A stretch of 55,564 nt of DNA, taken from assembly GCA_025453995.1 (NCBI GenBank), contig JALOPH010000001.1, positions 1-55,564 of the forward strand. The letters run 5' to 3'. Both the position numbers and the translations under genes were made by a program. The stretch comes from Desulfobacterales bacterium (GTDB lineage: Bacteria > Desulfobacterota > Desulfobacteria > Desulfobacterales > Desulfosalsimonadaceae). The notes below the pieces were generated by a model, which was not told where the DNA came from, did no database searches, and saw nothing but the letters and a program-made list of their open reading frames with translations. Every line of letters starts with the position of its first letter. The first letter of the stretch is position 1. Of the stretch, positions 1 to 55,564 are shown one piece after another.

Positions 1-1020
1 GTTGGCCACCACGAACTTGATCATGGAAATTTCATGACGCGCTGCTTTGGCGCCTTCGGTGTCGATCTTCCAGGCTGCATACAGGGTCATCAGCCGGGCG
101 GCAGTAATCTCAGCTGCGGATTCAGCCACCCACTGCTGGATAATCTGCCGGGATGCCAGCGGCTTGCCATCTTTGGTGATTTTCCGATAATTGGCGCGCC
201 GGCACATCATCTCAAAGGACCGCTGGCAGATGCCCAGCCACCGCATGCAGTGATGAATTCGACCGGGCCCGAGCCGTTCCTGGGCAATGACAAACCCGTG
301 CCCTTCCTGTCCCAGGAGGTTTTCCCGGGGGACCCGGCAGGATTGAAACAACACTTCACCATGGCTGAAATAATCTTCGCCTGCGTGTCCCATCACGGGA
401 ATATTGCGGACAAGGTTGAATCCCGGAGTATCCGTCGGCACAATGATCATGCTGGCCTGGAGATAATCGGGCGCTTCCGGGTTGGTCACCGCCATGGTGA
501 TGGCGAAATTTGCGCCATCGGCCGCTGTGGTGTACCATTTATGGCCGTTGATCACATAATCGCTTCCGTCTTTGACCGCTGTGGTTTCAAGCAGCACCGG
601 GTTGGACCCAGGCATATCCACTTCGGTCATGGCAAAACAGCTGCGGATGTCTCCCCGCACCAACGGAAGGAGATATTTTTCCTTTTGCTCCGGCGTTCCG
701 AACATGTGCAGGATCTCGACATTGCCGGCATCCGGCGCCTGGCACCAGAAAACAAAATGCCCCAGGGGAGACCGGCCGAGCGCCTCGGATAAAAGGCCGT
801 GATCCACCAGGGAAAGCCCCATGCCGCCGCAATCTTTTGGAAAGTTGGGCGCCCAGAGTTCCATCTGTTTGACCTTTTTCTGCTTCTCCCTTATCACCGG
901 CAGCATTTCCCGGAAACCCTTGTGGGCGAACTCCGGTTCCAACGGGATGAGCTCCCGCTCGACAAACTCGTTGACCAGATCCAGAATTGCTTTCATTTTT
1001 TCGGATACGGCAAAATCCAT
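1..1020 (-). CDS. Acyl-CoA dehydrogenase, C-terminus cut by the window edge
   Basis: The minus strand is open from ATG at 1020 to the left edge (340 codons, no stop), so the gene continues outside the window. The translation starts MDFAVSEKMKAILDLVNEF and contains the flavin-region motif CFAMTEVDMPGSN, followed by INGHKWYTTAADGANF and the RVPRENLLGQEGHGF segment typical of the family. It resembles the larger ACAD10/11- or FadE-type dehydrogenases, which oxidise acyl-CoA to enoyl-CoA with FAD and pass electrons to ETF. The C-terminal helical domain is missing here, so the catalytic base cannot be assigned. It is divergent from an ETF beta-like gene (1252), a likely partner. A candidate promoter and operator lie just upstream (1098-1148). 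The family is secure; the substrate is unknown. Confidence 0.9.
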   Translation of the reverse strand, partial: MDFAVSEKMKAILDLVNEFVERELIPLEPEFAHKGFREMLPVIREKQKKVKQMELWAPNFPKDCGGMGLSLVDHGLLSEALGRSPLGHFVFWCQAPDAGNVEILHMFGTPEQKEKYLLPLVRGDIRSCFAMTEVDMPGSNPVLLETTAVKDGSDYVINGHKWYTTAADGANFAITMAVTNPEAPDYLQASMIIVPTDTPGFNLVRNIPVMGHAGEDYFSHGEVLFQSCRVPRENLLGQEGHGFVIAQERLGPGRIHHCMRWLGICQRSFEMMCRRANYRKITKDGKPLASRQIIQQWVAESAAEITAARLMTLYAAWKIDTEGAKAARHEISMIKFVVAN

Positions 1021-1097
1021 GGCACTATCCTTTCGGCTTTTTTTCAGGCGGGCAAACCGCATGCCTTAAAAAATTATTTGGTAAAATATAATAATTT

Positions 1098-1148
1098 TGT
1101 TTATCGTTTCATCAAAAGAATGTCAATAAAAAAACGAACGATCGCTCG
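1098..1148 (-). promoter_or_regulatory. Candidate promoter and palindromic operator of the acyl-CoA dehydrogenase
   Basis: On the minus strand, TTGACA (1121-1126) and TAAACA (1098-1103) are separated by 17 bp, a good sigma70-type match. Directly upstream lies an imperfect palindrome, CGAACGATCGCTCG (1135-1148), with one mismatched pair. TetR-family regulators of fatty-acid oxidation often bind palindromes of this kind. The binding protein is unknown; the site lies between two divergent genes and could serve both. Confidence 0.4.
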
Positions 1149-1251
1149 ATTTTTGCTTGACCTTGAAATATAACCAATGGAATAATAATAAAAAATAAAT
1201 TAACCCCAGATCCTTTTACGAAAAAGCTATATTTATTCCAAGGGATAAATA

Positions 1252-2043
1252 ATGAACATACTGGCATGCATCAAAGGAGTCCCTGAAGTTGAAGATGCCG
1301 TCGCGTTTAACGCAGACGCGCCGGATGTGATCGCAGATGCTTCCATAAATCTGAGGTTGAACCGGTTTGATGAATTTGTTGCCGAGGCGTCTGTTGTTCT
1401 TAAAACCCGATTCCCGGGAACTGTCATTGATATTGTTTCCGTGGGGCCTGAAAACGCGAAAAAAGCCATTCAAAGAGCCATGGGCATGGGGGCGGATGCG
1501 GGATATCATATTCTTTCCGATTACAGTCAATCGTGCGATGCCGTTTACGTGGCAAACTGCATTGGTCAATTTGCAGGGTTCAGGCCCTATGACCTGATAC
1601 TTGCCGGCGTGATGTCTGAAGACATGATGCAGTCCCAGACAGGGCCGATGGTCGCACAACGGCTCAGCCTTCCGTGGGTTACGTCTGTCATTCATGTAGA
1701 CGTCCGACCGGATCAAAAAACCGTTTATGTGGAGCGGGAACTTGAGGGCGGGATCAGGGAAATGATCGATGTCACGCTACCGGCTGTTTTGACCCTTCAG
1801 AGCGGCATCAACGAGCCCCGGTACCCTTCGATTTCCAACCTCATCCGGGCCATTGATGCCGGGGTTGAAACCATCACGCCGGAGTCTCTCGGGGTTGTGG
1901 AAAAAAAGACCGCCATGATTACCGGTTATTCGTATCCTGAAAAAACTCGCGAAGGATTGATTCTTGAAGGGACCATTAAGGAAAAGGCGCTCGCGCTCCT
2001 GAAAATTCTTCGCGAAAAAGGACTTCTTGAAAAAAACAGATGA
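1252..2043 (+). CDS. Electron transfer flavoprotein beta subunit-like protein
   Basis: A 263-residue protein starting MNILACIKGVPEVEDAV, with the EtfB adenine-nucleotide alpha hydrolase-like fold. Residues around 160-185 fit the ETF beta signature: an R, then ELEGG, then E-M-I, four residues, P-A-V-L-T. EtfB normally pairs with EtfA to carry electrons from acyl-CoA dehydrogenases to a quinone oxidoreductase. No etfA is adjacent, so the partner must be encoded elsewhere or the protein acts in a different complex. AAGGGA lies a suitable distance before the ATG. The stop codon sits in a terminator hairpin (2031-2058), so the gene appears monocistronic. The divergent acyl-CoA dehydrogenase at 1020 is a natural functional partner. 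Confidence 0.88.
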   Translation: MNILACIKGVPEVEDAVAFNADAPDVIADASINLRLNRFDEFVAEASVVLKTRFPGTVIDIVSVGPENAKKAIQRAMGMGADAGYHILSDYSQSCDAVYVANCIGQFAGFRPYDLILAGVMSEDMMQSQTGPMVAQRLSLPWVTSVIHVDVRPDQKTVYVERELEGGIREMIDVTLPAVLTLQSGINEPRYPSISNLIRAIDAGVETITPESLGVVEKKTAMITGYSYPEKTREGLILEGTIKEKALALLKILREKGLLEKNR

Positions 2044-2058
2044 TAATTCTGTTTTTTT
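2031..2058 (+). terminator. Intrinsic terminator overlapping the etfB-like stop codon
   Basis: The inverted repeat AAAAAACAGA (2031-2040) / TCTGTTTTTT (2048-2057) flanks a 7-nt loop that contains the TGA stop, and ends in a T run. It separates the ETF gene from the efflux genes. Confidence 0.65.
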
Positions 2059-2120
2059 GTCGCGGGCGGTGTGTTATATTTCCATGCCAAAACTCAACTT
2101 GCTCATATAAAGAGGAAACT

Positions 2121-3518
2121 ATGAGGAAAAGGCTTCAACCATGTCATCCAATTATATTTGATGCCATCCTTGCCGGAATAATCGCATTCTGCTTCGCGAT
2201 GACTGTAATACCATGTTCAGCCAACGCAGAACAAAAACCTGTGACCCTTGAAGAATGCTTAGACATTGCCTTTAAAAACAATCTCGATATTTCCCAGGCT
2301 GAAAAAGGTCAAGATGAAGCTGAATTCAAACTCAAGCAGGCACAGGGACGGCAATACCCTCAAGTGGATATAAATGCCCTATCCGGATACAACACAGATG
2401 TGACCAAAATGCCGATCGGGGATATGACCGTCCAGGCGCCTCCGCCTTTCGGTGAGCTAACCGTTCCCGGAAAAGATGTTGTCATCGGTGAACATGAAAA
2501 GGCCGATCTGTCTGTTAAGCTCCAGCAGCCGATCTATACCGGGGGGCAGATTGAAGGGGGCATCCGGGCGGCCACAGCCGGATTAGAAGGCTCAACATTT
2601 CAAATCGCCCTGGCCAAAAGCCAGGTCCGAAACCAGGTCATCAACGGATTCTATCAACTGGCCAGCGCCCAGGAATTCAAAAACATCGCTGTTGCCAGCC
2701 GCGACCAAATCGTAAGCCACCTCAAGGACGCTACCAACCTGCTGGATCAAGGCATGCTATTGAAAAGCGAGCTTCTTCCCATCGACATCCGGCGCCTGGA
2801 CACGGAACTTCGGATCATCCAGGCGGAAAACGCCATTGCCAGAGCAAAAGCGTCCCTGGCCGAACGCATGGGAATGCCGCCGGAAAAACCGGTGGATATC
2901 CTGGTCAACTGGAATCAATGCCCGCCGTGGCCCATCCCTCAAACGCTTTTAACGTCCGACCCGATGCGGCCGGAACAGCAGATCGCCCTTGCCCAGATTG
3001 AGGCTGCCGCTGCTGAAGCCGACATTGCCACCGGCGGATTGAAGCCCCAGGTCGGCCTGGAGACATCCGGGCATTACGGATGGCCGGGATTTATCGCCAC
3101 CGAGCCGGAATGGGAGCCCTGGTGGCAGGCGGGGGTGAATGTATCCTGGAACATCTTTGACATGGATCAGCGAAAGAATGAACTCAACGCGGCGCTTGCC
3201 AGAAAATCCAGGCTGGAGCAGTCCAAAGCATCCCTGGACCGGCAGATTGAATTGGACCGGATCAACACCCGCCTTTCCTATGAAGAGGCATACCAAAAAA
3301 TGCTGATTGCCAAAGAGAAAGTCATATCCGCCCAGGAAAATTTCAATACCAAGGAAAACAATTTCAAAGTCGGCATGGCGAACAATACCGATTTTCTGGA
3401 TGCGCACACGGAACTGATGAATGCCAAATCCGAACTGACCGTGATTTCCGCGCAAGTCCAGACGGCCTGGGCCGATTATTTAAGGGCGCTGGGCAATGAG
3501 GAATGGCATCCGGATTGA
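2121..3518 (+). CDS. TolC-like outer membrane efflux protein
   Basis: The ATG at 2121 is chosen over an upstream in-frame ATG at 2040, because 2040 lies inside a terminator hairpin while 2121 has AGAGGAAA just upstream and opens a normal signal peptide (cleavage near SANA-EQ, residue 36). The mature 465-residue precursor begins with VTLEECLDIAFKNNLDI, the usual start of OEP/TolC repeats, and has two long coiled-coil halves and the PIYTGGQIEGGI segment. It would form the outer-membrane channel of a tripartite exporter. It is followed 68 bp later by a membrane-fusion lipoprotein and then ABC components, so all belong to one export operon. Substrate unknown. Confidence 0.88.
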   Translation: MRKRLQPCHPIIFDAILAGIIAFCFAMTVIPCSANAEQKPVTLEECLDIAFKNNLDISQAEKGQDEAEFKLKQAQGRQYPQVDINALSGYNTDVTKMPIGDMTVQAPPPFGELTVPGKDVVIGEHEKADLSVKLQQPIYTGGQIEGGIRAATAGLEGSTFQIALAKSQVRNQVINGFYQLASAQEFKNIAVASRDQIVSHLKDATNLLDQGMLLKSELLPIDIRRLDTELRIIQAENAIARAKASLAERMGMPPEKPVDILVNWNQCPPWPIPQTLLTSDPMRPEQQIALAQIEAAAAEADIATGGLKPQVGLETSGHYGWPGFIATEPEWEPWWQAGVNVSWNIFDMDQRKNELNAALARKSRLEQSKASLDRQIELDRINTRLSYEEAYQKMLIAKEKVISAQENFNTKENNFKVGMANNTDFLDAHTELMNAKSELTVISAQVQTAWADYLRALGNEEWHPD

Positions 3519-3586
3519 TATTTAATGCCTGAACGCAAACCTCATCTTTCCGTTCAGGCTCTGCTACTAATAAAAGGAGAAACCCG

Positions 3587-4489
3587 ATGAGTTGTAAAAA
3601 GTATTTTCAGTTCTCAATTATATTAAGCGCCATGGTGGTGTTTTTCGGCTGCCAGGAAAAACTCCCTGCTGATTTTGCCGGTTCAGGAACCCTGGAAGCC
3701 ACCGAGGTCACAGTCGGATCTTTGGTCAGCGGCACCATATTACAGCTCACCAAGGAAGAAGGAGATCGGACTGAGATCGACGAGCTTTTGGCTGTCATTG
3801 ATGTGGAAAAACTGGTGCTTCAGAAAGCCCAGCTCCAGGCCAGCCTTGGCGAAATAGAAGCCAGCCGAATTGCCGCTGATGCTGCCATTGCTCAAGCGTC
3901 GGATAATCTCGAAAATGTTCAGATACGGTATAAACGCATCAAGGAGCTGTTTGCCAAAGGTTCGGCCACACAGCAGCAATTTGATGATATCACCACCCAA
4001 TTCAGTGTGGCCCGAAGTCAGTTGACCGCCGCCAACTCCCAGGTGCCGCTGCTGGACGCAAAACATGCTGAGATTGAAGCCACCATGTCGGTGCTGGACC
4101 GGCAGATCAAGGATGGAACTGTGATCTCCCCGTTGGATGCGACGGTGGTTGAAAAATATGTCGAACCCGGCGAAATCGCGATCCAGGGCGGCGCCTTGTA
4201 TAAACTGGCGGATCTGGGCAACCTGTGGATCAAAATATATGTGGCGGAAACCGATGTGGATCAGTTCATCCTCGGACAGGATGTGCTTGTAAGGGTGGAT
4301 GCAAGCCCGGACCCGTTTCCCGGAAAGGTTTCATGGATCTCTCCGGAAGCTGAATTCACGCCGAAAAACGTCCAGACCAAAAAGGCCCGGGCCGAGCTGG
4401 TCTATGCTGTCAAGGTCATTTTGAAAAATAGGGACGGTATTTTAAAAATCGGAATGCCGGCGGAAGTGCATTTAATTAAAAAATTTTGA
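3587..4489 (+). CDS. HlyD/YbhG-type periplasmic adaptor lipoprotein
   Basis: A 300-residue membrane fusion protein. The N-terminus ends in a lipobox (VFFGC, Cys22), so it is probably an inner-membrane-anchored lipoprotein. It has the split biotinyl-lipoyl half motifs (GTLEATEVTVGSLVSG and GTVISPLDATVVEKYVEPGE) around a helical hairpin (residues ~85-165), then a beta-barrel region. AAAGGAG precedes the start. It links the TolC-like channel upstream to the ABC transporter downstream. Gene order matches the E. coli ybhG-ybhF-ybhS-ybhR arrangement, except that the two ATPase halves are separate genes here. Confidence 0.88.
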   Translation: MSCKKYFQFSIILSAMVVFFGCQEKLPADFAGSGTLEATEVTVGSLVSGTILQLTKEEGDRTEIDELLAVIDVEKLVLQKAQLQASLGEIEASRIAADAAIAQASDNLENVQIRYKRIKELFAKGSATQQQFDDITTQFSVARSQLTAANSQVPLLDAKHAEIEATMSVLDRQIKDGTVISPLDATVVEKYVEPGEIAIQGGALYKLADLGNLWIKIYVAETDVDQFILGQDVLVRVDASPDPFPGKVSWISPEAEFTPKNVQTKKARAELVYAVKVILKNRDGILKIGMPAEVHLIKKF

Positions 4490-4499
4490 AAAATTTTTT

Positions 4500-5447
4500 A
4501 TGACTCAGCCGGCCATCCAAATTACAGGACTTAAAAAAAGATACGGGGAAACCGCCGCCCTGGCGTCCGTCAGCTTTGATATTCTGGCCGGAGAAATGTT
4601 CGGGCTCATCGGCCCCGATGGCGCCGGAAAAACAACGCTGATACGGATACTGACCTCTCTGCTGGACCCGGATGACGGTGAATGCCGGCTGTTGGGCATT
4701 TCAGTCGCCAAAGAGCCCGCGGAGGTCCGAAAAGTGATCGGCTACATGCCCCAGCGGTTTTCGCTCTATCCGGATTTGACCGTGGGAGAAAATATCCGCT
4801 TTTTTGCCGACCTGTTCCGTGTGCCGAAAGCGCAGCGGCTGAAACGCACCGAAGAACTGCTTGGATTTTCCCGGCTCTCGCCTTTTGTCAATCGACGCGC
4901 CGGGCAGCTCTCGGGCGGCATGAAACAGAAACTTGCCCTGTCGTGCGCATTGATTCATACGCCCAAGGTCCTGATTTTAGATGAACCCACTACCGGTGTC
5001 GACCCCGTTTCCCGCCGGGAATTCTGGGATATTCTAAAAACACTCAAAGAAGGCGGCGTCAGCATCCTGGTCACCACTCCCTATATGGATGAAGCGGAAA
5101 AATGCGACCGCGTGTCCCTGATCAACAAGGGCAAAATCCTGGCCGTCGGAACTGCGGGGGAAATCACCCGGCGCTTTTCCGGAACTGTTTATGCGCTTTT
5201 CGGCGGGAACCTGCCCGGCCTTGCCGGCTGGTTCAAACACCGGCTCCACCCAAATCAGGTGCAGATTTTAGGGGACCGGATTCATGTGAGCCTGTTTACC
5301 GATGCGGGGGAAACCATGGATGCGCTCTGCCTGACCGCAAAAAAAGAGGGCCTGGCTATTGATGCTGTTGAGAAGGCTCAGCCGGGACTGGAAGATACTT
5401 TTATCGCGCTGATCGCGGATAAGGAGCAAAGCGAAGAAATTGCCTGA
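4500..5447 (+). CDS. ABC exporter ATPase (YbhF N-terminal-half type)
   Basis: A 315-residue ATP-binding subunit. Visible motifs: Walker A GPDGAGKTT, Q-loop region (GYMPQRFSLYPDLTVGENI), intact signature LSGGMKQK, and Walker B VLILDEPTTGVD followed by the switch region. In place of the usual H-loop histidine it has TTPYMDEAEKCD. The C-terminal ~90 residues form the extra domain seen in ABC-2 drug exporters. It pairs with the ATPase at 5568; in E. coli YbhF these two units are fused. It starts 10 bp after the adaptor gene. A block of 6-bp repeats (5466-5543) separates it from its partner ATPase. Confidence 0.9.
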   Translation: MTQPAIQITGLKKRYGETAALASVSFDILAGEMFGLIGPDGAGKTTLIRILTSLLDPDDGECRLLGISVAKEPAEVRKVIGYMPQRFSLYPDLTVGENIRFFADLFRVPKAQRLKRTEELLGFSRLSPFVNRRAGQLSGGMKQKLALSCALIHTPKVLILDEPTTGVDPVSRREFWDILKTLKEGGVSILVTTPYMDEAEKCDRVSLINKGKILAVGTAGEITRRFSGTVYALFGGNLPGLAGWFKHRLHPNQVQILGDRIHVSLFTDAGETMDALCLTAKKEGLAIDAVEKAQPGLEDTFIALIADKEQSEEIA

Positions 5448-5465
5448 TTTATTCATCTCATACAA

Positions 5466-5543
5466 ACTCTTACTGGTACTCGCGCCCGAAACATTGAAAT
5501 CAAATGCGATTATGAGTACGAGCACGAGTAGGAGTACGATACG
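5466..5543 (+). repeat. Inverted array of 6-bp units
   Basis: The right arm reads GAGTAC GAGCAC GAGTAG GAGTAC (period 6). The left arm carries the mirror form (ACTCTT ACTGGT ACTCGC). The two arms can fold together across a ~25-nt AT-rich loop. It sits between the two ATPase genes. Confidence 0.6.
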
Positions 5544-5567
5544 AAAATTCAGTATAAATAAAAGAAT

Positions 5568-6320
5568 ATGAACCCGGCCGACAATTCATCCCCTTCTCGC
5601 AATTTTGCCGTTTCCGTGCGGAATCTCACCCGCCGGTTTGGTGATTTTACGGCTGTTGACAATATATCCTTTGATGTGGGCCAGGGGGAAATATTTGGTT
5701 TCCTGGGCGCCAACGGCGCCGGCAAAACCACCACCATCAAAATGCTGACCGGCCTTCTGAAACCATCGTCCGGAATCGGCACCGTCGGCGGATGGGATGT
5801 CAACCGGGAATATGAAAAGATCAAAACAGGCATCGGGTATATGTCCCAGCGGTTTTCCCTCTATGACGACCTTAAAGTGGAAGAAAACCTTTTCTTTTTC
5901 GGGGGAATTTACGGCCTGAGCCGGGCGCAGATTAAAAACCGCATTGAAGAACTGGACATTGCCTTAAACATCTCCAAAATGGAAAACTTTAAAACCGTTT
6001 CCCTTCCCTTAGGGTTCAAGCAGCGCCTGGCCCTGGCGTGCGCCATTCTTCACAAACCGCCCATCCTGTTTCTCGATGAACCCACCGGCGGTGTGGACCC
6101 GATCGCCCGGAGGTATTTCTGGGACCTGATCTCAACCCTTGCGGCCGCGGGAACCACGGTCTTTGTCACCACCCATTACATGGACGAGGCGGAATACTGC
6201 CACCGGCTTTCTATCATGTACAAGGGTCGGATCGTGGAAATGGATTCACCGGCTGAGATTAAAAAAAAATACAACATGGCATCCATTCAGGATGTCTTTA
6301 TTCATCTGGTGGACAGATAA
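5568..6320 (+). CDS. ABC exporter ATPase (YbhF C-terminal-half type)
   Basis: A 250-residue ATP-binding subunit with Walker A GANGAGKTTT, Walker B ILFLDEPTGGVD and an H-loop TTHYMDEAEYC. The ABC signature is degenerate (LPLGFKQRLALA instead of LSGGQ). As far as I recall the same sequence is found in the second half of E. coli YbhF, so this is a family trait and not damage. A heterodimer with the 4500 gene product would have one consensus and one degenerate ATP site. It ends 3 bp before the first permease gene. Confidence 0.9.
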   Translation: MNPADNSSPSRNFAVSVRNLTRRFGDFTAVDNISFDVGQGEIFGFLGANGAGKTTTIKMLTGLLKPSSGIGTVGGWDVNREYEKIKTGIGYMSQRFSLYDDLKVEENLFFFGGIYGLSRAQIKNRIEELDIALNISKMENFKTVSLPLGFKQRLALACAILHKPPILFLDEPTGGVDPIARRYFWDLISTLAAAGTTVFVTTHYMDEAEYCHRLSIMYKGRIVEMDSPAEIKKKYNMASIQDVFIHLVDR

Positions 6321-6323
6321 ATC

Positions 6324-7433
6324 ATGATCAACTCGCGCCTTATGCCGCTTATCCGGAAAGAATTCATCCATATCCGCAGAGACCCCCGGTCGCTGCTGAT
6401 ACTGCTTTTCATGCCCCTGCTGATGATGTTCATCTTCGGATATGCCATCAACATGGATTTGAAGCATATCCGGATCGGCATCTGCGACTTGAGCCGCACG
6501 CCGGCCAGCCGGGACCTGGTTGAAACCCTGAAAGCCTCGTCCTATTTTAATATCGTGGTACGGTATGACGACCCGAGAAAGACCGAATCCCTTTTCCAGC
6601 AGCGACTGGTGAGGGCGGCGGTCATCATCCCGGCGGATTTTGAGCGCAATTTTGCCAGATCACCCTCGGCGCCCATCGGCGTGATCACCGACGGCACGGA
6701 CGCCAACAGCGCGACGCTGGTGCAGAACTATCTGGACAATATTTTCGTCAGCCAATCACTCTCCAACTTATCCAACGGCAACGGGATGCCGATTCTTGTC
6801 AAGCCACGGATGCTCTATAATCCGGACATGCTCTCGGCCCATTTCATCGTCCCCGGTATTGTGGCGCTGCTGCTGATCATGATCGGCGCATTGCTCACCT
6901 CGGTGACCATCGCCCGGGAAAAAGAAACAGGCACCATGGAACAGATTCTGGTCAGCCCCATCCAGCCCTATGAAGTGGTATTGGGCAAGGCAATCCCGTA
7001 TCTTTTACTGGGATTTACCATCGGGCTGTTTATCATGGTCTTCGGCCATCTCTGGTTTGATGTGCCCATGCTGGGTTCCTGGTTCTGGCTGCTCTTGTTT
7101 TGTATTTTCTATGTGTTCACGGCGCTGGCCATCGGAATGCTCATCTCCACGCTCGTGGCCACCCAGCAGGTGGCCATGATGCTCTCCTTAGTGGGAACCC
7201 TGCTGCCGTCGGTGATGCTGTCGGGGTTTGTGTTTCCCGTGGCGTCCATGCCGCTGCCGCTCCAGGTGATTTCCAAGATCATACCAGCCACCCATTTTCT
7301 GATTATCATCCGGGGGATCATGCTCAAAGGCAACGGCCCCCTGGAATTATGGCCTTCGTTTCTGGCCATGAGCGCGGTGGGGCTGTTTTTTATTTCAATG
7401 GCGGTGAAACGTTTCAGGATGAAGCTGAAATGA
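6324..7433 (+). CDS. ABC-2 type permease (YbhS-like)
   Basis: A 369-residue inner-membrane permease. It has one N-terminal TM segment (LLILLFMPLLMMFIFGYAI), a ~130-residue periplasmic domain, and five C-terminal TM segments after the HFIVPGIVALLLIMIGALL motif. The cytoplasmic stretch VTIAREKETGTMEQILVSPI is the coupling region of the YhhJ/YbhS/YbhR family. It overlaps the next permease by 4 bp (ATGA), indicating translational coupling. Confidence 0.9.
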   Translation: MINSRLMPLIRKEFIHIRRDPRSLLILLFMPLLMMFIFGYAINMDLKHIRIGICDLSRTPASRDLVETLKASSYFNIVVRYDDPRKTESLFQQRLVRAAVIIPADFERNFARSPSAPIGVITDGTDANSATLVQNYLDNIFVSQSLSNLSNGNGMPILVKPRMLYNPDMLSAHFIVPGIVALLLIMIGALLTSVTIAREKETGTMEQILVSPIQPYEVVLGKAIPYLLLGFTIGLFIMVFGHLWFDVPMLGSWFWLLLFCIFYVFTALAIGMLISTLVATQQVAMMLSLVGTLLPSVMLSGFVFPVASMPLPLQVISKIIPATHFLIIIRGIMLKGNGPLELWPSFLAMSAVGLFFISMAVKRFRMKLK

Positions 7434-8557
7434 AAAAAATCTGGCACTTAGTCCGCAAAGAACTCTACCAGGTCACCCGGGACCCCAACATGCTCCGGGT
7501 GATCTTCGTGGTTCCCATGATCCAGCTTCTGGTGCTTGGGTACGCGATTACGACAGACATTAAGAATCTGGATATCCTGATCTGCGATTTGGACGGCTCA
7601 GCCATCAGCCGCGATCTGATCGAGCGGTTTTCTCATACGGAATATTTTAACCAGATCAGCCAGTCCTGCAAATCCGGCGACATTGAGAATCATCTTTTCG
7701 CCGGGCATGCCGTGATCGCCCTGGTCATCCCCAGGGATTTCGGCAGGGATATCGAAACCAGACGCCAGCCCGAAATCCAGGTCCTTCTTGATGGCCAGAA
7801 CTCCAATACCAGCGCGGTGGCGCTCGGATACTGCAACCGGATTCTCCTCCAGTTCATGCAGGACACCATGGCACAAACCATGGGCCGAAACCCGGCCCTT
7901 GCCCGCTCGGTGCGATTCATCGAGCCGGTAAACCGGACGTGGTATAACCCGGAATTAAAAAGCGTTTACTATATGATCCCCGGCATCATTTCCATTCTTC
8001 TGACCATCATCACCATGCTGCTGACCAGTCTGGCCATCGTTAAGGAAAAAGAAATCGGCACCCTGGAGCAACTCCTGGTCACGCCGCTTGCGTCCGCCCA
8101 GATCATTGCAGGAAAGACCATCCCGTTTGCCCTCATGGGATTTATAGAAATGAGCGTGGCCATGACTTTCGGCGTGCTGTGGTTCAAGGTGCCCATTGTC
8201 GGCAGCCTGCCGGTGCTGGGCCTGCTGGCGGCCACATTCATCCTTACCACTCTGGGACTCGGCATCTTTATCTCCACCATTGTCAGCACCCAGCAGCAGG
8301 CTCTGTTTTTGTCCTGGTTCTTTATGGTTTCGTTCATATTGCTTTCCGGCTTCTTTTATCCAATTGAAAACATGCCGCGATGGTGCCAGATCATCACCTA
8401 TGCCGACCCGCTGAGATATTTTATCGAAATTTTAAGAGAATTATTTTTAAAAGGCGCGGGGCTGGATGTCCTGTGGCCGGAAATGTTTTCCCTGCTGGGC
8501 ATCGGCGGCGCCATTTTTACCCTGGCGACTTTGAGATTCCATAAACGGACAACGTAA
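7430..8557 (+). CDS. ABC-2 type permease (YbhR-like)
   Basis: A 375-residue permease and partner of the 6324 gene. The start at 7430 (ATGA overlap with the previous stop) is preferred to an upstream in-frame ATG at 7100, because the protein from 7430 begins MKKIWHLVRKELYQVTRDPN, the correct N-terminus for this family, while the upstream extension merely reads through the previous gene in another frame. The topology is one TM, a periplasmic domain, then five TMs, with the conserved AIVKEKEIGTLEQLLVTPL coupling motif. The two permeases probably form a heterodimer energised by the two ATPases. Confidence 0.9.
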   Translation: MKKIWHLVRKELYQVTRDPNMLRVIFVVPMIQLLVLGYAITTDIKNLDILICDLDGSAISRDLIERFSHTEYFNQISQSCKSGDIENHLFAGHAVIALVIPRDFGRDIETRRQPEIQVLLDGQNSNTSAVALGYCNRILLQFMQDTMAQTMGRNPALARSVRFIEPVNRTWYNPELKSVYYMIPGIISILLTIITMLLTSLAIVKEKEIGTLEQLLVTPLASAQIIAGKTIPFALMGFIEMSVAMTFGVLWFKVPIVGSLPVLGLLAATFILTTLGLGIFISTIVSTQQQALFLSWFFMVSFILLSGFFYPIENMPRWCQIITYADPLRYFIEILRELFLKGAGLDVLWPEMFSLLGIGGAIFTLATLRFHKRTT

Positions 8558-8615
8558 AGATGATCAAACAGAACCCCGGACCTTTTCCCGAACAAGACTG
8601 TTAAAAGGCAAAAGG

Positions 8616-9323
8616 ATGAAACGAAACATTAAACTGTTCATGTATAAGCATGTATTGCCCTATATCGGGCTTTTCATTGTCAAAACCATCGCCTTAACGC
8701 ATCGGGTAAGAATTCTTGATGCGGAAAATGAAACCAGGATTCTTGATAATGGCGGAAGCCTTATTTATATTTCATGGCATCAGCGATTCTTTCCGGGAAT
8801 CACATTTTTTGCAAAACGCAGGCCCATTGCGATTATGATCAGCCAGAGCCGGGACGGCGAGATCATGGCCCATGTCGTTAAAGTCCTCGGATGGCATCCG
8901 GTGAGAGGCTCATCCTCCCGGGGAGGCAAGGAAGCGCTCCAAGAACTTAAAGATTTGGCGCTCAACGGGTATAAGATCGGCCATATTGTAGACGGGCCAA
9001 AGGGGCCTGTTGGCGTTGTGAAGCCGGGATTGCTCAGGATCGCCCAGGTTGCGGGATTACCCATTGTCCCGACCGTAACTTCCGCCCAGAAAAAATGGAG
9101 TTTCAAGAGCTGGGACAGATTCATGATCCCCAAATTTTTTTCCAGAGTGATCATCAGATTCGGAGAACCGATCATCATCCCCCAGGATATCAATGATGAT
9201 GAGTTTGAAATCAAACGACAACGTATTGAAACAAAACTTAAGGAACTCTATGATGATACGGATTCGATATGGAATAGCCCTGAAAAAATCCAAAAAATAT
9301 TCCATCCGCAGAGCGCTTTTTAA
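8616..9323 (+). CDS. DUF374-family lysophospholipid acyltransferase-like protein
   Basis: A 235-residue protein starting MKRNIKLFMYKHVLPYIGLF, with an N-terminal hydrophobic anchor. The pattern YISWHQRFFPG, then MISQSRDGEI, VRGSSSRGGKEAL and IVDGPKGP is characteristic of DUF374, a branch of the LPLAT acyltransferase superfamily near the lipid A late acyltransferases. The His of SWHQ is a candidate for the acyltransferase histidine. It follows the exporter genes by 58 bp on the same strand and may be co-transcribed. The acyl acceptor is unknown; lipid A or a phospholipid is plausible. Confidence 0.8.
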   Translation: MKRNIKLFMYKHVLPYIGLFIVKTIALTHRVRILDAENETRILDNGGSLIYISWHQRFFPGITFFAKRRPIAIMISQSRDGEIMAHVVKVLGWHPVRGSSSRGGKEALQELKDLALNGYKIGHIVDGPKGPVGVVKPGLLRIAQVAGLPIVPTVTSAQKKWSFKSWDRFMIPKFFSRVIIRFGEPIIIPQDINDDEFEIKRQRIETKLKELYDDTDSIWNSPEKIQKIFHPQSAF

Positions 9324-9500
9324 AACCTTCTTGAATCAGGCGTATGGGATCATTAAAAAAACAACCGCATCCCGAATTGAAACACACTTCAAGAAAACCT
9401 CGTGCAAAAGCTCAATAAAATATGTTATAGAAAAACCGGCCACCATCTCCCTTTCCTGTAAACGGTTGCACCCAAAATTCTTCAATTAAGGAGGCGCCGC

Positions 9501-12074
9501 ATGAAAAGAATTTTCAAAAATTTTAACATGCCCGTGACACTGATATTTTTGATCTGTTTTCTCCTGTGCGGAAACGCTGTTGCAGAAGATGTCACCTATA
9601 ACGGATCTGAATATGATGATGAAATCTATTTCGGCGTTGCGCGGGTGGCGGACCCGGATGACGGCATTGTTGAAAACAGACTATTTATTTTGCGCTATAC
9701 TAAAATAGGAGAAACTGAAAGCGTCGGCTTTATCTCATGGGATATTGATCCGGCCGGCTCCAGGCTGACCATCAACGGCAGGGAAGGGAATGACCACATC
9801 GAAGCCTTGGCCCCAAGAAATCAGACCACTAAATACAATCAAAGATTTGAAAATATCGCCCCCCTGGCCAATTATGAGTTTCATCTGTACGGGGATGACG
9901 GACATGACACCATATTGGGGACGCCTTATGTTGACAGGATTTACGGACAGTCGGGAAATGACTGGCTCAACGGAAATAACGGCGATGATTGGATCTGGGG
10001 GGGGCAGGACAACGATTTCGTGGTTGGCAACGGAGACAATGACCATTTATACGGGGATGCCGGCAATGATATCCTCATCGGTCATACCGGGTTAGACTAT
10101 ACCAGCGGCGGTGAGGGCACCGATACATTCCGCTGCCGGAAAGCAGACCACATGCAATCCATGTATGATCCGGCCAATTGCGCAGAAGATTGCGATGACG
10201 GGGCCTATAATAATTCTCTCCGGAACAGCGTCGAACAAATAAGGAAGTATGACCCTTACCGGGACTGGGCCATGGTGACGATTCACAATAAAGGCGTTTA
10301 TTATGAATATCAGACCACCAGCAACCCGGAACTGCTCTTTTCCGATCGGGCGGCCGGGGCGTCCATACTGCTGAAAGAAGGCGGGGACATCCCCTTTGCC
10401 GGGGATTTCAATGCCGACGGGTATGATGATGTGGGTGTTTTCAGGGCGGACAGCAAACGATGGTATTTTAATTTAAATACAGGGAATTCAAGCCGAATCA
10501 TTGACGCAGCCACCGATGGAAGATCTGTTAAATGGGCGCTCCCCAACGACCGCCCGGTGGCCGGCCGTTTCAACCGCAGCGGATCGACCAGCGCGGCGGA
10601 TGGGATCGCTGTATTCCGACCTTCCACAGGGAAATGGTATTTTGATTACAATAGAAATGGAATCACCGATAAATCGATGAACAGTGCCGCCCGGGGAGGC
10701 GACATTCCTTTTGCCGGGGATTTTGACGGAGACGGTTATGACGACATCGGATGGTTTCGTCCATCCAACTGCCAGTGGTACATTGACTATAATTTTGACG
10801 GGGATTATGAATTTGTCAGCGTTGCCTGGGGATTGCCGGGCGACATCCCGATTGCAGGCGATTTCAACGGAGACGGCCGGGATGATATCGGCGTTTTCAG
10901 GCCGTCCAAAGGCACTTGGTATTTTCACTGGAATCTTTTCAATACCACCGTTACCAATGATAAAAGCGGTCCCTGGGGCGTCCGGGGCGACATCCCGATT
11001 GCAGGCGATTTCAACGGCGATGGCCTTAGCGATACAGCGGTATTCAGGCTGTCCAATGTCCGGTGGTATTTTGATTTTGACCATGACGGGGATACGGACC
11101 CGTCTGCAGGGGTTTCATTCGGCGCCTGGGGATGGTGCGGCATGCCTCTGATGACTGTTCACAAGCAGTACGGCAGCACCTGCGGCCCCGCGTCTCTGGC
11201 CATTGTCATGGACTATCTGGGTTTGGCCGACCGCTCCAGCACCTCCTGGTGGTTTGATCCGGACCTCAAAATCGGATATACGCCGGATGCCGCATGGACA
11301 AACGTCCAGGATGTGGTTCACGTGGGTTACAAGCTTTCCATGGAACACATCATGTATGAAGGATATGTCAATGATTATGAAGAAAATGACTGGGACACGG
11401 ATCATCCGGACTGGTATCCCAATACCGGTTTTCTCAGTAATGTTTTCGTGCTCAATACCGCCGGCAATGACTGCGGCGATGCAAAAGACTGCGCTGAATT
11501 TTACGGCATTGACTATCCCCTTGCCTGGGCGGCCTGGGATTCAGCCGCCGGCAAATGGCTGGGAAATCTTCAGAACTGGATGATCTATGGCCAGGCCGTG
11601 GGAACCAGCAGAAACAACGCGAATGCAGGCCTGCCCTTTGTGGCCAACAAATACGCCCCGGCCAATATGAAGGACGCGCTGCCGGTATCCACAAATCTTG
11701 CTGACGGCGATTTCCAGAACCTGACCCATTTAAAAACCGTCATTAAAAACTATATCGACAACCACATTCCAGCAGTTATCGGTGTGGATGACGGTGGGCA
11801 TTTCAACACGATTATCGGATATTGGGAAACGAAAAACGGATTTTACATCTACTCGGCCGATCCTCTGGACGGGTGGGGACGTGCTTACTGGAACAAGCCC
11901 ATGCGCTGGAGGAGGTTTCTGTTGAATACTCATACTTTAAACCAGGGAGGGATGGCAGGCATATTGCTGTTTGGCCATTCGCCCAGCGGATGCTCGGGGA
12001 CTAATCCCTGGGCGAGCCGGATCGACTCGTCGTTTTCCGGTGTGAACCTATGCAATACATTAATTATGTATTGA
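9501..12074 (+). CDS. Secreted multidomain protein: RTX repeats, FG-GAP-like repeats, C39-like peptidase
   Basis: An 857-residue protein with a strong ribosome site (AAGGAGG) and an N-terminal signal peptide (cleavage near NAVA-ED, residue ~29). Residues ~130-210 contain RTX-type calcium-binding nonapeptides (GNDWLNGNN, GDDWIWGGQ, GNDILIGHT). Residues ~290-545 hold five tandem units of the form GDIPxAGDFNxDGxDDxxVF followed by WYF, similar to FG-GAP/VCBS beta-propeller repeats. From ~550 there is a papain-like C39-type domain: QYGSTCGPASLA (candidate Cys561 and upstream Gln556), GGHFNTIIGYW (His767) and SADPLDGWG (Asp787). This suggests a secreted cysteine peptidase or peptidase-like protein. 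The combination of a Sec signal with N-terminal RTX units is unusual, because RTX proteins normally exit by type I secretion. Substrate unknown. Confidence 0.85.
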   Translation: MKRIFKNFNMPVTLIFLICFLLCGNAVAEDVTYNGSEYDDEIYFGVARVADPDDGIVENRLFILRYTKIGETESVGFISWDIDPAGSRLTINGREGNDHIEALAPRNQTTKYNQRFENIAPLANYEFHLYGDDGHDTILGTPYVDRIYGQSGNDWLNGNNGDDWIWGGQDNDFVVGNGDNDHLYGDAGNDILIGHTGLDYTSGGEGTDTFRCRKADHMQSMYDPANCAEDCDDGAYNNSLRNSVEQIRKYDPYRDWAMVTIHNKGVYYEYQTTSNPELLFSDRAAGASILLKEGGDIPFAGDFNADGYDDVGVFRADSKRWYFNLNTGNSSRIIDAATDGRSVKWALPNDRPVAGRFNRSGSTSAADGIAVFRPSTGKWYFDYNRNGITDKSMNSAARGGDIPFAGDFDGDGYDDIGWFRPSNCQWYIDYNFDGDYEFVSVAWGLPGDIPIAGDFNGDGRDDIGVFRPSKGTWYFHWNLFNTTVTNDKSGPWGVRGDIPIAGDFNGDGLSDTAVFRLSNVRWYFDFDHDGDTDPSAGVSFGAWGWCGMPLMTVHKQYGSTCGPASLAIVMDYLGLADRSSTSWWFDPDLKIGYTPDAAWTNVQDVVHVGYKLSMEHIMYEGYVNDYEENDWDTDHPDWYPNTGFLSNVFVLNTAGNDCGDAKDCAEFYGIDYPLAWAAWDSAAGKWLGNLQNWMIYGQAVGTSRNNANAGLPFVANKYAPANMKDALPVSTNLADGDFQNLTHLKTVIKNYIDNHIPAVIGVDDGGHFNTIIGYWETKNGFYIYSADPLDGWGRAYWNKPMRWRRFLLNTHTLNQGGMAGILLFGHSPSGCSGTNPWASRIDSSFSGVNLCNTLIMY

Positions 12075-12087
12075 ATGGACAGATAAC

Positions 12088-12525
12088 GTGTATCTGATTA
12101 TTTTTTTTATTATTTTTATATGCATTGCCATCTGGGCGGTGTTATTTCTAAACAAACCGAGCAGCACAGAAAAAACAAGGCGCGAGGTGCGCAGAAGTGG
12201 AAAACAATTTGTTTTTTCAGAAGAAAAGCCTTTTGTAGCTTCTGTCAAAACCACCCAACCAAAGAGGATGCAGCCGGAAAAACCTTATTCTCAAATCATG
12301 AAAAAGGAAATTCCGGCTGCTATGGCTTCAAAAATCACTCCAACGAAAATTCAGACGCCAGGCTCTCAAGAAACGGAAATATCAACAAATAAAGTTGAAA
12401 TAATTGATGATTTTTCAAAAAACACCCCCCCGCAAACGCATGACGATGAACTGGATTTCGATCGACTCTCTGAACTCATTGATGATTTTTTCAGCGACAA
12501 CCAAGACTCAAAAAATTTTAAATAA
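12088..12525 (+). CDS. Small membrane-anchored protein of unknown function
   Basis: A 145-residue reading frame beginning at GTG 12088, since no in-frame ATG lies upstream. It has one N-terminal TM helix (IIFFIIFICIAIWAVLFL), then a Lys/Thr/Pro-rich linker and an acidic C-terminus (DDELDFDRLSELIDDFF). No family is recognised. It starts 13 bp after the secreted RTX/C39 protein and may be co-transcribed with it. Base composition resembles its neighbours, but the low-complexity sequence makes the coding call moderate. Confidence 0.55.
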   Translation: MYLIIFFIIFICIAIWAVLFLNKPSSTEKTRREVRRSGKQFVFSEEKPFVASVKTTQPKRMQPEKPYSQIMKKEIPAAMASKITPTKIQTPGSQETEISTNKVEIIDDFSKNTPPQTHDDELDFDRLSELIDDFFSDNQDSKNFK

Positions 12526-12564
12526 GCATTAACCAAAAAACATCTGCTGCTCCTGGATTTTTTC

Positions 12565-12611
12565 TTGACAGGATTTATTTACGTTGATAAAAAACTGACT
12601 GAGCGCTCAGT
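12565..12611 (+). promoter_or_regulatory. Promoter and perfect 14-bp palindromic operator of the tetR-sulP run
   Basis: TTGACA (12565-12570) with TAAAAA 17 bp downstream (12588-12593) forms a sigma70-like promoter. ACTGAGCGCTCAGT (12598-12611) is a perfect palindrome immediately after the -10 and 24 bp before the TetR start, an ideal position for autorepression. Confidence 0.55.
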
Positions 12612-12635
12612 TAACAATTTACCTGATTTATAGCC

Positions 12636-13226
12636 ATGAAAATCAAAAAAAAAGACGCCATACTCAACGCAGCCACCCACTTGTTTTCAGTAAAAGGGTT
12701 CAAAGACACCCATATGGCTGAAATATCCAAATTGACGGGCGCTGCCGAGGGGACAATCTTTTACCATTTCAACAATAAAGAGGAGCTTTTTTTAACCATT
12801 TTAAACGAATTCAAGGAAAGCATTCTGAATGAATTTAAAAAGTTCACCGAAGAAAACACATTTGAAACCGGCCTTTCCATGACGGAAGAGATGATTTCTT
12901 TTTACCTTCATATGGCGCAATCCATGGAAGACCGCTTTCTCCTGCTCCACCGCCATGACGCCTATGAATTGTCCCAGACCAGCGAACCCTGCCGACAACA
13001 CCTTGAAGCCATCTACAACTGCATGGTGGACATGTTTGAAAACGCCATCGAGCAAGGGAAAAAAGACGGGTCCATCGGGGATATTTCCTCCCGTAAAGTT
13101 GCCATGATAATTTTTGGAATGGTGGATGGATTGCTGCGGTTTAACACTTATGGACTTTACGATGCCGGAACATTGTTCAATGAGCTGATTTATGCCTGCC
13201 GAAAAATTTTAAAAAATGACAGGTAA
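12636..13226 (+). CDS. TetR/AcrR family transcriptional regulator
   Basis: A 196-residue protein with an N-terminal helix-turn-helix (residues ~7-50: DAILNAATHLFSVKGFKDT, then AEISKLTGAAEGTIFYHFNNKEELF). The C-terminal ligand-binding domain is unlike its neighbours and gives no ligand clue. A perfect palindrome lies directly upstream, suggesting autoregulation. The SulP permease gene begins 18 bp after its stop, so both are probably transcribed together and the regulator would control the permease and perhaps the signalling genes beyond it. Confidence 0.88.
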   Translation: MKIKKKDAILNAATHLFSVKGFKDTHMAEISKLTGAAEGTIFYHFNNKEELFLTILNEFKESILNEFKKFTEENTFETGLSMTEEMISFYLHMAQSMEDRFLLLHRHDAYELSQTSEPCRQHLEAIYNCMVDMFENAIEQGKKDGSIGDISSRKVAMIIFGMVDGLLRFNTYGLYDAGTLFNELIYACRKILKNDR

Positions 13227-13244
13227 TTTTTACTCGAGGAAAAT

Positions 13245-15371
13245 ATGCTGGAAAAAATATTTCCGTTTTTAGGCTGGTTTAAAAATTATAATTCAGGAAG
13301 TTTTAAAACCGATCTCATTGCAGGGCTGACCGTCGCCCTGGTGCTCATCCCCCAGTCCATGGCCTATGCCCAACTGGCGGGGTTGCCGGCTTATTACGGA
13401 CTTTATGCTGCTTTTCTCCCGCCCATGCTGGCATCCCTGTTCGGGTCCAGCCGGCAGCTTGCCACCGGTCCGGTGGCCGTGGTGTCGCTGATGACCGCCG
13501 CCTCCCTGGCGCCCCTTGCAAAAGCAGGCAGTCCCGGCTATATCACCTATGCCGTTCTTCTTGCCCTGATGGTCGGCGCGTTTCAGTTTTCTCTGGGCTT
13601 GCTGCGGCTCGGCCTGGTGGTCAATTTCCTGTCTCACCCGGTGGTCAACGGATTCACCAATGCCGCGGCCATCATTATCGCCTCCTCTCAGCTCTCAAAA
13701 ATGTTCGGTGTTTCCGTGGATGAAGCCACCCACCATTATGAAACCATTCTCCGGGTCATTCAAGCGGCAATTCACTATACGCACTGGCCCACGTTCGCCA
13801 TGGGCGTTTTTGCTTTTGCCGTCATGTATGCCCTGCGATGGTTCAACCCGAAAATCCCCAACGTGCTTGTGGCTGTCGTGGCCACCACCCTCATTTCATT
13901 CCTGGCGGGGTTTGAACACAACATCAGCGCAACTATTTATAATATACCAGACGCCTCAATTTGCCGGCGGATCAGCGAATTCAACAAAAAGGCTCTGGAA
14001 ATTGAAGCGCTTTCAAAGCAAAGAACCGACCTGTATACAGATCTCTCAAAAGTCAAAGAGGAACAGAACATCATCGCCGAACTCAACGCCGAACATGACT
14101 TGGAAGTGATTTCTTATAAAATAGACACGCTCAATGAAGAGTCCCATAACATCCGGGAGGATCTCCGGAAAATCATGTTTGCTGCAATCCCCCAGCCGGA
14201 TGGATCTCTAACATTCTATATTCATGGCAATATTCCTCCCGGTGAAAAAACAGACGGAAGAATCTGGAGGATCAAGGTCGGCAACAACCCCATTCCCGAG
14301 GACAAAATAACCTTGATAGGCGGGGGCGCGGTCGTGGGTGTCATCCCCAAAGGACTGCCGGCATTTTCCGTGCCGAAAATCGACTTCAAAATCTTTGGCC
14401 AGCTCTTTCCTTACGCGGTTATTATTTCATTGCTGGGGTTCATGGAAGCAATCTCCATCGCCAAAGCCATGGCCGCCAAAACCGGCCAGCGGCTCGACCC
14501 GAACCAGGAACTCATCGGCCAGGGACTGGCCAATATGATCGGCGCCATCGGTAAAAGCTACCCCACATCCGGTTCTTTTTCCCGCTCCGCGGTCAATCTC
14601 CAGGCCGGCGCCGTATCCGGATTGTCCAGCGTTTTTACGAGCCTGACCGTTGTCATTGCACTGCTGTTTTTTACGCCCCTGCTCTATCACCTCCCCCAAT
14701 CGGTTCTGGCGGCGGTTATCATGATGGCGGTCATCGGACTGATCAACGTGTCGGGGTTTATTCACGCCTGGGAAGCCCAGTGGTATGACGGCGCGATATC
14801 CATCATCACCTTCATCTGCACTCTGGCGTTTGCGCCTCATTTGGACAAGGGCATCATGGTGGGGGTGGTGCTGTCCCTGAGCGTTTTTATCTATAAAAGA
14901 ATGCGGCCGTCCGTGGTTTCGCTGTCACGGGCCGAGGATCAGGCGTTGCGGTGCGCCCGCGTTCATCAACTCAAGGAGTGCAAATACATTGCCATGATCC
15001 GGTTTGACGGACCTCTCTTTTTCGCCAATGCCAGCTATCTGGAAGACAAGATCATGGAGATCATGCAGGAGAAAAAAGAGCTTAAACACATTGTGATCGT
15101 ATCCAACGGCATCAATGATATTGACGCATCGGGCGAGGAAACCTTGTCTTTGCTTGTGGACCGGGTGCGAAGCGCCGGTGTGGACATCTCTCTTTCCGGC
15201 GTGAATGAGGCGGTCATGAGCGTATTCAAGCGCACGCATTTCCCGGAAAAAATCGGAGAACACCACATCTTTCCAACCATGGAAAAGGCTATCGAATCTA
15301 TTTATGAAGACGCGCATCGGGATAAGGAGGAGGGGCTGTGCCCCCTTGTCCCCGTATGCGTAACTGCTTGA
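13245..15371 (+). CDS. SulP-family anion permease with STAS domain and a large central insertion
   Basis: A 708-residue transporter. The N-terminus has the SulP signature (AGLTVALVLIPQSMAYAQLAG) and multiple TM helices; a C-terminal STAS domain spans residues ~566-690. Between the TM segment ending LAGFEH (residue ~224) and the conserved VVGVIPKGLPAF (~362) there are about 130 residues where, from my knowledge of the family, normally only a short loop occurs. The insertion includes a coiled-coil-like stretch (ALEIEALSKQRTDLYTDLSK and onward) and a small predicted beta region. Substrate could be sulfate, relevant for a sulfate reducer, or bicarbonate or another anion; sequence alone does not decide. 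It lies between tetR and a receiver-fusion gene in a same-strand run. Confidence 0.9.
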   Translation: MLEKIFPFLGWFKNYNSGSFKTDLIAGLTVALVLIPQSMAYAQLAGLPAYYGLYAAFLPPMLASLFGSSRQLATGPVAVVSLMTAASLAPLAKAGSPGYITYAVLLALMVGAFQFSLGLLRLGLVVNFLSHPVVNGFTNAAAIIIASSQLSKMFGVSVDEATHHYETILRVIQAAIHYTHWPTFAMGVFAFAVMYALRWFNPKIPNVLVAVVATTLISFLAGFEHNISATIYNIPDASICRRISEFNKKALEIEALSKQRTDLYTDLSKVKEEQNIIAELNAEHDLEVISYKIDTLNEESHNIREDLRKIMFAAIPQPDGSLTFYIHGNIPPGEKTDGRIWRIKVGNNPIPEDKITLIGGGAVVGVIPKGLPAFSVPKIDFKIFGQLFPYAVIISLLGFMEAISIAKAMAAKTGQRLDPNQELIGQGLANMIGAIGKSYPTSGSFSRSAVNLQAGAVSGLSSVFTSLTVVIALLFFTPLLYHLPQSVLAAVIMMAVIGLINVSGFIHAWEAQWYDGAISIITFICTLAFAPHLDKGIMVGVVLSLSVFIYKRMRPSVVSLSRAEDQALRCARVHQLKECKYIAMIRFDGPLFFANASYLEDKIMEIMQEKKELKHIVIVSNGINDIDASGEETLSLLVDRVRSAGVDISLSGVNEAVMSVFKRTHFPEKIGEHHIFPTMEKAIESIYEDAHRDKEEGLCPLVPVCVTA

Positions 15372-15394
15372 TCCCATTATAACAGGGGGGTGAA

Positions 15395-16630
15395 ATGTCA
15401 ATTATCAGTATTTTTACCGGAACATTCTGCAATGAAGAGGAGCTGCTTGCGGCATTGGCGAAGAAATCCGGATACACGCTTGTGAGAGACAAGGAGATTG
15501 TCCAAGCAGCCAGCAACCTGTCGAAAATGTCGGTATCAAAAATTGAGAAGGCATTTTCCGCCAAGACCTCCGTATTCAACAAATTCACCCATGAGCGGGA
15601 GCGATCCATCGCCTATCTGAAATCTTCACTTGCGGATATGCTCATGAATGACGATCTTATTTTTGAGGGGTTTTGCGCTCATCTCATTCCCAAGGAAATG
15701 GCTCATATTCTGCGCGTCTGCCTGATTGCCGACATCAAATTCAGGAATGCATTGTGCCAAAGACAAAAAAAAATCAGTTCGTCTGAATCCGCCAAACTCA
15801 TCCGCGCCATGGACGAGGACCGGGCGTCCTGGGTCCATATGGTCCATCAGGCCCATGACCCCTGGAATGCCGGACTCTATGATATTGTTTCCCCGGTGGA
15901 CAAAATGACCCGGGAAAACATCATTGATTTGATCATAGACAACGCCAAAAAGGATATCTTTAAAACAAACAGGAGCGCCCGGAGAGCTCTGGATGACTTC
16001 AAACTTGCCGCTGCCGTGGAAGTGGCGCTGATCAATGAAGGGCATCATGTCGGCGTTAAAGCAGACAACGGCGATATCATCATGACCATCAACAAGCATG
16101 TGCTTCTGCTGACCCGCCTGGAAGATGAGCTCAAATCCATAGCCGGTCGTATCCCCGGCGTGAAATCCGTACAGACCAAAGTCGGATCGGAGTTCCATCA
16201 GGCTGATATTTACAGGAGATGCAATTTCGAGCTTCCGACTAAAATCCTTCTGGTGGATGATGAGAGGGAATTTGTTCAAACCCTTTCAGAACGGCTGATG
16301 ATCCGTGACATGGGGTCCGCCGTGGCCTATGACGGCGAGTCCGCGCTTGAGCTTATCAAAGAGGACGAACCTGAAGTCATGATTCTGGATTTGCGCATGC
16401 CGGGAATCGACGGGATCGAGGTGCTCAAACGGGTCAAACAGACAAATCCGCTTATCGAAGTCATCATCCTCACCGGGCATGGCTCTGATCTGGACAGGGA
16501 TATATGTTTGAGCCTTGGCGCATTTGCGTATATGCAAAAACCTGTCGACATCGATGAATTAAGCGAAATCATCAAAAAAGCCAATGAACGGATTCGGGTG
16601 AAGCTCGGGCGGCAGCCAGCGGCATCGTGA
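15395..16630 (+). CDS. Cytidylate-kinase-like / BON-like / receiver domain fusion protein
   Basis: A 411-residue protein with three parts. Residues 1-190 resemble the AAK26 cytidylate kinase-like family (ISIFTGTFCNEEELLAAL, YTLVRDKEIVQAAS, FEGFCAHLIP), but the N-terminal P-loop is not a canonical GxxGxGK(S/T), so kinase activity is doubtful. Residues ~200-265 look like a BON domain (DNGDIIMTI, then ELKSIAGRIPGVKSVQT). Residues ~280-400 are a response-regulator receiver with acidic pocket VDDE, phosphoacceptor Asp332 (ILDLRMPG), ILTGHG and the conserved Lys in MQKPVD. It starts 23 bp after sulP. A role in post-translational control of the permease is inferred from position and from the absence of any DNA-binding domain. 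Confidence 0.78.
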   Translation: MSIISIFTGTFCNEEELLAALAKKSGYTLVRDKEIVQAASNLSKMSVSKIEKAFSAKTSVFNKFTHERERSIAYLKSSLADMLMNDDLIFEGFCAHLIPKEMAHILRVCLIADIKFRNALCQRQKKISSSESAKLIRAMDEDRASWVHMVHQAHDPWNAGLYDIVSPVDKMTRENIIDLIIDNAKKDIFKTNRSARRALDDFKLAAAVEVALINEGHHVGVKADNGDIIMTINKHVLLLTRLEDELKSIAGRIPGVKSVQTKVGSEFHQADIYRRCNFELPTKILLVDDEREFVQTLSERLMIRDMGSAVAYDGESALELIKEDEPEVMILDLRMPGIDGIEVLKRVKQTNPLIEVIILTGHGSDLDRDICLSLGAFAYMQKPVDIDELSEIIKKANERIRVKLGRQPAAS

Positions 16631-16642
16631 AGGAAGAGCAAG

Positions 16643-16710
16643 CCCCCCTCCCTCCACTTTTGAAAAGGGAGGAGAAAAACTGCCCCCATTAAAAGGGGAT
16701 TGAGGGGGGA
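16643..16710. repeat. C/G-run inverted repeat block
   Basis: Paired runs CCCCCCTCCCTCC / GGGAGGAG and CCCCCATT / AAAAGGGGATTGAGGGGGG form imperfect hairpins between the receiver fusion and sensor kinase genes. Similar blocks occur at 49959-50011 and 55299-55388. Confidence 0.6.
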
Positions 16711-16762
16711 TATCGATGTGAAGAAGCTCTCAACATAAAATCAACACAATCAGATTTTACGC

Positions 16763-18481
16763 ATGAACCCCATATCAAAGTCATCTGAGGAAGCCGGGTC
16801 GTTTCCGCATACCCAGAAGCACCTGATGAATTACCGGCGGATCTGGCGGACCGTAGTGTTTCTGACAGGCTGCGTATCGCTTATCCCGCTGATATTCATC
16901 ACCACTATTGACTACCAGGTCACCCAGCGGGCCATCGAGTCGGAGTTTCTGCTGCGAACCACCCGGATCATCTCCAATACCCAGCGGGCCATCTCCTTTT
17001 TCCTGGTGGAACGAAAATCCGCGCTCAATTTTATTATCCGGGATAATAATTTCACTGACCTGGAAAATCCTGACAGGCTGCTTAAAATTCTGGAGAATCT
17101 TCAGGAAAGTTTCGGAGGCGGGTTTATGGACCTGGGTTTAATTGATTCAGACGGGCTTCAACGAAATTATATCGGGTTATATGAACTCCAGGGAAAAAAT
17201 TACAAAGACCAGGAGTGGTTTGAGGAAGTGGCCGAACGCGGGGATTATATCAGCGATGTCTTTATGGGATATCGAAAAATTCCCCATTTTATCATCGCGG
17301 TGAAGAGGGATCTGCCGGACGGCTCTTTTTATATCCTCCGGGCGGCCATCGGCATCGGTCCCTTTGAAAATCTGTTGTCCAACCTTGAGCTCGAGGGTTT
17401 GGGCGACGCCTTTATGATCAACCATGACGGCATTCTCCAGACCGCCTCCCGGAATTACGGCGGCGTTCTGGACAAAATCCCTCTGCCTGTCCCTAATTTT
17501 TCAGATAAATCTGAAGTGTATGAAAGCGGCGGTCCCGAAGCGTCACGGCTGGTCATCGGCTATAAATTCATTGACGATGCGCCTTATATCCTGATGATTG
17601 TTAAAAACAAGCATGAATTGATGAAGCCCTGGATGAAAACCCGCCTTCAGCTCATCGCCTTTCTCATCGGCAGCATCACCGTGATTCTGACTGTCATTCT
17701 GTGGACCGCCGGATTCATGGTCAGAAAAATTAAAAGCGCCGACCAGCGGCGGGTGATGTCTTTGCACCAGGTGGAATACGCCAACAAAATGGCCTCCATC
17801 GGCCGCATGGCCGCCAATGTCGCCCATGAAATCAACAACCCTCTGGCCATCATTAATGAGAAAGCCGGCCTGATGAAAGACCTGTTTCTTTTCAAAGGGG
17901 AATATGCCAAAGACGACCGTGTATTCACGTTGATTGACGCCATTCTTGCCTCCGTCAGGCGCGCCGGCACCATTACCAAAAGACTGCTGACCTTTGCTCG
18001 AAAATTTGAAGCTTCTGTTGAAAAAATCAATTTAAAGGCGCTGATCAGCGAGGTGATGAGTTTCTTCCAGCGGGAAGCGGATCACCGGGATATCGCGCTT
18101 CAAATTGATATTCCTGAAAACATGCCTGAAATTGAAAGCGACGTGGGAAAGCTGCAACAGATTTTCGTCAACATTATCAACAATGCGTTTGCCGCCATTA
18201 CAGGCAGGGGGCGCATCAGCATTCATATGGCTTTAAAAGGAATTGATCATATTTTAATCACCATCAGCGACACCGGCTGCGGGATACCCAGGGAGGATTT
18301 ATACCGGATTTTTGAGCCTTTTTTTTCCACCAAAAAAGGAAGCGGCGGGACAGGACTCGGTTTGTCCATCACATATAATCTAATTCAGGAAATCAAAGGA
18401 AAAATATCAGTGGACAGCGAGGTGGGAAAGGGTACCACGTTCGAGATATCGCTGCCCATCGTAAAAGACGAACCCTTTTAG
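16763..18481 (+). CDS. Membrane sensor histidine kinase with an extracytoplasmic sensor domain
   Basis: A 572-residue kinase. TM1 is at ~residues 30-50 (TVVFLTGCVSLIPLIFITTI); a ~230-residue periplasmic domain of dCache/Cache type follows (NYIGLYELQGKNYKDQEWF is typical of Cache sensors); TM2 is at ~295-315. Then come a HisKA dimerisation domain with phosphoacceptor His355 (NVAHEINNPLAI) and a complete HATPase domain: N box FVNIINNAFAAI, G1 DTGCGIP, F box FEPFFSTKKGS and G2 GGTGLGL. No HAMP domain is obvious. It is followed 14 bp later by a single-domain receiver and is the only apparently active kinase in the cluster. Confidence 0.92.
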   Translation: MNPISKSSEEAGSFPHTQKHLMNYRRIWRTVVFLTGCVSLIPLIFITTIDYQVTQRAIESEFLLRTTRIISNTQRAISFFLVERKSALNFIIRDNNFTDLENPDRLLKILENLQESFGGGFMDLGLIDSDGLQRNYIGLYELQGKNYKDQEWFEEVAERGDYISDVFMGYRKIPHFIIAVKRDLPDGSFYILRAAIGIGPFENLLSNLELEGLGDAFMINHDGILQTASRNYGGVLDKIPLPVPNFSDKSEVYESGGPEASRLVIGYKFIDDAPYILMIVKNKHELMKPWMKTRLQLIAFLIGSITVILTVILWTAGFMVRKIKSADQRRVMSLHQVEYANKMASIGRMAANVAHEINNPLAIINEKAGLMKDLFLFKGEYAKDDRVFTLIDAILASVRRAGTITKRLLTFARKFEASVEKINLKALISEVMSFFQREADHRDIALQIDIPENMPEIESDVGKLQQIFVNIINNAFAAITGRGRISIHMALKGIDHILITISDTGCGIPREDLYRIFEPFFSTKKGSGGTGLGLSITYNLIQEIKGKISVDSEVGKGTTFEISLPIVKDEPF

Positions 18482-18495
18482 TCAAAGGAGTTGAT

Positions 18496-18882
18496 ATGGC
18501 GATCAATGTTTTACTGGTCGATGATGAAATTGAGCTGGTCTCCACTTTGGCGGAAAGATTGTCCATGCGGGGGTATGAGGTCAAATGGACAACCACCAGC
18601 GAGGACGCCTTACGCCGGATCGAATCCCAATCCTTTGACGTGGCGGTTCTGGATTTAAAAATGCCCAGGATCTGCGGCCTGAAGCTCAGGGAAAATCTTC
18701 AGAAAAAACAGCCGGCCATGAAATTTATTTTTCTGACCGGATACGGGTCGGAAGAGGACTACCGGAAAATTTCCGACCAGATCGGCGAAGAATTTTATTT
18801 GGTAAAGCCGGTGGACATCGACGTTCTGATTGAAAAAATCAACATGGTTGTAAAACCACAAACAAAAGGCGAACCATCATGA
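18496..18882 (+). CDS. Single-domain response regulator (receiver only)
   Basis: A 128-residue CheY-like receiver: acidic residues VDDE, phosphoacceptor Asp53 (VLDLKMPRICG), Thr in FLTGYG, and Lys in LVKPVD. There is no output domain. AAAGGAG precedes the start. Its stop overlaps the next start by 4 bp (ATGA), so it is translationally coupled to the degenerate kinase at 18879. This fits a phosphate shuttle in a relay. Confidence 0.92.
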   Translation: MAINVLLVDDEIELVSTLAERLSMRGYEVKWTTTSEDALRRIESQSFDVAVLDLKMPRICGLKLRENLQKKQPAMKFIFLTGYGSEEDYRKISDQIGEEFYLVKPVDIDVLIEKINMVVKPQTKGEPS

Positions 18883-19538
18883 CGGACAACCCAAATGCAA
18901 TTGGCGGTGAAAATCTCCGCTTTTTCGGCAAAGTGACCGCATCCATCTCCCATGAAATCAAAAATGTTTTGGCAATCATGAATGAAAAAGCCGGCCTGCT
19001 GAAGGACCTGACATTGATGGCGCAAAAAGGAATAACGCTGGATATAAATCGCATTCAATCCATTGCGGATGATCTGCGGGCTCAGATCAAACGGGGAGAC
19101 GACATTATCAAGAACATGAATAAGTACTCCCACAGCGTGGATCATGAGATTGCTGAAGTAAACCTTTCGGAGTTGATCGGTCTGATGGTCACGCTTTCAG
19201 AACGCATGGCTTCCAAACATGGGATCACGCTCATCGCCCCCCCCGTCCAGTCAGGCCTCTCGGTCCGTACCCGGCCTTTTATGCTGGAACAACTGATCTG
19301 GCAGTGCCTTCAAATGATCATGGAACGAAGCGAGCAGGATAAAACCATCACCGTTGAGATTGCATCCTCAGATCAGGGCCATCAAATCATCCTTCGGAAT
19401 AAAGGGGGAGCGGCGTCTCTGCCAAAAGAGGCCATATCGTGGTTGATCAAAACACTTCATGCCGATCTGAAAATCATGAACGGGGAAACCGGACTGGTTG
19501 TGTCGCTTCCCCGGGATATTTCCGTTCAAGAGGATTGA
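18879..19538 (+). CDS. Degenerate histidine kinase, ChpT-like phosphotransferase candidate
   Basis: A 219-residue soluble protein. The dimerisation helix carries His25 in ASISHEIKNVLAIMNEKAGL, close to the equivalent segment of the kinase at 16763 (VAHEINNPLAIINEKAGL), so the two probably share ancestry. The C-terminal part has an HATPase-like outline but lacks the N-box asparagines (QLIWQCLQMIMERS) and has no recognisable G1 or G2 glycine motif, so it should not bind ATP in the usual way. Size and layout resemble ChpT-type histidine phosphotransferases (DHp plus non-catalytic ATPase-like domain). It overlaps the upstream receiver by 4 bp and is followed 40 bp later by another receiver. The phosphotransferase role is inferred. 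Confidence 0.75.
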   Translation: MTDNPNAIGGENLRFFGKVTASISHEIKNVLAIMNEKAGLLKDLTLMAQKGITLDINRIQSIADDLRAQIKRGDDIIKNMNKYSHSVDHEIAEVNLSELIGLMVTLSERMASKHGITLIAPPVQSGLSVRTRPFMLEQLIWQCLQMIMERSEQDKTITVEIASSDQGHQIILRNKGGAASLPKEAISWLIKTLHADLKIMNGETGLVVSLPRDISVQED

Positions 19539-19578
19539 CCGGAATGTATAAATGTCACCTAACTAAAGGAGGTTTTAT

Positions 19579-20025
19579 ATGCAGCCCAGAGTTTTGATTG
19601 TAGATGATGAGGAAGTTTTTGCCAAAACCCTTGCCGAAAGATTGTCCATCCGGGATTATAAAGTCGCGGTGGCATATAATGGCAAAAACGCCATCGATCA
19701 TGTGAAAAAGGAAAAAACAGACGTGGTGATCCTGGATGTTTCCATGCCCGGCATGGACGGCGTTGAAGCCTTAAAAGAAATCAAAAAAGCAAAACCCCTG
19801 ACGGAAGTGATCATGCTCACCGGGCACGCGACGGTGGAAACCGCCATTGACGGCATGAAGCTGGGCGCCCTGGATTATCTCATGAAACCCTGTGAAACCG
19901 AAGAACTTGTTGAAAAAATCAACATGGCCCATAAACGAAAATCCGAACACGAGGAGCGGATACTTCAGGCCAAAATGCAGCGCATCATTTCTTCGCCACG
20001 GTCTGTTTTCAAGGAAGATGATTGA
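19579..20025 (+). CDS. Single-domain response regulator (receiver only)
   Basis: A 148-residue receiver with VDDEEV acidic pocket, Asp53 (ILDVSMPGMDG), MLTGHATVETAI and LMKPCE. A helical tail of about 25 residues follows, with no DNA-binding domain. A very strong ribosome site (AAAGGAGG) precedes it. It is the last gene of the same-strand run beginning at 12636 and closely resembles the receiver at the C-terminus of the 15395 fusion (both read LSIRD/LMIRD then VAYNG/VAYDG). Confidence 0.92.
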   Translation: MQPRVLIVDDEEVFAKTLAERLSIRDYKVAVAYNGKNAIDHVKKEKTDVVILDVSMPGMDGVEALKEIKKAKPLTEVIMLTGHATVETAIDGMKLGALDYLMKPCETEELVEKINMAHKRKSEHEERILQAKMQRIISSPRSVFKEDD

Positions 20026-20069
20026 ATGGCTGCTTTCGGAAACGGATAATTTGGCGCCAGAGGAAAAGC

Positions 20070-20096
20070 GGCAGGGCCATCTTTGACCCTGCCCAA
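20070..20096 (+). terminator. Possible terminator hairpin after the signalling genes
   Basis: GGCAGGG and CCCTGCC form a 7-bp stem with a loop of about 13 nt. There is no U run after it, so this is a weak intrinsic terminator candidate at best. Confidence 0.3.
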
Positions 20097-20141
20097 AATA
20101 TTACTATAGGAAATTAAATTAAAAATCCTGTCCGATCATAA

Positions 20142-20588
20142 TCAATGGCAGGGTCCAATAAGCTGAGGGCCTTCATATTCCAGTCCACATTCTATTGGAT
20201 TACAGTGGCTCCCGATACCCCTATACCATCCCATGAGGGTGTTTGCGTCTAATTCAACCCAACCGCTGCCCCCATGAACCTCGTCTTGAGACGTATTATA
20301 CCCTGAACCGCTGAAGTGGATCAAAATTTTACCCCCAATAATTTCTGCGTTCCCATTTATCAATGTTATACTTCCATCTGTGGTTTCGCTTCTGCCATGG
20401 ACGATGTAGTGTTTCCCAACCGTACGCATTACAGCCAAGCTTACAAGCTCGCCATTACTATCATTAGTTAAGCAAATCTCCCCCTTGTTGCTTGGCCACA
20501 GGTTGGGTCCAGCCTGGACTGAATTCAACCAGCAAAACAAGATAGCCGCAATTACAATTCCTGCCTTAACAACTCCCATTGATCTCAT
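20142..20588 (-). CDS. Small secreted protein of unknown function
   Basis: A 148-residue protein with a clear signal peptide (VIAAILFCWLNSVQA-GP, cleavage near residue 27) and GGAGGTAAC before the ATG. The mature part is rich in Gly, Ser and Asn and likely beta-structured (VGKHYIVHGRSETTDGSITL). It has four cysteines that could form disulfides. No family is recognised. It lies downstream of a candidate promoter at 20877-20905 with a long leader that contains a 12-bp hairpin. Confidence 0.75.
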   Translation of the reverse strand: MRSMGVVKAGIVIAAILFCWLNSVQAGPNLWPSNKGEICLTNDSNGELVSLAVMRTVGKHYIVHGRSETTDGSITLINGNAEIIGGKILIHFSGSGYNTSQDEVHGGSGWVELDANTLMGWYRGIGSHCNPIECGLEYEGPQLIGPCH

Positions 20589-20987
20589 AAGTTACCTCCT
20601 CCAAAAAATTGTAAGTATGTTTGACCGGGCGCTTAGGTCATCCTCAGGCAGAAAACAATTTTCCGGCCAATGACCCGCTCCCGCCCAGGGGCTTTTGCAA
20701 ACATGAGTTAACTGATTGGGTCTTATGCGAAATTGGATTTTTTCAGATCCATCCCTCAAGCCAAGGCCTGAGGGATGGATTATGGGGGAATTTTGAGGCG
20801 AACCAAGTTCACGTCCAACTCCCAATAATATAGTTGAAGGGGACGATAGAATAGGTCTGTAATGGATTTTAAGACTATAATGCAAAAATATTATACAAAT
20901 GTCAACAAATGCATAGCTTATCTGCCAACGGCCAGTTTCACCGGGCGCGACGATCTATCAGTGATCCGGTGAAAACTGAGGCTGCCT
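20589..20987. other. Intergenic region with a long leader and two hairpins
   Basis: No gene was found. It holds a perfect 12-bp stem (ATCCATCCCTCA 20747-20758 / TGAGGGATGGAT 20769-20780, loop 10 nt) and a second stem, AGTTTCACCGG 20934-20944 with 20966-20977, containing one bulge. Neither is followed by a clear T run. Confidence 0.6.
20877..20905 (-). promoter_or_regulatory. Candidate promoter for the small secreted protein
   Basis: On the minus strand TTGACA (20900-20905) and CATTAT (20877-20882) are spaced by 17 bp. The resulting 5' leader to the ATG at 20588 would be about 285 nt and includes the 12-bp hairpin at 20747-20780. Confidence 0.4.
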
Positions 20988-21278
20988 TCAAAGTGTTGGT
21001 TCCTTTGGAAGTTGCGCTCCATGCCACACAGCAACAATCCAAACAAATTGACCTTTAATTTTGTAAAAGAATCGGTAAGGTGATACTACCACTTCACGGT
21101 AAGGAAGTTCTGAAAATTCAGGAATAATTCTTCCAGACTCAGGTAAGGCTTCGAGCCTTCGCAAAATTGTTTCTGCTTTATTTCGAAAGTTAACTGCCGC
21201 TGATGATTTATCCTTTCGAATGTATGATATCGCCGAAAGGAATTGGTTACGGGCAGAAGGAGTAAATTGAACCTTCAC
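20988..21278 (-). CDS. ParE/RelE-family toxin of a type II toxin-antitoxin module
   Basis: A 96-residue protein starting MKVQFTPSARNQFLSAISYI, with the RelE/ParE superfamily pattern: LEALPESGRIIPEF, then YREVVVSPYRFFYKI and VAVWHGAQ. Family members inhibit translation (RelE) or DNA gyrase (ParE); the PESGR and YR-RFFY segments look more ParE-like, but the target is not certain. It begins 2 bp after the antitoxin gene ends, typical of such operons. Confidence 0.85.
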   Translation of the reverse strand: MKVQFTPSARNQFLSAISYIRKDKSSAAVNFRNKAETILRRLEALPESGRIIPEFSELPYREVVVSPYRFFYKIKGQFVWIVAVWHGAQLPKEPTL

Positions 21279-21280
21279 TA

Positions 21281-21556
21281 TTATTCCTTGGCTAAAAGGG
21301 CGTCAGCTTCCGAAAGAACTGTATCCAGGTCATATCCTTCACCTAATTCAATTTCCCTTTCTCCCTTGGCCAAAAGCATTAAGAGTTCCTTTTCATGTTC
21401 GGATTTCTCATAGGCTTCAACGCCGATCATTACAGCTGTTGCTCGTCCTCTTTGCGTAATGATTAACGGCTCTTTATTTTTATTCAATTGTTTCAGAAGT
21501 TTGGCTGTATCTTGTCTCAAGTCGCTTATAGGGATTATATTAGATAGCTTTCTCAT
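21281..21556 (-). CDS. Phd/YefM-family antitoxin
   Basis: A 91-residue protein starting MRKLSNIIPISDLRQDTAKL, with the Phd/YefM fold features (LNKNKEPLIITQRGRATAVM and GVEAYEK), followed by an acidic toxin-binding tail. AGGAGG precedes the ATG. It is first in the operon, with the ParE-like toxin after it, and is expected to bind its own promoter and repress the pair. Confidence 0.87.
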   Translation of the reverse strand: MRKLSNIIPISDLRQDTAKLLKQLNKNKEPLIITQRGRATAVMIGVEAYEKSEHEKELLMLLAKGEREIELGEGYDLDTVLSEADALLAKE

Positions 21557-21645
21557 GGCTTACCTCCTATTGTGCTTTCGAAATGTATCATCAAACGTCC
21601 CATAAAGCAACTGTTTAACAAGACAATTTTATTTGATAGCAATAC

Positions 21646-21703
21646 GCCAACGCCCGGCATAATGCGCGGCGGCATTTGCCGTCGCCTTGATGCCGTGGTT
21701 GGC
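21646..21703. repeat. 58-bp imperfect palindrome (cruciform)
   Basis: Outer arms GCCAAC-gcc-CGGCAT and ATGCCG-tg-GTTGGC enclose a second hairpin, GCGGCGGCA / TGCCGTCGC (one mismatch). The whole can fold into one long stem. It lies upstream of the toxin-antitoxin promoter. An attC-like nature was considered and not supported. Confidence 0.6.
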
Positions 21704-22003
21704 CTCTCAATAGGCAAAAAGCTCTTGCAAACAATTTATAATTTTAATCTGCGCGCTTTGGGAAATTACACCAAGCTTTTGAATTAACCTGGATTGAAGG
21801 AATTCAATAATGGAGAATTTGAATATGAAAACACTCATTAACGGACTGCATGAATTAGAGGGTAAGCAATGATTTGTATTCTAAATCCCGAATTAACAAC
21901 AGGTTATCCGGAAGCTCAGGGTTTAAAACAGGCCCGAGACTTTGGGAAAGCCATTGCACGATTCAGCAAAGTCGTTGCTGACGGCGACGCCAGCTATATT
22001 GTG

Positions 22004-22141
22004 CCTGAACGGAAAGTGTAGATTTTTGGTCAAAGACAAGGCCGCAAAAATTTTTTAACCGCAGGCGTAGCGGCGTTACGTCGAGGATCAAAAAATTTCG
22101 AGAACGCAGTAATTGACCAAAAGATGCGGTTTCCGCTCGGG
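22004..22141 (+). repeat. Dispersed palindromic element, copy 1
   Basis: About 135 bp with terminal inverted repeats GAACGGAAA / TTTCCGCTC, inner arms TTTTTGGTCAAAG / TTGACCAAAAG, and an apex GTAGCGGCGTTAC. It matches the copies at 32079-32214 and 43012-43158. It lies 14 bp beyond the pilY1 stop. Confidence 0.85.
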
Positions 22142-22155
22142 AACTTAAAAGACCG

Positions 22156-25100
22156 CTATTCAATCACACGCCAGTAAATCATTCCCGGCGGGTTTTCCGG
22201 GACTGCGATATCGCTTATCTCCCCGAGAGCATCCGGCAGAAACAGGTGCCCGCCTAATTCAACGGCATCAAATACAGTTTTATCTATTTTCTGTCCGGTG
22301 GGAGTAAGACTCAGGATTAAATCCTTCTCATCAAACAAACGGTCATGATTTGCATCAAATTTAGGTTCAGGAGTACGCCCGCCGGTGCACGCATCTATCT
22401 GATGCACAACTGAATCGCCCCCGGCATCACAAGGCGCATCCGAAGGAATTGACGAAATCATCACTGAAATCCGTGAGTTCAAGACGGGGTCATGAATGGA
22501 ACGCTCACGCACATCCGGCAAATCAAAATACCAGCCCGCATGAACCCCTCTTTTGCTATTGGCATCATAATAATGGACTGGATGATCCGTTAACATCCGC
22601 CACTCGTTTGTTTCTGATTCAACTTCCTGTTGAAGGAGGGTCACATTCCTGCCATTTCTATCCAGATAGTAATTGCCAGATAAATTCGACAGCTTTCTCT
22701 CCGGTGTGAACGCACCCAGATACAATTTTCTTGAAACCGATTCGCCCAGCGCCTGTTCCCACATTTCCTGCCAATCCCAGATGCCATAAAACGTCTGGGT
22801 CGATGTATCTGCTGTATCAGGTACTCCCAGATACCGGCCGGTACCGAAAATAACCATGAACCCTTTTCCTCCAGACGCACAGCTTTGCATCACTTCAGGA
22901 GACACAGTGATCGGCTGGACATCACCGGTAGAATTCCGTGCAGTGAATAGCGGCTGGGGATTGACGCCGTCTGAAAATGAAAAATTCCATTGGCCTGTGG
23001 AGATTCCGGTCAGATCGAACTTCCACAAATTCCCCATCAGATCACCGGAATAAACATAATCCGCATATCCGTCGAATTCCCTGTCAATGATCGTGGGGGA
23101 CGACATTCCATTGCAGCCGCCCGCTCCGGTATCGAATTTTTTGATAAGCGCTCCTGTTTCCGCGTTTAGTATATACAACACCGCCCTGCCGCTGATGCTG
23201 TCATATCCATTCCCGAATATCGCCACCCAGCCGGCTGCCTTCGTGTTGACAATGTAGGCGCGGCTGAATGCATAACCCAGATCCGCATCACTATCAGCCG
23301 GGTATTCCCACTTGACAACAGCGCCTGCGTCGGCCTCGCTAAGGCCATTGACCTCCGTCACATCCAGGCAGAAGTATCCTTTCCCCCCCTTTCCCAGCCC
23401 GCATACCAGCAGGACTTTCTCCCCGATGTCCGCCACATAGGGCGTGTTGTCCACATAAAAGATATGTCTGTAAGCAACGTTGGCCAGATAGCTGAGATTA
23501 TCCAAAACCAGATTCGGCACGTAAGCAAACATTTCCCTTCCTGTTTCCGCGTCAAAAGCGTGAAGCATTCCGTCATTGGCGCCGGCAAATACCGCGCCGC
23601 TGTTGCCATAATCAAAGCAGACCGGCGCTGAATGCACGATATCTCCGAGCTTGCTGTTTCTTGCCCTGAATGCGCCGCCATGCGCTATGTCAAGGCTTGA
23701 ATCGCCGCGCAAATAGTCCACCAGATGACGGGCGATTTCAGAATCAGGATCAAGGCTCATTTTCTGCCGCTCATTAAAACTGTCATACCTAAACGGAATA
23801 CCCCCTCCTCCTGAATATGAAAATATCACCCGGTCATCAGGTTCAATTTGATCCAGCAGCAACCCCGCCCGCCATTTCGCCGATCCGATGCCGCCGGTCT
23901 TTACATCCAATGGAAAGGCAACCAGATCGCCTGACCAATTGTCTGTATAATAAATTCCCTGGTATATCATGGACCCGACGTGGCGCTGGACTGAGTTGGC
24001 GGCAAGGCCGGCCGCCGTTCCCAGGCGGTTTTCAATGTCCGTCTTTAAGACATCCAACGCATCGATCAATTCTTCAGGACTTTGCGCGGAGACATGTTCT
24101 CCCCTGCCATTAACTGCGGCATGGAATAAATCATCGATTTTTTCCAAATTGCCGCCGGCTGGATCCGGCCATTTGGGACAATTCCCTGCCGTGCATTCCC
24201 GCCATTCATCCCGATCAATGGTTCCTTGCAGGCCAAAAGAGAGCCCATAGCTTACCATGTGCTGATGATTCGCCCCGTCGATGGCGCTTTGAGACACATT
24301 ATTCTCCAGATTCCTGTTCAAGTCGTTTTCATAACAGGTCATGGCCACATCCGCCAGGGTGTCTGAATAAACATCTCCGAATTTTCCGCCGTCAAACTCC
24401 GTATCGTGATCACCGTCCGCGTTGCCGACATCCGGTGAATCATCATTCCAGAATCCATCGGTTACAATCACGCAAAAAGCCTGTTCACAGGCGCCGCCGT
24501 ACTCGGCTGAAAAAAAAGGATAGCTTTCATCGCTGGTATGGATCGGCAGATTCCCTGTCTTGAGATAGTCACCCATGAAATAAGCACCGATATCTTTAAG
24601 TCCCTGGCGAAGCGGTGTGCTGCCGCCGACTTTTAAACCATAGAGAATATCCAGCAGTTGATCGGTATAATCATAGTTGATGTCGCCGATCGTGGCTTTG
24701 ACCGGCAGCGCGGGCTGGGCAATTCGTTTATGAAGTGAAACAAGGCCGACATTGACGCCTTTCATAGAGCAGATGATGTTGGCGACGGCTCCTTTGGCTG
24801 TGAGGATGCCCCGCCTATAAAATGAATACCAGTTGGCGAAATTCTGTCTTTCACCGGCGAAAGTTCGGCCGCTGACAATCCCGGCCGCCTGAGCCTCCAG
24901 CGCCGTCAATTTTTGCAGTTCATCCGCCGCTATGGTTTCATCGCCGTCATCAGTGACCCGGAAATATTCAAAATCATTGTTAAGGTTTACCAGAAAAAGC
25001 CCGCTGCTGTTTTGTACATAATAATGCGCATTGATAATGTTGATGCCGGATTCCTTCTGGACCGGCACCAATGCGACCGCGTCCGCGCAGGCTCGATGCA

Positions 25101-26028
25101 ATCTGCTGCTGTTCACCGTATGGCGGATGACCACCCGCGCGCTTCCGTCAATAGGTATATCAGAAAAAAGGAGTTCCCATCGGCCGCCGCCCGACTTCTG
25201 ATTGACCGTTCCTGTATGGGTTTCATCTCCATTCTGAACTTCAAGGCAGACGGAGCTTGAATTGAGACCCGCGTCCGCCACCCACCACATACGCACATCG
25301 TAAACGCCGGTCTGAAGGCCTTCGACTTCCCATATGGCCTGGTATTCACCTGGATTCCGGGCGTTGAGGAAATTGGGGCCGTGTTTCAACCCGGAAAATT
25401 CGGATTGCCAGGGTCCGAAAGATGAAAACCCTGAATCCATATTATCCACAATCACCCCTCCGGCTCTAATGATATCCCCGGTGGTCATTTCGGAAAAATC
25501 ATAAAATGTTTCATTCATATCCAATATACAGGAACCGGACACCGGATCGGATCTTGGTCTATCGGGATCCGCATTGGGGGCTTCCGGCCAGTCCGGAGGA
25601 TCTGTTCCCGGCAACACGTTCCATCGGGGCCACGGGAGGTAATTCGATTCCGGATTGTAATAGAGGCGATTATATCCTGACCATTGTGATTTCCATCTCA
25701 TCTTCGCCATTCCGGGAGATGCATCACAGAGTATTCCCAAAGTGAGGGCATCATCCCCTGACTTTGGGAACACGCCTTCATCTTTTTCAAATATATTTCC
25801 TTTCTCCCGCGCGATAAAATCACAATCCATGCTGCCCGAATCATCCAACAGAAACATAACAATGCTTGGCGCCGCCCTTTTCAAGGCATCCAAAGGGACG
25901 TCGGCCAAATCCAAGCAGCCAGCTTCGGCCCTGAAGGCGCCGGAACTAAAGACCCAAAGAAACGCGATGCAAATAAGGCAATACAAGCGGCAGGCTGACT
26001 TCATCAAATAAGTGTCTTTCATTTTCAT
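22156..26028 (-). CDS. pilY1: PilY1-like type IV pilus tip protein
   Basis: A 1290-residue secreted protein. Signal peptide to about residue 36. Near the N-terminus a von Willebrand A-like metal site is visible (MFLLDDSGSMDCD). The central region contains GVNVGLVSLHKRI, GGSTPLRQGLKDIGAYF and CVIVTDGFWND. The C-terminal half is a PilC-type beta-propeller (GAVFAGANDGMLHAFDAETG, then VADIGEKVLLVCGLGKGGKG). A calcium-loop-like motif DANHDRLFDEKD is near the C-terminus. PilY1 proteins sit at the pilus tip and act in adhesion, surface sensing and pilus extension. It is the last gene of the minor pilin operon, 12 bp after pilX. Confidence 0.92.
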   Translation of the reverse strand: MKMKDTYLMKSACRLYCLICIAFLWVFSSGAFRAEAGCLDLADVPLDALKRAAPSIVMFLLDDSGSMDCDFIAREKGNIFEKDEGVFPKSGDDALTLGILCDASPGMAKMRWKSQWSGYNRLYYNPESNYLPWPRWNVLPGTDPPDWPEAPNADPDRPRSDPVSGSCILDMNETFYDFSEMTTGDIIRAGGVIVDNMDSGFSSFGPWQSEFSGLKHGPNFLNARNPGEYQAIWEVEGLQTGVYDVRMWWVADAGLNSSSVCLEVQNGDETHTGTVNQKSGGGRWELLFSDIPIDGSARVVIRHTVNSSRLHRACADAVALVPVQKESGINIINAHYYVQNSSGLFLVNLNNDFEYFRVTDDGDETIAADELQKLTALEAQAAGIVSGRTFAGERQNFANWYSFYRRGILTAKGAVANIICSMKGVNVGLVSLHKRIAQPALPVKATIGDINYDYTDQLLDILYGLKVGGSTPLRQGLKDIGAYFMGDYLKTGNLPIHTSDESYPFFSAEYGGACEQAFCVIVTDGFWNDDSPDVGNADGDHDTEFDGGKFGDVYSDTLADVAMTCYENDLNRNLENNVSQSAIDGANHQHMVSYGLSFGLQGTIDRDEWRECTAGNCPKWPDPAGGNLEKIDDLFHAAVNGRGEHVSAQSPEELIDALDVLKTDIENRLGTAAGLAANSVQRHVGSMIYQGIYYTDNWSGDLVAFPLDVKTGGIGSAKWRAGLLLDQIEPDDRVIFSYSGGGGIPFRYDSFNERQKMSLDPDSEIARHLVDYLRGDSSLDIAHGGAFRARNSKLGDIVHSAPVCFDYGNSGAVFAGANDGMLHAFDAETGREMFAYVPNLVLDNLSYLANVAYRHIFYVDNTPYVADIGEKVLLVCGLGKGGKGYFCLDVTEVNGLSEADAGAVVKWEYPADSDADLGYAFSRAYIVNTKAAGWVAIFGNGYDSISGRAVLYILNAETGALIKKFDTGAGGCNGMSSPTIIDREFDGYADYVYSGDLMGNLWKFDLTGISTGQWNFSFSDGVNPQPLFTARNSTGDVQPITVSPEVMQSCASGGKGFMVIFGTGRYLGVPDTADTSTQTFYGIWDWQEMWEQALGESVSRKLYLGAFTPERKLSNLSGNYYLDRNGRNVTLLQQEVESETNEWRMLTDHPVHYYDANSKRGVHAGWYFDLPDVRERSIHDPVLNSRISVMISSIPSDAPCDAGGDSVVHQIDACTGGRTPEPKFDANHDRLFDEKDLILSLTPTGQKIDKTVFDAVELGGHLFLPDALGEISDIAVPENPPGMIYWRVIE

Positions 26029-26040
26029 GCGATCGATCCA

Positions 26041-26637
26041 TTAAAATTTGCGTTCCAAACCAATTTCAAGCCTCAGGATGCCGTAGTTCTCGGACACATA
26101 TTCAGCAAGAAGCCTGCCTTTACGGCGGACGGGCGTTGTTGTTTTTAGTGAGCATCCGTCAGCGGCTTCCCAGCCGATAAGGGTATACCGCAGCGGCGCA
26201 CCTGCAGGACTATCATCATTCAGCTCACCTCTTTGCGAAAGGATGATATTCTCCGTTGCGGTTCCATTCTTAATTCCTTCAGGAACAACCGAATTTGATG
26301 CGTTGAGCACTGGCCCGCTGGAAGTTGCGCTGCTCCATTTTTTTTCCATGGTTATTTCCCATTCTTCATCATTAATGATCCAATCCTGGGCGGTCCTGTG
26401 CGGGTCCAAATCAGATATAACCCCATCGAATTCCATATCTGCAATTCTTTGAAGTCCCTCCATGACCGCGCTTTCCACAAGATGCAGATTCTGCTTGAAC
26501 AAACCGGCATTCCGAACGGACAAGGATTCTGAGATAGACATGGTGAGGGCTGAAATCCCGATGATCGTCATCAACGCGAGAATCATCAGCGTTATTAAAA
26601 TGACAGCGCCGCATTCATTTCTAACAATAGGTTCCAT
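26041..26637 (-). CDS. pilX: PilX-like minor pilin
   Basis: A 198-residue protein starting MEPIVRNECGAVILITLMIL; the hydrophobic helix at residues ~11-33 and the SISESLSVRNAGLFKQNLHL segment match the PilX N-terminal domain. The prepilin cleavage site is atypical (CGAVILIT, no Glu at +5), as is often seen in PilX. It precedes pilY1 and probably primes pilus assembly with the other minor pilins. Confidence 0.85.
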   Translation of the reverse strand: MEPIVRNECGAVILITLMILALMTIIGISALTMSISESLSVRNAGLFKQNLHLVESAVMEGLQRIADMEFDGVISDLDPHRTAQDWIINDEEWEITMEKKWSSATSSGPVLNASNSVVPEGIKNGTATENIILSQRGELNDDSPAGAPLRYTLIGWEAADGCSLKTTTPVRRKGRLLAEYVSENYGILRLEIGLERKF

Positions 26638-26718
26638 ACGTTACTCCTGCCCTGTGTGTTGGCCGATGCATCATTGCCGCCTGAAGAATACGCGCGTATT
26701 TCGCAAAAACCTCTTCCA

Positions 26719-27216
26719 TCAAGTCTTAGAAACCCCGACTTTGACAAACTGGAAATTAATCAAGGTTTTGCCTGGTCTTTCATCTGGCGTGACCCAAAGG
26801 GTGATGGTTTTTGAACGCGTAAGCGGGAATGGCGCAAGACCTTTGAGGGCTGGGAGCGGCGCATCGTCGACAATTTTCCAGTAAACCCTGTATTTTCCGG
26901 TCCAGTCGGTGTTGTCCGAAAAACTGCCTGCGGCTAAACCGGGGTTTAGATCATAAAAATCTGTTTCACCGTCACCATCATCATCCTCACCATTGTCATC
27001 AAGGTAAAATTTCATGGCCATCAGACGCTCGGATTGGGTTTCGGCAATATTCAAGGCTTCGGTCTTTTCCCTGGAACCTCTGGCGCTGTTGATACCTTTG
27101 GTCTGCATTACGCCAACCGCAAAAAATCCTAAGGAAAAAACGGCCAGGGCGAACAAAACCTCGATAATGGTGAATCCGCGGGGACTTTTTTGATTATTCA
27201 GTATATTTTGACGCAT
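26719..27216 (-). CDS. pilV: PilV-like minor pilin
   Basis: The ATG at 27216 is preferred over 27228, because GGGA sits 6 nt upstream of it, giving 165 residues. The leader MRQNILNNQKSPRG is followed by FTIIEVLFALAVFSLGFFAV, a classic type III signal with Glu5. The downstream ALNIAETQSERLMAMKF fits the PilV family. An Asp/Gly stretch (DDNGEDDDGDGETDF) may bind calcium. It lies 9-21 bp downstream of pilW. Confidence 0.88.
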   Translation of the reverse strand: MRQNILNNQKSPRGFTIIEVLFALAVFSLGFFAVGVMQTKGINSARGSREKTEALNIAETQSERLMAMKFYLDDNGEDDDGDGETDFYDLNPGLAAGSFSDNTDWTGKYRVYWKIVDDAPLPALKGLAPFPLTRSKTITLWVTPDERPGKTLINFQFVKVGVSKT

Positions 27217-27237
27217 ATCGCATCCCATGGAATTATA

Positions 27238-27963
27238 TTATAAATTTCTACAGTAAACGGTTGCGCTCAACTGCAGACGCCTGAGGGTATCCGCTTGAGC
27301 GGGAAGAATGACCTCTCCCTGCTGATTAAAGTAGGTAGTCGTGTCCGGGTAAGCCCACAGCAAACCCCTCAATTGCTCCCCGGATCGGGCAACAAGTGTA
27401 ATCTGAACCGCCTGTATCTGCTCCAATGAAAAACCTGCCGCCAATGGGTTTCCATCCTCATCCAGATAGACAAAATTCAGCGCGTCGATATTCTCGGCAA
27501 AAGGCTGCAACCCCCCGCCGGTATCCCTCCCCAGGTCACAGGGGACCCTGTCTGCCCGGCCGTCACGGTTTGCGTCACGGTTCAGCGCATACCGGACAAA
27601 CTCATTGGCGTCATTGGTGTCTCCATCAGGCTTCGGCAACCCGGCATTGTTTTCCAAATCCATGGTAAATGAAAATTCCGCAGCAGTAGCCCTCAATATG
27701 CATGCGCCCGCCTTGCGCGTGGGATCGCATCCTGCTGTTCGGATCTCATTTTCCATAATTTCCATTGCGGCTCTCGCCGTCTGCTGCATATCGAGCATGG
27801 TTGCCTGAGAGATCGCTCCTCTGATTTGGGATATGTATGCAGAGCATACAACCGCCATGATAATTGAGGCCATCGCCAACGCGACCATTATCTCAACCAG
27901 CGTGAATCCAGCCTGGTTTAATGTCAGGCATATGGTGGGCTTATTTACCTTTTTTTCAGACAT
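27238..27963 (-). CDS. pilW: PilW-like minor pilin
   Basis: A 241-residue prepilin: leader to NQAG, then FTLVEIMVALAMASIIMAVV with Glu5. The TARAAMEIMENEIRTAGCDP segment is typical of PilW. A NRDANRDGRADRVP stretch near residue 120 resembles a dockerin/calcium loop. It is the second gene of the fimT-pilW-pilV-pilX-pilY1 operon. Confidence 0.88.
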   Translation of the reverse strand: MSEKKVNKPTICLTLNQAGFTLVEIMVALAMASIIMAVVCSAYISQIRGAISQATMLDMQQTARAAMEIMENEIRTAGCDPTRKAGACILRATAAEFSFTMDLENNAGLPKPDGDTNDANEFVRYALNRDANRDGRADRVPCDLGRDTGGGLQPFAENIDALNFVYLDEDGNPLAAGFSLEQIQAVQITLVARSGEQLRGLLWAYPDTTTYFNQQGEVILPAQADTLRRLQLSATVYCRNL

Positions 27964-27975
27964 AGTGACATAAAT

Positions 27976-28431
27976 CTATGTTGTGATCCTTGAATTTCCG
28001 GTTATCGGCACAACAATTCTCCTGACCACACCGTTCTGGTTGACTAGACTCACCGACCCTGCACCGCCCGCTGTCAGCCCCCGACTGTTAAAACGGAGCA
28101 GGCTGTTTCTGAAAGTAATTCTACTGATCCGTATTCCAGGCGGCAGAGGGTATTTTATTACCTTCGCGCGGCCGCCTGCCACGCCTCGCGTATAAATGCG
28201 TGTTTCATATTCATTGGTGACAGCATCAAATACAATTTCAACTGAAGATTTTTCTTTCATGGCCCTTATCCTCAGGTTCTGGATGGTCGCCTGGATGTCC
28301 CTTGTCGCCCTGTTCAACTGGTGATCCTGCCGCCACCGAATCATATTGGGCGTGCTGACGGCTAAAAGGATGCCGATGATTGCCATGACCACTATCAATT
28401 CGATTACCGTGAAACCGGAAATGCGCTTCAT
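27976..28431 (-). CDS. fimT: GspH/FimT-type pseudopilin
   Basis: A 151-residue prepilin with the short leader MKRISG then FTVIELIVVMAIIGILLAVS (Glu5). The GspH/FimT domain follows (ATRDIQATIQNLRIRAMKEK, then VSLVNQNGVVRRIVV). It is the first gene of the minor pilin operon, 12 bp before pilW. A candidate promoter lies at 28464-28490. The name fimT or fimU cannot be separated by sequence alone. Confidence 0.87.
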   Translation of the reverse strand: MKRISGFTVIELIVVMAIIGILLAVSTPNMIRWRQDHQLNRATRDIQATIQNLRIRAMKEKSSVEIVFDAVTNEYETRIYTRGVAGGRAKVIKYPLPPGIRISRITFRNSLLRFNSRGLTAGGAGSVSLVNQNGVVRRIVVPITGNSRITT

Positions 28432-28463
28432 TCTTTTTTTGACCTTAGTTTAGTTAAAAATTT

Positions 28464-28490
28464 TTTATACTAATTTTGTTTGCATGTCAA
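28464..28490 (-). promoter_or_regulatory. Candidate promoter of the minor pilin operon
   Basis: On the minus strand TTGACA (28485-28490) is followed by TATAAA with a 15-bp spacer (28464-28469), or TAAAAA with 17 bp. It lies about 35 bp before the fimT start. Confidence 0.4.
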
Positions 28491-28645
28491 CTTTTTTTAT
28501 TTAAATCAAATTAAAACATAATTGATGTAGAACTTAATTAAAGCTCACTTAAACTGGAACTATTTTGAGTACGACTTATTTCAACGCATAATCGATATCG
28601 CATATCCCCCAAAAGCATGATCCTTAAAATAAGGTTGAATTAGGC

Positions 28646-28674
28646 TTGACAAAATTGGTTTTACTTATTAAATA
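28646..28674 (+). promoter_or_regulatory. Candidate promoter of sat
   Basis: TTGACA (28646-28651), a 17-bp spacer and TAAATA (28669-28674). This is a strong sigma70-like match, as expected for a highly expressed energy-metabolism gene; the leader would be about 85 nt. Confidence 0.55.
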
Positions 28675-28765
28675 AAAATTTTTTAAATGGGTAAAACAGG
28701 ATAACAGGCTAAGGCTATTGGCAAACCATATAGAATCATAACGACTGAAAGGAGAATTAAAAATT

Positions 28766-30049
28766 ATGTCAAAATTGATCCCACCCCATGGCGGCAAAGG
28801 ACTGACCTGCTGTCTGCTCGAAGGGGCCGAACTGGCCGCTGAAAAGAAAAAAGCAGAAGGTCTTAAGAAAATTTCGATTTCCCCGCGCGTTAAAGGCGAT
28901 CTCATCATGATCGGCATCGGCGGATTCAGCCCGCTGACCGGATTCATGACAAAAGCGGACTGGAAAGGCGTATGCGAAAAATTCCTCCTGTCTGACGGCA
29001 CCTTCTGGCCGGTCCCCGTAACCCTGGATGCTTCCAAGGAAGAAGCAGCGGCCATTAAAGTCGGCGAGGAAATCGCCCTCTATGATCCCGAGGGAAAAGA
29101 AATCATGGCTACCATGAAGGTCACCGAGATATATGAGATGACCGAGGCTGACAAGAAGTATGAATGCGAAAAAACTTTCATGGGCGAAGGCACCCCGACC
29201 GCCGAAGATTTCTGGAAAATCGCCAAGGATGACCATCCCGGCGTTCAGATGGTCATGAAGCAGAAAGAGTTCAACCTGGCCGGCCCGGTAAAAGTATTAA
29301 GCGAAGGCGAATATCCGATAAAATATGCAGGCGTTTATCACAGGCCGGCAGAATCCCGCAAACTTTTTGAGGAAAGAGGATGGACTGAAATCGCCGCCCT
29401 GCAGCTTCGCAACCCCATGCACCGGTCCCATGAATATCTGTGCAAAATCGCAGTTGAAGTCTGCGACGGCGTCTATATTCATTCTCTGGTGGGCAACCTG
29501 AAACCCGGCGATATTCCTGCTGAAGTCCGCGTGAAATGTATCGACGCGCTGGTAAAGCACTATTTTGTCGAGAAAAATGTCATTCAGGGCGGCTACCCTC
29601 TTGATATGAGATATGCCGGACCCCGTGAAGGCCTCCTGCACGCCACTTTCCGCCAGAACTATGGATGCTCACGGATGATCATCGGCCGCGACCATGCCGG
29701 CGTGGGCGACTTCTACGGCATGTTTGAAGCACAGACCATTTTTGACAAAATCCCGTACCCGAAAGAAGAAGGCAAGGCCCTCAAATGCATGCCGCTTAAG
29801 ATCGACTGGACCTTCTATTGCCACAAATGCGACGGCATGGCTTCCTTGAGAACCTGTCCCCACGGCAAAGAAGACCGCGTCATGCTGTCAGGCACCATGC
29901 TGAGAAAGAGCCTGTCTGAAGGACTTAAAGTAGTGGATCATTTCGGCCGTGAAGAAGTTCTGGATATTCTCCGCGAATACTACAAAGGCTTGACCGAAAA
30001 AGTGGAAGTCAAACTCCACGGCGCCGCCACCGGAGAAACAAAGAAGTAA
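28766..30049 (+). CDS. sat: Sulfate adenylyltransferase (ATP sulfurylase)
   Basis: A 427-residue enzyme that activates sulfate: ATP + sulfate gives APS + diphosphate, the first step of dissimilatory sulfate reduction in the cytoplasm. Motifs: [14 protein letters not shown] with the nucleotide-binding HxxH (His219, His222), [12 protein letters not shown], and a C-terminal Cys pair ([17 protein letters not shown]) that fits the zinc site of the sulfate-reducer form. Length is normal for this form, with no APS kinase domain. AAAGGAG precedes the start, and a strong terminator follows. The aprBA-qmoABC operon lies on the opposite strand about 2 kb away. Confidence 0.97.
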
Positions 30050-30075
30050 ATTTTATTAACATATAAAATTAAATC

Positions 30076-30105
30076 AAAGGGCGTTCATCTGAACGCCCTT
30101 TTTTT
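30076..30105 (+). terminator. Intrinsic terminator of sat
   Basis: An 11-bp perfect stem AAAGGGCGTTC / GAACGCCCTTT with loop ATCT, followed by a T run. Confidence 0.9.
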
Positions 30106-30302
30106 ATGATGATTAGCTTCACGTAAAATACTTGTTATTCATTGCATGTCATTGAATAGAATTCTTTCAGTTGACGCTGCCATAAGCGTATTTAGATAGT
30201 TATTGAATTTCTTGAAGACGTCCACCCATCATTCCATCCCGATATGATCAAATAAAAACCCCGCCGCACCTGAAGAAAGGCGACCAGGGCGGAATGTGGA
30301 AA

Positions 30303-31817
30303 TTAATTTTTTCGTTGCGTTATATCCATCATGCGGTTTAGCCCGATGCCGGCCGCAAGAAAAAAAAACCATGAGCACGGATGTAAATAACGAGGCGTGG
30401 GCCGTTCCACCAAAAAAAGCACAACGCCGATGCAAATAAAAGAAATAAGACCGATCAAAAGGCTTTTTCGCCTCTCTTCGACATCATGCGCAAATAAAAT
30501 CAGGAGGCACCACCACAGGGGCATAAACAGTAAAAATTGAAGCCAGTTCCCTGAAGAAAGAAAATATCGTCCTGTGGGTGTATTCAAATCAAAAGCCGAT
30601 GATTGGTCTCCCGGATATCGGAAATGCTTTTTGATCAAATCATATAATCCGTCATCTAATGCGGCTACCCCCATATCGTTCTCCATCGAGGATTGAAGAT
30701 ATGATGGGTTTAAATAATCCATCAAGGTTTGCCCCCCCAGTTTCAAAAAAGCCAGGGGCTTGCGGCTGATTGCGCGAATTACAGTCGAGCGTGCAATGGC
30801 GTCGGCTCTAATCCGATTCGGTTCTATTTTTTGCAAGAGGTCAACAACGCCTCCTTTTTCCCATCGGTGTGATCCTCTTACGCGTCGGTCTTTAGTGGAA
30901 AACTTTACACTGCACAATATCTTTTTTCCAATATCCTCGTCCGGGAAATCATTAAGATCAACAATAGGTATGATATAAGCCAATGCAAAAAAACCGCCAT
31001 CGTAGGAATACGCGGGAGGTTTGTGTTGTAGATACCCGTGATACTGTTTATAGGCGCTTGTAAAAGCAAACAAAACGAAAACAGATACTGCAAGATGACC
31101 GATCGCTTGCAATAGCGGGTTGGGATCTTCAGTTTTGAACCCATTGGTTATCGTCGGTATGGTCAGGAGAGGTATGGCGAACGCGCAAATCCAGACCAAT
31201 GGTATAAAAGCAAAACGAATAGCGATCATCAGAGTGGCAAGACATTGTATTACAATGAACCATCTGATTTGAGGATTTTCAAGGTAATGCAAAGCGGCCC
31301 ACACATAAAAGACAAACATTGTGAGCGCAAGCGACTCCGTCATAATATACCGGGCATAAAGCAACTGTAACGGTTCAATGGCAGTCAAAAACGCAAATGC
31401 AAAAGCGATCCATGTGCGAACTTGAAAATACCGGATGAGCAAATGGGCCATGACTCCTGAAACAACACAAGTCAGAAAGGTCTGCACAATGACGATCGTT
31501 GTAAGGGTCTGGGCGCTTACTGCTACAAGGCGGATAAAATATCCGTAAAGGAAGGAACGGTCCGTCGGAGGATTTCCCGAAACGGCGGACCATATGTAAC
31601 TGCCCGAATCGCCGAGAAAGAACATCGGGTGATGATCGAGCCATAGCAACCATCCTTGAGACACCAGCATCATTGTAAAAAAAGAAAACCAACCAAAAAG
31701 GCTGTTTGGGGGGTATATTTGATTCTCTTTCTTCGTTGACATCAGGATGGTTTCGGGATTGGGAACGGTCATTCCTAAATGCATAAATCTTATTTCAAAA
31801 TTTAAATTTATGATCAA
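30303..31817 (-). CDS. Polytopic membrane protein, GT-C glycosyltransferase-like
   Basis: A 504-residue protein with about ten TM helices. The first loop contains LDHHPMFFLGDSGSYIW and later ALTAIEPLQLLYARYIMTES; an acidic first loop and a positionally similar E-P-L motif are features of GT-C/PMT-like glycosyltransferases that use polyprenyl-linked sugars. It could glycosylate a lipid or a surface protein. In-frame ATGs at 31817, 31784 and 31742 are possible starts; no strong ribosome site decides between them. It sits alone between sat and qmoC, with no obvious link to sulfate reduction. Family assignment is tentative. Confidence 0.65.
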   Translation of the reverse strand: MIINLNFEIRFMHLGMTVPNPETILMSTKKENQIYPPNSLFGWFSFFTMMLVSQGWLLWLDHHPMFFLGDSGSYIWSAVSGNPPTDRSFLYGYFIRLVAVSAQTLTTIVIVQTFLTCVVSGVMAHLLIRYFQVRTWIAFAFAFLTAIEPLQLLYARYIMTESLALTMFVFYVWAALHYLENPQIRWFIVIQCLATLMIAIRFAFIPLVWICAFAIPLLTIPTITNGFKTEDPNPLLQAIGHLAVSVFVLFAFTSAYKQYHGYLQHKPPAYSYDGGFFALAYIIPIVDLNDFPDEDIGKKILCSVKFSTKDRRVRGSHRWEKGGVVDLLQKIEPNRIRADAIARSTVIRAISRKPLAFLKLGGQTLMDYLNPSYLQSSMENDMGVAALDDGLYDLIKKHFRYPGDQSSAFDLNTPTGRYFLSSGNWLQFLLFMPLWWCLLILFAHDVEERRKSLLIGLISFICIGVVLFLVERPTPRYLHPCSWFFFLAAGIGLNRMMDITQRKN

Positions 31818-32213
31818 TTACCAGTTGTTCATCCCGTCTGACTGGTCGGCAGTGTTGCGAAATATTGTCCGACGCGAGCTCCCCCTGCAAACAATATGAT
31901 GCCATAATCCCGGTGCGGCTATAGCAATCCAATATCAGCTTCAAAACATCAAGGCAACGCGTTTATTCTTCACCCTGTTACCAAACCGGCAGAAAAATTT
32001 TGGGGTTGATCAAAAATAAAAAATGGGGGGCCGAATTTAAATCCAGCCCCCCATTTTTTTTATTCAAAAAAATTTTAACGTCTGCACGGGAACCTCAGAT
32101 TTTGATCAAAGACAAAGCCGCAGGAATTTTTTAACCACAGGCAACGCTGAGCTACGTTGAAGATCAAAAAATTCCAAGAATGCCTTATTTGACAAAATCT
32201 GCGATTTTCCGTT
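31818..32213. other. Intergenic region with a terminator and repeat copy 2
   Basis: No gene. The right half has a bidirectional terminator (32018-32061) and the dispersed element (32079-32214). Nothing recognisable was seen in 31818-32017. Confidence 0.6.
32018..32061 (-). terminator. Terminator of the aprBA-qmoABC operon (bidirectional form)
   Basis: A 14-bp stem AAAAAATGGGGGGC (32018-32031) / GCCCCCCATTTTTT (32046-32059) with a 14-nt loop. The A/T tracts on both sides allow termination in either direction; the qmo operon is the likely user. Confidence 0.8.
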
Positions 32214-32214
32214 T
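32079..32214 (+). repeat. Dispersed palindromic element, copy 2 (most diverged)
   Basis: It aligns with copies 1 and 3 (TTTTGATCAAAGACAA, CCGCAGGAATTTTTTAACC, GATCAAAAAATT, ATTTGACAAAATCTGCG). Its apex has changed but still pairs (CAACG / CGTTG). It abuts the qmoC stop codon. Confidence 0.75.
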
Positions 32215-33371
32215 TATTTCCGCCCCGCATATTCATTGTACGCCATTGCCACGGTCCGGTACACCAGATGGGCCAATTTGGAGAACGGCAGGAACATAAA
32301 GAGCACAAACACAAACATCAGATGGATAAAATAGATCAGGTAGGTCAGAAATGCCGCATCCGCCAGACGGGTCAGCTCGGTGAGCATGCCGGTGACGCCC
32401 AGACCCAGCACGAGGCCGACCAAATACCAGTCTTTATAGGTGGTGACCTGGTCTTTGGATTTATCCAACCTGTTTTTTAACATCAGTACGCCGCCGATGA
32501 CCAGGGCGACGCCGGAGACATTGGCCAGCCATTTCACCGGCGCCAGCACGCCGAACAACTGGGGATAAGGTCCATGAATGCCCAGGCCGTAAAGCACCAC
32601 AAAGAAGATGCCGGTCACGATGGCAAGCCCGATAAACGCAAAAAGCACCATCATGTGGGGCGTGGTTCTCTCACTGTTGGTTCCGCACTCTGAGAACTGC
32701 TGGTGTTTTAAAATCTTCGGGATGATACTAACCAGTGACTGGATGAATTCTTTCGGATCAATGGCCTGTTTACTGGTCTTCCCCTCTTTTAAGGCATTTT
32801 CATGCATGTCCGCAATAAAACGCTTTAAACCAAGGGCAAATACCGCAACCACCCAAAGGGAAAGAGGGATAAAAATCAGGTCTACAAGCCAGGTTGAGAA
32901 AAACTTGGCATGGGCGATGGCGCCATGCTCATTGCGTTCCGGCGTGAAATCCAGCAGACCGGTGAGCAGCCCGACCACCAGAAACACCACGATGGGAATC
33001 GCCGCCACGATGTGAAGCTTTTTCGGATCATGGATCAGTGCGCCGAGTTTTTTAAATCCACCGTAATAAGAAATGGCATACATCCGGATCGCAGCCAGCA
33101 CATCTCCGGGTTTTGCGCCGCGCGGGCAAAGGGTTGAACAATCCCCGCAGTTATGGCACAGCCATATGTCGCCATTGCCGACAACTTTGTCTTTCAAACC
33201 CCAAGCAGTTGCTATCATCTCTTTCCTGGGAAAAGGTTTACAGTCCGGCGAAATGGGACAGGCCACAGAACACGTGGCGCACTGGAAACATTTCTTGACC
33301 GAGTCTCCGCCATATTCACCAATTTCTTTTATAAATTCAAGATCTGGATCGACCAGGTATTTAGCCGCCAT
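32214..33371 (-). CDS. qmoC: Quinone-interacting membrane-bound oxidoreductase subunit QmoC
   Basis: A 385-residue protein fusing an HdrC-like domain with an HdrE/NarI-like membrane domain. The N-terminus holds two 4Fe-4S clusters (CFQCATCSVACP, and CHNCGDCSTLCP). About six TM helices follow, with His residues positioned for heme b and quinone binding. QmoC takes electrons from the quinone pool and passes them with QmoAB to AprBA. GGAGGT precedes the ATG. It is the last gene of aprBA-qmoABC, starting 21 bp after qmoB. Confidence 0.95.
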   Translation of the reverse strand: MAAKYLVDPDLEFIKEIGEYGGDSVKKCFQCATCSVACPISPDCKPFPRKEMIATAWGLKDKVVGNGDIWLCHNCGDCSTLCPRGAKPGDVLAAIRMYAISYYGGFKKLGALIHDPKKLHIVAAIPIVVFLVVGLLTGLLDFTPERNEHGAIAHAKFFSTWLVDLIFIPLSLWVVAVFALGLKRFIADMHENALKEGKTSKQAIDPKEFIQSLVSIIPKILKHQQFSECGTNSERTTPHMMVLFAFIGLAIVTGIFFVVLYGLGIHGPYPQLFGVLAPVKWLANVSGVALVIGGVLMLKNRLDKSKDQVTTYKDWYLVGLVLGLGVTGMLTELTRLADAAFLTYLIYFIHLMFVFVLFMFLPFSKLAHLVYRTVAMAYNEYAGRK

Positions 33372-33392
33372 AGTTATACCTCCATATGTTTA

Positions 33393-35729
33393 TTAGAAAC
33401 CTTTAAACGGATTGGGCCCCAGTCCTTCGATTTGCTCGACAAAATCATTGATGATCTTGGGGACCTTGTCGTATTCATCGATGGCAATTTCAAACTGAGC
33501 CACACGCTCATTTTCGAGCGCAAGACTTTTCAGCGCTTCACCGATCTTCTTCATACGGATACTGGCAAGCTCGCTTCCTTTCACAAAGTGACACTGATAA
33601 TCGTCACCGTGTTTGCATCCCAGCAGGAACACACCGTCCATACCCTGGGATAGAGCATCCTTGATCCAGATCACGTTCACAGAACCCAGGCAGCGCACCG
33701 GAATCAATCGCACATCCGCCGAATAGGACAAGCCGTTAAGGCCGACGATGTCTAATGCCGGGTATGCGTCATTTTCACAGACAAGGCCAAGTATCCGGAA
33801 GGGCGGTTCTTCGTAGTCATCCGCTGACGGGACTTTGACCGATTTTACCATGGAGCCGATGCTGTCGATATTATAATCGGCAAATCCGATAATGCGTTCC
33901 GGGCAAGCGCCCATGCAGGTGCCGCAGCGACGGCACCGGGCCGGATTGGGCTTCGGTGTGCCTTTAGCGTCATCATCCAGCGCGCCGAACGGACATTCTT
34001 CCGTGCATCGCTTGCACTGGGTGCATCTCTGGAAGAAGAAATCCGGGAATGTCATGTCGCCGGATCTCGGGTGGACTGCAACGCCCCGGTTGGCGGATTC
34101 AATGCACTGAATAGCTTTCAAGGCCGCGCCCGAGGCATCTTCTACCGATTCATCAATGGACATGCTCCGCCGGATGGCGCCGGCGGCATATACGCCGGTC
34201 CGCTGGGTTTCATAGGGGAAGCAGATGAAGTTCGAATCCGCATATTTGTCAAACAGATCATTATCCCTGAATCCCGGTCCCTGGCGGTAGGCCAGATTGA
34301 TCACCGGGTTATCCGTGGTGACCGGCACCATGCCGGTGGCCAGCACCACCATGTCAGCTTTTACCTGAACCTGCTCACCCAAAAGGGTATTGCTGGCGTC
34401 CACCATCAAACCGCTGCCGCTCTTGGCAACGCCGGTGACTTCGCCTTTGGTCAGGAAAATGCCGGGGTCCTGCTGAATATTCTTGTAAAAATTCTCCGAC
34501 AACCCAGGCGTCCGCATATGCTGATAGAAAATGAACGCTTTACCATCGGCATAGTCTTCCCTGACATATTTGGCCTGCTTAAGAGCCACCGAACTGGTCA
34601 CGGCGCCGGTAAAAGCAAAGTCAGAGTCGTCGCCGTTTCCAGGGCTTTGGATAAAGACCACGGATTTGGCCGCCTTGCCGTCAGACGGACGGACGATTTT
34701 ACCTTTGGCAGCGATCTCCTCAAACTGGAAATTGGTGACCACATCCGGTGTCTGTCCCAAGCCCAGATGGGCGAACTCGCCGTCTTTGGGCTCATAGGGC
34801 CGCCATCCGGCCGCCAGAATGACTGCGCCGAACTTCTCGCCATTGGGATCGAGCGTCAGGATGTCATTTCTGCCTTTATTGTATTCCATGTATTTTTCAT
34901 GGAGTTTTTCCGCATCCAGTTCTTTTCCGGATTCATCCACCTTCATTTCAGGCGGCAGTGGGAATGGAACGTCAAACTCGATCTTTTCACCGGGTTTTTT
35001 CAGCGTGACCGTGAAATCTCCGGGTTCTCCCGCAATACGGGCGACTTCCGTCTGGGTCTTCACCACAATTTTAGCGTTGGATTCGACCTGTTTGATTTTG
35101 TCTGCAACAACCGATGGGATCAAATTCTCGTAGGGGGGATTGACCGGCAGTTGTTTTCTCCATTTGGCTGAATTGCCGCCGAGCTGGGATTCCTTTTCAA
35201 CAATGGTGACCTCATAGCCGGCTTTAGCTGCATCCAAGGCCGCCGCCATGCCGGTGACACCGCCGCCCAGAACCAGAATTTTCTTTGAAAAGCTCTGCAG
35301 CTTGTAGGGCTCAGGAAGATTGATCTTTTTGACCTTGGCTATGCCCATCCGGATATAATCTTCAGCCATCATCTGGACCCTGTCGAATTTTGTGGAGTCC
35401 TTTTTTTCCTCTTCAGTCAGCGCGGGAAAGGTTGAACGGGGGTGGGACCAGGCCACGCCTTCCCGGATATTAACCCGATCAATGATGCAGCCTTCTAACT
35501 TAAACACGTCGTAATTCACGCGGCGAGAACAAGCGGCCAGCACAAATGCATTGATCTTTTTCTCAGCATTCTCTTTTTTTAAAAAATCAATCCCTTCCTT
35601 ACCGCACAAAAACGGGTGGGTTTGACAGGGGAATCCTTCGTCTGCAGCCACTTCGCTTAGGGCGCTCACATCAAGGGCATCACCGATGCCGCAACCTGTG
35701 CAGATATATACACCATACTTTTTATCCAT
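33393..35729 (-). CDS. qmoB: Quinone-interacting membrane-bound oxidoreductase subunit QmoB
   Basis: A 778-residue HdrA-like flavoprotein. Features in order: N-terminal YICTGCG segment; FAD-binding ILVLGGGVTGMAAALDAAKA (residues ~150); two 4Fe-4S motifs (CTQCKRCTEECP and CRRCGTCMGACP) near residues 590-630; and a C-terminal MvhD-like domain with conserved Cys (VRCLGSVN, LGCKHGDDYQC). QmoB with QmoA forms the electron-bifurcation-like module proposed to link quinones and AprBA. AGGAGGTTAACC precedes the ATG, and its start is 10 bp after qmoA ends. Confidence 0.95.
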   Translation of the reverse strand: MDKKYGVYICTGCGIGDALDVSALSEVAADEGFPCQTHPFLCGKEGIDFLKKENAEKKINAFVLAACSRRVNYDVFKLEGCIIDRVNIREGVAWSHPRSTFPALTEEEKKDSTKFDRVQMMAEDYIRMGIAKVKKINLPEPYKLQSFSKKILVLGGGVTGMAAALDAAKAGYEVTIVEKESQLGGNSAKWRKQLPVNPPYENLIPSVVADKIKQVESNAKIVVKTQTEVARIAGEPGDFTVTLKKPGEKIEFDVPFPLPPEMKVDESGKELDAEKLHEKYMEYNKGRNDILTLDPNGEKFGAVILAAGWRPYEPKDGEFAHLGLGQTPDVVTNFQFEEIAAKGKIVRPSDGKAAKSVVFIQSPGNGDDSDFAFTGAVTSSVALKQAKYVREDYADGKAFIFYQHMRTPGLSENFYKNIQQDPGIFLTKGEVTGVAKSGSGLMVDASNTLLGEQVQVKADMVVLATGMVPVTTDNPVINLAYRQGPGFRDNDLFDKYADSNFICFPYETQRTGVYAAGAIRRSMSIDESVEDASGAALKAIQCIESANRGVAVHPRSGDMTFPDFFFQRCTQCKRCTEECPFGALDDDAKGTPKPNPARCRRCGTCMGACPERIIGFADYNIDSIGSMVKSVKVPSADDYEEPPFRILGLVCENDAYPALDIVGLNGLSYSADVRLIPVRCLGSVNVIWIKDALSQGMDGVFLLGCKHGDDYQCHFVKGSELASIRMKKIGEALKSLALENERVAQFEIAIDEYDKVPKIINDFVEQIEGLGPNPFKGF

Positions 35730-35739
35730 GGTTAACCTC

Positions 35740-37017
35740 CTATCTCCTCACCAGTGTTTGAATGGCTTTGAGCGCCATACCGGTGGCGTTCTGGTTTGAT
35801 GACACCACGTCCGCCGGCTTATTGGCGCAGCCTGCCGCGAACATGCCGCCCTTATCAAAGTCATTGATAATAAACCCGTCATCCGTGTACTTAAGGTCCG
35901 CCGGGAGTTTGGAAACAGCCGCTGTGGGCTGCATGCCGGTGGCGAGAACGACCAGGTCCACGGTTTTGCGGATTTTCTCGCCGGTGACGGCGTTTTCAGC
36001 CACCACGGTGATCTGGTGATTGTCCGCCGCCTGTTCGACAGCCGCCACTTTTCCTTTGATAAAGAAGACCTTGGCGTCTTCCTTTATCTTTTTGTAAAAT
36101 TTTTCATACCGGTAACCCGGTGCGCGCATATCAATATAGAAGATAAAAATTTCCGCATCCGGATACCTTTCCCGGATATAAGTGGCATGTTTCAAGGATG
36201 CCATGCAGCAGATATAGGAACAATAGGGAAGATGGTTCTCATCTCTTGACCCGGCACATTGAACAAAGGCCACACTTTGCGGCGCTTTGTCATCCGAAGG
36301 TCTCAGAATCTGCCCCTTGGTCGGTCCGTTGGGCGCGGCCAGACGTTCCAGCATCATATTGGTGATGATATTGGGGTATCGGCCAAAACCCAGGTTGTCA
36401 ATCTTGATGGCGTCGTATGGCTGCCAGCCGGTTGCCCAGACAACGGCGCCGACATTGAGATTGACGGTTTTGGTTTTCATCTCAAGATCCACCGCATTGT
36501 ATTTGCAGGCTTCCTTGCAGCGTTTGGCGTCTTCGGTGCCGATGATCTGTGAAGAGATCACATACCGGGCGGGAAACGCCATTTCATAAGGCAGGTATGC
36601 GCCTTTCATCCTGTTTAAACCGAAATTAAATTCATTGACGATCTCCGCCTGACAAACTTTGGCGCAATCGCCGCAGCAGGTGCAATTCTCATTGACATAC
36701 CGGGGAGACAGTTTCACGGTCACCTCATAACTGCCGGGGGCGCCGCTGATCTTCTCCACTTCCGCCATGGTCAGAACTTTGATGTTGGGATTGTCTTTGA
36801 TTCTTCTGTAGTTGATTTCCAATCCGCAGGTGGGGGGGCACAGCTTGGGAAAATACTGGTTGAGTTGGGATACTCTTCCACCGAGGTACGGATTTTTCTC
36901 AACGATGAAGACTTCATACCCCACTTCGGCCGCTTCGATGGCGGTAGTCAATCCGCTGATACCTCCACCGACCACCATAATGCTTCCGCTAAACGGGGCT
37001 GCTTTATTTTCTGTCAT
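35740..37017 (-). CDS. qmoA: Quinone-interacting membrane-bound oxidoreductase subunit QmoA
   Basis: A 425-residue HdrA-like flavoprotein with SIMVVGGGISGLTTAIEAAE for FAD and a cysteine cluster CTCCGDCAKVCQAE. The ATG at 37017 is preferred over 37023: GGAGG (37024-37028) directly abuts the earlier codon but lies 6 nt before the later one. Third gene of the aprB-aprA-qmoA-qmoB-qmoC operon. A heptad-repeat hairpin (37052-37134) sits between it and aprA and could act as a processing or stability element. Confidence 0.95.
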   Translation of the reverse strand: MTENKAAPFSGSIMVVGGGISGLTTAIEAAEVGYEVFIVEKNPYLGGRVSQLNQYFPKLCPPTCGLEINYRRIKDNPNIKVLTMAEVEKISGAPGSYEVTVKLSPRYVNENCTCCGDCAKVCQAEIVNEFNFGLNRMKGAYLPYEMAFPARYVISSQIIGTEDAKRCKEACKYNAVDLEMKTKTVNLNVGAVVWATGWQPYDAIKIDNLGFGRYPNIITNMMLERLAAPNGPTKGQILRPSDDKAPQSVAFVQCAGSRDENHLPYCSYICCMASLKHATYIRERYPDAEIFIFYIDMRAPGYRYEKFYKKIKEDAKVFFIKGKVAAVEQAADNHQITVVAENAVTGEKIRKTVDLVVLATGMQPTAAVSKLPADLKYTDDGFIINDFDKGGMFAAGCANKPADVVSSNQNATGMALKAIQTLVRR

Positions 37018-37051
37018 GCTCATCCTCCGTGCTAAAGTGTTCTAATTTTTA

Positions 37052-37134
37052 ATTCAGAATCCAGAATTCAGAAGTCAGAATCCAGAATACGGAGAATACC
37101 AATTCTTCCCATTCTGGCTCCTGGCTCCTGGCTT
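37052..37134 (-). repeat. Inverted heptad-repeat hairpin between aprA and qmoA
   Basis: The left arm is a 7-bp period array (CAGAATC CAGAATT, CAGAAGT CAGAATC). The right arm is its reverse complement type (ATTCTGG CTCCTGG CTCCTGG). It forms a long imperfect hairpin inside the operon. Confidence 0.75.
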
Positions 37135-37223
37135 ATGAATTCCACGTTTAATAAAAACCTCCAGGCGCCCGAAAAAGGCGCCTGGAGGCGTCAATCAACG
37201 ACTTGCATCGTCACATTCAAGGT

Positions 37224-39197
37224 TTAGGGGAAGATCTTGATATAATCGACCTTCTTGAGATCCCACTTGTTTGTCTTCTTGTCATAGGTGGAGTTGGTGA
37301 AGCAGAACCAGTTCTTGTCATCCTGTCCCGGATGATCCGCCTGATAATAGAATCCCGGATAGCGGGTTTCTTTGCGGAACTGGATGTGGCGCAGGTGAGC
37401 CTCAACCGTATACAACCGATGATAGATTTCCCAGCATCTCATGAGTTCATGGAGATCTCCGGCAGCCAGTTTCTCTGCATCTTCACGCATGATTTCAAGG
37501 TTTTCAATGCAGATTTCAAGCATCTTGCTGGAGGTCTGATAATAGGTTGACGTTCCGGCGCCGTACTCATGGGTGTTTTTCATCATCCGGTACATCATGC
37601 CGTTGGGCTTGATGTAGTTGGGGTTGATGTCTTCAGCCGTGGTATAAGCGCAGTTGTCCAGATAGACTCTGACAGGTTTGTAGACCATGTCCACCAGTTC
37701 TTTTGCGGTTTCTTTGATGGCCGGTTTGAAGGAAGCGTTGTCGCGGACAAACTTCACCATCTCTTTGGCGGCCATACGGCCTTCCGCATGGGAGCCTGAA
37801 GAGAACTTGTGGCCTGAGCAGCCCACGCCGTCGCCGGAGGTAAACAGACCGATGACCGTGGTCATGCGGTTGTATACCTTGCCGTTGACTTTGATTTTAT
37901 ACGCATCGGGAACCCAGTCATAGTCCGGTCCTGAAACCCACATGCCGCAGCAGCCGGAGTGAGATCCCAGAAGATACGGCTCGGTGGGCATAACTTCTGA
38001 GTTCTTCTTTTCCGGTTCGCAGTTCTGTGCGCACCACAGGTTGGCCTGGCCGCAGGTCATATCCAGGAAGTCTTCCCAGGCTTCTGATTCAAGGTGCTTG
38101 AGTTCCTTCTTGTCCATGGTTTTGGCAATAGCATCCAGCGCGGTAACCGTATCCATCATGATGGGGCCGCGGCCTTCTTTCATTTCAAAGAGCATCAGGT
38201 GGTTGCGCAGGCAGGTCGGAGTAATAGCTGCGGTGCCATAGGGCGCATATTTTTCCAGCTCTTTCTTGGCGGCGTCGCTGGCTGCGAAATTTTCACCAAG
38301 GCCGTTCAATGTTTTGGCTTTGAACAGAAGGAACCACGCGCCGACCGGGCCGTAACCGTCTTTGAAACGGGCCGGGGTGAAGCGGTTTTCCATCATGGAC
38401 AGTTGGGCGCCGGCTCTTAAGCCCATGGTAAAGGTGGAACCTGCGTTCCATACCGGATACCAGGCGCGGCCTTTGCCTTCACCTACGGAGCGCGGCTGAT
38501 AGATGTTTACCGCGCCGCCGCATGCGACCATAATCGTCTTAGCTTTGATGATGTAGACTTTGTTTTCACGCAGGGAGAATCCCACTGCGCCGGCAATCTG
38601 ATTCGGGTTGTTGGCGTCGTTGAGCAGCTCAACGATGAAGCAGCGTTCCAGAATGTTTGCGTCGCCAAGAGCCTTTTTCGCGGCTTCGGCTACGACTCTC
38701 TTGTAAGATTCGCCGTTGATCATGATCTGCCATTTGCCTGTGCGGACCGGTTTTGCACCGCTTTTCAGCGAACCCATGGACAAGCCTTTCTTGCCGTCCA
38801 TGTTCTTGCCGTCTGCGGATTTCTTCCAGATCGGCAGGCCCCATTCTTCAAACAGATGAACAGAGTCATCCACGTGGCAGCCCAGGTCGAAAATCAGGTC
38901 TTCGCGGACAATGCCCATCAGGTCGTTTCGGACCATGCGGACGTAATCATCCGGAGCGTTTTCGCCGACATATGTATTGATGGCGGAAAGGCCCTGAGCC
39001 ACCGCGCCGCTTCTTTCCATGGCCGCTTTGTCGCACAGAAGAATCTTTGCGTCCGCAGCCGCCCATTTCTTGATTTCAAACGCAGTTCCGCAGGCCGCCA
39101 TGCCGCCGCCAACGATCAAATAGTCGACTTCGCGCTCTTCAACTGCCGGATCTCTTACGGCTTTGAGTTCACCCTTGGGTTTGTTTGGTAATGCCAT
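37224..39197 (-). CDS. aprA: Adenylylsulfate reductase alpha subunit
   Basis: A 657-residue FAD enzyme that reduces APS to AMP and sulfite. Motifs: DYLIVGGGMAACGTAFEI (FAD Rossmann fold, residue ~27), ERSGAVAQGLSAINTYVG (FAD domain), active-site region ENRFTPARFKDGYGPVGAW and LGSHSGCCGMW, whose Arg and His match residues known to bind APS in the archaeal enzyme. Length is standard. It follows aprB after ~70 bp and precedes qmoABC. Both subunits act at the cytoplasmic face of the membrane with Qmo. Confidence 0.97.
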   Translation of the reverse strand: MALPNKPKGELKAVRDPAVEEREVDYLIVGGGMAACGTAFEIKKWAAADAKILLCDKAAMERSGAVAQGLSAINTYVGENAPDDYVRMVRNDLMGIVREDLIFDLGCHVDDSVHLFEEWGLPIWKKSADGKNMDGKKGLSMGSLKSGAKPVRTGKWQIMINGESYKRVVAEAAKKALGDANILERCFIVELLNDANNPNQIAGAVGFSLRENKVYIIKAKTIMVACGGAVNIYQPRSVGEGKGRAWYPVWNAGSTFTMGLRAGAQLSMMENRFTPARFKDGYGPVGAWFLLFKAKTLNGLGENFAASDAAKKELEKYAPYGTAAITPTCLRNHLMLFEMKEGRGPIMMDTVTALDAIAKTMDKKELKHLESEAWEDFLDMTCGQANLWCAQNCEPEKKNSEVMPTEPYLLGSHSGCCGMWVSGPDYDWVPDAYKIKVNGKVYNRMTTVIGLFTSGDGVGCSGHKFSSGSHAEGRMAAKEMVKFVRDNASFKPAIKETAKELVDMVYKPVRVYLDNCAYTTAEDINPNYIKPNGMMYRMMKNTHEYGAGTSTYYQTSSKMLEICIENLEIMREDAEKLAAGDLHELMRCWEIYHRLYTVEAHLRHIQFRKETRYPGFYYQADHPGQDDKNWFCFTNSTYDKKTNKWDLKKVDYIKIFP

Positions 39198-39266
39198 ATT
39201 ATATCCTCCTTAAAAATTATAATTCTCAATTCGTCATGGTTTCGGATAAATCGATCAAAGACACAA

Positions 39267-39704
39267 TTAGACGGTCGCCTTCGGTTTCGGAATCTGATAA
39301 CCGTCCGCTTCCTCGGTGGAAAGCAGGCCGCTGTCAAGGTCTTTTCCTTTGAGGTCCGGATATGCATTTGCAGCGCCTTCCGGAGTGGTCCGGATGGGGA
39401 ACTTGAACCGCTTGATGAGTCCGTTTCTGAACTTGCAGGTCCACATGACATCCTCGGTGCCCATCATCGGCATAATGCTGCTTCCCATGGGCACAAAATC
39501 AGCATACCCTCTGACTTCAATCGCCTGGGTGGGGCAAATTTTTACGCAGGAAAAACATTCCCAGCACTGATCGGGCTCCTGATTGTAAGCCTTCATCGCG
39601 TTGGGATCCAGAACCATCAGATCATTGGGGCAAATATACATGCAGGCTGTTTTATCGCCGCCCTTGCACCCGTCACATTTTTCAGCAATTACAAAACTTG
39701 GCAT
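39267..39704 (-). CDS. aprB: Adenylylsulfate reductase beta subunit (ferredoxin-like)
   Basis: A 145-residue iron-sulfur subunit with two 4Fe-4S sites: Cys10, Cys13, Cys21, Cys25 and Cys47, Cys50, Cys53, Cys57 (CWECFSCVKICP). The C-terminal tail wraps the alpha subunit in the known structures. It carries electrons from QmoABC to the FAD of AprA. AGGAGG precedes the ATG. It is the first gene of the operon; the transcript appears to carry a leader of ~220 nt that holds an orphan Shine-Dalgarno sequence (39790-39798). Confidence 0.97.
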   Translation of the reverse strand: MPSFVIAEKCDGCKGGDKTACMYICPNDLMVLDPNAMKAYNQEPDQCWECFSCVKICPTQAIEVRGYADFVPMGSSIMPMMGTEDVMWTCKFRNGLIKRFKFPIRTTPEGAANAYPDLKGKDLDSGLLSTEEADGYQIPKPKATV

Positions 39705-39789
39705 TAGCTACCTCCTATTTAACGTTTTAATGAAAGTGAATTCTTCTCCACTTATGAACACAATCCAAAATGATTACTGACCTGGCGCA

Positions 39790-39798
39790 CCTCCTTTC
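39790..39798 (-). promoter_or_regulatory. Orphan Shine-Dalgarno sequence in the aprB leader
   Basis: On the minus strand GAAAGGAGG (continuing TG) is a near-perfect anti-16S match, but no usable start codon follows at normal spacing; the aprB ATG is 86 nt further on. It is identical to the core of the STAB-SD mRNA-stabilising element known from Bacillus cry3A. The function here is inferred. Confidence 0.45.
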
Positions 39799-39927
39799 GC
39801 TCAACATAAAATATTATGAATTTTATTTATTTTTTAATCCGGTTTTCGCACCGACCGTCTATAATCTCTCTTTTGAGATATCCTTAAATATCAAGGGGAT
39901 AAGATAAATTTTTGCATTAAAAATAAA

Positions 39928-39956
39928 TAATTAGCATTCCCCAAAAACCTTGTCAA
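39928..39956 (-). promoter_or_regulatory. Candidate promoter of aprBA-qmoABC
   Basis: Minus strand TTGACA (39951-39956), 17-bp spacer, TAATTA (39928-39933). Strong -35, good spacing, and an AT-rich downstream region. Confidence 0.55.
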
Positions 39957-40077
39957 GAGATTTTGCCCCATGTTTTTTAGAAAACAGTTTGAACAGTTTC
40001 AATGCGTTATCACCCGATTGTCGCGTCAATATCTGGATAAATTATTTTATCATTATACAATATATCGTATGCCCCCG

Positions 40078-41238
40078 TCAGGCTGAATATATCCGCTGGA
40101 CGCGGTCTGATACGCCGGTCAAAACCTCGTAGCTGATGGTATGTATTTTATGCGCGATTTCGTCCACGCCGATGGATTGAACCCCCTGGGTTCCGATAAC
40201 CACCACCTCATCGCCGACTAATGCTTCCCGAGCATCCCCGACATCAATCATGGTCTGATCCATGCAGACCCTGCCGATCACCGGGGCGCTTGCGCCATTG
40301 ACCAGCATCCTCCCTGCGGAAGAAAGCTGTCGATTGAAGCCATCGGCATATCCTATGGCCACTGTGGCGATGGCGGTGGGCCTGCCGGTCCGGGCTGCGG
40401 CTCCGTAACTGACCGAAAACCCGGCATTCACGCGCTTGACATGAATGACCCTTGATTTTAATGCCATGACGGGTTTTAAAGATATCTTTGTTCTGTCCGT
40501 CGAATCAGAAGGGTAAATGCCATACACGGATATGCCCGCCCTTACCATGTCCATATGGGTTTGGGGCATCTCGATAATGGCCGCGCTGTTGGCCGCGTGT
40601 TTGATTTTGATTTCAATGCCGCATTTTTTTATCTCAGCGATGAAAAGATCAAACAGTTCAAATTGCCGGAGAGCGAATGTCTTATCCGGGTGATCCGCAG
40701 TTGCGAAATGGGTGTAAATTCCTTCAAGTTTGATGCCCGGCAGGCGAGCGATCATTTCAACTTCGCGGATGGCGCTCCCCAAAAATTTCCCCTGGAATTC
40801 CGGCGGATTCAGCTCGCAGGGCAGTATCCCCAGCCGGCCCATACCTGTATCCACCTTGAGGTGAATCTTGATTTTCCCGCCCAGTTGACGGGCCATGTCG
40901 GAGAGCCGCTTGGCGTGCTCAAAGGCATATACCGTCTGGGTCAGATCATAATTGATCAATGTGGCGGCATACTCCGGGTCCGTATATCCGAAAATCAGTA
41001 CCGGCGCGTCAATGTATCCCTCCCGCAGCCGGATGGCTTCACTGATCCTGGCCACGCCCAGAAAATCCGCGCCCTCTTTAAGCGCCCGGCCTGAAACTTC
41101 AATCATGCCGTGCCCATACGCATTGGCCTTGACCACCGCCATCAACAAGCACTCAGGGCGCAGCAGCTTCTTTAACTGTCCGACATTATGGGAGACTGCG
41201 GCCAAATCAATTTCCGCCCAAACATTTCGGTTGATCAA
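40078..41238 (-). CDS. alr: Alanine racemase
   Basis: A 386-residue PLP enzyme that interconverts L- and D-alanine for peptidoglycan. Lys37 in AVVKANAYGHG forms the PLP Schiff base; the catalytic Tyr is in FSVSYGAAART; YADGFNR and GRVCMDQTMIDV are also diagnostic. The start codon appears to be TTG at 41238, with GGAGG four bases upstream; no in-frame ATG lies upstream. The gene follows yifB on the same strand but a large heptad hairpin separates them. Confidence 0.95.
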   Translation of the reverse strand: MINRNVWAEIDLAAVSHNVGQLKKLLRPECLLMAVVKANAYGHGMIEVSGRALKEGADFLGVARISEAIRLREGYIDAPVLIFGYTDPEYAATLINYDLTQTVYAFEHAKRLSDMARQLGGKIKIHLKVDTGMGRLGILPCELNPPEFQGKFLGSAIREVEMIARLPGIKLEGIYTHFATADHPDKTFALRQFELFDLFIAEIKKCGIEIKIKHAANSAAIIEMPQTHMDMVRAGISVYGIYPSDSTDRTKISLKPVMALKSRVIHVKRVNAGFSVSYGAAARTGRPTAIATVAIGYADGFNRQLSSAGRMLVNGASAPVIGRVCMDQTMIDVGDAREALVGDEVVVIGTQGVQSIGVDEIAHKIHTISYEVLTGVSDRVQRIYSA

Positions 41239-41272
41239 AGGACCTCCAAATATAGGTTATATTTATATTAAG

Positions 41273-41427
41273 GAATTCAGAATCCAGGAGCCAGAATCCA
41301 GAATAAGAGATATGAATTTCAAACAATAAACAAGGAATAGCGAAGGTTAAAATCATTCTTCATTCATTATTCCTTGTTCGATATTCATTATTTTTCTGGC
41401 TTCTGGCTTCTGACTCCTGGATTCTGC
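41273..41427 (-). repeat. Nested inverted heptad-repeat element between yifB and alr
   Basis: Outer arms are of the CAGAATCCAG type (41273-41306 and 41393-41427); inner arms are a second heptad family (GAATATC GAACAAG and GAATAAT GAATGAA on the minus strand, paired with TTCCTTGTT-type sequence). The 7-bp period is exact over several units. The whole 155 bp can fold as one hairpin. Confidence 0.75.
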
Positions 41428-41429
41428 TT

Positions 41430-42956
41430 TTACATCTTCCGGTCCAGACTCCGGTATTGAATCGCCTCGGCGATATGGCCGGATCTGATTTCCGGGTCAC
41501 TTTCAAGGTCTGCGATGGTTCGGGCGATTTTCAATATCCGGTTATAGGCCCGGGCGGACAGCCCCAGCCTGTCCACAGCCGCCTGAAGAATCTGCATGGA
41601 CGGGTCGTCCATCCGGCAAAATTTTTTTATATGCCGGTTTTTCATCTCGGAGTTCGCGTAAATATTAAAATTTTCAAGCCTCCGGGACTGGATTTGCCTG
41701 GCCCTGGAAACCCGATCCCGAATCGACCTGGACGATTCCGACGGCGGCGGATTCACCAACTCGCTGTAGGCAACCGCCGGAACCTCCACATGAATATCCA
41801 TCCGGTCCAGCAGCGGCCCGGAGATCCGGTTTCTGTATTTCTGAATCTGATGATGCCCGCATTTGCACGTCTGTTTCGGGTCCATATAATGTCCGCACGG
41901 ACAGGGATTCATGGCCGCCACCAGCATGAAACTGGACGGATAGGTAATGGTGGTGGCCGCCCGGGATATGGTTACCTTTCGATCCTCCACCGGCTGGCGA
42001 AGGGCTTCCAGCACCGGCTTTTTAAATTCCGGGAGCTCATCCAAAAAAAGCACGCCGTTATGCGCCAGGCTGATTTCGCCGGGCCTGGGGATGTTGCCGC
42101 CGCCGATCATGCCGGCATCCGATATAGTATGGTGGGGCGAACGGAAAGGCCGATGGGTCACCAGGGCCTGATCCTTTTCTAAAAAACCGGCGACGCTGAA
42201 TATTTTTGTGGTCTCTATGGCCTCTTCAAAAGTCAATTCGGGCAGGATGGAAGGCAGCCTCCTGGCCATCATGGTTTTACCGGAGCCGGGCGGCCCGATC
42301 ATGAGAAGATTATGGCCGCCGGCGGCCGCTATTTCCATGGCCCGCTTCACATGGGCCTGACCGGCGACTTCTGAATAATCCGATTCACTGAATTCTGTAT
42401 CTTTAAAAACTGTTTCCGGGGAATATGCCTCTGGCGGGATCAATTTCTCCCCCCGGATGAAATCCACGGCATCCGTGAGAGTTCTGACCGGAATGACGGA
42501 TATTCCGCCAACCACGGCGGCTTCCCGGCGGTTGTCATAGGGCACAAGAATCTCGGGATACCCGGCCTTTCTTGCTTCAATCGCCATGGGCAGGGACCCG
42601 AATACCGGCTTGATGCGTCCGTCCAAAGCAAGCTCTCCCAAAACCAGGCGGCGGTGCATGTCCTGATTGGGAATAACACCGGTTGCGGAAAGGATCCCCA
42701 GGGCAATGGGGAGATCAAAACCGGTCCCCTCCTTTTTAATATGGGCCGGAGCAAGGTTGACGGTAATACGGTCATCCGGAAAAGAATATCCGTTGTTCTG
42801 GATTGCAGCCTTGACCCGCTCCCTGCTCTCCTTTACGGAAACTTCAGGAAGGCCCACTGTCGTAAATGCGGGAAGGCCCCGGGAGATATCGACTTCCACT
42901 TCCATCACATACGCATCAATCCCGATCACTGCGCTGGTCAATACCCTTGACAGCAT
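41430..42956 (-). CDS. YifB/ComM-family Mg-chelatase-like AAA+ ATPase
   Basis: A 508-residue protein: N-terminal Lon-protease-like ChlI domain (SRGLPAFTTVGLPEVSVKES), central AAA+ with Walker A GPPGSGKTMMARRL and Walker B VLFLDELPEF, a Cys zinc-like motif CPCGHYMDPKQTCKCG, and the C-terminal Mg-chelatase helical domain (GLSARAYNRILKIARTIADL). ComM homologues are helicases that aid branch migration in natural transformation. AAGGAG precedes the ATG. The window's pilus genes are minor pilins, but no com uptake gene was seen, so a competence role is only possible. Confidence 0.93.
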   Translation of the reverse strand: MLSRVLTSAVIGIDAYVMEVEVDISRGLPAFTTVGLPEVSVKESRERVKAAIQNNGYSFPDDRITVNLAPAHIKKEGTGFDLPIALGILSATGVIPNQDMHRRLVLGELALDGRIKPVFGSLPMAIEARKAGYPEILVPYDNRREAAVVGGISVIPVRTLTDAVDFIRGEKLIPPEAYSPETVFKDTEFSESDYSEVAGQAHVKRAMEIAAAGGHNLLMIGPPGSGKTMMARRLPSILPELTFEEAIETTKIFSVAGFLEKDQALVTHRPFRSPHHTISDAGMIGGGNIPRPGEISLAHNGVLFLDELPEFKKPVLEALRQPVEDRKVTISRAATTITYPSSFMLVAAMNPCPCGHYMDPKQTCKCGHHQIQKYRNRISGPLLDRMDIHVEVPAVAYSELVNPPPSESSRSIRDRVSRARQIQSRRLENFNIYANSEMKNRHIKKFCRMDDPSMQILQAAVDRLGLSARAYNRILKIARTIADLESDPEIRSGHIAEAIQYRSLDRKM

Positions 42957-43011
42957 CCCTTCTCCTTCTTATCAACCGCATAACGGTATCAAAAACTTTT
43001 AATGGATCCCT

Positions 43012-43158
43012 ATTTTGTGTCTGAACGGAAAATTAGATTTTGGCCAAAGACAAGGCCGCAGGAGTTTTCTGACCGCAGGCGCAGCGGCGCTACGTCGAGG
43101 ATCAAAAAATTTCGAAAACGCGGTATTTGACCAAAAGATGCGGTTTCCGTTCGGGCAC
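43012..43158 (+). repeat. Dispersed palindromic element, copy 3
   Basis: Closest to copy 1 (shared GTGxCTGAACGGAAA left end, GACAAGGCCGCA, GGATCAAAAAATTTCG, ACCAAAAGATGCGGTTTCCG). The apex CAGCGGCGCTAC can form a small tri-loop hairpin. It lies upstream of yifB. Confidence 0.85.
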
Positions 43159-43313
43159 TGCTATTTATGTTGCCGGAATTTTTTCTTCTATAACAAAGCC
43201 GCCAAATGAGAACAATCAATTTTACAAATCCGACGGATTCACTCCTTCCATCCAGATACTGCGGATTTTTTTGCATGCGGATTGCATTTTTTAATGGTAT
43301 CAGTTATAAAAAA

Positions 43314-43362
43314 TTATAAACTATAAATTGCGAACGGGGAATTGCAAATCGCAAATGGGATC
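43314..43362 (+). repeat. Seven tandem degenerate heptads
   Basis: Reads TTATAAA CTATAAA, TTGCGAA CGGGGAA, TTGCAAA TCGCAAA, TGGGATC: an exact 7-bp period over 49 bp. Unlike the other arrays no mirror arm was found. Confidence 0.7.
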
Positions 43363-43410
43363 CTCCTCCTGCAGGAACAACCTTCATCTGGTGAATAACA
43401 AAAACAGACC

Positions 43411-44313
43411 ATGACAATGGCGTACAACCAGCGCACGCTTGCCGAGCCGGTTCATTTTAAAGGTGTCGGCGTTCATTCGGGAAAAGAAGTCAACCTGACC
43501 CTCAAACCTGCGCCGCCCAATTCCGGGATCAACTTTCGGAGGGTGGACCTGCCGGCCAAACCTCAGATTAAAGCCCATTTCAACCGGGTGGTGGACACGA
43601 GCCTGGCGACGGTTATCGGCGAAAACGGCTGCATCGTCTCCACCATCGAACATCTCATGGCCTGCCTGGCCGGTCTTTCAATTGATAATGTGGTGGCTGA
43701 GCTGGATGATTATGAAATGCCCATCATGGACGGCAGCGCAACCCTTTTTACCCATTCCATCCGAAAATCCGGCATTGTCGAGCAGAACGCGCCCCGGATC
43801 TATTTTGCGGTCAATTCGCCCATCAAGCTTGAAAAAAATGGAAAATCCGTCTGCCTGCATCCCGCAGACCGAATGAGAATCTCCTGCACCATCGAATTTG
43901 ATCACCCGGTGATCAAGACCCAGACCTTTTCCATTGATCTGACTGAAGATAGCTTTGAAAGGGAAATTTGCCGGGCAAGAACCTTCGGTTTTCTCCATGA
44001 GCTTGAGTTGATGAAATTTTATGGGCTGGCCAAAGGCGGATCACTTGACAATGCCGTGGTGCTCGACCAAAACGGCATCGTCAATCAGAACGGCCTGAGA
44101 TACGCAGATGAGTTCGTACGCCATAAAATATTGGATTGCATCGGCGATTTTTCACTTCTCGGATTGCCGATTCTCGGGCATGTGGAATTGTTCAAATCCG
44201 GGCATCATTTCAACCATGAATTTTTAAAGGAATTTTTCAACCAGAAATCATCATGGGAAACCATGACCTTGGCGGACTTTGAACGGTCACGAAATGTCGC
44301 CTCAAGGCTTTGA
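43411..44313 (+). CDS. lpxC: UDP-3-O-acyl-N-acetylglucosamine deacetylase
   Basis: A 300-residue zinc enzyme that commits UDP-3-O-acyl-GlcNAc to lipid A synthesis in the cytoplasm. Zinc ligands: His81 in STIEHLMACLAG, His238 and Asp242 in HKILDCIGDFSLLG (numbering almost the same as E. coli), and the catalytic His in FKSGHHFNHEF. The ATGs at 43411 and 43417 are both possible; neither has a strong ribosome site. It is followed 24 bp later by a DUF4390 gene and then ntrYX. Confidence 0.96.
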   Translation: MTMAYNQRTLAEPVHFKGVGVHSGKEVNLTLKPAPPNSGINFRRVDLPAKPQIKAHFNRVVDTSLATVIGENGCIVSTIEHLMACLAGLSIDNVVAELDDYEMPIMDGSATLFTHSIRKSGIVEQNAPRIYFAVNSPIKLEKNGKSVCLHPADRMRISCTIEFDHPVIKTQTFSIDLTEDSFEREICRARTFGFLHELELMKFYGLAKGGSLDNAVVLDQNGIVNQNGLRYADEFVRHKILDCIGDFSLLGLPILGHVELFKSGHHFNHEFLKEFFNQKSSWETMTLADFERSRNVASRL

Positions 44314-44337
44314 AAACAATGAGGAGTTAAACACTGC

Positions 44338-44919
44338 ATGAAAAAAGGACTGGCATTAAAAATTTTTACAGCTTTGCTCTGGGCAGTTGCTGCCCTGCCA
44401 TCGATGACATCTGCAAACCCATTTATTCGAGACGTCCGCATCATTGACATGGCCGTAACCGATCATCCCGACGATTTAATGCTGTCTTTGAAAGTGGAAG
44501 GGGCTTTTAAAGAGAAACTGGAGGAGGCGGTCATGAGCGGCGCTCCCACGACTTTTTCTTTTTTCATCATTGTGTCGGAATTCAGAGGCATTATACTGGA
44601 TAGAAAAATCCTTGAGGTGACGCTGTCTCATACGATCAAGTACAACAACCTCAAAAACGACTATACAGTCAAACGGTCCTGGGAAAACGATAAGCCGTTG
44701 ACCACGGAATCTTTTGATCAAGCCAAGCAGTGGATGACCGAAATATCCGACCTGAGACTGATGCCACTTTCCCATCTTCAAAAGGGCGGCCATTATAAAA
44801 TCAAAGCCAAAGCCGAACTCGAAAAGGTGACGTTACCGCTTTTTCTCAATTATATTTTTTTCTTCGTCACCTTGCTGGATTTTGAAACGGATTGGCAAAC
44901 AATCAAATTCATCTACTGA
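44338..44919 (+). CDS. DUF4390 domain protein, secreted or membrane-anchored
   Basis: A 193-residue protein with an N-terminal signal sequence (ALLWAVAALPSMTSA, cleavage near residue 26). Segments SLKVEGAFKEKLEEAVMSG and FSFFIIVSEFRG match the DUF4390 family. Function is not established; homologues are often found beside ntrY-like sensor genes in related bacteria, so a role with the sensor at the envelope is possible. It lies 40 bp before ntrY. Confidence 0.78.
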   Translation: MKKGLALKIFTALLWAVAALPSMTSANPFIRDVRIIDMAVTDHPDDLMLSLKVEGAFKEKLEEAVMSGAPTTFSFFIIVSEFRGIILDRKILEVTLSHTIKYNNLKNDYTVKRSWENDKPLTTESFDQAKQWMTEISDLRLMPLSHLQKGGHYKIKAKAELEKVTLPLFLNYIFFFVTLLDFETDWQTIKFIY

Positions 44920-44959
44920 TGCCGTGCCAACACGCATATATACCGGCTGATTCCTCAAA

Positions 44960-47200
44960 ATGAAACCCAACAGGTTTAAAAAGCCATTCTTCAAACTCGC
45001 CTCTGACGAAAAGCAGCGTCGGAAAAGGGATTATTTTATCATCGCTGTTGTTCTGGCGATGGTTTCCGTCATCAGCCTGATCACCGTGAAATCCATGCGG
45101 CTTGCCAGTGACATTCCACTGGATAATATGATATTGATGTTTATCCTCATCAATATCGACCTGCTGCTGATCATCCTCCTCATTTTCCTTGTGTTCCGAA
45201 ACCTTGTCAAGCTTTTGGTAGAACGCCGCCGGAAAGTCGAGGGCACACGGCTCCGAACCAAGCTGGTGGCCGCATTCATCACCTTGACGCTCCTGCCGTC
45301 CACTGTGCTTTTCTTTTTTTCGCTGAATTTTATCACATCCAGCATGGAATTCTGGTTTAAAATACCCATAGACCAGGCCTTGCAAAACTCCCTTGCCGTG
45401 GGCAGAAACATCTACACGATGGTGGAGCAAAACAATGTTTTTTTCCTGGAAAAAACCGCGTACCAGATTTCCAGACGGAACCTGCTTGCCCCTGAAAATG
45501 CCAAAGAACTGGTTAATTACGTCCAGATCGCCCAGCGGGAATTCAATCTGGATATTGTAGAGGTCTACGATGCGGCAGGCGCCGCGCAACTGGCCTCATC
45601 CGTGGTTGAAAAACTGACCGGCAAGACCTTTGCGCCGGTGGCCGCCGATGCGCTCCTCAGAGGGGAAACGCTGGATGCAAACACATGGTCGACTTCTGAT
45701 AATACGGTTTCCGGCGAGGTCATCCGGAATATTGCAGCTCTGCCGTTCGGCGCAAAGGGGGATGCGATTAGCGGCTTTGTCGTCATCAGCGTTCTGATCC
45801 CGCCGAATCTGTCCCAGAGTCTGACATCGATTTCCAGGGGATTTGAAGAGTACCAGCAGACCAAAATGCTCAAACGCCCGGTTCGGTTTACCTATTATGT
45901 CACCCTGACCATCGTCTCTCTGCTGGTGGTCTTCTGCGCGGTCTGGTTCGGCCTGTATCTCTCCAAAACCATCACCATCCCCATTATGGAACTGGCCGAA
46001 GGGACCCGGCGGGTCTCGGAAGGGGATCTGACGCACAACATCACGGTGGAGGCCGATGATGAGATCAAAACCCTGGTGGATTCATTTAATAAAATGACAC
46101 GGGATTTAAGATTTAATCGCGTGGAGCTTGAGCAATACGCTAAAAAATTGTTTGACCAGAACATTGAAATAGAAGCCAGGCGCCGATACATGGAAATCGT
46201 ATTGAACAATGTCTCTGCAGGAGTCATTTCCTTAGACTCGCGCGGGCTTGTTTCAACCATCAACCGCGCGGCTGAAAAAATGCTCTCCATCGAGTCATCT
46301 GAAGTTATCAAAAAAAGCTATCTTCATATTCTTAAAAACCAGCACAAGGAACTTGGCGAAGAAATTTATGACCGTTTCTGGAACAAACGGGAAGAAAGCC
46401 TTACAAGGTCAATCACGATGACCATTTCGGGAAAGAGGAAAAGCTTCATCGTCAATTTCAACGCGCTCAAAGACGATGCCGGCCAGCAGATCGGTCTGGT
46501 GATGGTGTTTGACGATATGACCGAGCTGGAAAAAGCCCAGCGGATGGCCGCCTGGCGGGAAGTGGCCCGCAGAATCGCCCATGAAGTCAAAAACCCGTTA
46601 ACGCCCATTTCCCTGTCGGCCCAGCGGCTCTGGCGAAAATACAAGGAAAAAATCAACGACCCTGTTTTTGAGGAATGCACCAAAACCATCATCGACCACA
46701 CGGAACTGATCCGAAACCTGGTTAATGAATTTTCAGCATTCGCCAAATTCCCGACCGCCAACCTTCAGCCCAGTGAGCTTGCCCCCATTATTCACGAAAC
46801 CGTCGCGCTCTATCGGGAAGGCCACCCCAATATTACATTTGCAATTGACGCGGCAGAAAATATCCCGATCTTGAATATCGACCGGCAGCAGTTCAAACAG
46901 ACCCTGATCAACCTCATCGACAACGCCATCGCGGCCATCCGCACCGAAGGGAGTATTGCCTTCAGTCTTTCCCATGATGAATCGAAAAAAAAGGTCACGC
47001 TGGCGGTGGCTGATACGGGCCTCGGGATTTCAGATCTGGAAAAACCGTATCTTTTTGAACCTGATTTTACGACAAAGAAAACCGGCATGGGGCTTGGTTT
47101 GGCCATTGTCAGCACCATTATTGCCGACCATAAAGGCAGAATTTATGCCGAGGACAATGACCCGCACGGCGCGAGGTTTGTGATTGAATTGCCGGTTTAA
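44960..47200 (+). CDS. ntrY: NtrY-like membrane sensor histidine kinase
   Basis: A 746-residue kinase. Three N-terminal TM helices (RDYFIIAVVLAMVSVISLIT, the NMILMFILINIDLLLIILLI region, LVAAFITLTLLPSTVLFFFS), a periplasmic domain, and a fourth TM (~residues 312-335). Then HAMP (ELAEGTRRVSEGDLTHNITV), PAS (residues ~405-520), HisKA with His541 (ARRIAHEVKNPLTPISLSAQ), and a full HATPase (N box LINLIDNAIAAI, G1 DTGLGI, G2 GMGLGL). NtrY-NtrX pairs act in nitrogen and redox signalling and, in some bacteria, envelope control; the lpxC-DUF4390 neighbourhood favours the envelope here by inference. A repeat hairpin lies before ntrX. Confidence 0.93.
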   Translation: MKPNRFKKPFFKLASDEKQRRKRDYFIIAVVLAMVSVISLITVKSMRLASDIPLDNMILMFILINIDLLLIILLIFLVFRNLVKLLVERRRKVEGTRLRTKLVAAFITLTLLPSTVLFFFSLNFITSSMEFWFKIPIDQALQNSLAVGRNIYTMVEQNNVFFLEKTAYQISRRNLLAPENAKELVNYVQIAQREFNLDIVEVYDAAGAAQLASSVVEKLTGKTFAPVAADALLRGETLDANTWSTSDNTVSGEVIRNIAALPFGAKGDAISGFVVISVLIPPNLSQSLTSISRGFEEYQQTKMLKRPVRFTYYVTLTIVSLLVVFCAVWFGLYLSKTITIPIMELAEGTRRVSEGDLTHNITVEADDEIKTLVDSFNKMTRDLRFNRVELEQYAKKLFDQNIEIEARRRYMEIVLNNVSAGVISLDSRGLVSTINRAAEKMLSIESSEVIKKSYLHILKNQHKELGEEIYDRFWNKREESLTRSITMTISGKRKSFIVNFNALKDDAGQQIGLVMVFDDMTELEKAQRMAAWREVARRIAHEVKNPLTPISLSAQRLWRKYKEKINDPVFEECTKTIIDHTELIRNLVNEFSAFAKFPTANLQPSELAPIIHETVALYREGHPNITFAIDAAENIPILNIDRQQFKQTLINLIDNAIAAIRTEGSIAFSLSHDESKKKVTLAVADTGLGISDLEKPYLFEPDFTTKKTGMGLGLAIVSTIIADHKGRIYAEDNDPHGARFVIELPV

Positions 47201-47210
47201 AACGAAGAAA

Positions 47211-47297
47211 GGTTCAATGGTTCAGCGGTTCACGGTTCAGCGGTTGAAACCCCCGATTCTCGAACCAATGAACCGGTGAACCGTGAACCTATGAACT
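47211..47297 (+). repeat. Inverted array of 7-8 bp units between ntrY and ntrX
   Basis: Left arm: GGTTCAAT GGTTCAGC GGTT, then CACGGTTCAGCGGTTGAA. Right arm: GAACCAATGAACCGG and TGAACCGTGAACCTATGAAC. The arms pair to form a long hairpin that could affect ntrX expression relative to ntrY. Confidence 0.75.
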
Positions 47298-47315
47298 CAT
47301 TAAAGGAATAAATTT

Positions 47316-48674
47316 ATGTTCCCATCCATCCTGATTGTTGATGATGAAACATCCATCCTCAAAACCTTAAGCGGCATCCTTTCAGATGAGGGCTTTGAAA
47401 CCATTACCGCAAGCAACGGCTATGAGGCGCTGAAAATTCTGGATTCAGAATCTCCGGATCTGGTGCTGCTCGATATCTGGATGCCCGGAATCGATGGCAT
47501 CGACACGCTCAAAGAGATAAAAAAAATTCAGCCGGCCACACCCGTGGTCATGATCACCGGGCACGGCACCATTGAAACGGCCGTCAATGCCACCAAAATC
47601 GGCGCGTTTGATTTTATCGAAAAGCCGATTTCCATCGACAAGGTCATTGTGGCCATCAACAATGCCTTAAACTTCCGGAGGCTTGAAGAAGAAAACCTCT
47701 ATCTGCGCAAAAAAAACATCGACAGACTCTCCTTTAACGGCAACAGCCCCGCCATTCAGGAACTTAAAAAACAGATCGCCATCGCCGCTCCCACTGACGC
47801 GTGGATTCTCATCATGGGAGAACATGGGGTCGGAAAAGAACTTGCGGCGCGAATGCTTCATCAACTCAGCGCGCGATCCGGACATCCCATGATCGACATC
47901 AACTGCGCGGCTGTTTCTCAAGACCGGATGGAAGATGAACTCCTGGGGCATGAAAAAGGCGCTCTCCCTGGCGCGGGCTATAGGAAAAAAGGGAAATTCG
48001 AACTCGCACACGGAAGCATCCTTTTTTTTGATGAAATCGGTGAAATGGATTTGCAAAGCCAGGGAACCGTCGTCCGGATTCTTCAGGAAAAAAAACTTCA
48101 GCGCATCGGCGGCGGCCGAAGATTGAGCATTGATATACGCGTCATCGCCTCAACGAGCAAAGACCTTTCAAGGGAAATCGAAGCGGGAAAATTCCGGGAA
48201 GATTTGTTTTATATGTTAAACGTCATCCCCATCCAGGTGCCTGCTTTAAGGGATCGATCCGAAGACCTTCCGGATCTGATCCGTTATTTTCTTGCCCAGC
48301 TTGCCGAAAAGAACCATACCGCCCCAAAAACTTTCACTCCCGAAGCCGTTGAATCTCTGCGGCAATATTCATGGCCGGGGAATGTCCGCGAGCTGAAAAA
48401 TTTTCTGGAACGTCTGGACATCTTTTTCAAAAACCAAATTATCGGCGCCAAAGATATCCCTTCCCCCTACAATCCGGCAATCAGCGGTCAAACACTATCC
48501 GAAGCATCCCTTTTTTCAGTAGACCGCTTGGACAAAGCCAGAGAATTATTTGAGCATGAATTCATCCGCCGGAAATTGACGGAAAATGACAATCATATCG
48601 CCAACACCGCCAGAGCCATTGGCGCAGACAAGGCCTTTGTTCAGAAAATAGCCAAAAAAATCAATGCGGCTTAA
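47316..48674 (+). CDS. ntrX: NtrX-like response regulator with altered GAFTGA motif
   Basis: A 452-residue regulator: receiver (VDDE, Asp53 in LLDIWMPGIDG, MITGHGTIETAV, EKPI), AAA+ domain (Walker A GEHGVGKE, Walker B ILFFDEIGE, arginine region IPIQVPALRDRSEDL) and a weak Fis-like C-terminus (IANTARAIGADKAFVQKIAK). The sigma54-contact loop reads GALPGA (residues 215-220) instead of GAFTGA, so classical sigma54 activation is doubtful. It may act with sigma70 or as a repressor, as reported for some NtrX proteins. Partner kinase is ntrY upstream. Confidence 0.9.
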   Translation: MFPSILIVDDETSILKTLSGILSDEGFETITASNGYEALKILDSESPDLVLLDIWMPGIDGIDTLKEIKKIQPATPVVMITGHGTIETAVNATKIGAFDFIEKPISIDKVIVAINNALNFRRLEEENLYLRKKNIDRLSFNGNSPAIQELKKQIAIAAPTDAWILIMGEHGVGKELAARMLHQLSARSGHPMIDINCAAVSQDRMEDELLGHEKGALPGAGYRKKGKFELAHGSILFFDEIGEMDLQSQGTVVRILQEKKLQRIGGGRRLSIDIRVIASTSKDLSREIEAGKFREDLFYMLNVIPIQVPALRDRSEDLPDLIRYFLAQLAEKNHTAPKTFTPEAVESLRQYSWPGNVRELKNFLERLDIFFKNQIIGAKDIPSPYNPAISGQTLSEASLFSVDRLDKARELFEHEFIRRKLTENDNHIANTARAIGADKAFVQKIAKKINAA

Positions 48675-48679
48675 ATTCA

Positions 48680-49240
48680 ATGAGGGTTATCGCCGGCAGA
48701 TTAAAAAAGAAAAAACTGGCAGCCCTGACCGGCGCCGCTATTCGCCCCACAGCCGACCGGGTTCGGGAAGCCATATTCAATATCTGCGCCTTTCGCATTG
48801 CCGATGCATTTGTGCTCGACCTTTTTTCCGGAACCGGCGCATTTGCCATCGAATCCCTGAGCCGGGGCGCACGCGCCGCCGTGCTGATTGATTCATCCAG
48901 CCGATCCATTGCCATCATTAAAAAAAATATCGCGGCCTGTCGACTCTCAGATCAGGCTGTTGTCTTCCAGTGGGATATTCTAAAAAACTTGAACTGCCTG
49001 AAAAAATTCGGGGAGGGGTTTGGCCTTATATTCATGGATCCGCCCTATAATAAGGACGCCATCCGCCCGACACTTAAAAATCTTGCGGACTCGGGCGCGT
49101 TAAAGAATGAAGCCCTGGTCATCATTGAGCACTCGATCACAGAACCGGTCCCTGAAAATTTAGCTGAATTTAAGCTTTTTGATCAGCGGAAATACGGAAA
49201 AACCCTTGTTTCATTTATCACTTGCGTGATAAATAAATAA
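48680..49240 (+). CDS. rsmD: 16S rRNA (guanine966-N2)-methyltransferase
   Basis: A 186-residue SAM-dependent methyltransferase that modifies G966 of 16S rRNA. It has MRVIAGRLKKKKL at the start, RPTADRVREAIFNI, SAM motif LDLFSGTGAFAIESLSRGA, and catalytic MDPPYNK. It starts 5 bp after ntrX and is followed by a terminator. The neighbouring coaD is the common partner of rsmD in many bacteria. Confidence 0.95.
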   Translation: MRVIAGRLKKKKLAALTGAAIRPTADRVREAIFNICAFRIADAFVLDLFSGTGAFAIESLSRGARAAVLIDSSSRSIAIIKKNIAACRLSDQAVVFQWDILKNLNCLKKFGEGFGLIFMDPPYNKDAIRPTLKNLADSGALKNEALVIIEHSITEPVPENLAEFKLFDQRKYGKTLVSFITCVINK

Positions 49241-49268
49241 AAATCCTGTACAGTTGCACAGGATTTTT
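49240..49268 (+). terminator. Intrinsic terminator after rsmD
   Basis: AAAATCCTGT (49240-49249) / ACAGGATTTT (49258-49267), 8-nt loop, followed by Ts. A second small hairpin, TTTATCAC / GTGATAAA, lies within the last codons of rsmD (49213-49232). Confidence 0.8.
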
Positions 49269-49312
49269 AAAACTGATTCATGTAATTTAATTTTTTCCCA
49301 AAGGAAACAATA

Positions 49313-49807
49313 ATGTGTAAAACAGCGATATATCCTGGTTCCTTTGACCCGGTCACCAACGGGCACATCGACATTATCTCCCGCGGACTGATGATTTTTG
49401 ACAAACTCATTGTAACAATCCTGGAAAACCCGGCCAAAACTACGCTTTTTACCATCGAAGAGCGGATGGAACTCCTGAGGGAATCCTTGAAAAAATTCAG
49501 CGATCGGATTGAAATCGCATCCTACGGCGGCCTGCTGGTGGATTATGCGGTTGCTCGCAACGCCCAGGCGATTTTGCGGGGAATGCGGGCGGTATCGGAC
49601 TTTGAGTATGAGTTCCAGATGGCGCTTATGAACCGGAAGCTCAACCGGGATATCCAGACCGTATTTTTGATGACCGGCCTGCGCTGGATTTTCACCAGCT
49701 CCTCCATCATCAAGGAAGCCGTAAAGTTCGGCGGGGATATTGAAAGCATGGTCCCGCCGGTGGTGTACAAAAAATTAAAGGAAAAATTCAACATTCCTGA
49801 AAAATAG
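49313..49807 (+). CDS. coaD: Phosphopantetheine adenylyltransferase
   Basis: A 164-residue enzyme of coenzyme A synthesis (4'-phosphopantetheine + ATP gives dephospho-CoA + diphosphate). The nucleotidyltransferase motif GSFDPVTNGH is near the N-terminus, with RGMRAVSDFEYEFQMALMNR and the SSIIKEAVKFGGDI segment in the C-terminal half. Length is normal for the bacterial family. Confidence 0.96.
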   Translation: MCKTAIYPGSFDPVTNGHIDIISRGLMIFDKLIVTILENPAKTTLFTIEERMELLRESLKKFSDRIEIASYGGLLVDYAVARNAQAILRGMRAVSDFEYEFQMALMNRKLNRDIQTVFLMTGLRWIFTSSSIIKEAVKFGGDIESMVPPVVYKKLKEKFNIPEK

Positions 49808-49958
49808 CAACATTTCGTATTCCAAAAACCGCCGGCTTTAACCACAAAAAGGATATGGCAGGAAAGCGGGGATTCAGAACGGGAGTTTTTGCGGATATTT
49901 TAGTTTTGTGTCGCAGGAATTCCTGCGGGTGCGTTGTAATCAGGAAAATTTAAATCTC

Positions 49959-50011
49959 CCCTGACCCCTCTTTGCCAAAGAGGGGAAAACGGGCGGGCGC
50001 AAAGCCCGCCC
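49959..50011. repeat. C/G-run hairpin block
   Basis: Two adjacent inverted repeats: CCCCTCTTTG (49965-49974) / CAAAGAGGGG (49976-49985) and GGGCGGGC (49991-49998) / GCCCGCCC (50004-50011). They are related in style to the blocks at 16643 and 55299. Confidence 0.6.
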
Positions 50012-50174
50012 CTTCTACATAGGATTGATAACGAGAAAAGATTGGGACGCTCTTACCTTATTAACTTAAATCATAGGGCATCTCGATACTTCACTAAAAG
50101 CGGCTAAATCCCATTTCCTATCTATTGCTGAAAAAAATTATTGGGAATTATTTGGGAATTAAAAATTTTGCTTG

Positions 50175-50200
50175 CATATATTATGTATACGTAATATATG
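50175..50200 (+). promoter_or_regulatory. 26-bp near-perfect palindrome, probable MarR operator
   Basis: The arms CATATATTA and TAATATATG flank TGTATACG, with only one mismatched pair in 13. It begins with a TTGCAT-like -35 (50172-50177), and the -10-like TATATG (50195-50200) lies in its right arm, so a bound repressor would block the promoter. It is 42 bp before the MarR start. Confidence 0.6.
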
Positions 50201-50241
50201 ATACCATAAATTATGGATAAAAAATACCAACAGGAGTCCCC

Positions 50242-50733
50242 ATGCAGAATATGTCTCCTTCAAACTGCCCGTACTATCTGATTACCAAAGCTTCCCTGGC
50301 CATGACGTCCATGTTGAAAAAAGAATTGCTGAAGGCCGGTCTGCCGGAGGTAAAGCCTGCCTATATGGGAGTTTTGATGTGTTTATGGGAAAGTGACGGG
50401 ATGGATGAAGTGCTCGGCAAATTCGGCACGAAAACCGGAATGAATCACACCGAACTGGGGCGCTGTGCCGGGCTTGAGCCCTCCACCATGACCGGACTGA
50501 TCGATCGCATGGAAAAGGATGGCCTTGTGTGTCGTTTGAGTGATCCCAGTGACCGAAGGGCTTTAAAAATTAGCCTGACGGAAAAAGGCGTCAGTGTCCG
50601 GGACAAGGCGCTGGATGCTTTGGATCTGATGATCAAGGAGAGCTTTGCCGCAGTTTCCCCCGATGCGATGGAATCGGTGAACGAGGTTCTTAAAAAAATT
50701 TTAATCAATACCAATAAAGGAAATTTCGAATAA
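50242..50733 (+). CDS. MarR family transcriptional regulator
   Basis: A 163-residue protein with the MarR winged helix: HTELGRCAGLEPSTMTGLID and the wing LVCRLSDPSDRRALKISLTE (Asp and Arg typical). AGGAG precedes the start. The acyl-CoA dehydrogenase gene begins 24 bp downstream, so the regulator likely controls that gene and its own, sensing an acyl-CoA or aromatic ligand by analogy with other MarR proteins. Confidence 0.9.
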   Translation: MQNMSPSNCPYYLITKASLAMTSMLKKELLKAGLPEVKPAYMGVLMCLWESDGMDEVLGKFGTKTGMNHTELGRCAGLEPSTMTGLIDRMEKDGLVCRLSDPSDRRALKISLTEKGVSVRDKALDALDLMIKESFAAVSPDAMESVNEVLKKILINTNKGNFE

Positions 50734-50757
50734 CCAGTTGCTTTAAAAAGGAGATGG

Positions 50758-51906
50758 ATGATGAATTTTGAGTTAACCGCCGATCAGCAACAACTTAGAG
50801 AACAAGCTGCTGAATTCTGCGCAAAGGAATGCCCGCCTGAATTCGAATCATCATTGGATAAAAACAGCATATTCCCAGAGAATCTGTATAAAAAAATGGG
50901 GGACCATGGTTTTTTTAAGGTTCCCTTTCCGGGAAAATATGGCGGGACGGACGGGAACATATTCGATGTTGTTCTCATCGCCGAACAACTGGCCCAAAAC
51001 AGCTACACTGCGGTAAACATGTATCTGGTCAATGCGGTATTCGGCGGCATGATACTTTATAAATGCGGCAATGACGCCCAAAAAAATCAATGGATGCCCC
51101 GGCTGCTCAAAGGGAATCTGAAATTTGCTTTTGCTCTCACGGAACCCGAAGCCGGCTCCGATGTGCGTTCCGTAAGCACCCAGGCTGTTGATAAAGGGGA
51201 TTGTTTTGAAATATCCGGAACAAAATACTGGACAACAGGCGCATCGGTTGCAGACTATATCATCACGGAAGCCCTCACCGGCCAAAACCCGGATTCATCC
51301 AAGGCCATGAGCATTTTTATTGTTCCGGTGAAATCTGCAGGTCTGACAATAACGCCGATTCCCAAACTGGCCGGGAATGCCTACCCTTCCTGCGAAGTAA
51401 ACTTCAAAAATGTGCCTGTTGCAAAAGAAAATCTGCTGGGAGGGCCGGAATGGTTGAACAACGGCGTTCTCCAATTATTCCAGACAGCGGATCTGGAACG
51501 AATATGCGTTGCAGCCAGCTGTTTGGGAGGCGCTGCAACCATACTGAAAGAATGCCTGGAGTTTTCAAAAACACGCAAACAGTTCGGCAAACCGATCATC
51601 AAGTTTCAGGCGATCCAGCATGCATTGGCGGACATGGCCACGCAAATCGAAGCCATGCGCTGGATGACCTATCATGCCGCTTGGATGAAATCCATGGGAA
51701 AAGATTGCTTCAGGGAAATCTGTATGGCAAAACTCTTATGCTCCGAAACCCTAAACGACATTGCCAGAAAAGGAATGCAGATATTCGGAGGCAGGGGATA
51801 TTCCATGGAATTCAGGATTCAAAGGTATTTGCGAGAAAGCTATTTATCCCTTTATGCCGGCGGGACTTCAGAAATCCAGAAAAACATGATTTCAAGACTT
51901 CTGTAA
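50758..51906 (+). CDS. Acyl-CoA dehydrogenase
   Basis: A 382-residue, full-length FAD enzyme. Motifs: FALTEPEAGSDVRSVSTQA (flavin/substrate loop), FEISGTKYWTTGASVADYII, TRKQFGKPIIKFQAIQHALA, QIFGGRGYSMEFRIQRYLRE, and YAGGTSEIQKNMI at the C-terminus. The last motif lacks the YEG glutamate of short-chain enzymes, so the catalytic base may lie elsewhere, as in long-chain or isovaleryl types. A substrate cannot be named. AAAAGGAG precedes the ATG. Likely co-transcribed with the MarR gene. Confidence 0.94.
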   Translation: MMNFELTADQQQLREQAAEFCAKECPPEFESSLDKNSIFPENLYKKMGDHGFFKVPFPGKYGGTDGNIFDVVLIAEQLAQNSYTAVNMYLVNAVFGGMILYKCGNDAQKNQWMPRLLKGNLKFAFALTEPEAGSDVRSVSTQAVDKGDCFEISGTKYWTTGASVADYIITEALTGQNPDSSKAMSIFIVPVKSAGLTITPIPKLAGNAYPSCEVNFKNVPVAKENLLGGPEWLNNGVLQLFQTADLERICVAASCLGGAATILKECLEFSKTRKQFGKPIIKFQAIQHALADMATQIEAMRWMTYHAAWMKSMGKDCFREICMAKLLCSETLNDIARKGMQIFGGRGYSMEFRIQRYLRESYLSLYAGGTSEIQKNMISRLL

Positions 51907-51956
51907 CTTAAAAAGGCAAAAGAATGGTCATGAATGAATGCGCTAAATAGTGCCCC

Positions 51957-52082
51957 AACCCAAACCCTCTCAAAATCATTTTGTTGGGTTTCGATTATAA
52001 ATCAATATTTCACAAACAATTGATAATAGAAGGTTGGGTTGAGGCATGAAACCCCAAAAAAAAGACAGGCTCAACCCAACCT
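51957..52082. repeat. Two hairpins, probable bidirectional terminator region
   Basis: AACCCAA (51957-51963) / TTGGGTT (51984-51990), and a perfect 13-bp stem AGGTTGGGTTGAG (52031-52043) / CTCAACCCAACCT (52070-52082). They lie between the convergent acyl-CoA dehydrogenase and beta-helix protein genes and share the GGTTGGGTT core. The second loop contains an A run. Confidence 0.55.
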
Positions 52083-52110
52083 GAAAGAATTTGGAATTTT
52101 CGTTCAGGCG

Positions 52111-54240
52111 CTACTGAACCCGCAGCGACCATACAAAGCACCCGCCGCCCCCGCCGCCAGTTTCATCTGCTGTGGTGAAATCCCACGAATAGTCTTCAGA
52201 CAAAGGTTCGCCTTTTGCATTTTTGATCCCGGTCGTCAGGGTTGCCGCATATTTCTCTTCAGCCGCAAGGGAGCCGGCGGGTGTGAAGGAAGCTGTTTTA
52301 TTGCTATATGCGATCGTCCCGGAAACCGTATCGCCCGCTTCATTTTTTAATGTAAATGTCTGAGAATTGATGGTGGATGCGTCCATGTTCACACTGAAAG
52401 TCACCGTAATGGCCGTCCCGGGGTCCACCTCCGCAGCGCCTGATTCGGGCGATGTGGAAGCAACGGCGGGCGCGGCGGCGGTGTACTCATAGGCGCCCAT
52501 ATCCACGCCGTCCCCCTGGGGCCGCGTATTTCCGTCAATGTCAATATCCGGCGCAAGCGTTGATGTGCCCGCGTCAATGCAAGGGGATTCTTTGGCAAGC
52601 TCATAGTTTCCGATACCGGAAAATCCCGGCGCATAATTTATGTTGCCAACGCCTGAATACCCTCCCTGGACATCGCTGAAGGTAACGGCGATCTCCGAAC
52701 CCACGGCTTTATCGATCTGGCCCGGTGTGTTTCCCCACACGATGCAGTTGACGACAACACCGCCTGGATTCCCATGGCAGTATACGCCTGCGCCGAACAA
52801 TGTGGAAATTGAATTCCCCGAAATGGTATTATTGATCAGCAATGCGGATGGCAGGGCGGGATCTTTGCCGTAACTCACCCCGCCGCCGACGTCTGCTGAA
52901 TTATTCACGATTACATTGTTATCCACCCGGCCGGATGATTCCAGGAAAAGCCCGCCGCCCCAGTCGGAGCTTATATTATTGGTGATGGTGTTCCGGCTGA
53001 TCTCCGCGCTTGATGATACGCACGCGATTCCGCCGCCGCCGTCATCAGAATGGTTTTTTGAAATGGTATTTTCTGTCACCGTCACCTTTCCGTTCCTGAT
53101 CACGAACCCGTCGATGACAACCTTTTCGCAATCCTCTATCCGGATCCCCTGCCGGATATTTTCCCCATTGATGACGGTGCCGGACATATTGTTTCGGATG
53201 CTGCCGCCATTGCCCGGATAACCTCCATAGAAAGTGATCTGAGAAACCGGCTCGACCGTTTCTCTATAATTGCCTGCTGCCACATGAATTGTGTCCGCTC
53301 CGTCTGTATTTGAAGCAAGCTGAATTGCCCGGCCGATGCTGCGCAAAGCATGCCCGGCCCCCCAGGCGTCACCGGCATTCAGATCGCTGCCCACAGACTG
53401 CTGAACATAAAAATCATGGAAACCGGTGTTTCCCCCCTGGCCCGACCAGCCTTCGATTCTTGCCAGCATCCACCAGAGCGCCCTTCCTTTAAGATAACAG
53501 TTGAAGCAATGGGAATGGGCGCATTCTTCGCATTCCGGGCAGGAATAGGTCTCGCACCAGTTTTCGCACCATTCGCAGGCATCGCTGCCATTGGGGTAGG
53601 GTTTTCCGCCGGGATCATAGGTTTCAATGTCTGCAAAATCATAAAGCGTCTTACTATGGTCTTTGCAGTAAGCCCTGATACGTTCATTGTTTTTGTTCAA
53701 TGTTCCGTTTGCGCCGCTGCCGTCCAGATGACCTGTCATATAGACAAAAGTGACATCCGGATAATCGGTTTCCAGTTTATCCATTTTTGACAGATACTGA
53801 TCCACTTCATCAGACGATATATCTGAAAGCTGACCGCACCAGGACCACATGACCAGAGTGGTTTCCGGATGGTCTTTTAGATAATTCCGGGTGTTGGTCT
53901 CCCATTCAGGATACCCCAGGTCGGGAGAATCTTCATGGATTTCCGGGCGGTCATAGAGCCCGGGATTTCTGTTATCGTCCTGATCTTCGAGCATTTCCAT
54001 GCCGGTGATCAGCTGGCTGCCGTGGGAGGTATGGCCGTAATATATTTTTTGCCGATCGCGGATGGTGGAAAAATAATTTGAAGGAATTTTTCCAAAATCA
54101 CCGGCCGCCGTATGATCGGCAATAAAGGCATTGGCAGAGTTTATATTCAATGCGATCAGCAGGATTGAACAAAACAGCAGCGAAATGAAATTTTCAAGTT
54201 TGTAAGGGTAATAATTCTTTCGAATAAGTAAAAATTTCAT
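52111..54240 (-). CDS. Secreted beta-helix protein with cysteine-rich N-domain and Ig-like C-domain
   Basis: A 709-residue protein. The ATG at 54240 is chosen because AAAGG sits 6 nt before it but abuts the alternative at 54246. Signal peptide to about residue 40 (NINSANA). N-domain (~45-260) contains YYGHTSHGSQLITGMEML, VYMTGHLDGSG and DFADIETYDPGG, weakly like an SGNH-type hydrolase, plus eight cysteines within about 28 residues (CEWCENWCE, then CPECEECAHSHCFNC). Residues ~275-570 are a right-handed parallel beta-helix (VFRLIS-type repeats with NNISSDWGGGLFLESSG). A choice-of-anchor-like NTRPQGDGVDMGAYEY follows, then an Ig-like domain (ASTSPESGAAEVDPGTAIT). It ends GGGGGGCFV, the start of a known C-terminal sorting motif that appears broken. 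Probably a surface or exported protein; activity unknown. Confidence 0.82.
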   Translation of the reverse strand: MKFLLIRKNYYPYKLENFISLLFCSILLIALNINSANAFIADHTAAGDFGKIPSNYFSTIRDRQKIYYGHTSHGSQLITGMEMLEDQDDNRNPGLYDRPEIHEDSPDLGYPEWETNTRNYLKDHPETTLVMWSWCGQLSDISSDEVDQYLSKMDKLETDYPDVTFVYMTGHLDGSGANGTLNKNNERIRAYCKDHSKTLYDFADIETYDPGGKPYPNGSDACEWCENWCETYSCPECEECAHSHCFNCYLKGRALWWMLARIEGWSGQGGNTGFHDFYVQQSVGSDLNAGDAWGAGHALRSIGRAIQLASNTDGADTIHVAAGNYRETVEPVSQITFYGGYPGNGGSIRNNMSGTVINGENIRQGIRIEDCEKVVIDGFVIRNGKVTVTENTISKNHSDDGGGGIACVSSSAEISRNTITNNISSDWGGGLFLESSGRVDNNVIVNNSADVGGGVSYGKDPALPSALLINNTISGNSISTLFGAGVYCHGNPGGVVVNCIVWGNTPGQIDKAVGSEIAVTFSDVQGGYSGVGNINYAPGFSGIGNYELAKESPCIDAGTSTLAPDIDIDGNTRPQGDGVDMGAYEYTAAAPAVASTSPESGAAEVDPGTAITVTFSVNMDASTINSQTFTLKNEAGDTVSGTIAYSNKTASFTPAGSLAAEEKYAATLTTGIKNAKGEPLSEDYSWDFTTADETGGGGGGCFVWSLRVQ

Positions 54241-54362
54241 AGCCATCCTTTATGTTGTCTGAAAGTAAAATCATTGAATAAACTGACTAATCATTTCAAA
54301 AAAGCTGATTGGAATTGAATATACTATCGGAGGATGAAATATGAAAGGAATAATTTTTTGAT

Positions 54363-55250
54363 TTATCTTTTCCGTCTCAACTTTGACCGGTAAATGATGG
54401 CGGCAAGATTCATGCCCAGCACCAGGGCGATGAGCACGAGGGCGGTGCCGTATTGAAGGGGGCGTGTTTTTTCGATTTGCGTGCCGGCTGTGGCCAATAC
54501 GTAAATATGATACGGCAGGGCCATGACCGGATCAAGGATGGATTTGGGAAGGAGCGTGGTGTAAAATACCGCGGCTGTAAACATGATGGCCGCTGTTTCG
54601 CCGGCCGCCCGGCTCAAGGCCAGAATGCCGCCGGTTAATACAGAAGGAAGCGCCGCCGGGAGAATTACCTTTTGAATGGTCTGCCATTTGGTGGCGCCCA
54701 GGCCCAGTGACGCCTCCCGGTAGGTGGCTGGAACCGCCTTCAAAGCTTCCTCGGACGTGCCGATGATCACCGGAAGCGTTAAAAACCCCAGGGTCAAGGC
54801 CCCTGACAGAATGCTGACGCCGATTCCCATCCATGTCACAAATACCGCCAGGCCGAAAAGTCCGAACACCACGGACGGGACACCGGCCAGGTTGTTGATC
54901 CCGAACCGGATGGCCCGAAGCACAAATCCCTGCCGGGCATACTCGTTTAAATAAACAGCCGATGCGATCCCCAAAGGGAATGCAATGGCCAAGGCTCCGA
55001 GGCTCAGATAAATGGTGCCGAGAATACAGGGAAGAATACCGCCTTCAGTCATGGCGTTGTATGGCATCTGGGTTAAAAACGTCCAGTTTATGGCCCGCCA
55101 GCCATTTTTAAGCAGAAAAAATACGATAATGATCAATGCCAGAGCGTTGATTACGGCTGCACACCGGAATAAAAGAAAAACAGCAGACTGAAACAGATTC
55201 CTCTTTTTCCCGGAATTTAGTGAAAAATTTAATTGATGCTCATTGTTCAT
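54363..55250 (-). CDS. pstA: Phosphate ABC transporter permease PstA
   Basis: A 295-residue inner-membrane permease with six TM helices. The first periplasmic loop reads FLTQMPYNAMTEGGILPCIL, and the EAA loop YREASLGLGATKWQTIQKVI contacts PstB. With PstC it forms the channel for high-affinity phosphate uptake; pstC lies just upstream on the same strand, but pstS and pstB are not in the window. The 145 bp between pstC and pstA holds a C/G-run repeat. Confidence 0.95.
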   Translation of the reverse strand: MNNEHQLNFSLNSGKKRNLFQSAVFLLFRCAAVINALALIIIVFFLLKNGWRAINWTFLTQMPYNAMTEGGILPCILGTIYLSLGALAIAFPLGIASAVYLNEYARQGFVLRAIRFGINNLAGVPSVVFGLFGLAVFVTWMGIGVSILSGALTLGFLTLPVIIGTSEEALKAVPATYREASLGLGATKWQTIQKVILPAALPSVLTGGILALSRAAGETAAIMFTAAVFYTTLLPKSILDPVMALPYHIYVLATAGTQIEKTRPLQYGTALVLIALVLGMNLAAIIYRSKLRRKR

Positions 55251-55298
55251 ACTTGCCGCCTCGGTATCATCACGAATGCAAAAAGGAATAATATATTT

Positions 55299-55388
55299 CC
55301 CCCCCTTTCACAAAGGGGGGCGGGGGGGGATCTAATGCTGAGCTTCAAAATCCCCCTAAATCCCCCTTTGCAAAGGGGGACTTTTTTA
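55299..55388 (-). repeat. C/G-run hairpins between pstC and pstA
   Basis: Two inverted repeats: CCCCCCTTTCACAAAGGGGGG and CCCCCTTTGCAAAGGGGG. On the minus strand the first hairpin met follows an A run and precedes a TTTAGGGGGATTTT segment. It could attenuate pstA relative to pstC. Confidence 0.7.
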
Positions 55389-55395
55389 ATCCATA

Positions 55396-55564
55396 TTATA
55401 AGGTTGCCGCTCCTACCTGCCGATGTTTGTGGGAAATATAATCAGCGATAAAATTAAAAATCAGCGTAAAGATAAACAGGGTCATGCCGGTGGCAAACAG
55501 GGCGAAATAATGATCCCCTCTAAACGGCGCTTCCGCCATTTCCGCGGCAATGCTGGCCGGCATG
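55396..55564 (-). CDS. pstC: Phosphate ABC transporter permease PstC, C-terminal end only
   Basis: An open frame from the right edge to a TAA at 55396 (56 codons visible). The translation includes MPASIAAEMAEAPF, then HYFALFATGMTLFIFTLIFN and FIADYISHKH, the last cytoplasmic loop and TM helix of PstC. It immediately precedes pstA, as in canonical pst operons. The N-terminus lies outside the window. Confidence 0.85.
   Translation of the reverse strand, partial: MPASIAAEMAEAPFRGDHYFALFATGMTLFIFTLIFNFIADYISHKHRQVGAATL

Follow-up and report, generated by a model that had tools for sequence, protein, structure and literature searches.

A conserved phosphorelay gene set encoded with a SulP permease in Desulfobacterota, with a possible output on the transporter

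In phosphorelays of the Spo0F/Spo0B type, a kinase passes the phosphoryl group to a stand-alone receiver and from there to a kinase-derived phosphotransferase, and the output of Spo0A is DNA binding. The operon described here has the same kinase, receiver and phosphotransferase layout, but it is linked to a transporter and its output is not Spo0A-like. A second likeness is to the CckA-ChpT-CtrA system of alphaproteobacteria (ChpT, PMC3433190), in which, as here, a phosphotransferase of the dimeric DHp type with a degenerate ATP domain stands between receivers. In contrast to that system, the DHp protein of this operon lacks PF10090, belongs to another lineage and is HisKA-derived, the first receiver is separate rather than part of a hybrid kinase, and a CtrA-like DNA-binding end is absent.

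Closest in gene content are clusters reported from Desulfobacteraceae, in which the main text of PMC11887813 (Sci Adv 2025) places SulP and DASS transporters with two-component genes, CBS proteins and TetR, arguing for sulfate as the common effector and proposing WalR-type regulators at promoters. The SulP cluster of that paper, with its SulP, two-component genes, TetR and palindromic operator, is very probably the same as this operon, and its DASS cluster contains kinases, receivers and CBS proteins, as do the sister clusters found here. That main text, supplements aside, names no phosphotransferase, fusion protein, receiver-bearing SulP or missing DNA-binding domains; the gene clusters are already known, whereas the relay parts and a mechanism with output on the permease do not figure there. 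The permease itself combines a membrane domain with STAS, as in Rv1739c, SLC26Dg, BicA and AtSULTR4;1. In the literature searched, we found no precedent in which a phosphorelay receiver, whether fused or a separate protein, controls a SulP/SLC26 protein.

The operon occupies positions 12636–20025 of the window, by which we mean the whole stretch of 55,564 nucleotides of Desulfobacterales DNA that was analysed. ORF calls and Pfam recovered all seven genes, all on the plus strand, at the positions that an earlier note on this DNA had read from the letters, in the order TetR, SulP-STAS, FUS (our name for a fusion of a pseudo-cytidylate kinase, a BON-like domain and a receiver), HK, RR1, a kinase-dead, HPt-like DHp protein and RR2, together with the ATGA overlap of RR1 and the DHp gene (18879–18882). 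The small gaps of that description need one qualification: FUS and HK are 132 bp apart, a gap that is not tight here because it contains a MITE-like inverted repeat (16643–16712; four other genomic copies, 77–78% identity), probably unrelated to operon function. A consensus scan for internal promoters gave 19 weak matches versus 9.2 in shuffled sequences, none of them decisive.

HK (16763–18481) is a membrane histidine kinase with a dCache-like periplasmic domain (dCache_1, sub-threshold) and is otherwise orthodox, with HisKA (1.3e-8) and HATPase_c (1.5e-26) domains and intact H, N, G1 and G2 boxes. The H, N and G boxes are kept across 83 orthologues, and 81 of these have the DxGxG motif. RR1 (18496–18882; Response_reg 9.1e-23) and RR2 (19579–20025; Response_reg 2.2e-34, with a short C-terminal tail) are single receivers. 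Their D9, D10 and D53 are invariant, together with K104 in 81/81 RR1 orthologues and K103 in 61/61 RR2 orthologues. At 114–145 aa and 126–167 aa in these same sets, both are too short to accommodate any of the usual DNA-binding domains, and with Response_reg as their only Pfam domain we rejected them as DNA-binding regulators of the WalR/OmpR, winged-helix type. Pfam placed a DNA-binding domain in no receiver protein, FUS included, and the sole HTH of the seven-gene set is that of TetR; the claim of three receivers lacking such a domain is thus borne out by Pfam and by the orthologue lengths of RR1 and RR2.

The DHp protein (18879–19538) matched only HisKA in Pfam, below threshold. Its AlphaFold2 model (pLDDT 92.9) combines a DHp hairpin carrying His25 with a CA-like domain devoid of ATP-site motifs, and the best Foldseek matches in the PDB were HK853-type kinases (top match 2c2a, E 3.9e-10). 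His25 and Asn29 are kept in 71/71 orthologues; DxGxG is present in 2 of these 71, against 81/83 for HK. With HK complete in its boxes and the DHp protein lacking ATP-site motifs, the operon has a single intact ATP site, as the earlier note had said. Its term "ChpT-like" fits the architecture but not the family. PF10090 (HPTransfase, ChpT) matched none of 61 orthologues, on which ground we rejected ChpT family membership, while HisKA matched 57. Judging by these profiles, by the DHp tree described below and by the Foldseek matches, the DHp protein derives from a HisKA kinase, and residues, model and Foldseek matches together lead us to propose it as a histidine phosphotransferase acting between receivers.

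FUS (15395–16630) was delineated from Pfam, residues, model (pLDDT 91.4) and linkage. It matched Cytidylate_kin2 (1.3e-18) and, at its C-terminus, Response_reg (2.6e-26), with D332 as the phospho-acceptor aspartate. Although the PF13189 (cytidylate kinase-like) profile matched 35/35 orthologues, the glycine-rich P-loop was found in 0/110, and we therefore rejected FUS as an active nucleotide kinase; a conserved Cys lies near the lost P-loop site in 102 of the 110. The phospho-acceptor and acidic residues of its receiver are kept in all but one of the 110. The BON assignment (PF04972) is looser, as Pfam gave no match in the window protein and a weak one in 6/35 orthologues, but residues 193–263 of the model follow a compatible helix-strand-strand-helix-strand order.

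Conservation of gene order was the check proposed for a link between this signalling set and sulP. A recognisable FUS is present in 37/297 Desulfobacterota genomes, spanning 17 family labels. Loci were mapped around FUS in those 37 genomes and in the best 80 of 275 GTDB-genome matches, the named ones among which are Desulfobacterota (e.g., Desulfonema magnum and strain NaphS2), and each count is restricted to loci with enough sequence. The gene immediately before FUS is SulP in 98/107 of these loci, or about 90/99 distinct ones since eight contigs present in both sources were counted twice. In the same locus set, HK follows FUS in 86/96, RR1 in 83/92, the DHp gene in 69/84 and RR2 in 60/77, and TetR lies upstream in 67/88. 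Many Desulfobacterota families share this order, far more than chance would give, which rules out chance clustering in one genome; the linkage of sulP with the FUS and DHp genes, whose absence would have spoken against the earlier proposal, is real. SulP-FUS is the tightest pair, and it also occurs without an adjoining kinase of its own (L069, L085, L086, L201), because of which FUS seems to be the outlet that a shared relay uses specifically for SulP. A DASS-type relay was found in genome G273 (L116), in G296 (within L086) and in relatives of G042 (L088, L125).

Genomes with a DHp protein and no nearby FUS contain sister clusters (domains assigned by Pfam on representatives) in the order HK, receiver, DHp protein, small proteins, two receivers, CBS protein and a DASS-like transporter, or a TSUP transporter in its place. 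In the DHp tree, SulP- and DASS-linked proteins form one clade of 48 tips with support 1.0, two DASS-locus matches falling outside. Three groups of operon receivers emerge from the receiver tree. RR1 falls with the same-position receiver of DASS clusters (0.93), the FUS receiver with another DASS-cluster receiver (0.87), and RR2-type receivers, a less well resolved group, occur in both SulP and DASS clusters. Orthologues of the relay parts are hence common to both kinds of cluster. Among the FUS loci without SulP whose neighbourhoods were examined, a set apart from L189 and L203, DASS, TSUP or CBS genes lie nearby in L097/L210, L102, L103 and L104, and CBS genes in L095 and L105. Some related clusters (L086, L102, L104) have a linked gene for a PAS-sigma54 activator, in which no receiver domain was seen.

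The SulP gene (13245–15371; Sulfate_transp 1.3e-106, STAS 2.9e-17) encodes an SLC26-type anion permease with a C-terminal STAS domain and, in PDB alignments, an insert of about 130 aa between its two membrane halves. In four loci, SulP, STAS and a receiver following STAS are encoded in one ORF. These fall in two lineages, L085, L088 and L125 sharing one genus label (g17) and L092 belonging to another family. Pfam confirmed Sulfate_transp, STAS and Response_reg in L085, L088 and L092, and the ORF of L125 ends at a contig edge. In the receiver tree the fused receivers are closest to those of FUS. Given that SulP carries a fused FUS-type receiver in two lineages and that a DNA-binding output is lacking, the chain probably acts on the transporter and not via genes. 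Linkage and fusion both speak for functional association; the direction of control is given by neither.

The operon also has a transcriptional layer. The TetR-family protein (12636–13226; TetR_N 1.1e-13) is preceded, at 24 bp, by the perfect palindrome ACTGAGCGCTCAGT (12598–12611), its predicted operator, which lies downstream of TTGACA (12566–12571, plus strand), a putative -35 box of the operon promoter. Related operons keep the palindrome before their TetR gene, it agrees with the 16-bp palindrome of PMC11887813, and TTGAC recurs at a similar place in L069–L084 and L090. A genome search for ACTGAGNNCTCAGT gave one match, from which we consider TetR a local regulator, probably of its own operon only, and rejected a wider regulon. 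The published model, in which HK senses external sulfate, WalR-type regulators bind promoters and raise transporter synthesis, and TetR adds a second control, was put forward in PMC11887813 for these very clusters, and TetR with its conserved operator would suit it. However, no DNA-binding domain is present in the 81 RR1 orthologues, the 61 RR2 orthologues or FUS, and TetR is not a response regulator and has its one site in the genome. The sequences here do not support the WalR-type part of this model, which we regard as very improbable.

We instead propose, with a probability of roughly 0.6, that the operon ties an anion permease to a multi-step His-Asp-His-Asp phosphorelay whose output is on the permease. 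HK would use its Cache-like domain to detect an external signal and would phosphorylate RR1, the intermediate, from which the kinase-dead DHp protein, acting as HPt, would receive the phosphoryl group. This protein would in turn charge the receiver of FUS, RR2 or both, and the FUS receiver would act directly on SulP, probably at its cytoplasmic STAS face, adjusting transport after translation. RR2 may be an additional outlet that is shared, or may drain phosphate as a sink, and TetR would separately repress its own operon. The earlier note had likewise let the relay end on the fusion protein or the permease; the SulP-STAS-receiver fusions and the sister clusters strengthen that ending, while we infer the steps of the relay and its effect on transport. 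A broader form, in which a phosphorylatable receiver, sited either on a pseudo-nucleotide-kinase partner or on the permease itself after STAS, lets a dedicated phosphorelay gate SulP/SLC26 permeases (DASS or TSUP transporters in sister clusters) directly, seems to us evenly balanced. The SulP of Ds. variabilis is abundant and constitutive according to PMC11887813, which speaks neither for nor against control of activity.

A counterpoint to output on the permease is that relays can pass their signal to DNA-binding regulators whose genes lie in other places. The operon would then reflect co-expression only, with FUS as an adaptor or phosphate sink and a DNA-binding or other regulator at the end of the chain. 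RR1 and RR2, as single receivers able to feed other proteins, would permit this, as would the sigma54-activator gene linked to L086, L102 and L104, but that activator is without a receiver domain, FUS stays with SulP even where an adjoining kinase and HPt are missing, and the FUS-type receiver is found fused to SulP, so that we consider such an end point unlikely. Information could also run the other way, with the permease as sensor or co-sensor and FUS carrying transport information into the relay. Some transporters are co-sensors for kinases, and SulP-FUS being the tightest pair would fit. Yet HK already owns a periplasmic Cache-like domain, and a phosphorylatable receiver on a permease looks like an output end; we hold this reversal to be quite doubtful.

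The anion is most likely sulfate, to judge from nearby genes and phyletic co-occurrence. The window also contains qmoC (32214–33371) and aprA (37224–39197), about 12–19 kb from the operon, and AprA (adenylylsulfate reductase) is encoded in 33/37 FUS-bearing genomes against 119/297 overall (Fisher p = 5e-11, ignoring shared ancestry). The operon copy is the only complete SulP of this genome (92% complete), which has one DASS gene elsewhere. Sulfate uptake has an energy cost and largely affects how fast dissimilatory sulfate reduction runs, as stated in the abstract of PMC5840216, a paper that does not discuss the operon neighbour genes.

If the relay does end on the transporter, it would provide a mechanism, open to testing, by which sulfate reducers adjust sulfate uptake, and the SulP-STAS-receiver fusion offers a single-protein system for such a test. 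An SLC26-family permease would then be under the control of a phosphorelay, an unusual target to propose for such a system, and the published promoter-binding model (PMC11887813) would be revised. If the proposal is true, sulfate reducers could throttle the uptake of their electron acceptor fast and without transcription.

In four mapped loci from other genomes, the SulP permease and its STAS domain continue into a receiver within a single ORF, giving SulP-STAS-receiver fusions of 846-864 aa (L092, 10255-12792; L085, 10042-12633; L088, 6189-8771; and L125, where the ORF is interrupted by the contig end). The window SulP (13245-15371) has an additional coiled-coil-like segment of ~130 aa (aa ~227-360), which separates the two membrane halves and, judged by the known 7+7 fold, is probably periplasmic. 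Besides FUS, the fusion with a Cytidylate_kin2-like domain, the genome had seven more Cytidylate_kin2 matches (G000 contigs C284, C179, C161, C73, C281, and C89), and in L070 the single receiver RR2 was directly followed by a stand-alone homologue of the FUS N-terminal part.

The gap between FUS and the sensor kinase gene HK holds a MITE-like inverted repeat (16643-16712), with four more copies elsewhere in the genome. Just downstream of the operon, on the opposite strand, lie a ParE-type toxin gene (20988-21278) and its probable antitoxin gene (21281-21556). A sulfate-reduction core is also encoded near the operon (32214-39197), comprising qmoC, aprA, and two HdrA-like genes, probably qmoB and qmoA.

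In the sister relay clusters, beside DASS/TSUP anion transporters, a motif like 'AAxFAEAGE' was repeated in small proteins and receiver tails (L109, L110, L111, L112, L116, and others); the one such protein searched against Pfam had no match. A PAS-sigma54-activator gene without a receiver was linked to related clusters in L086, L102, and L104, and could represent a transcriptional side branch.
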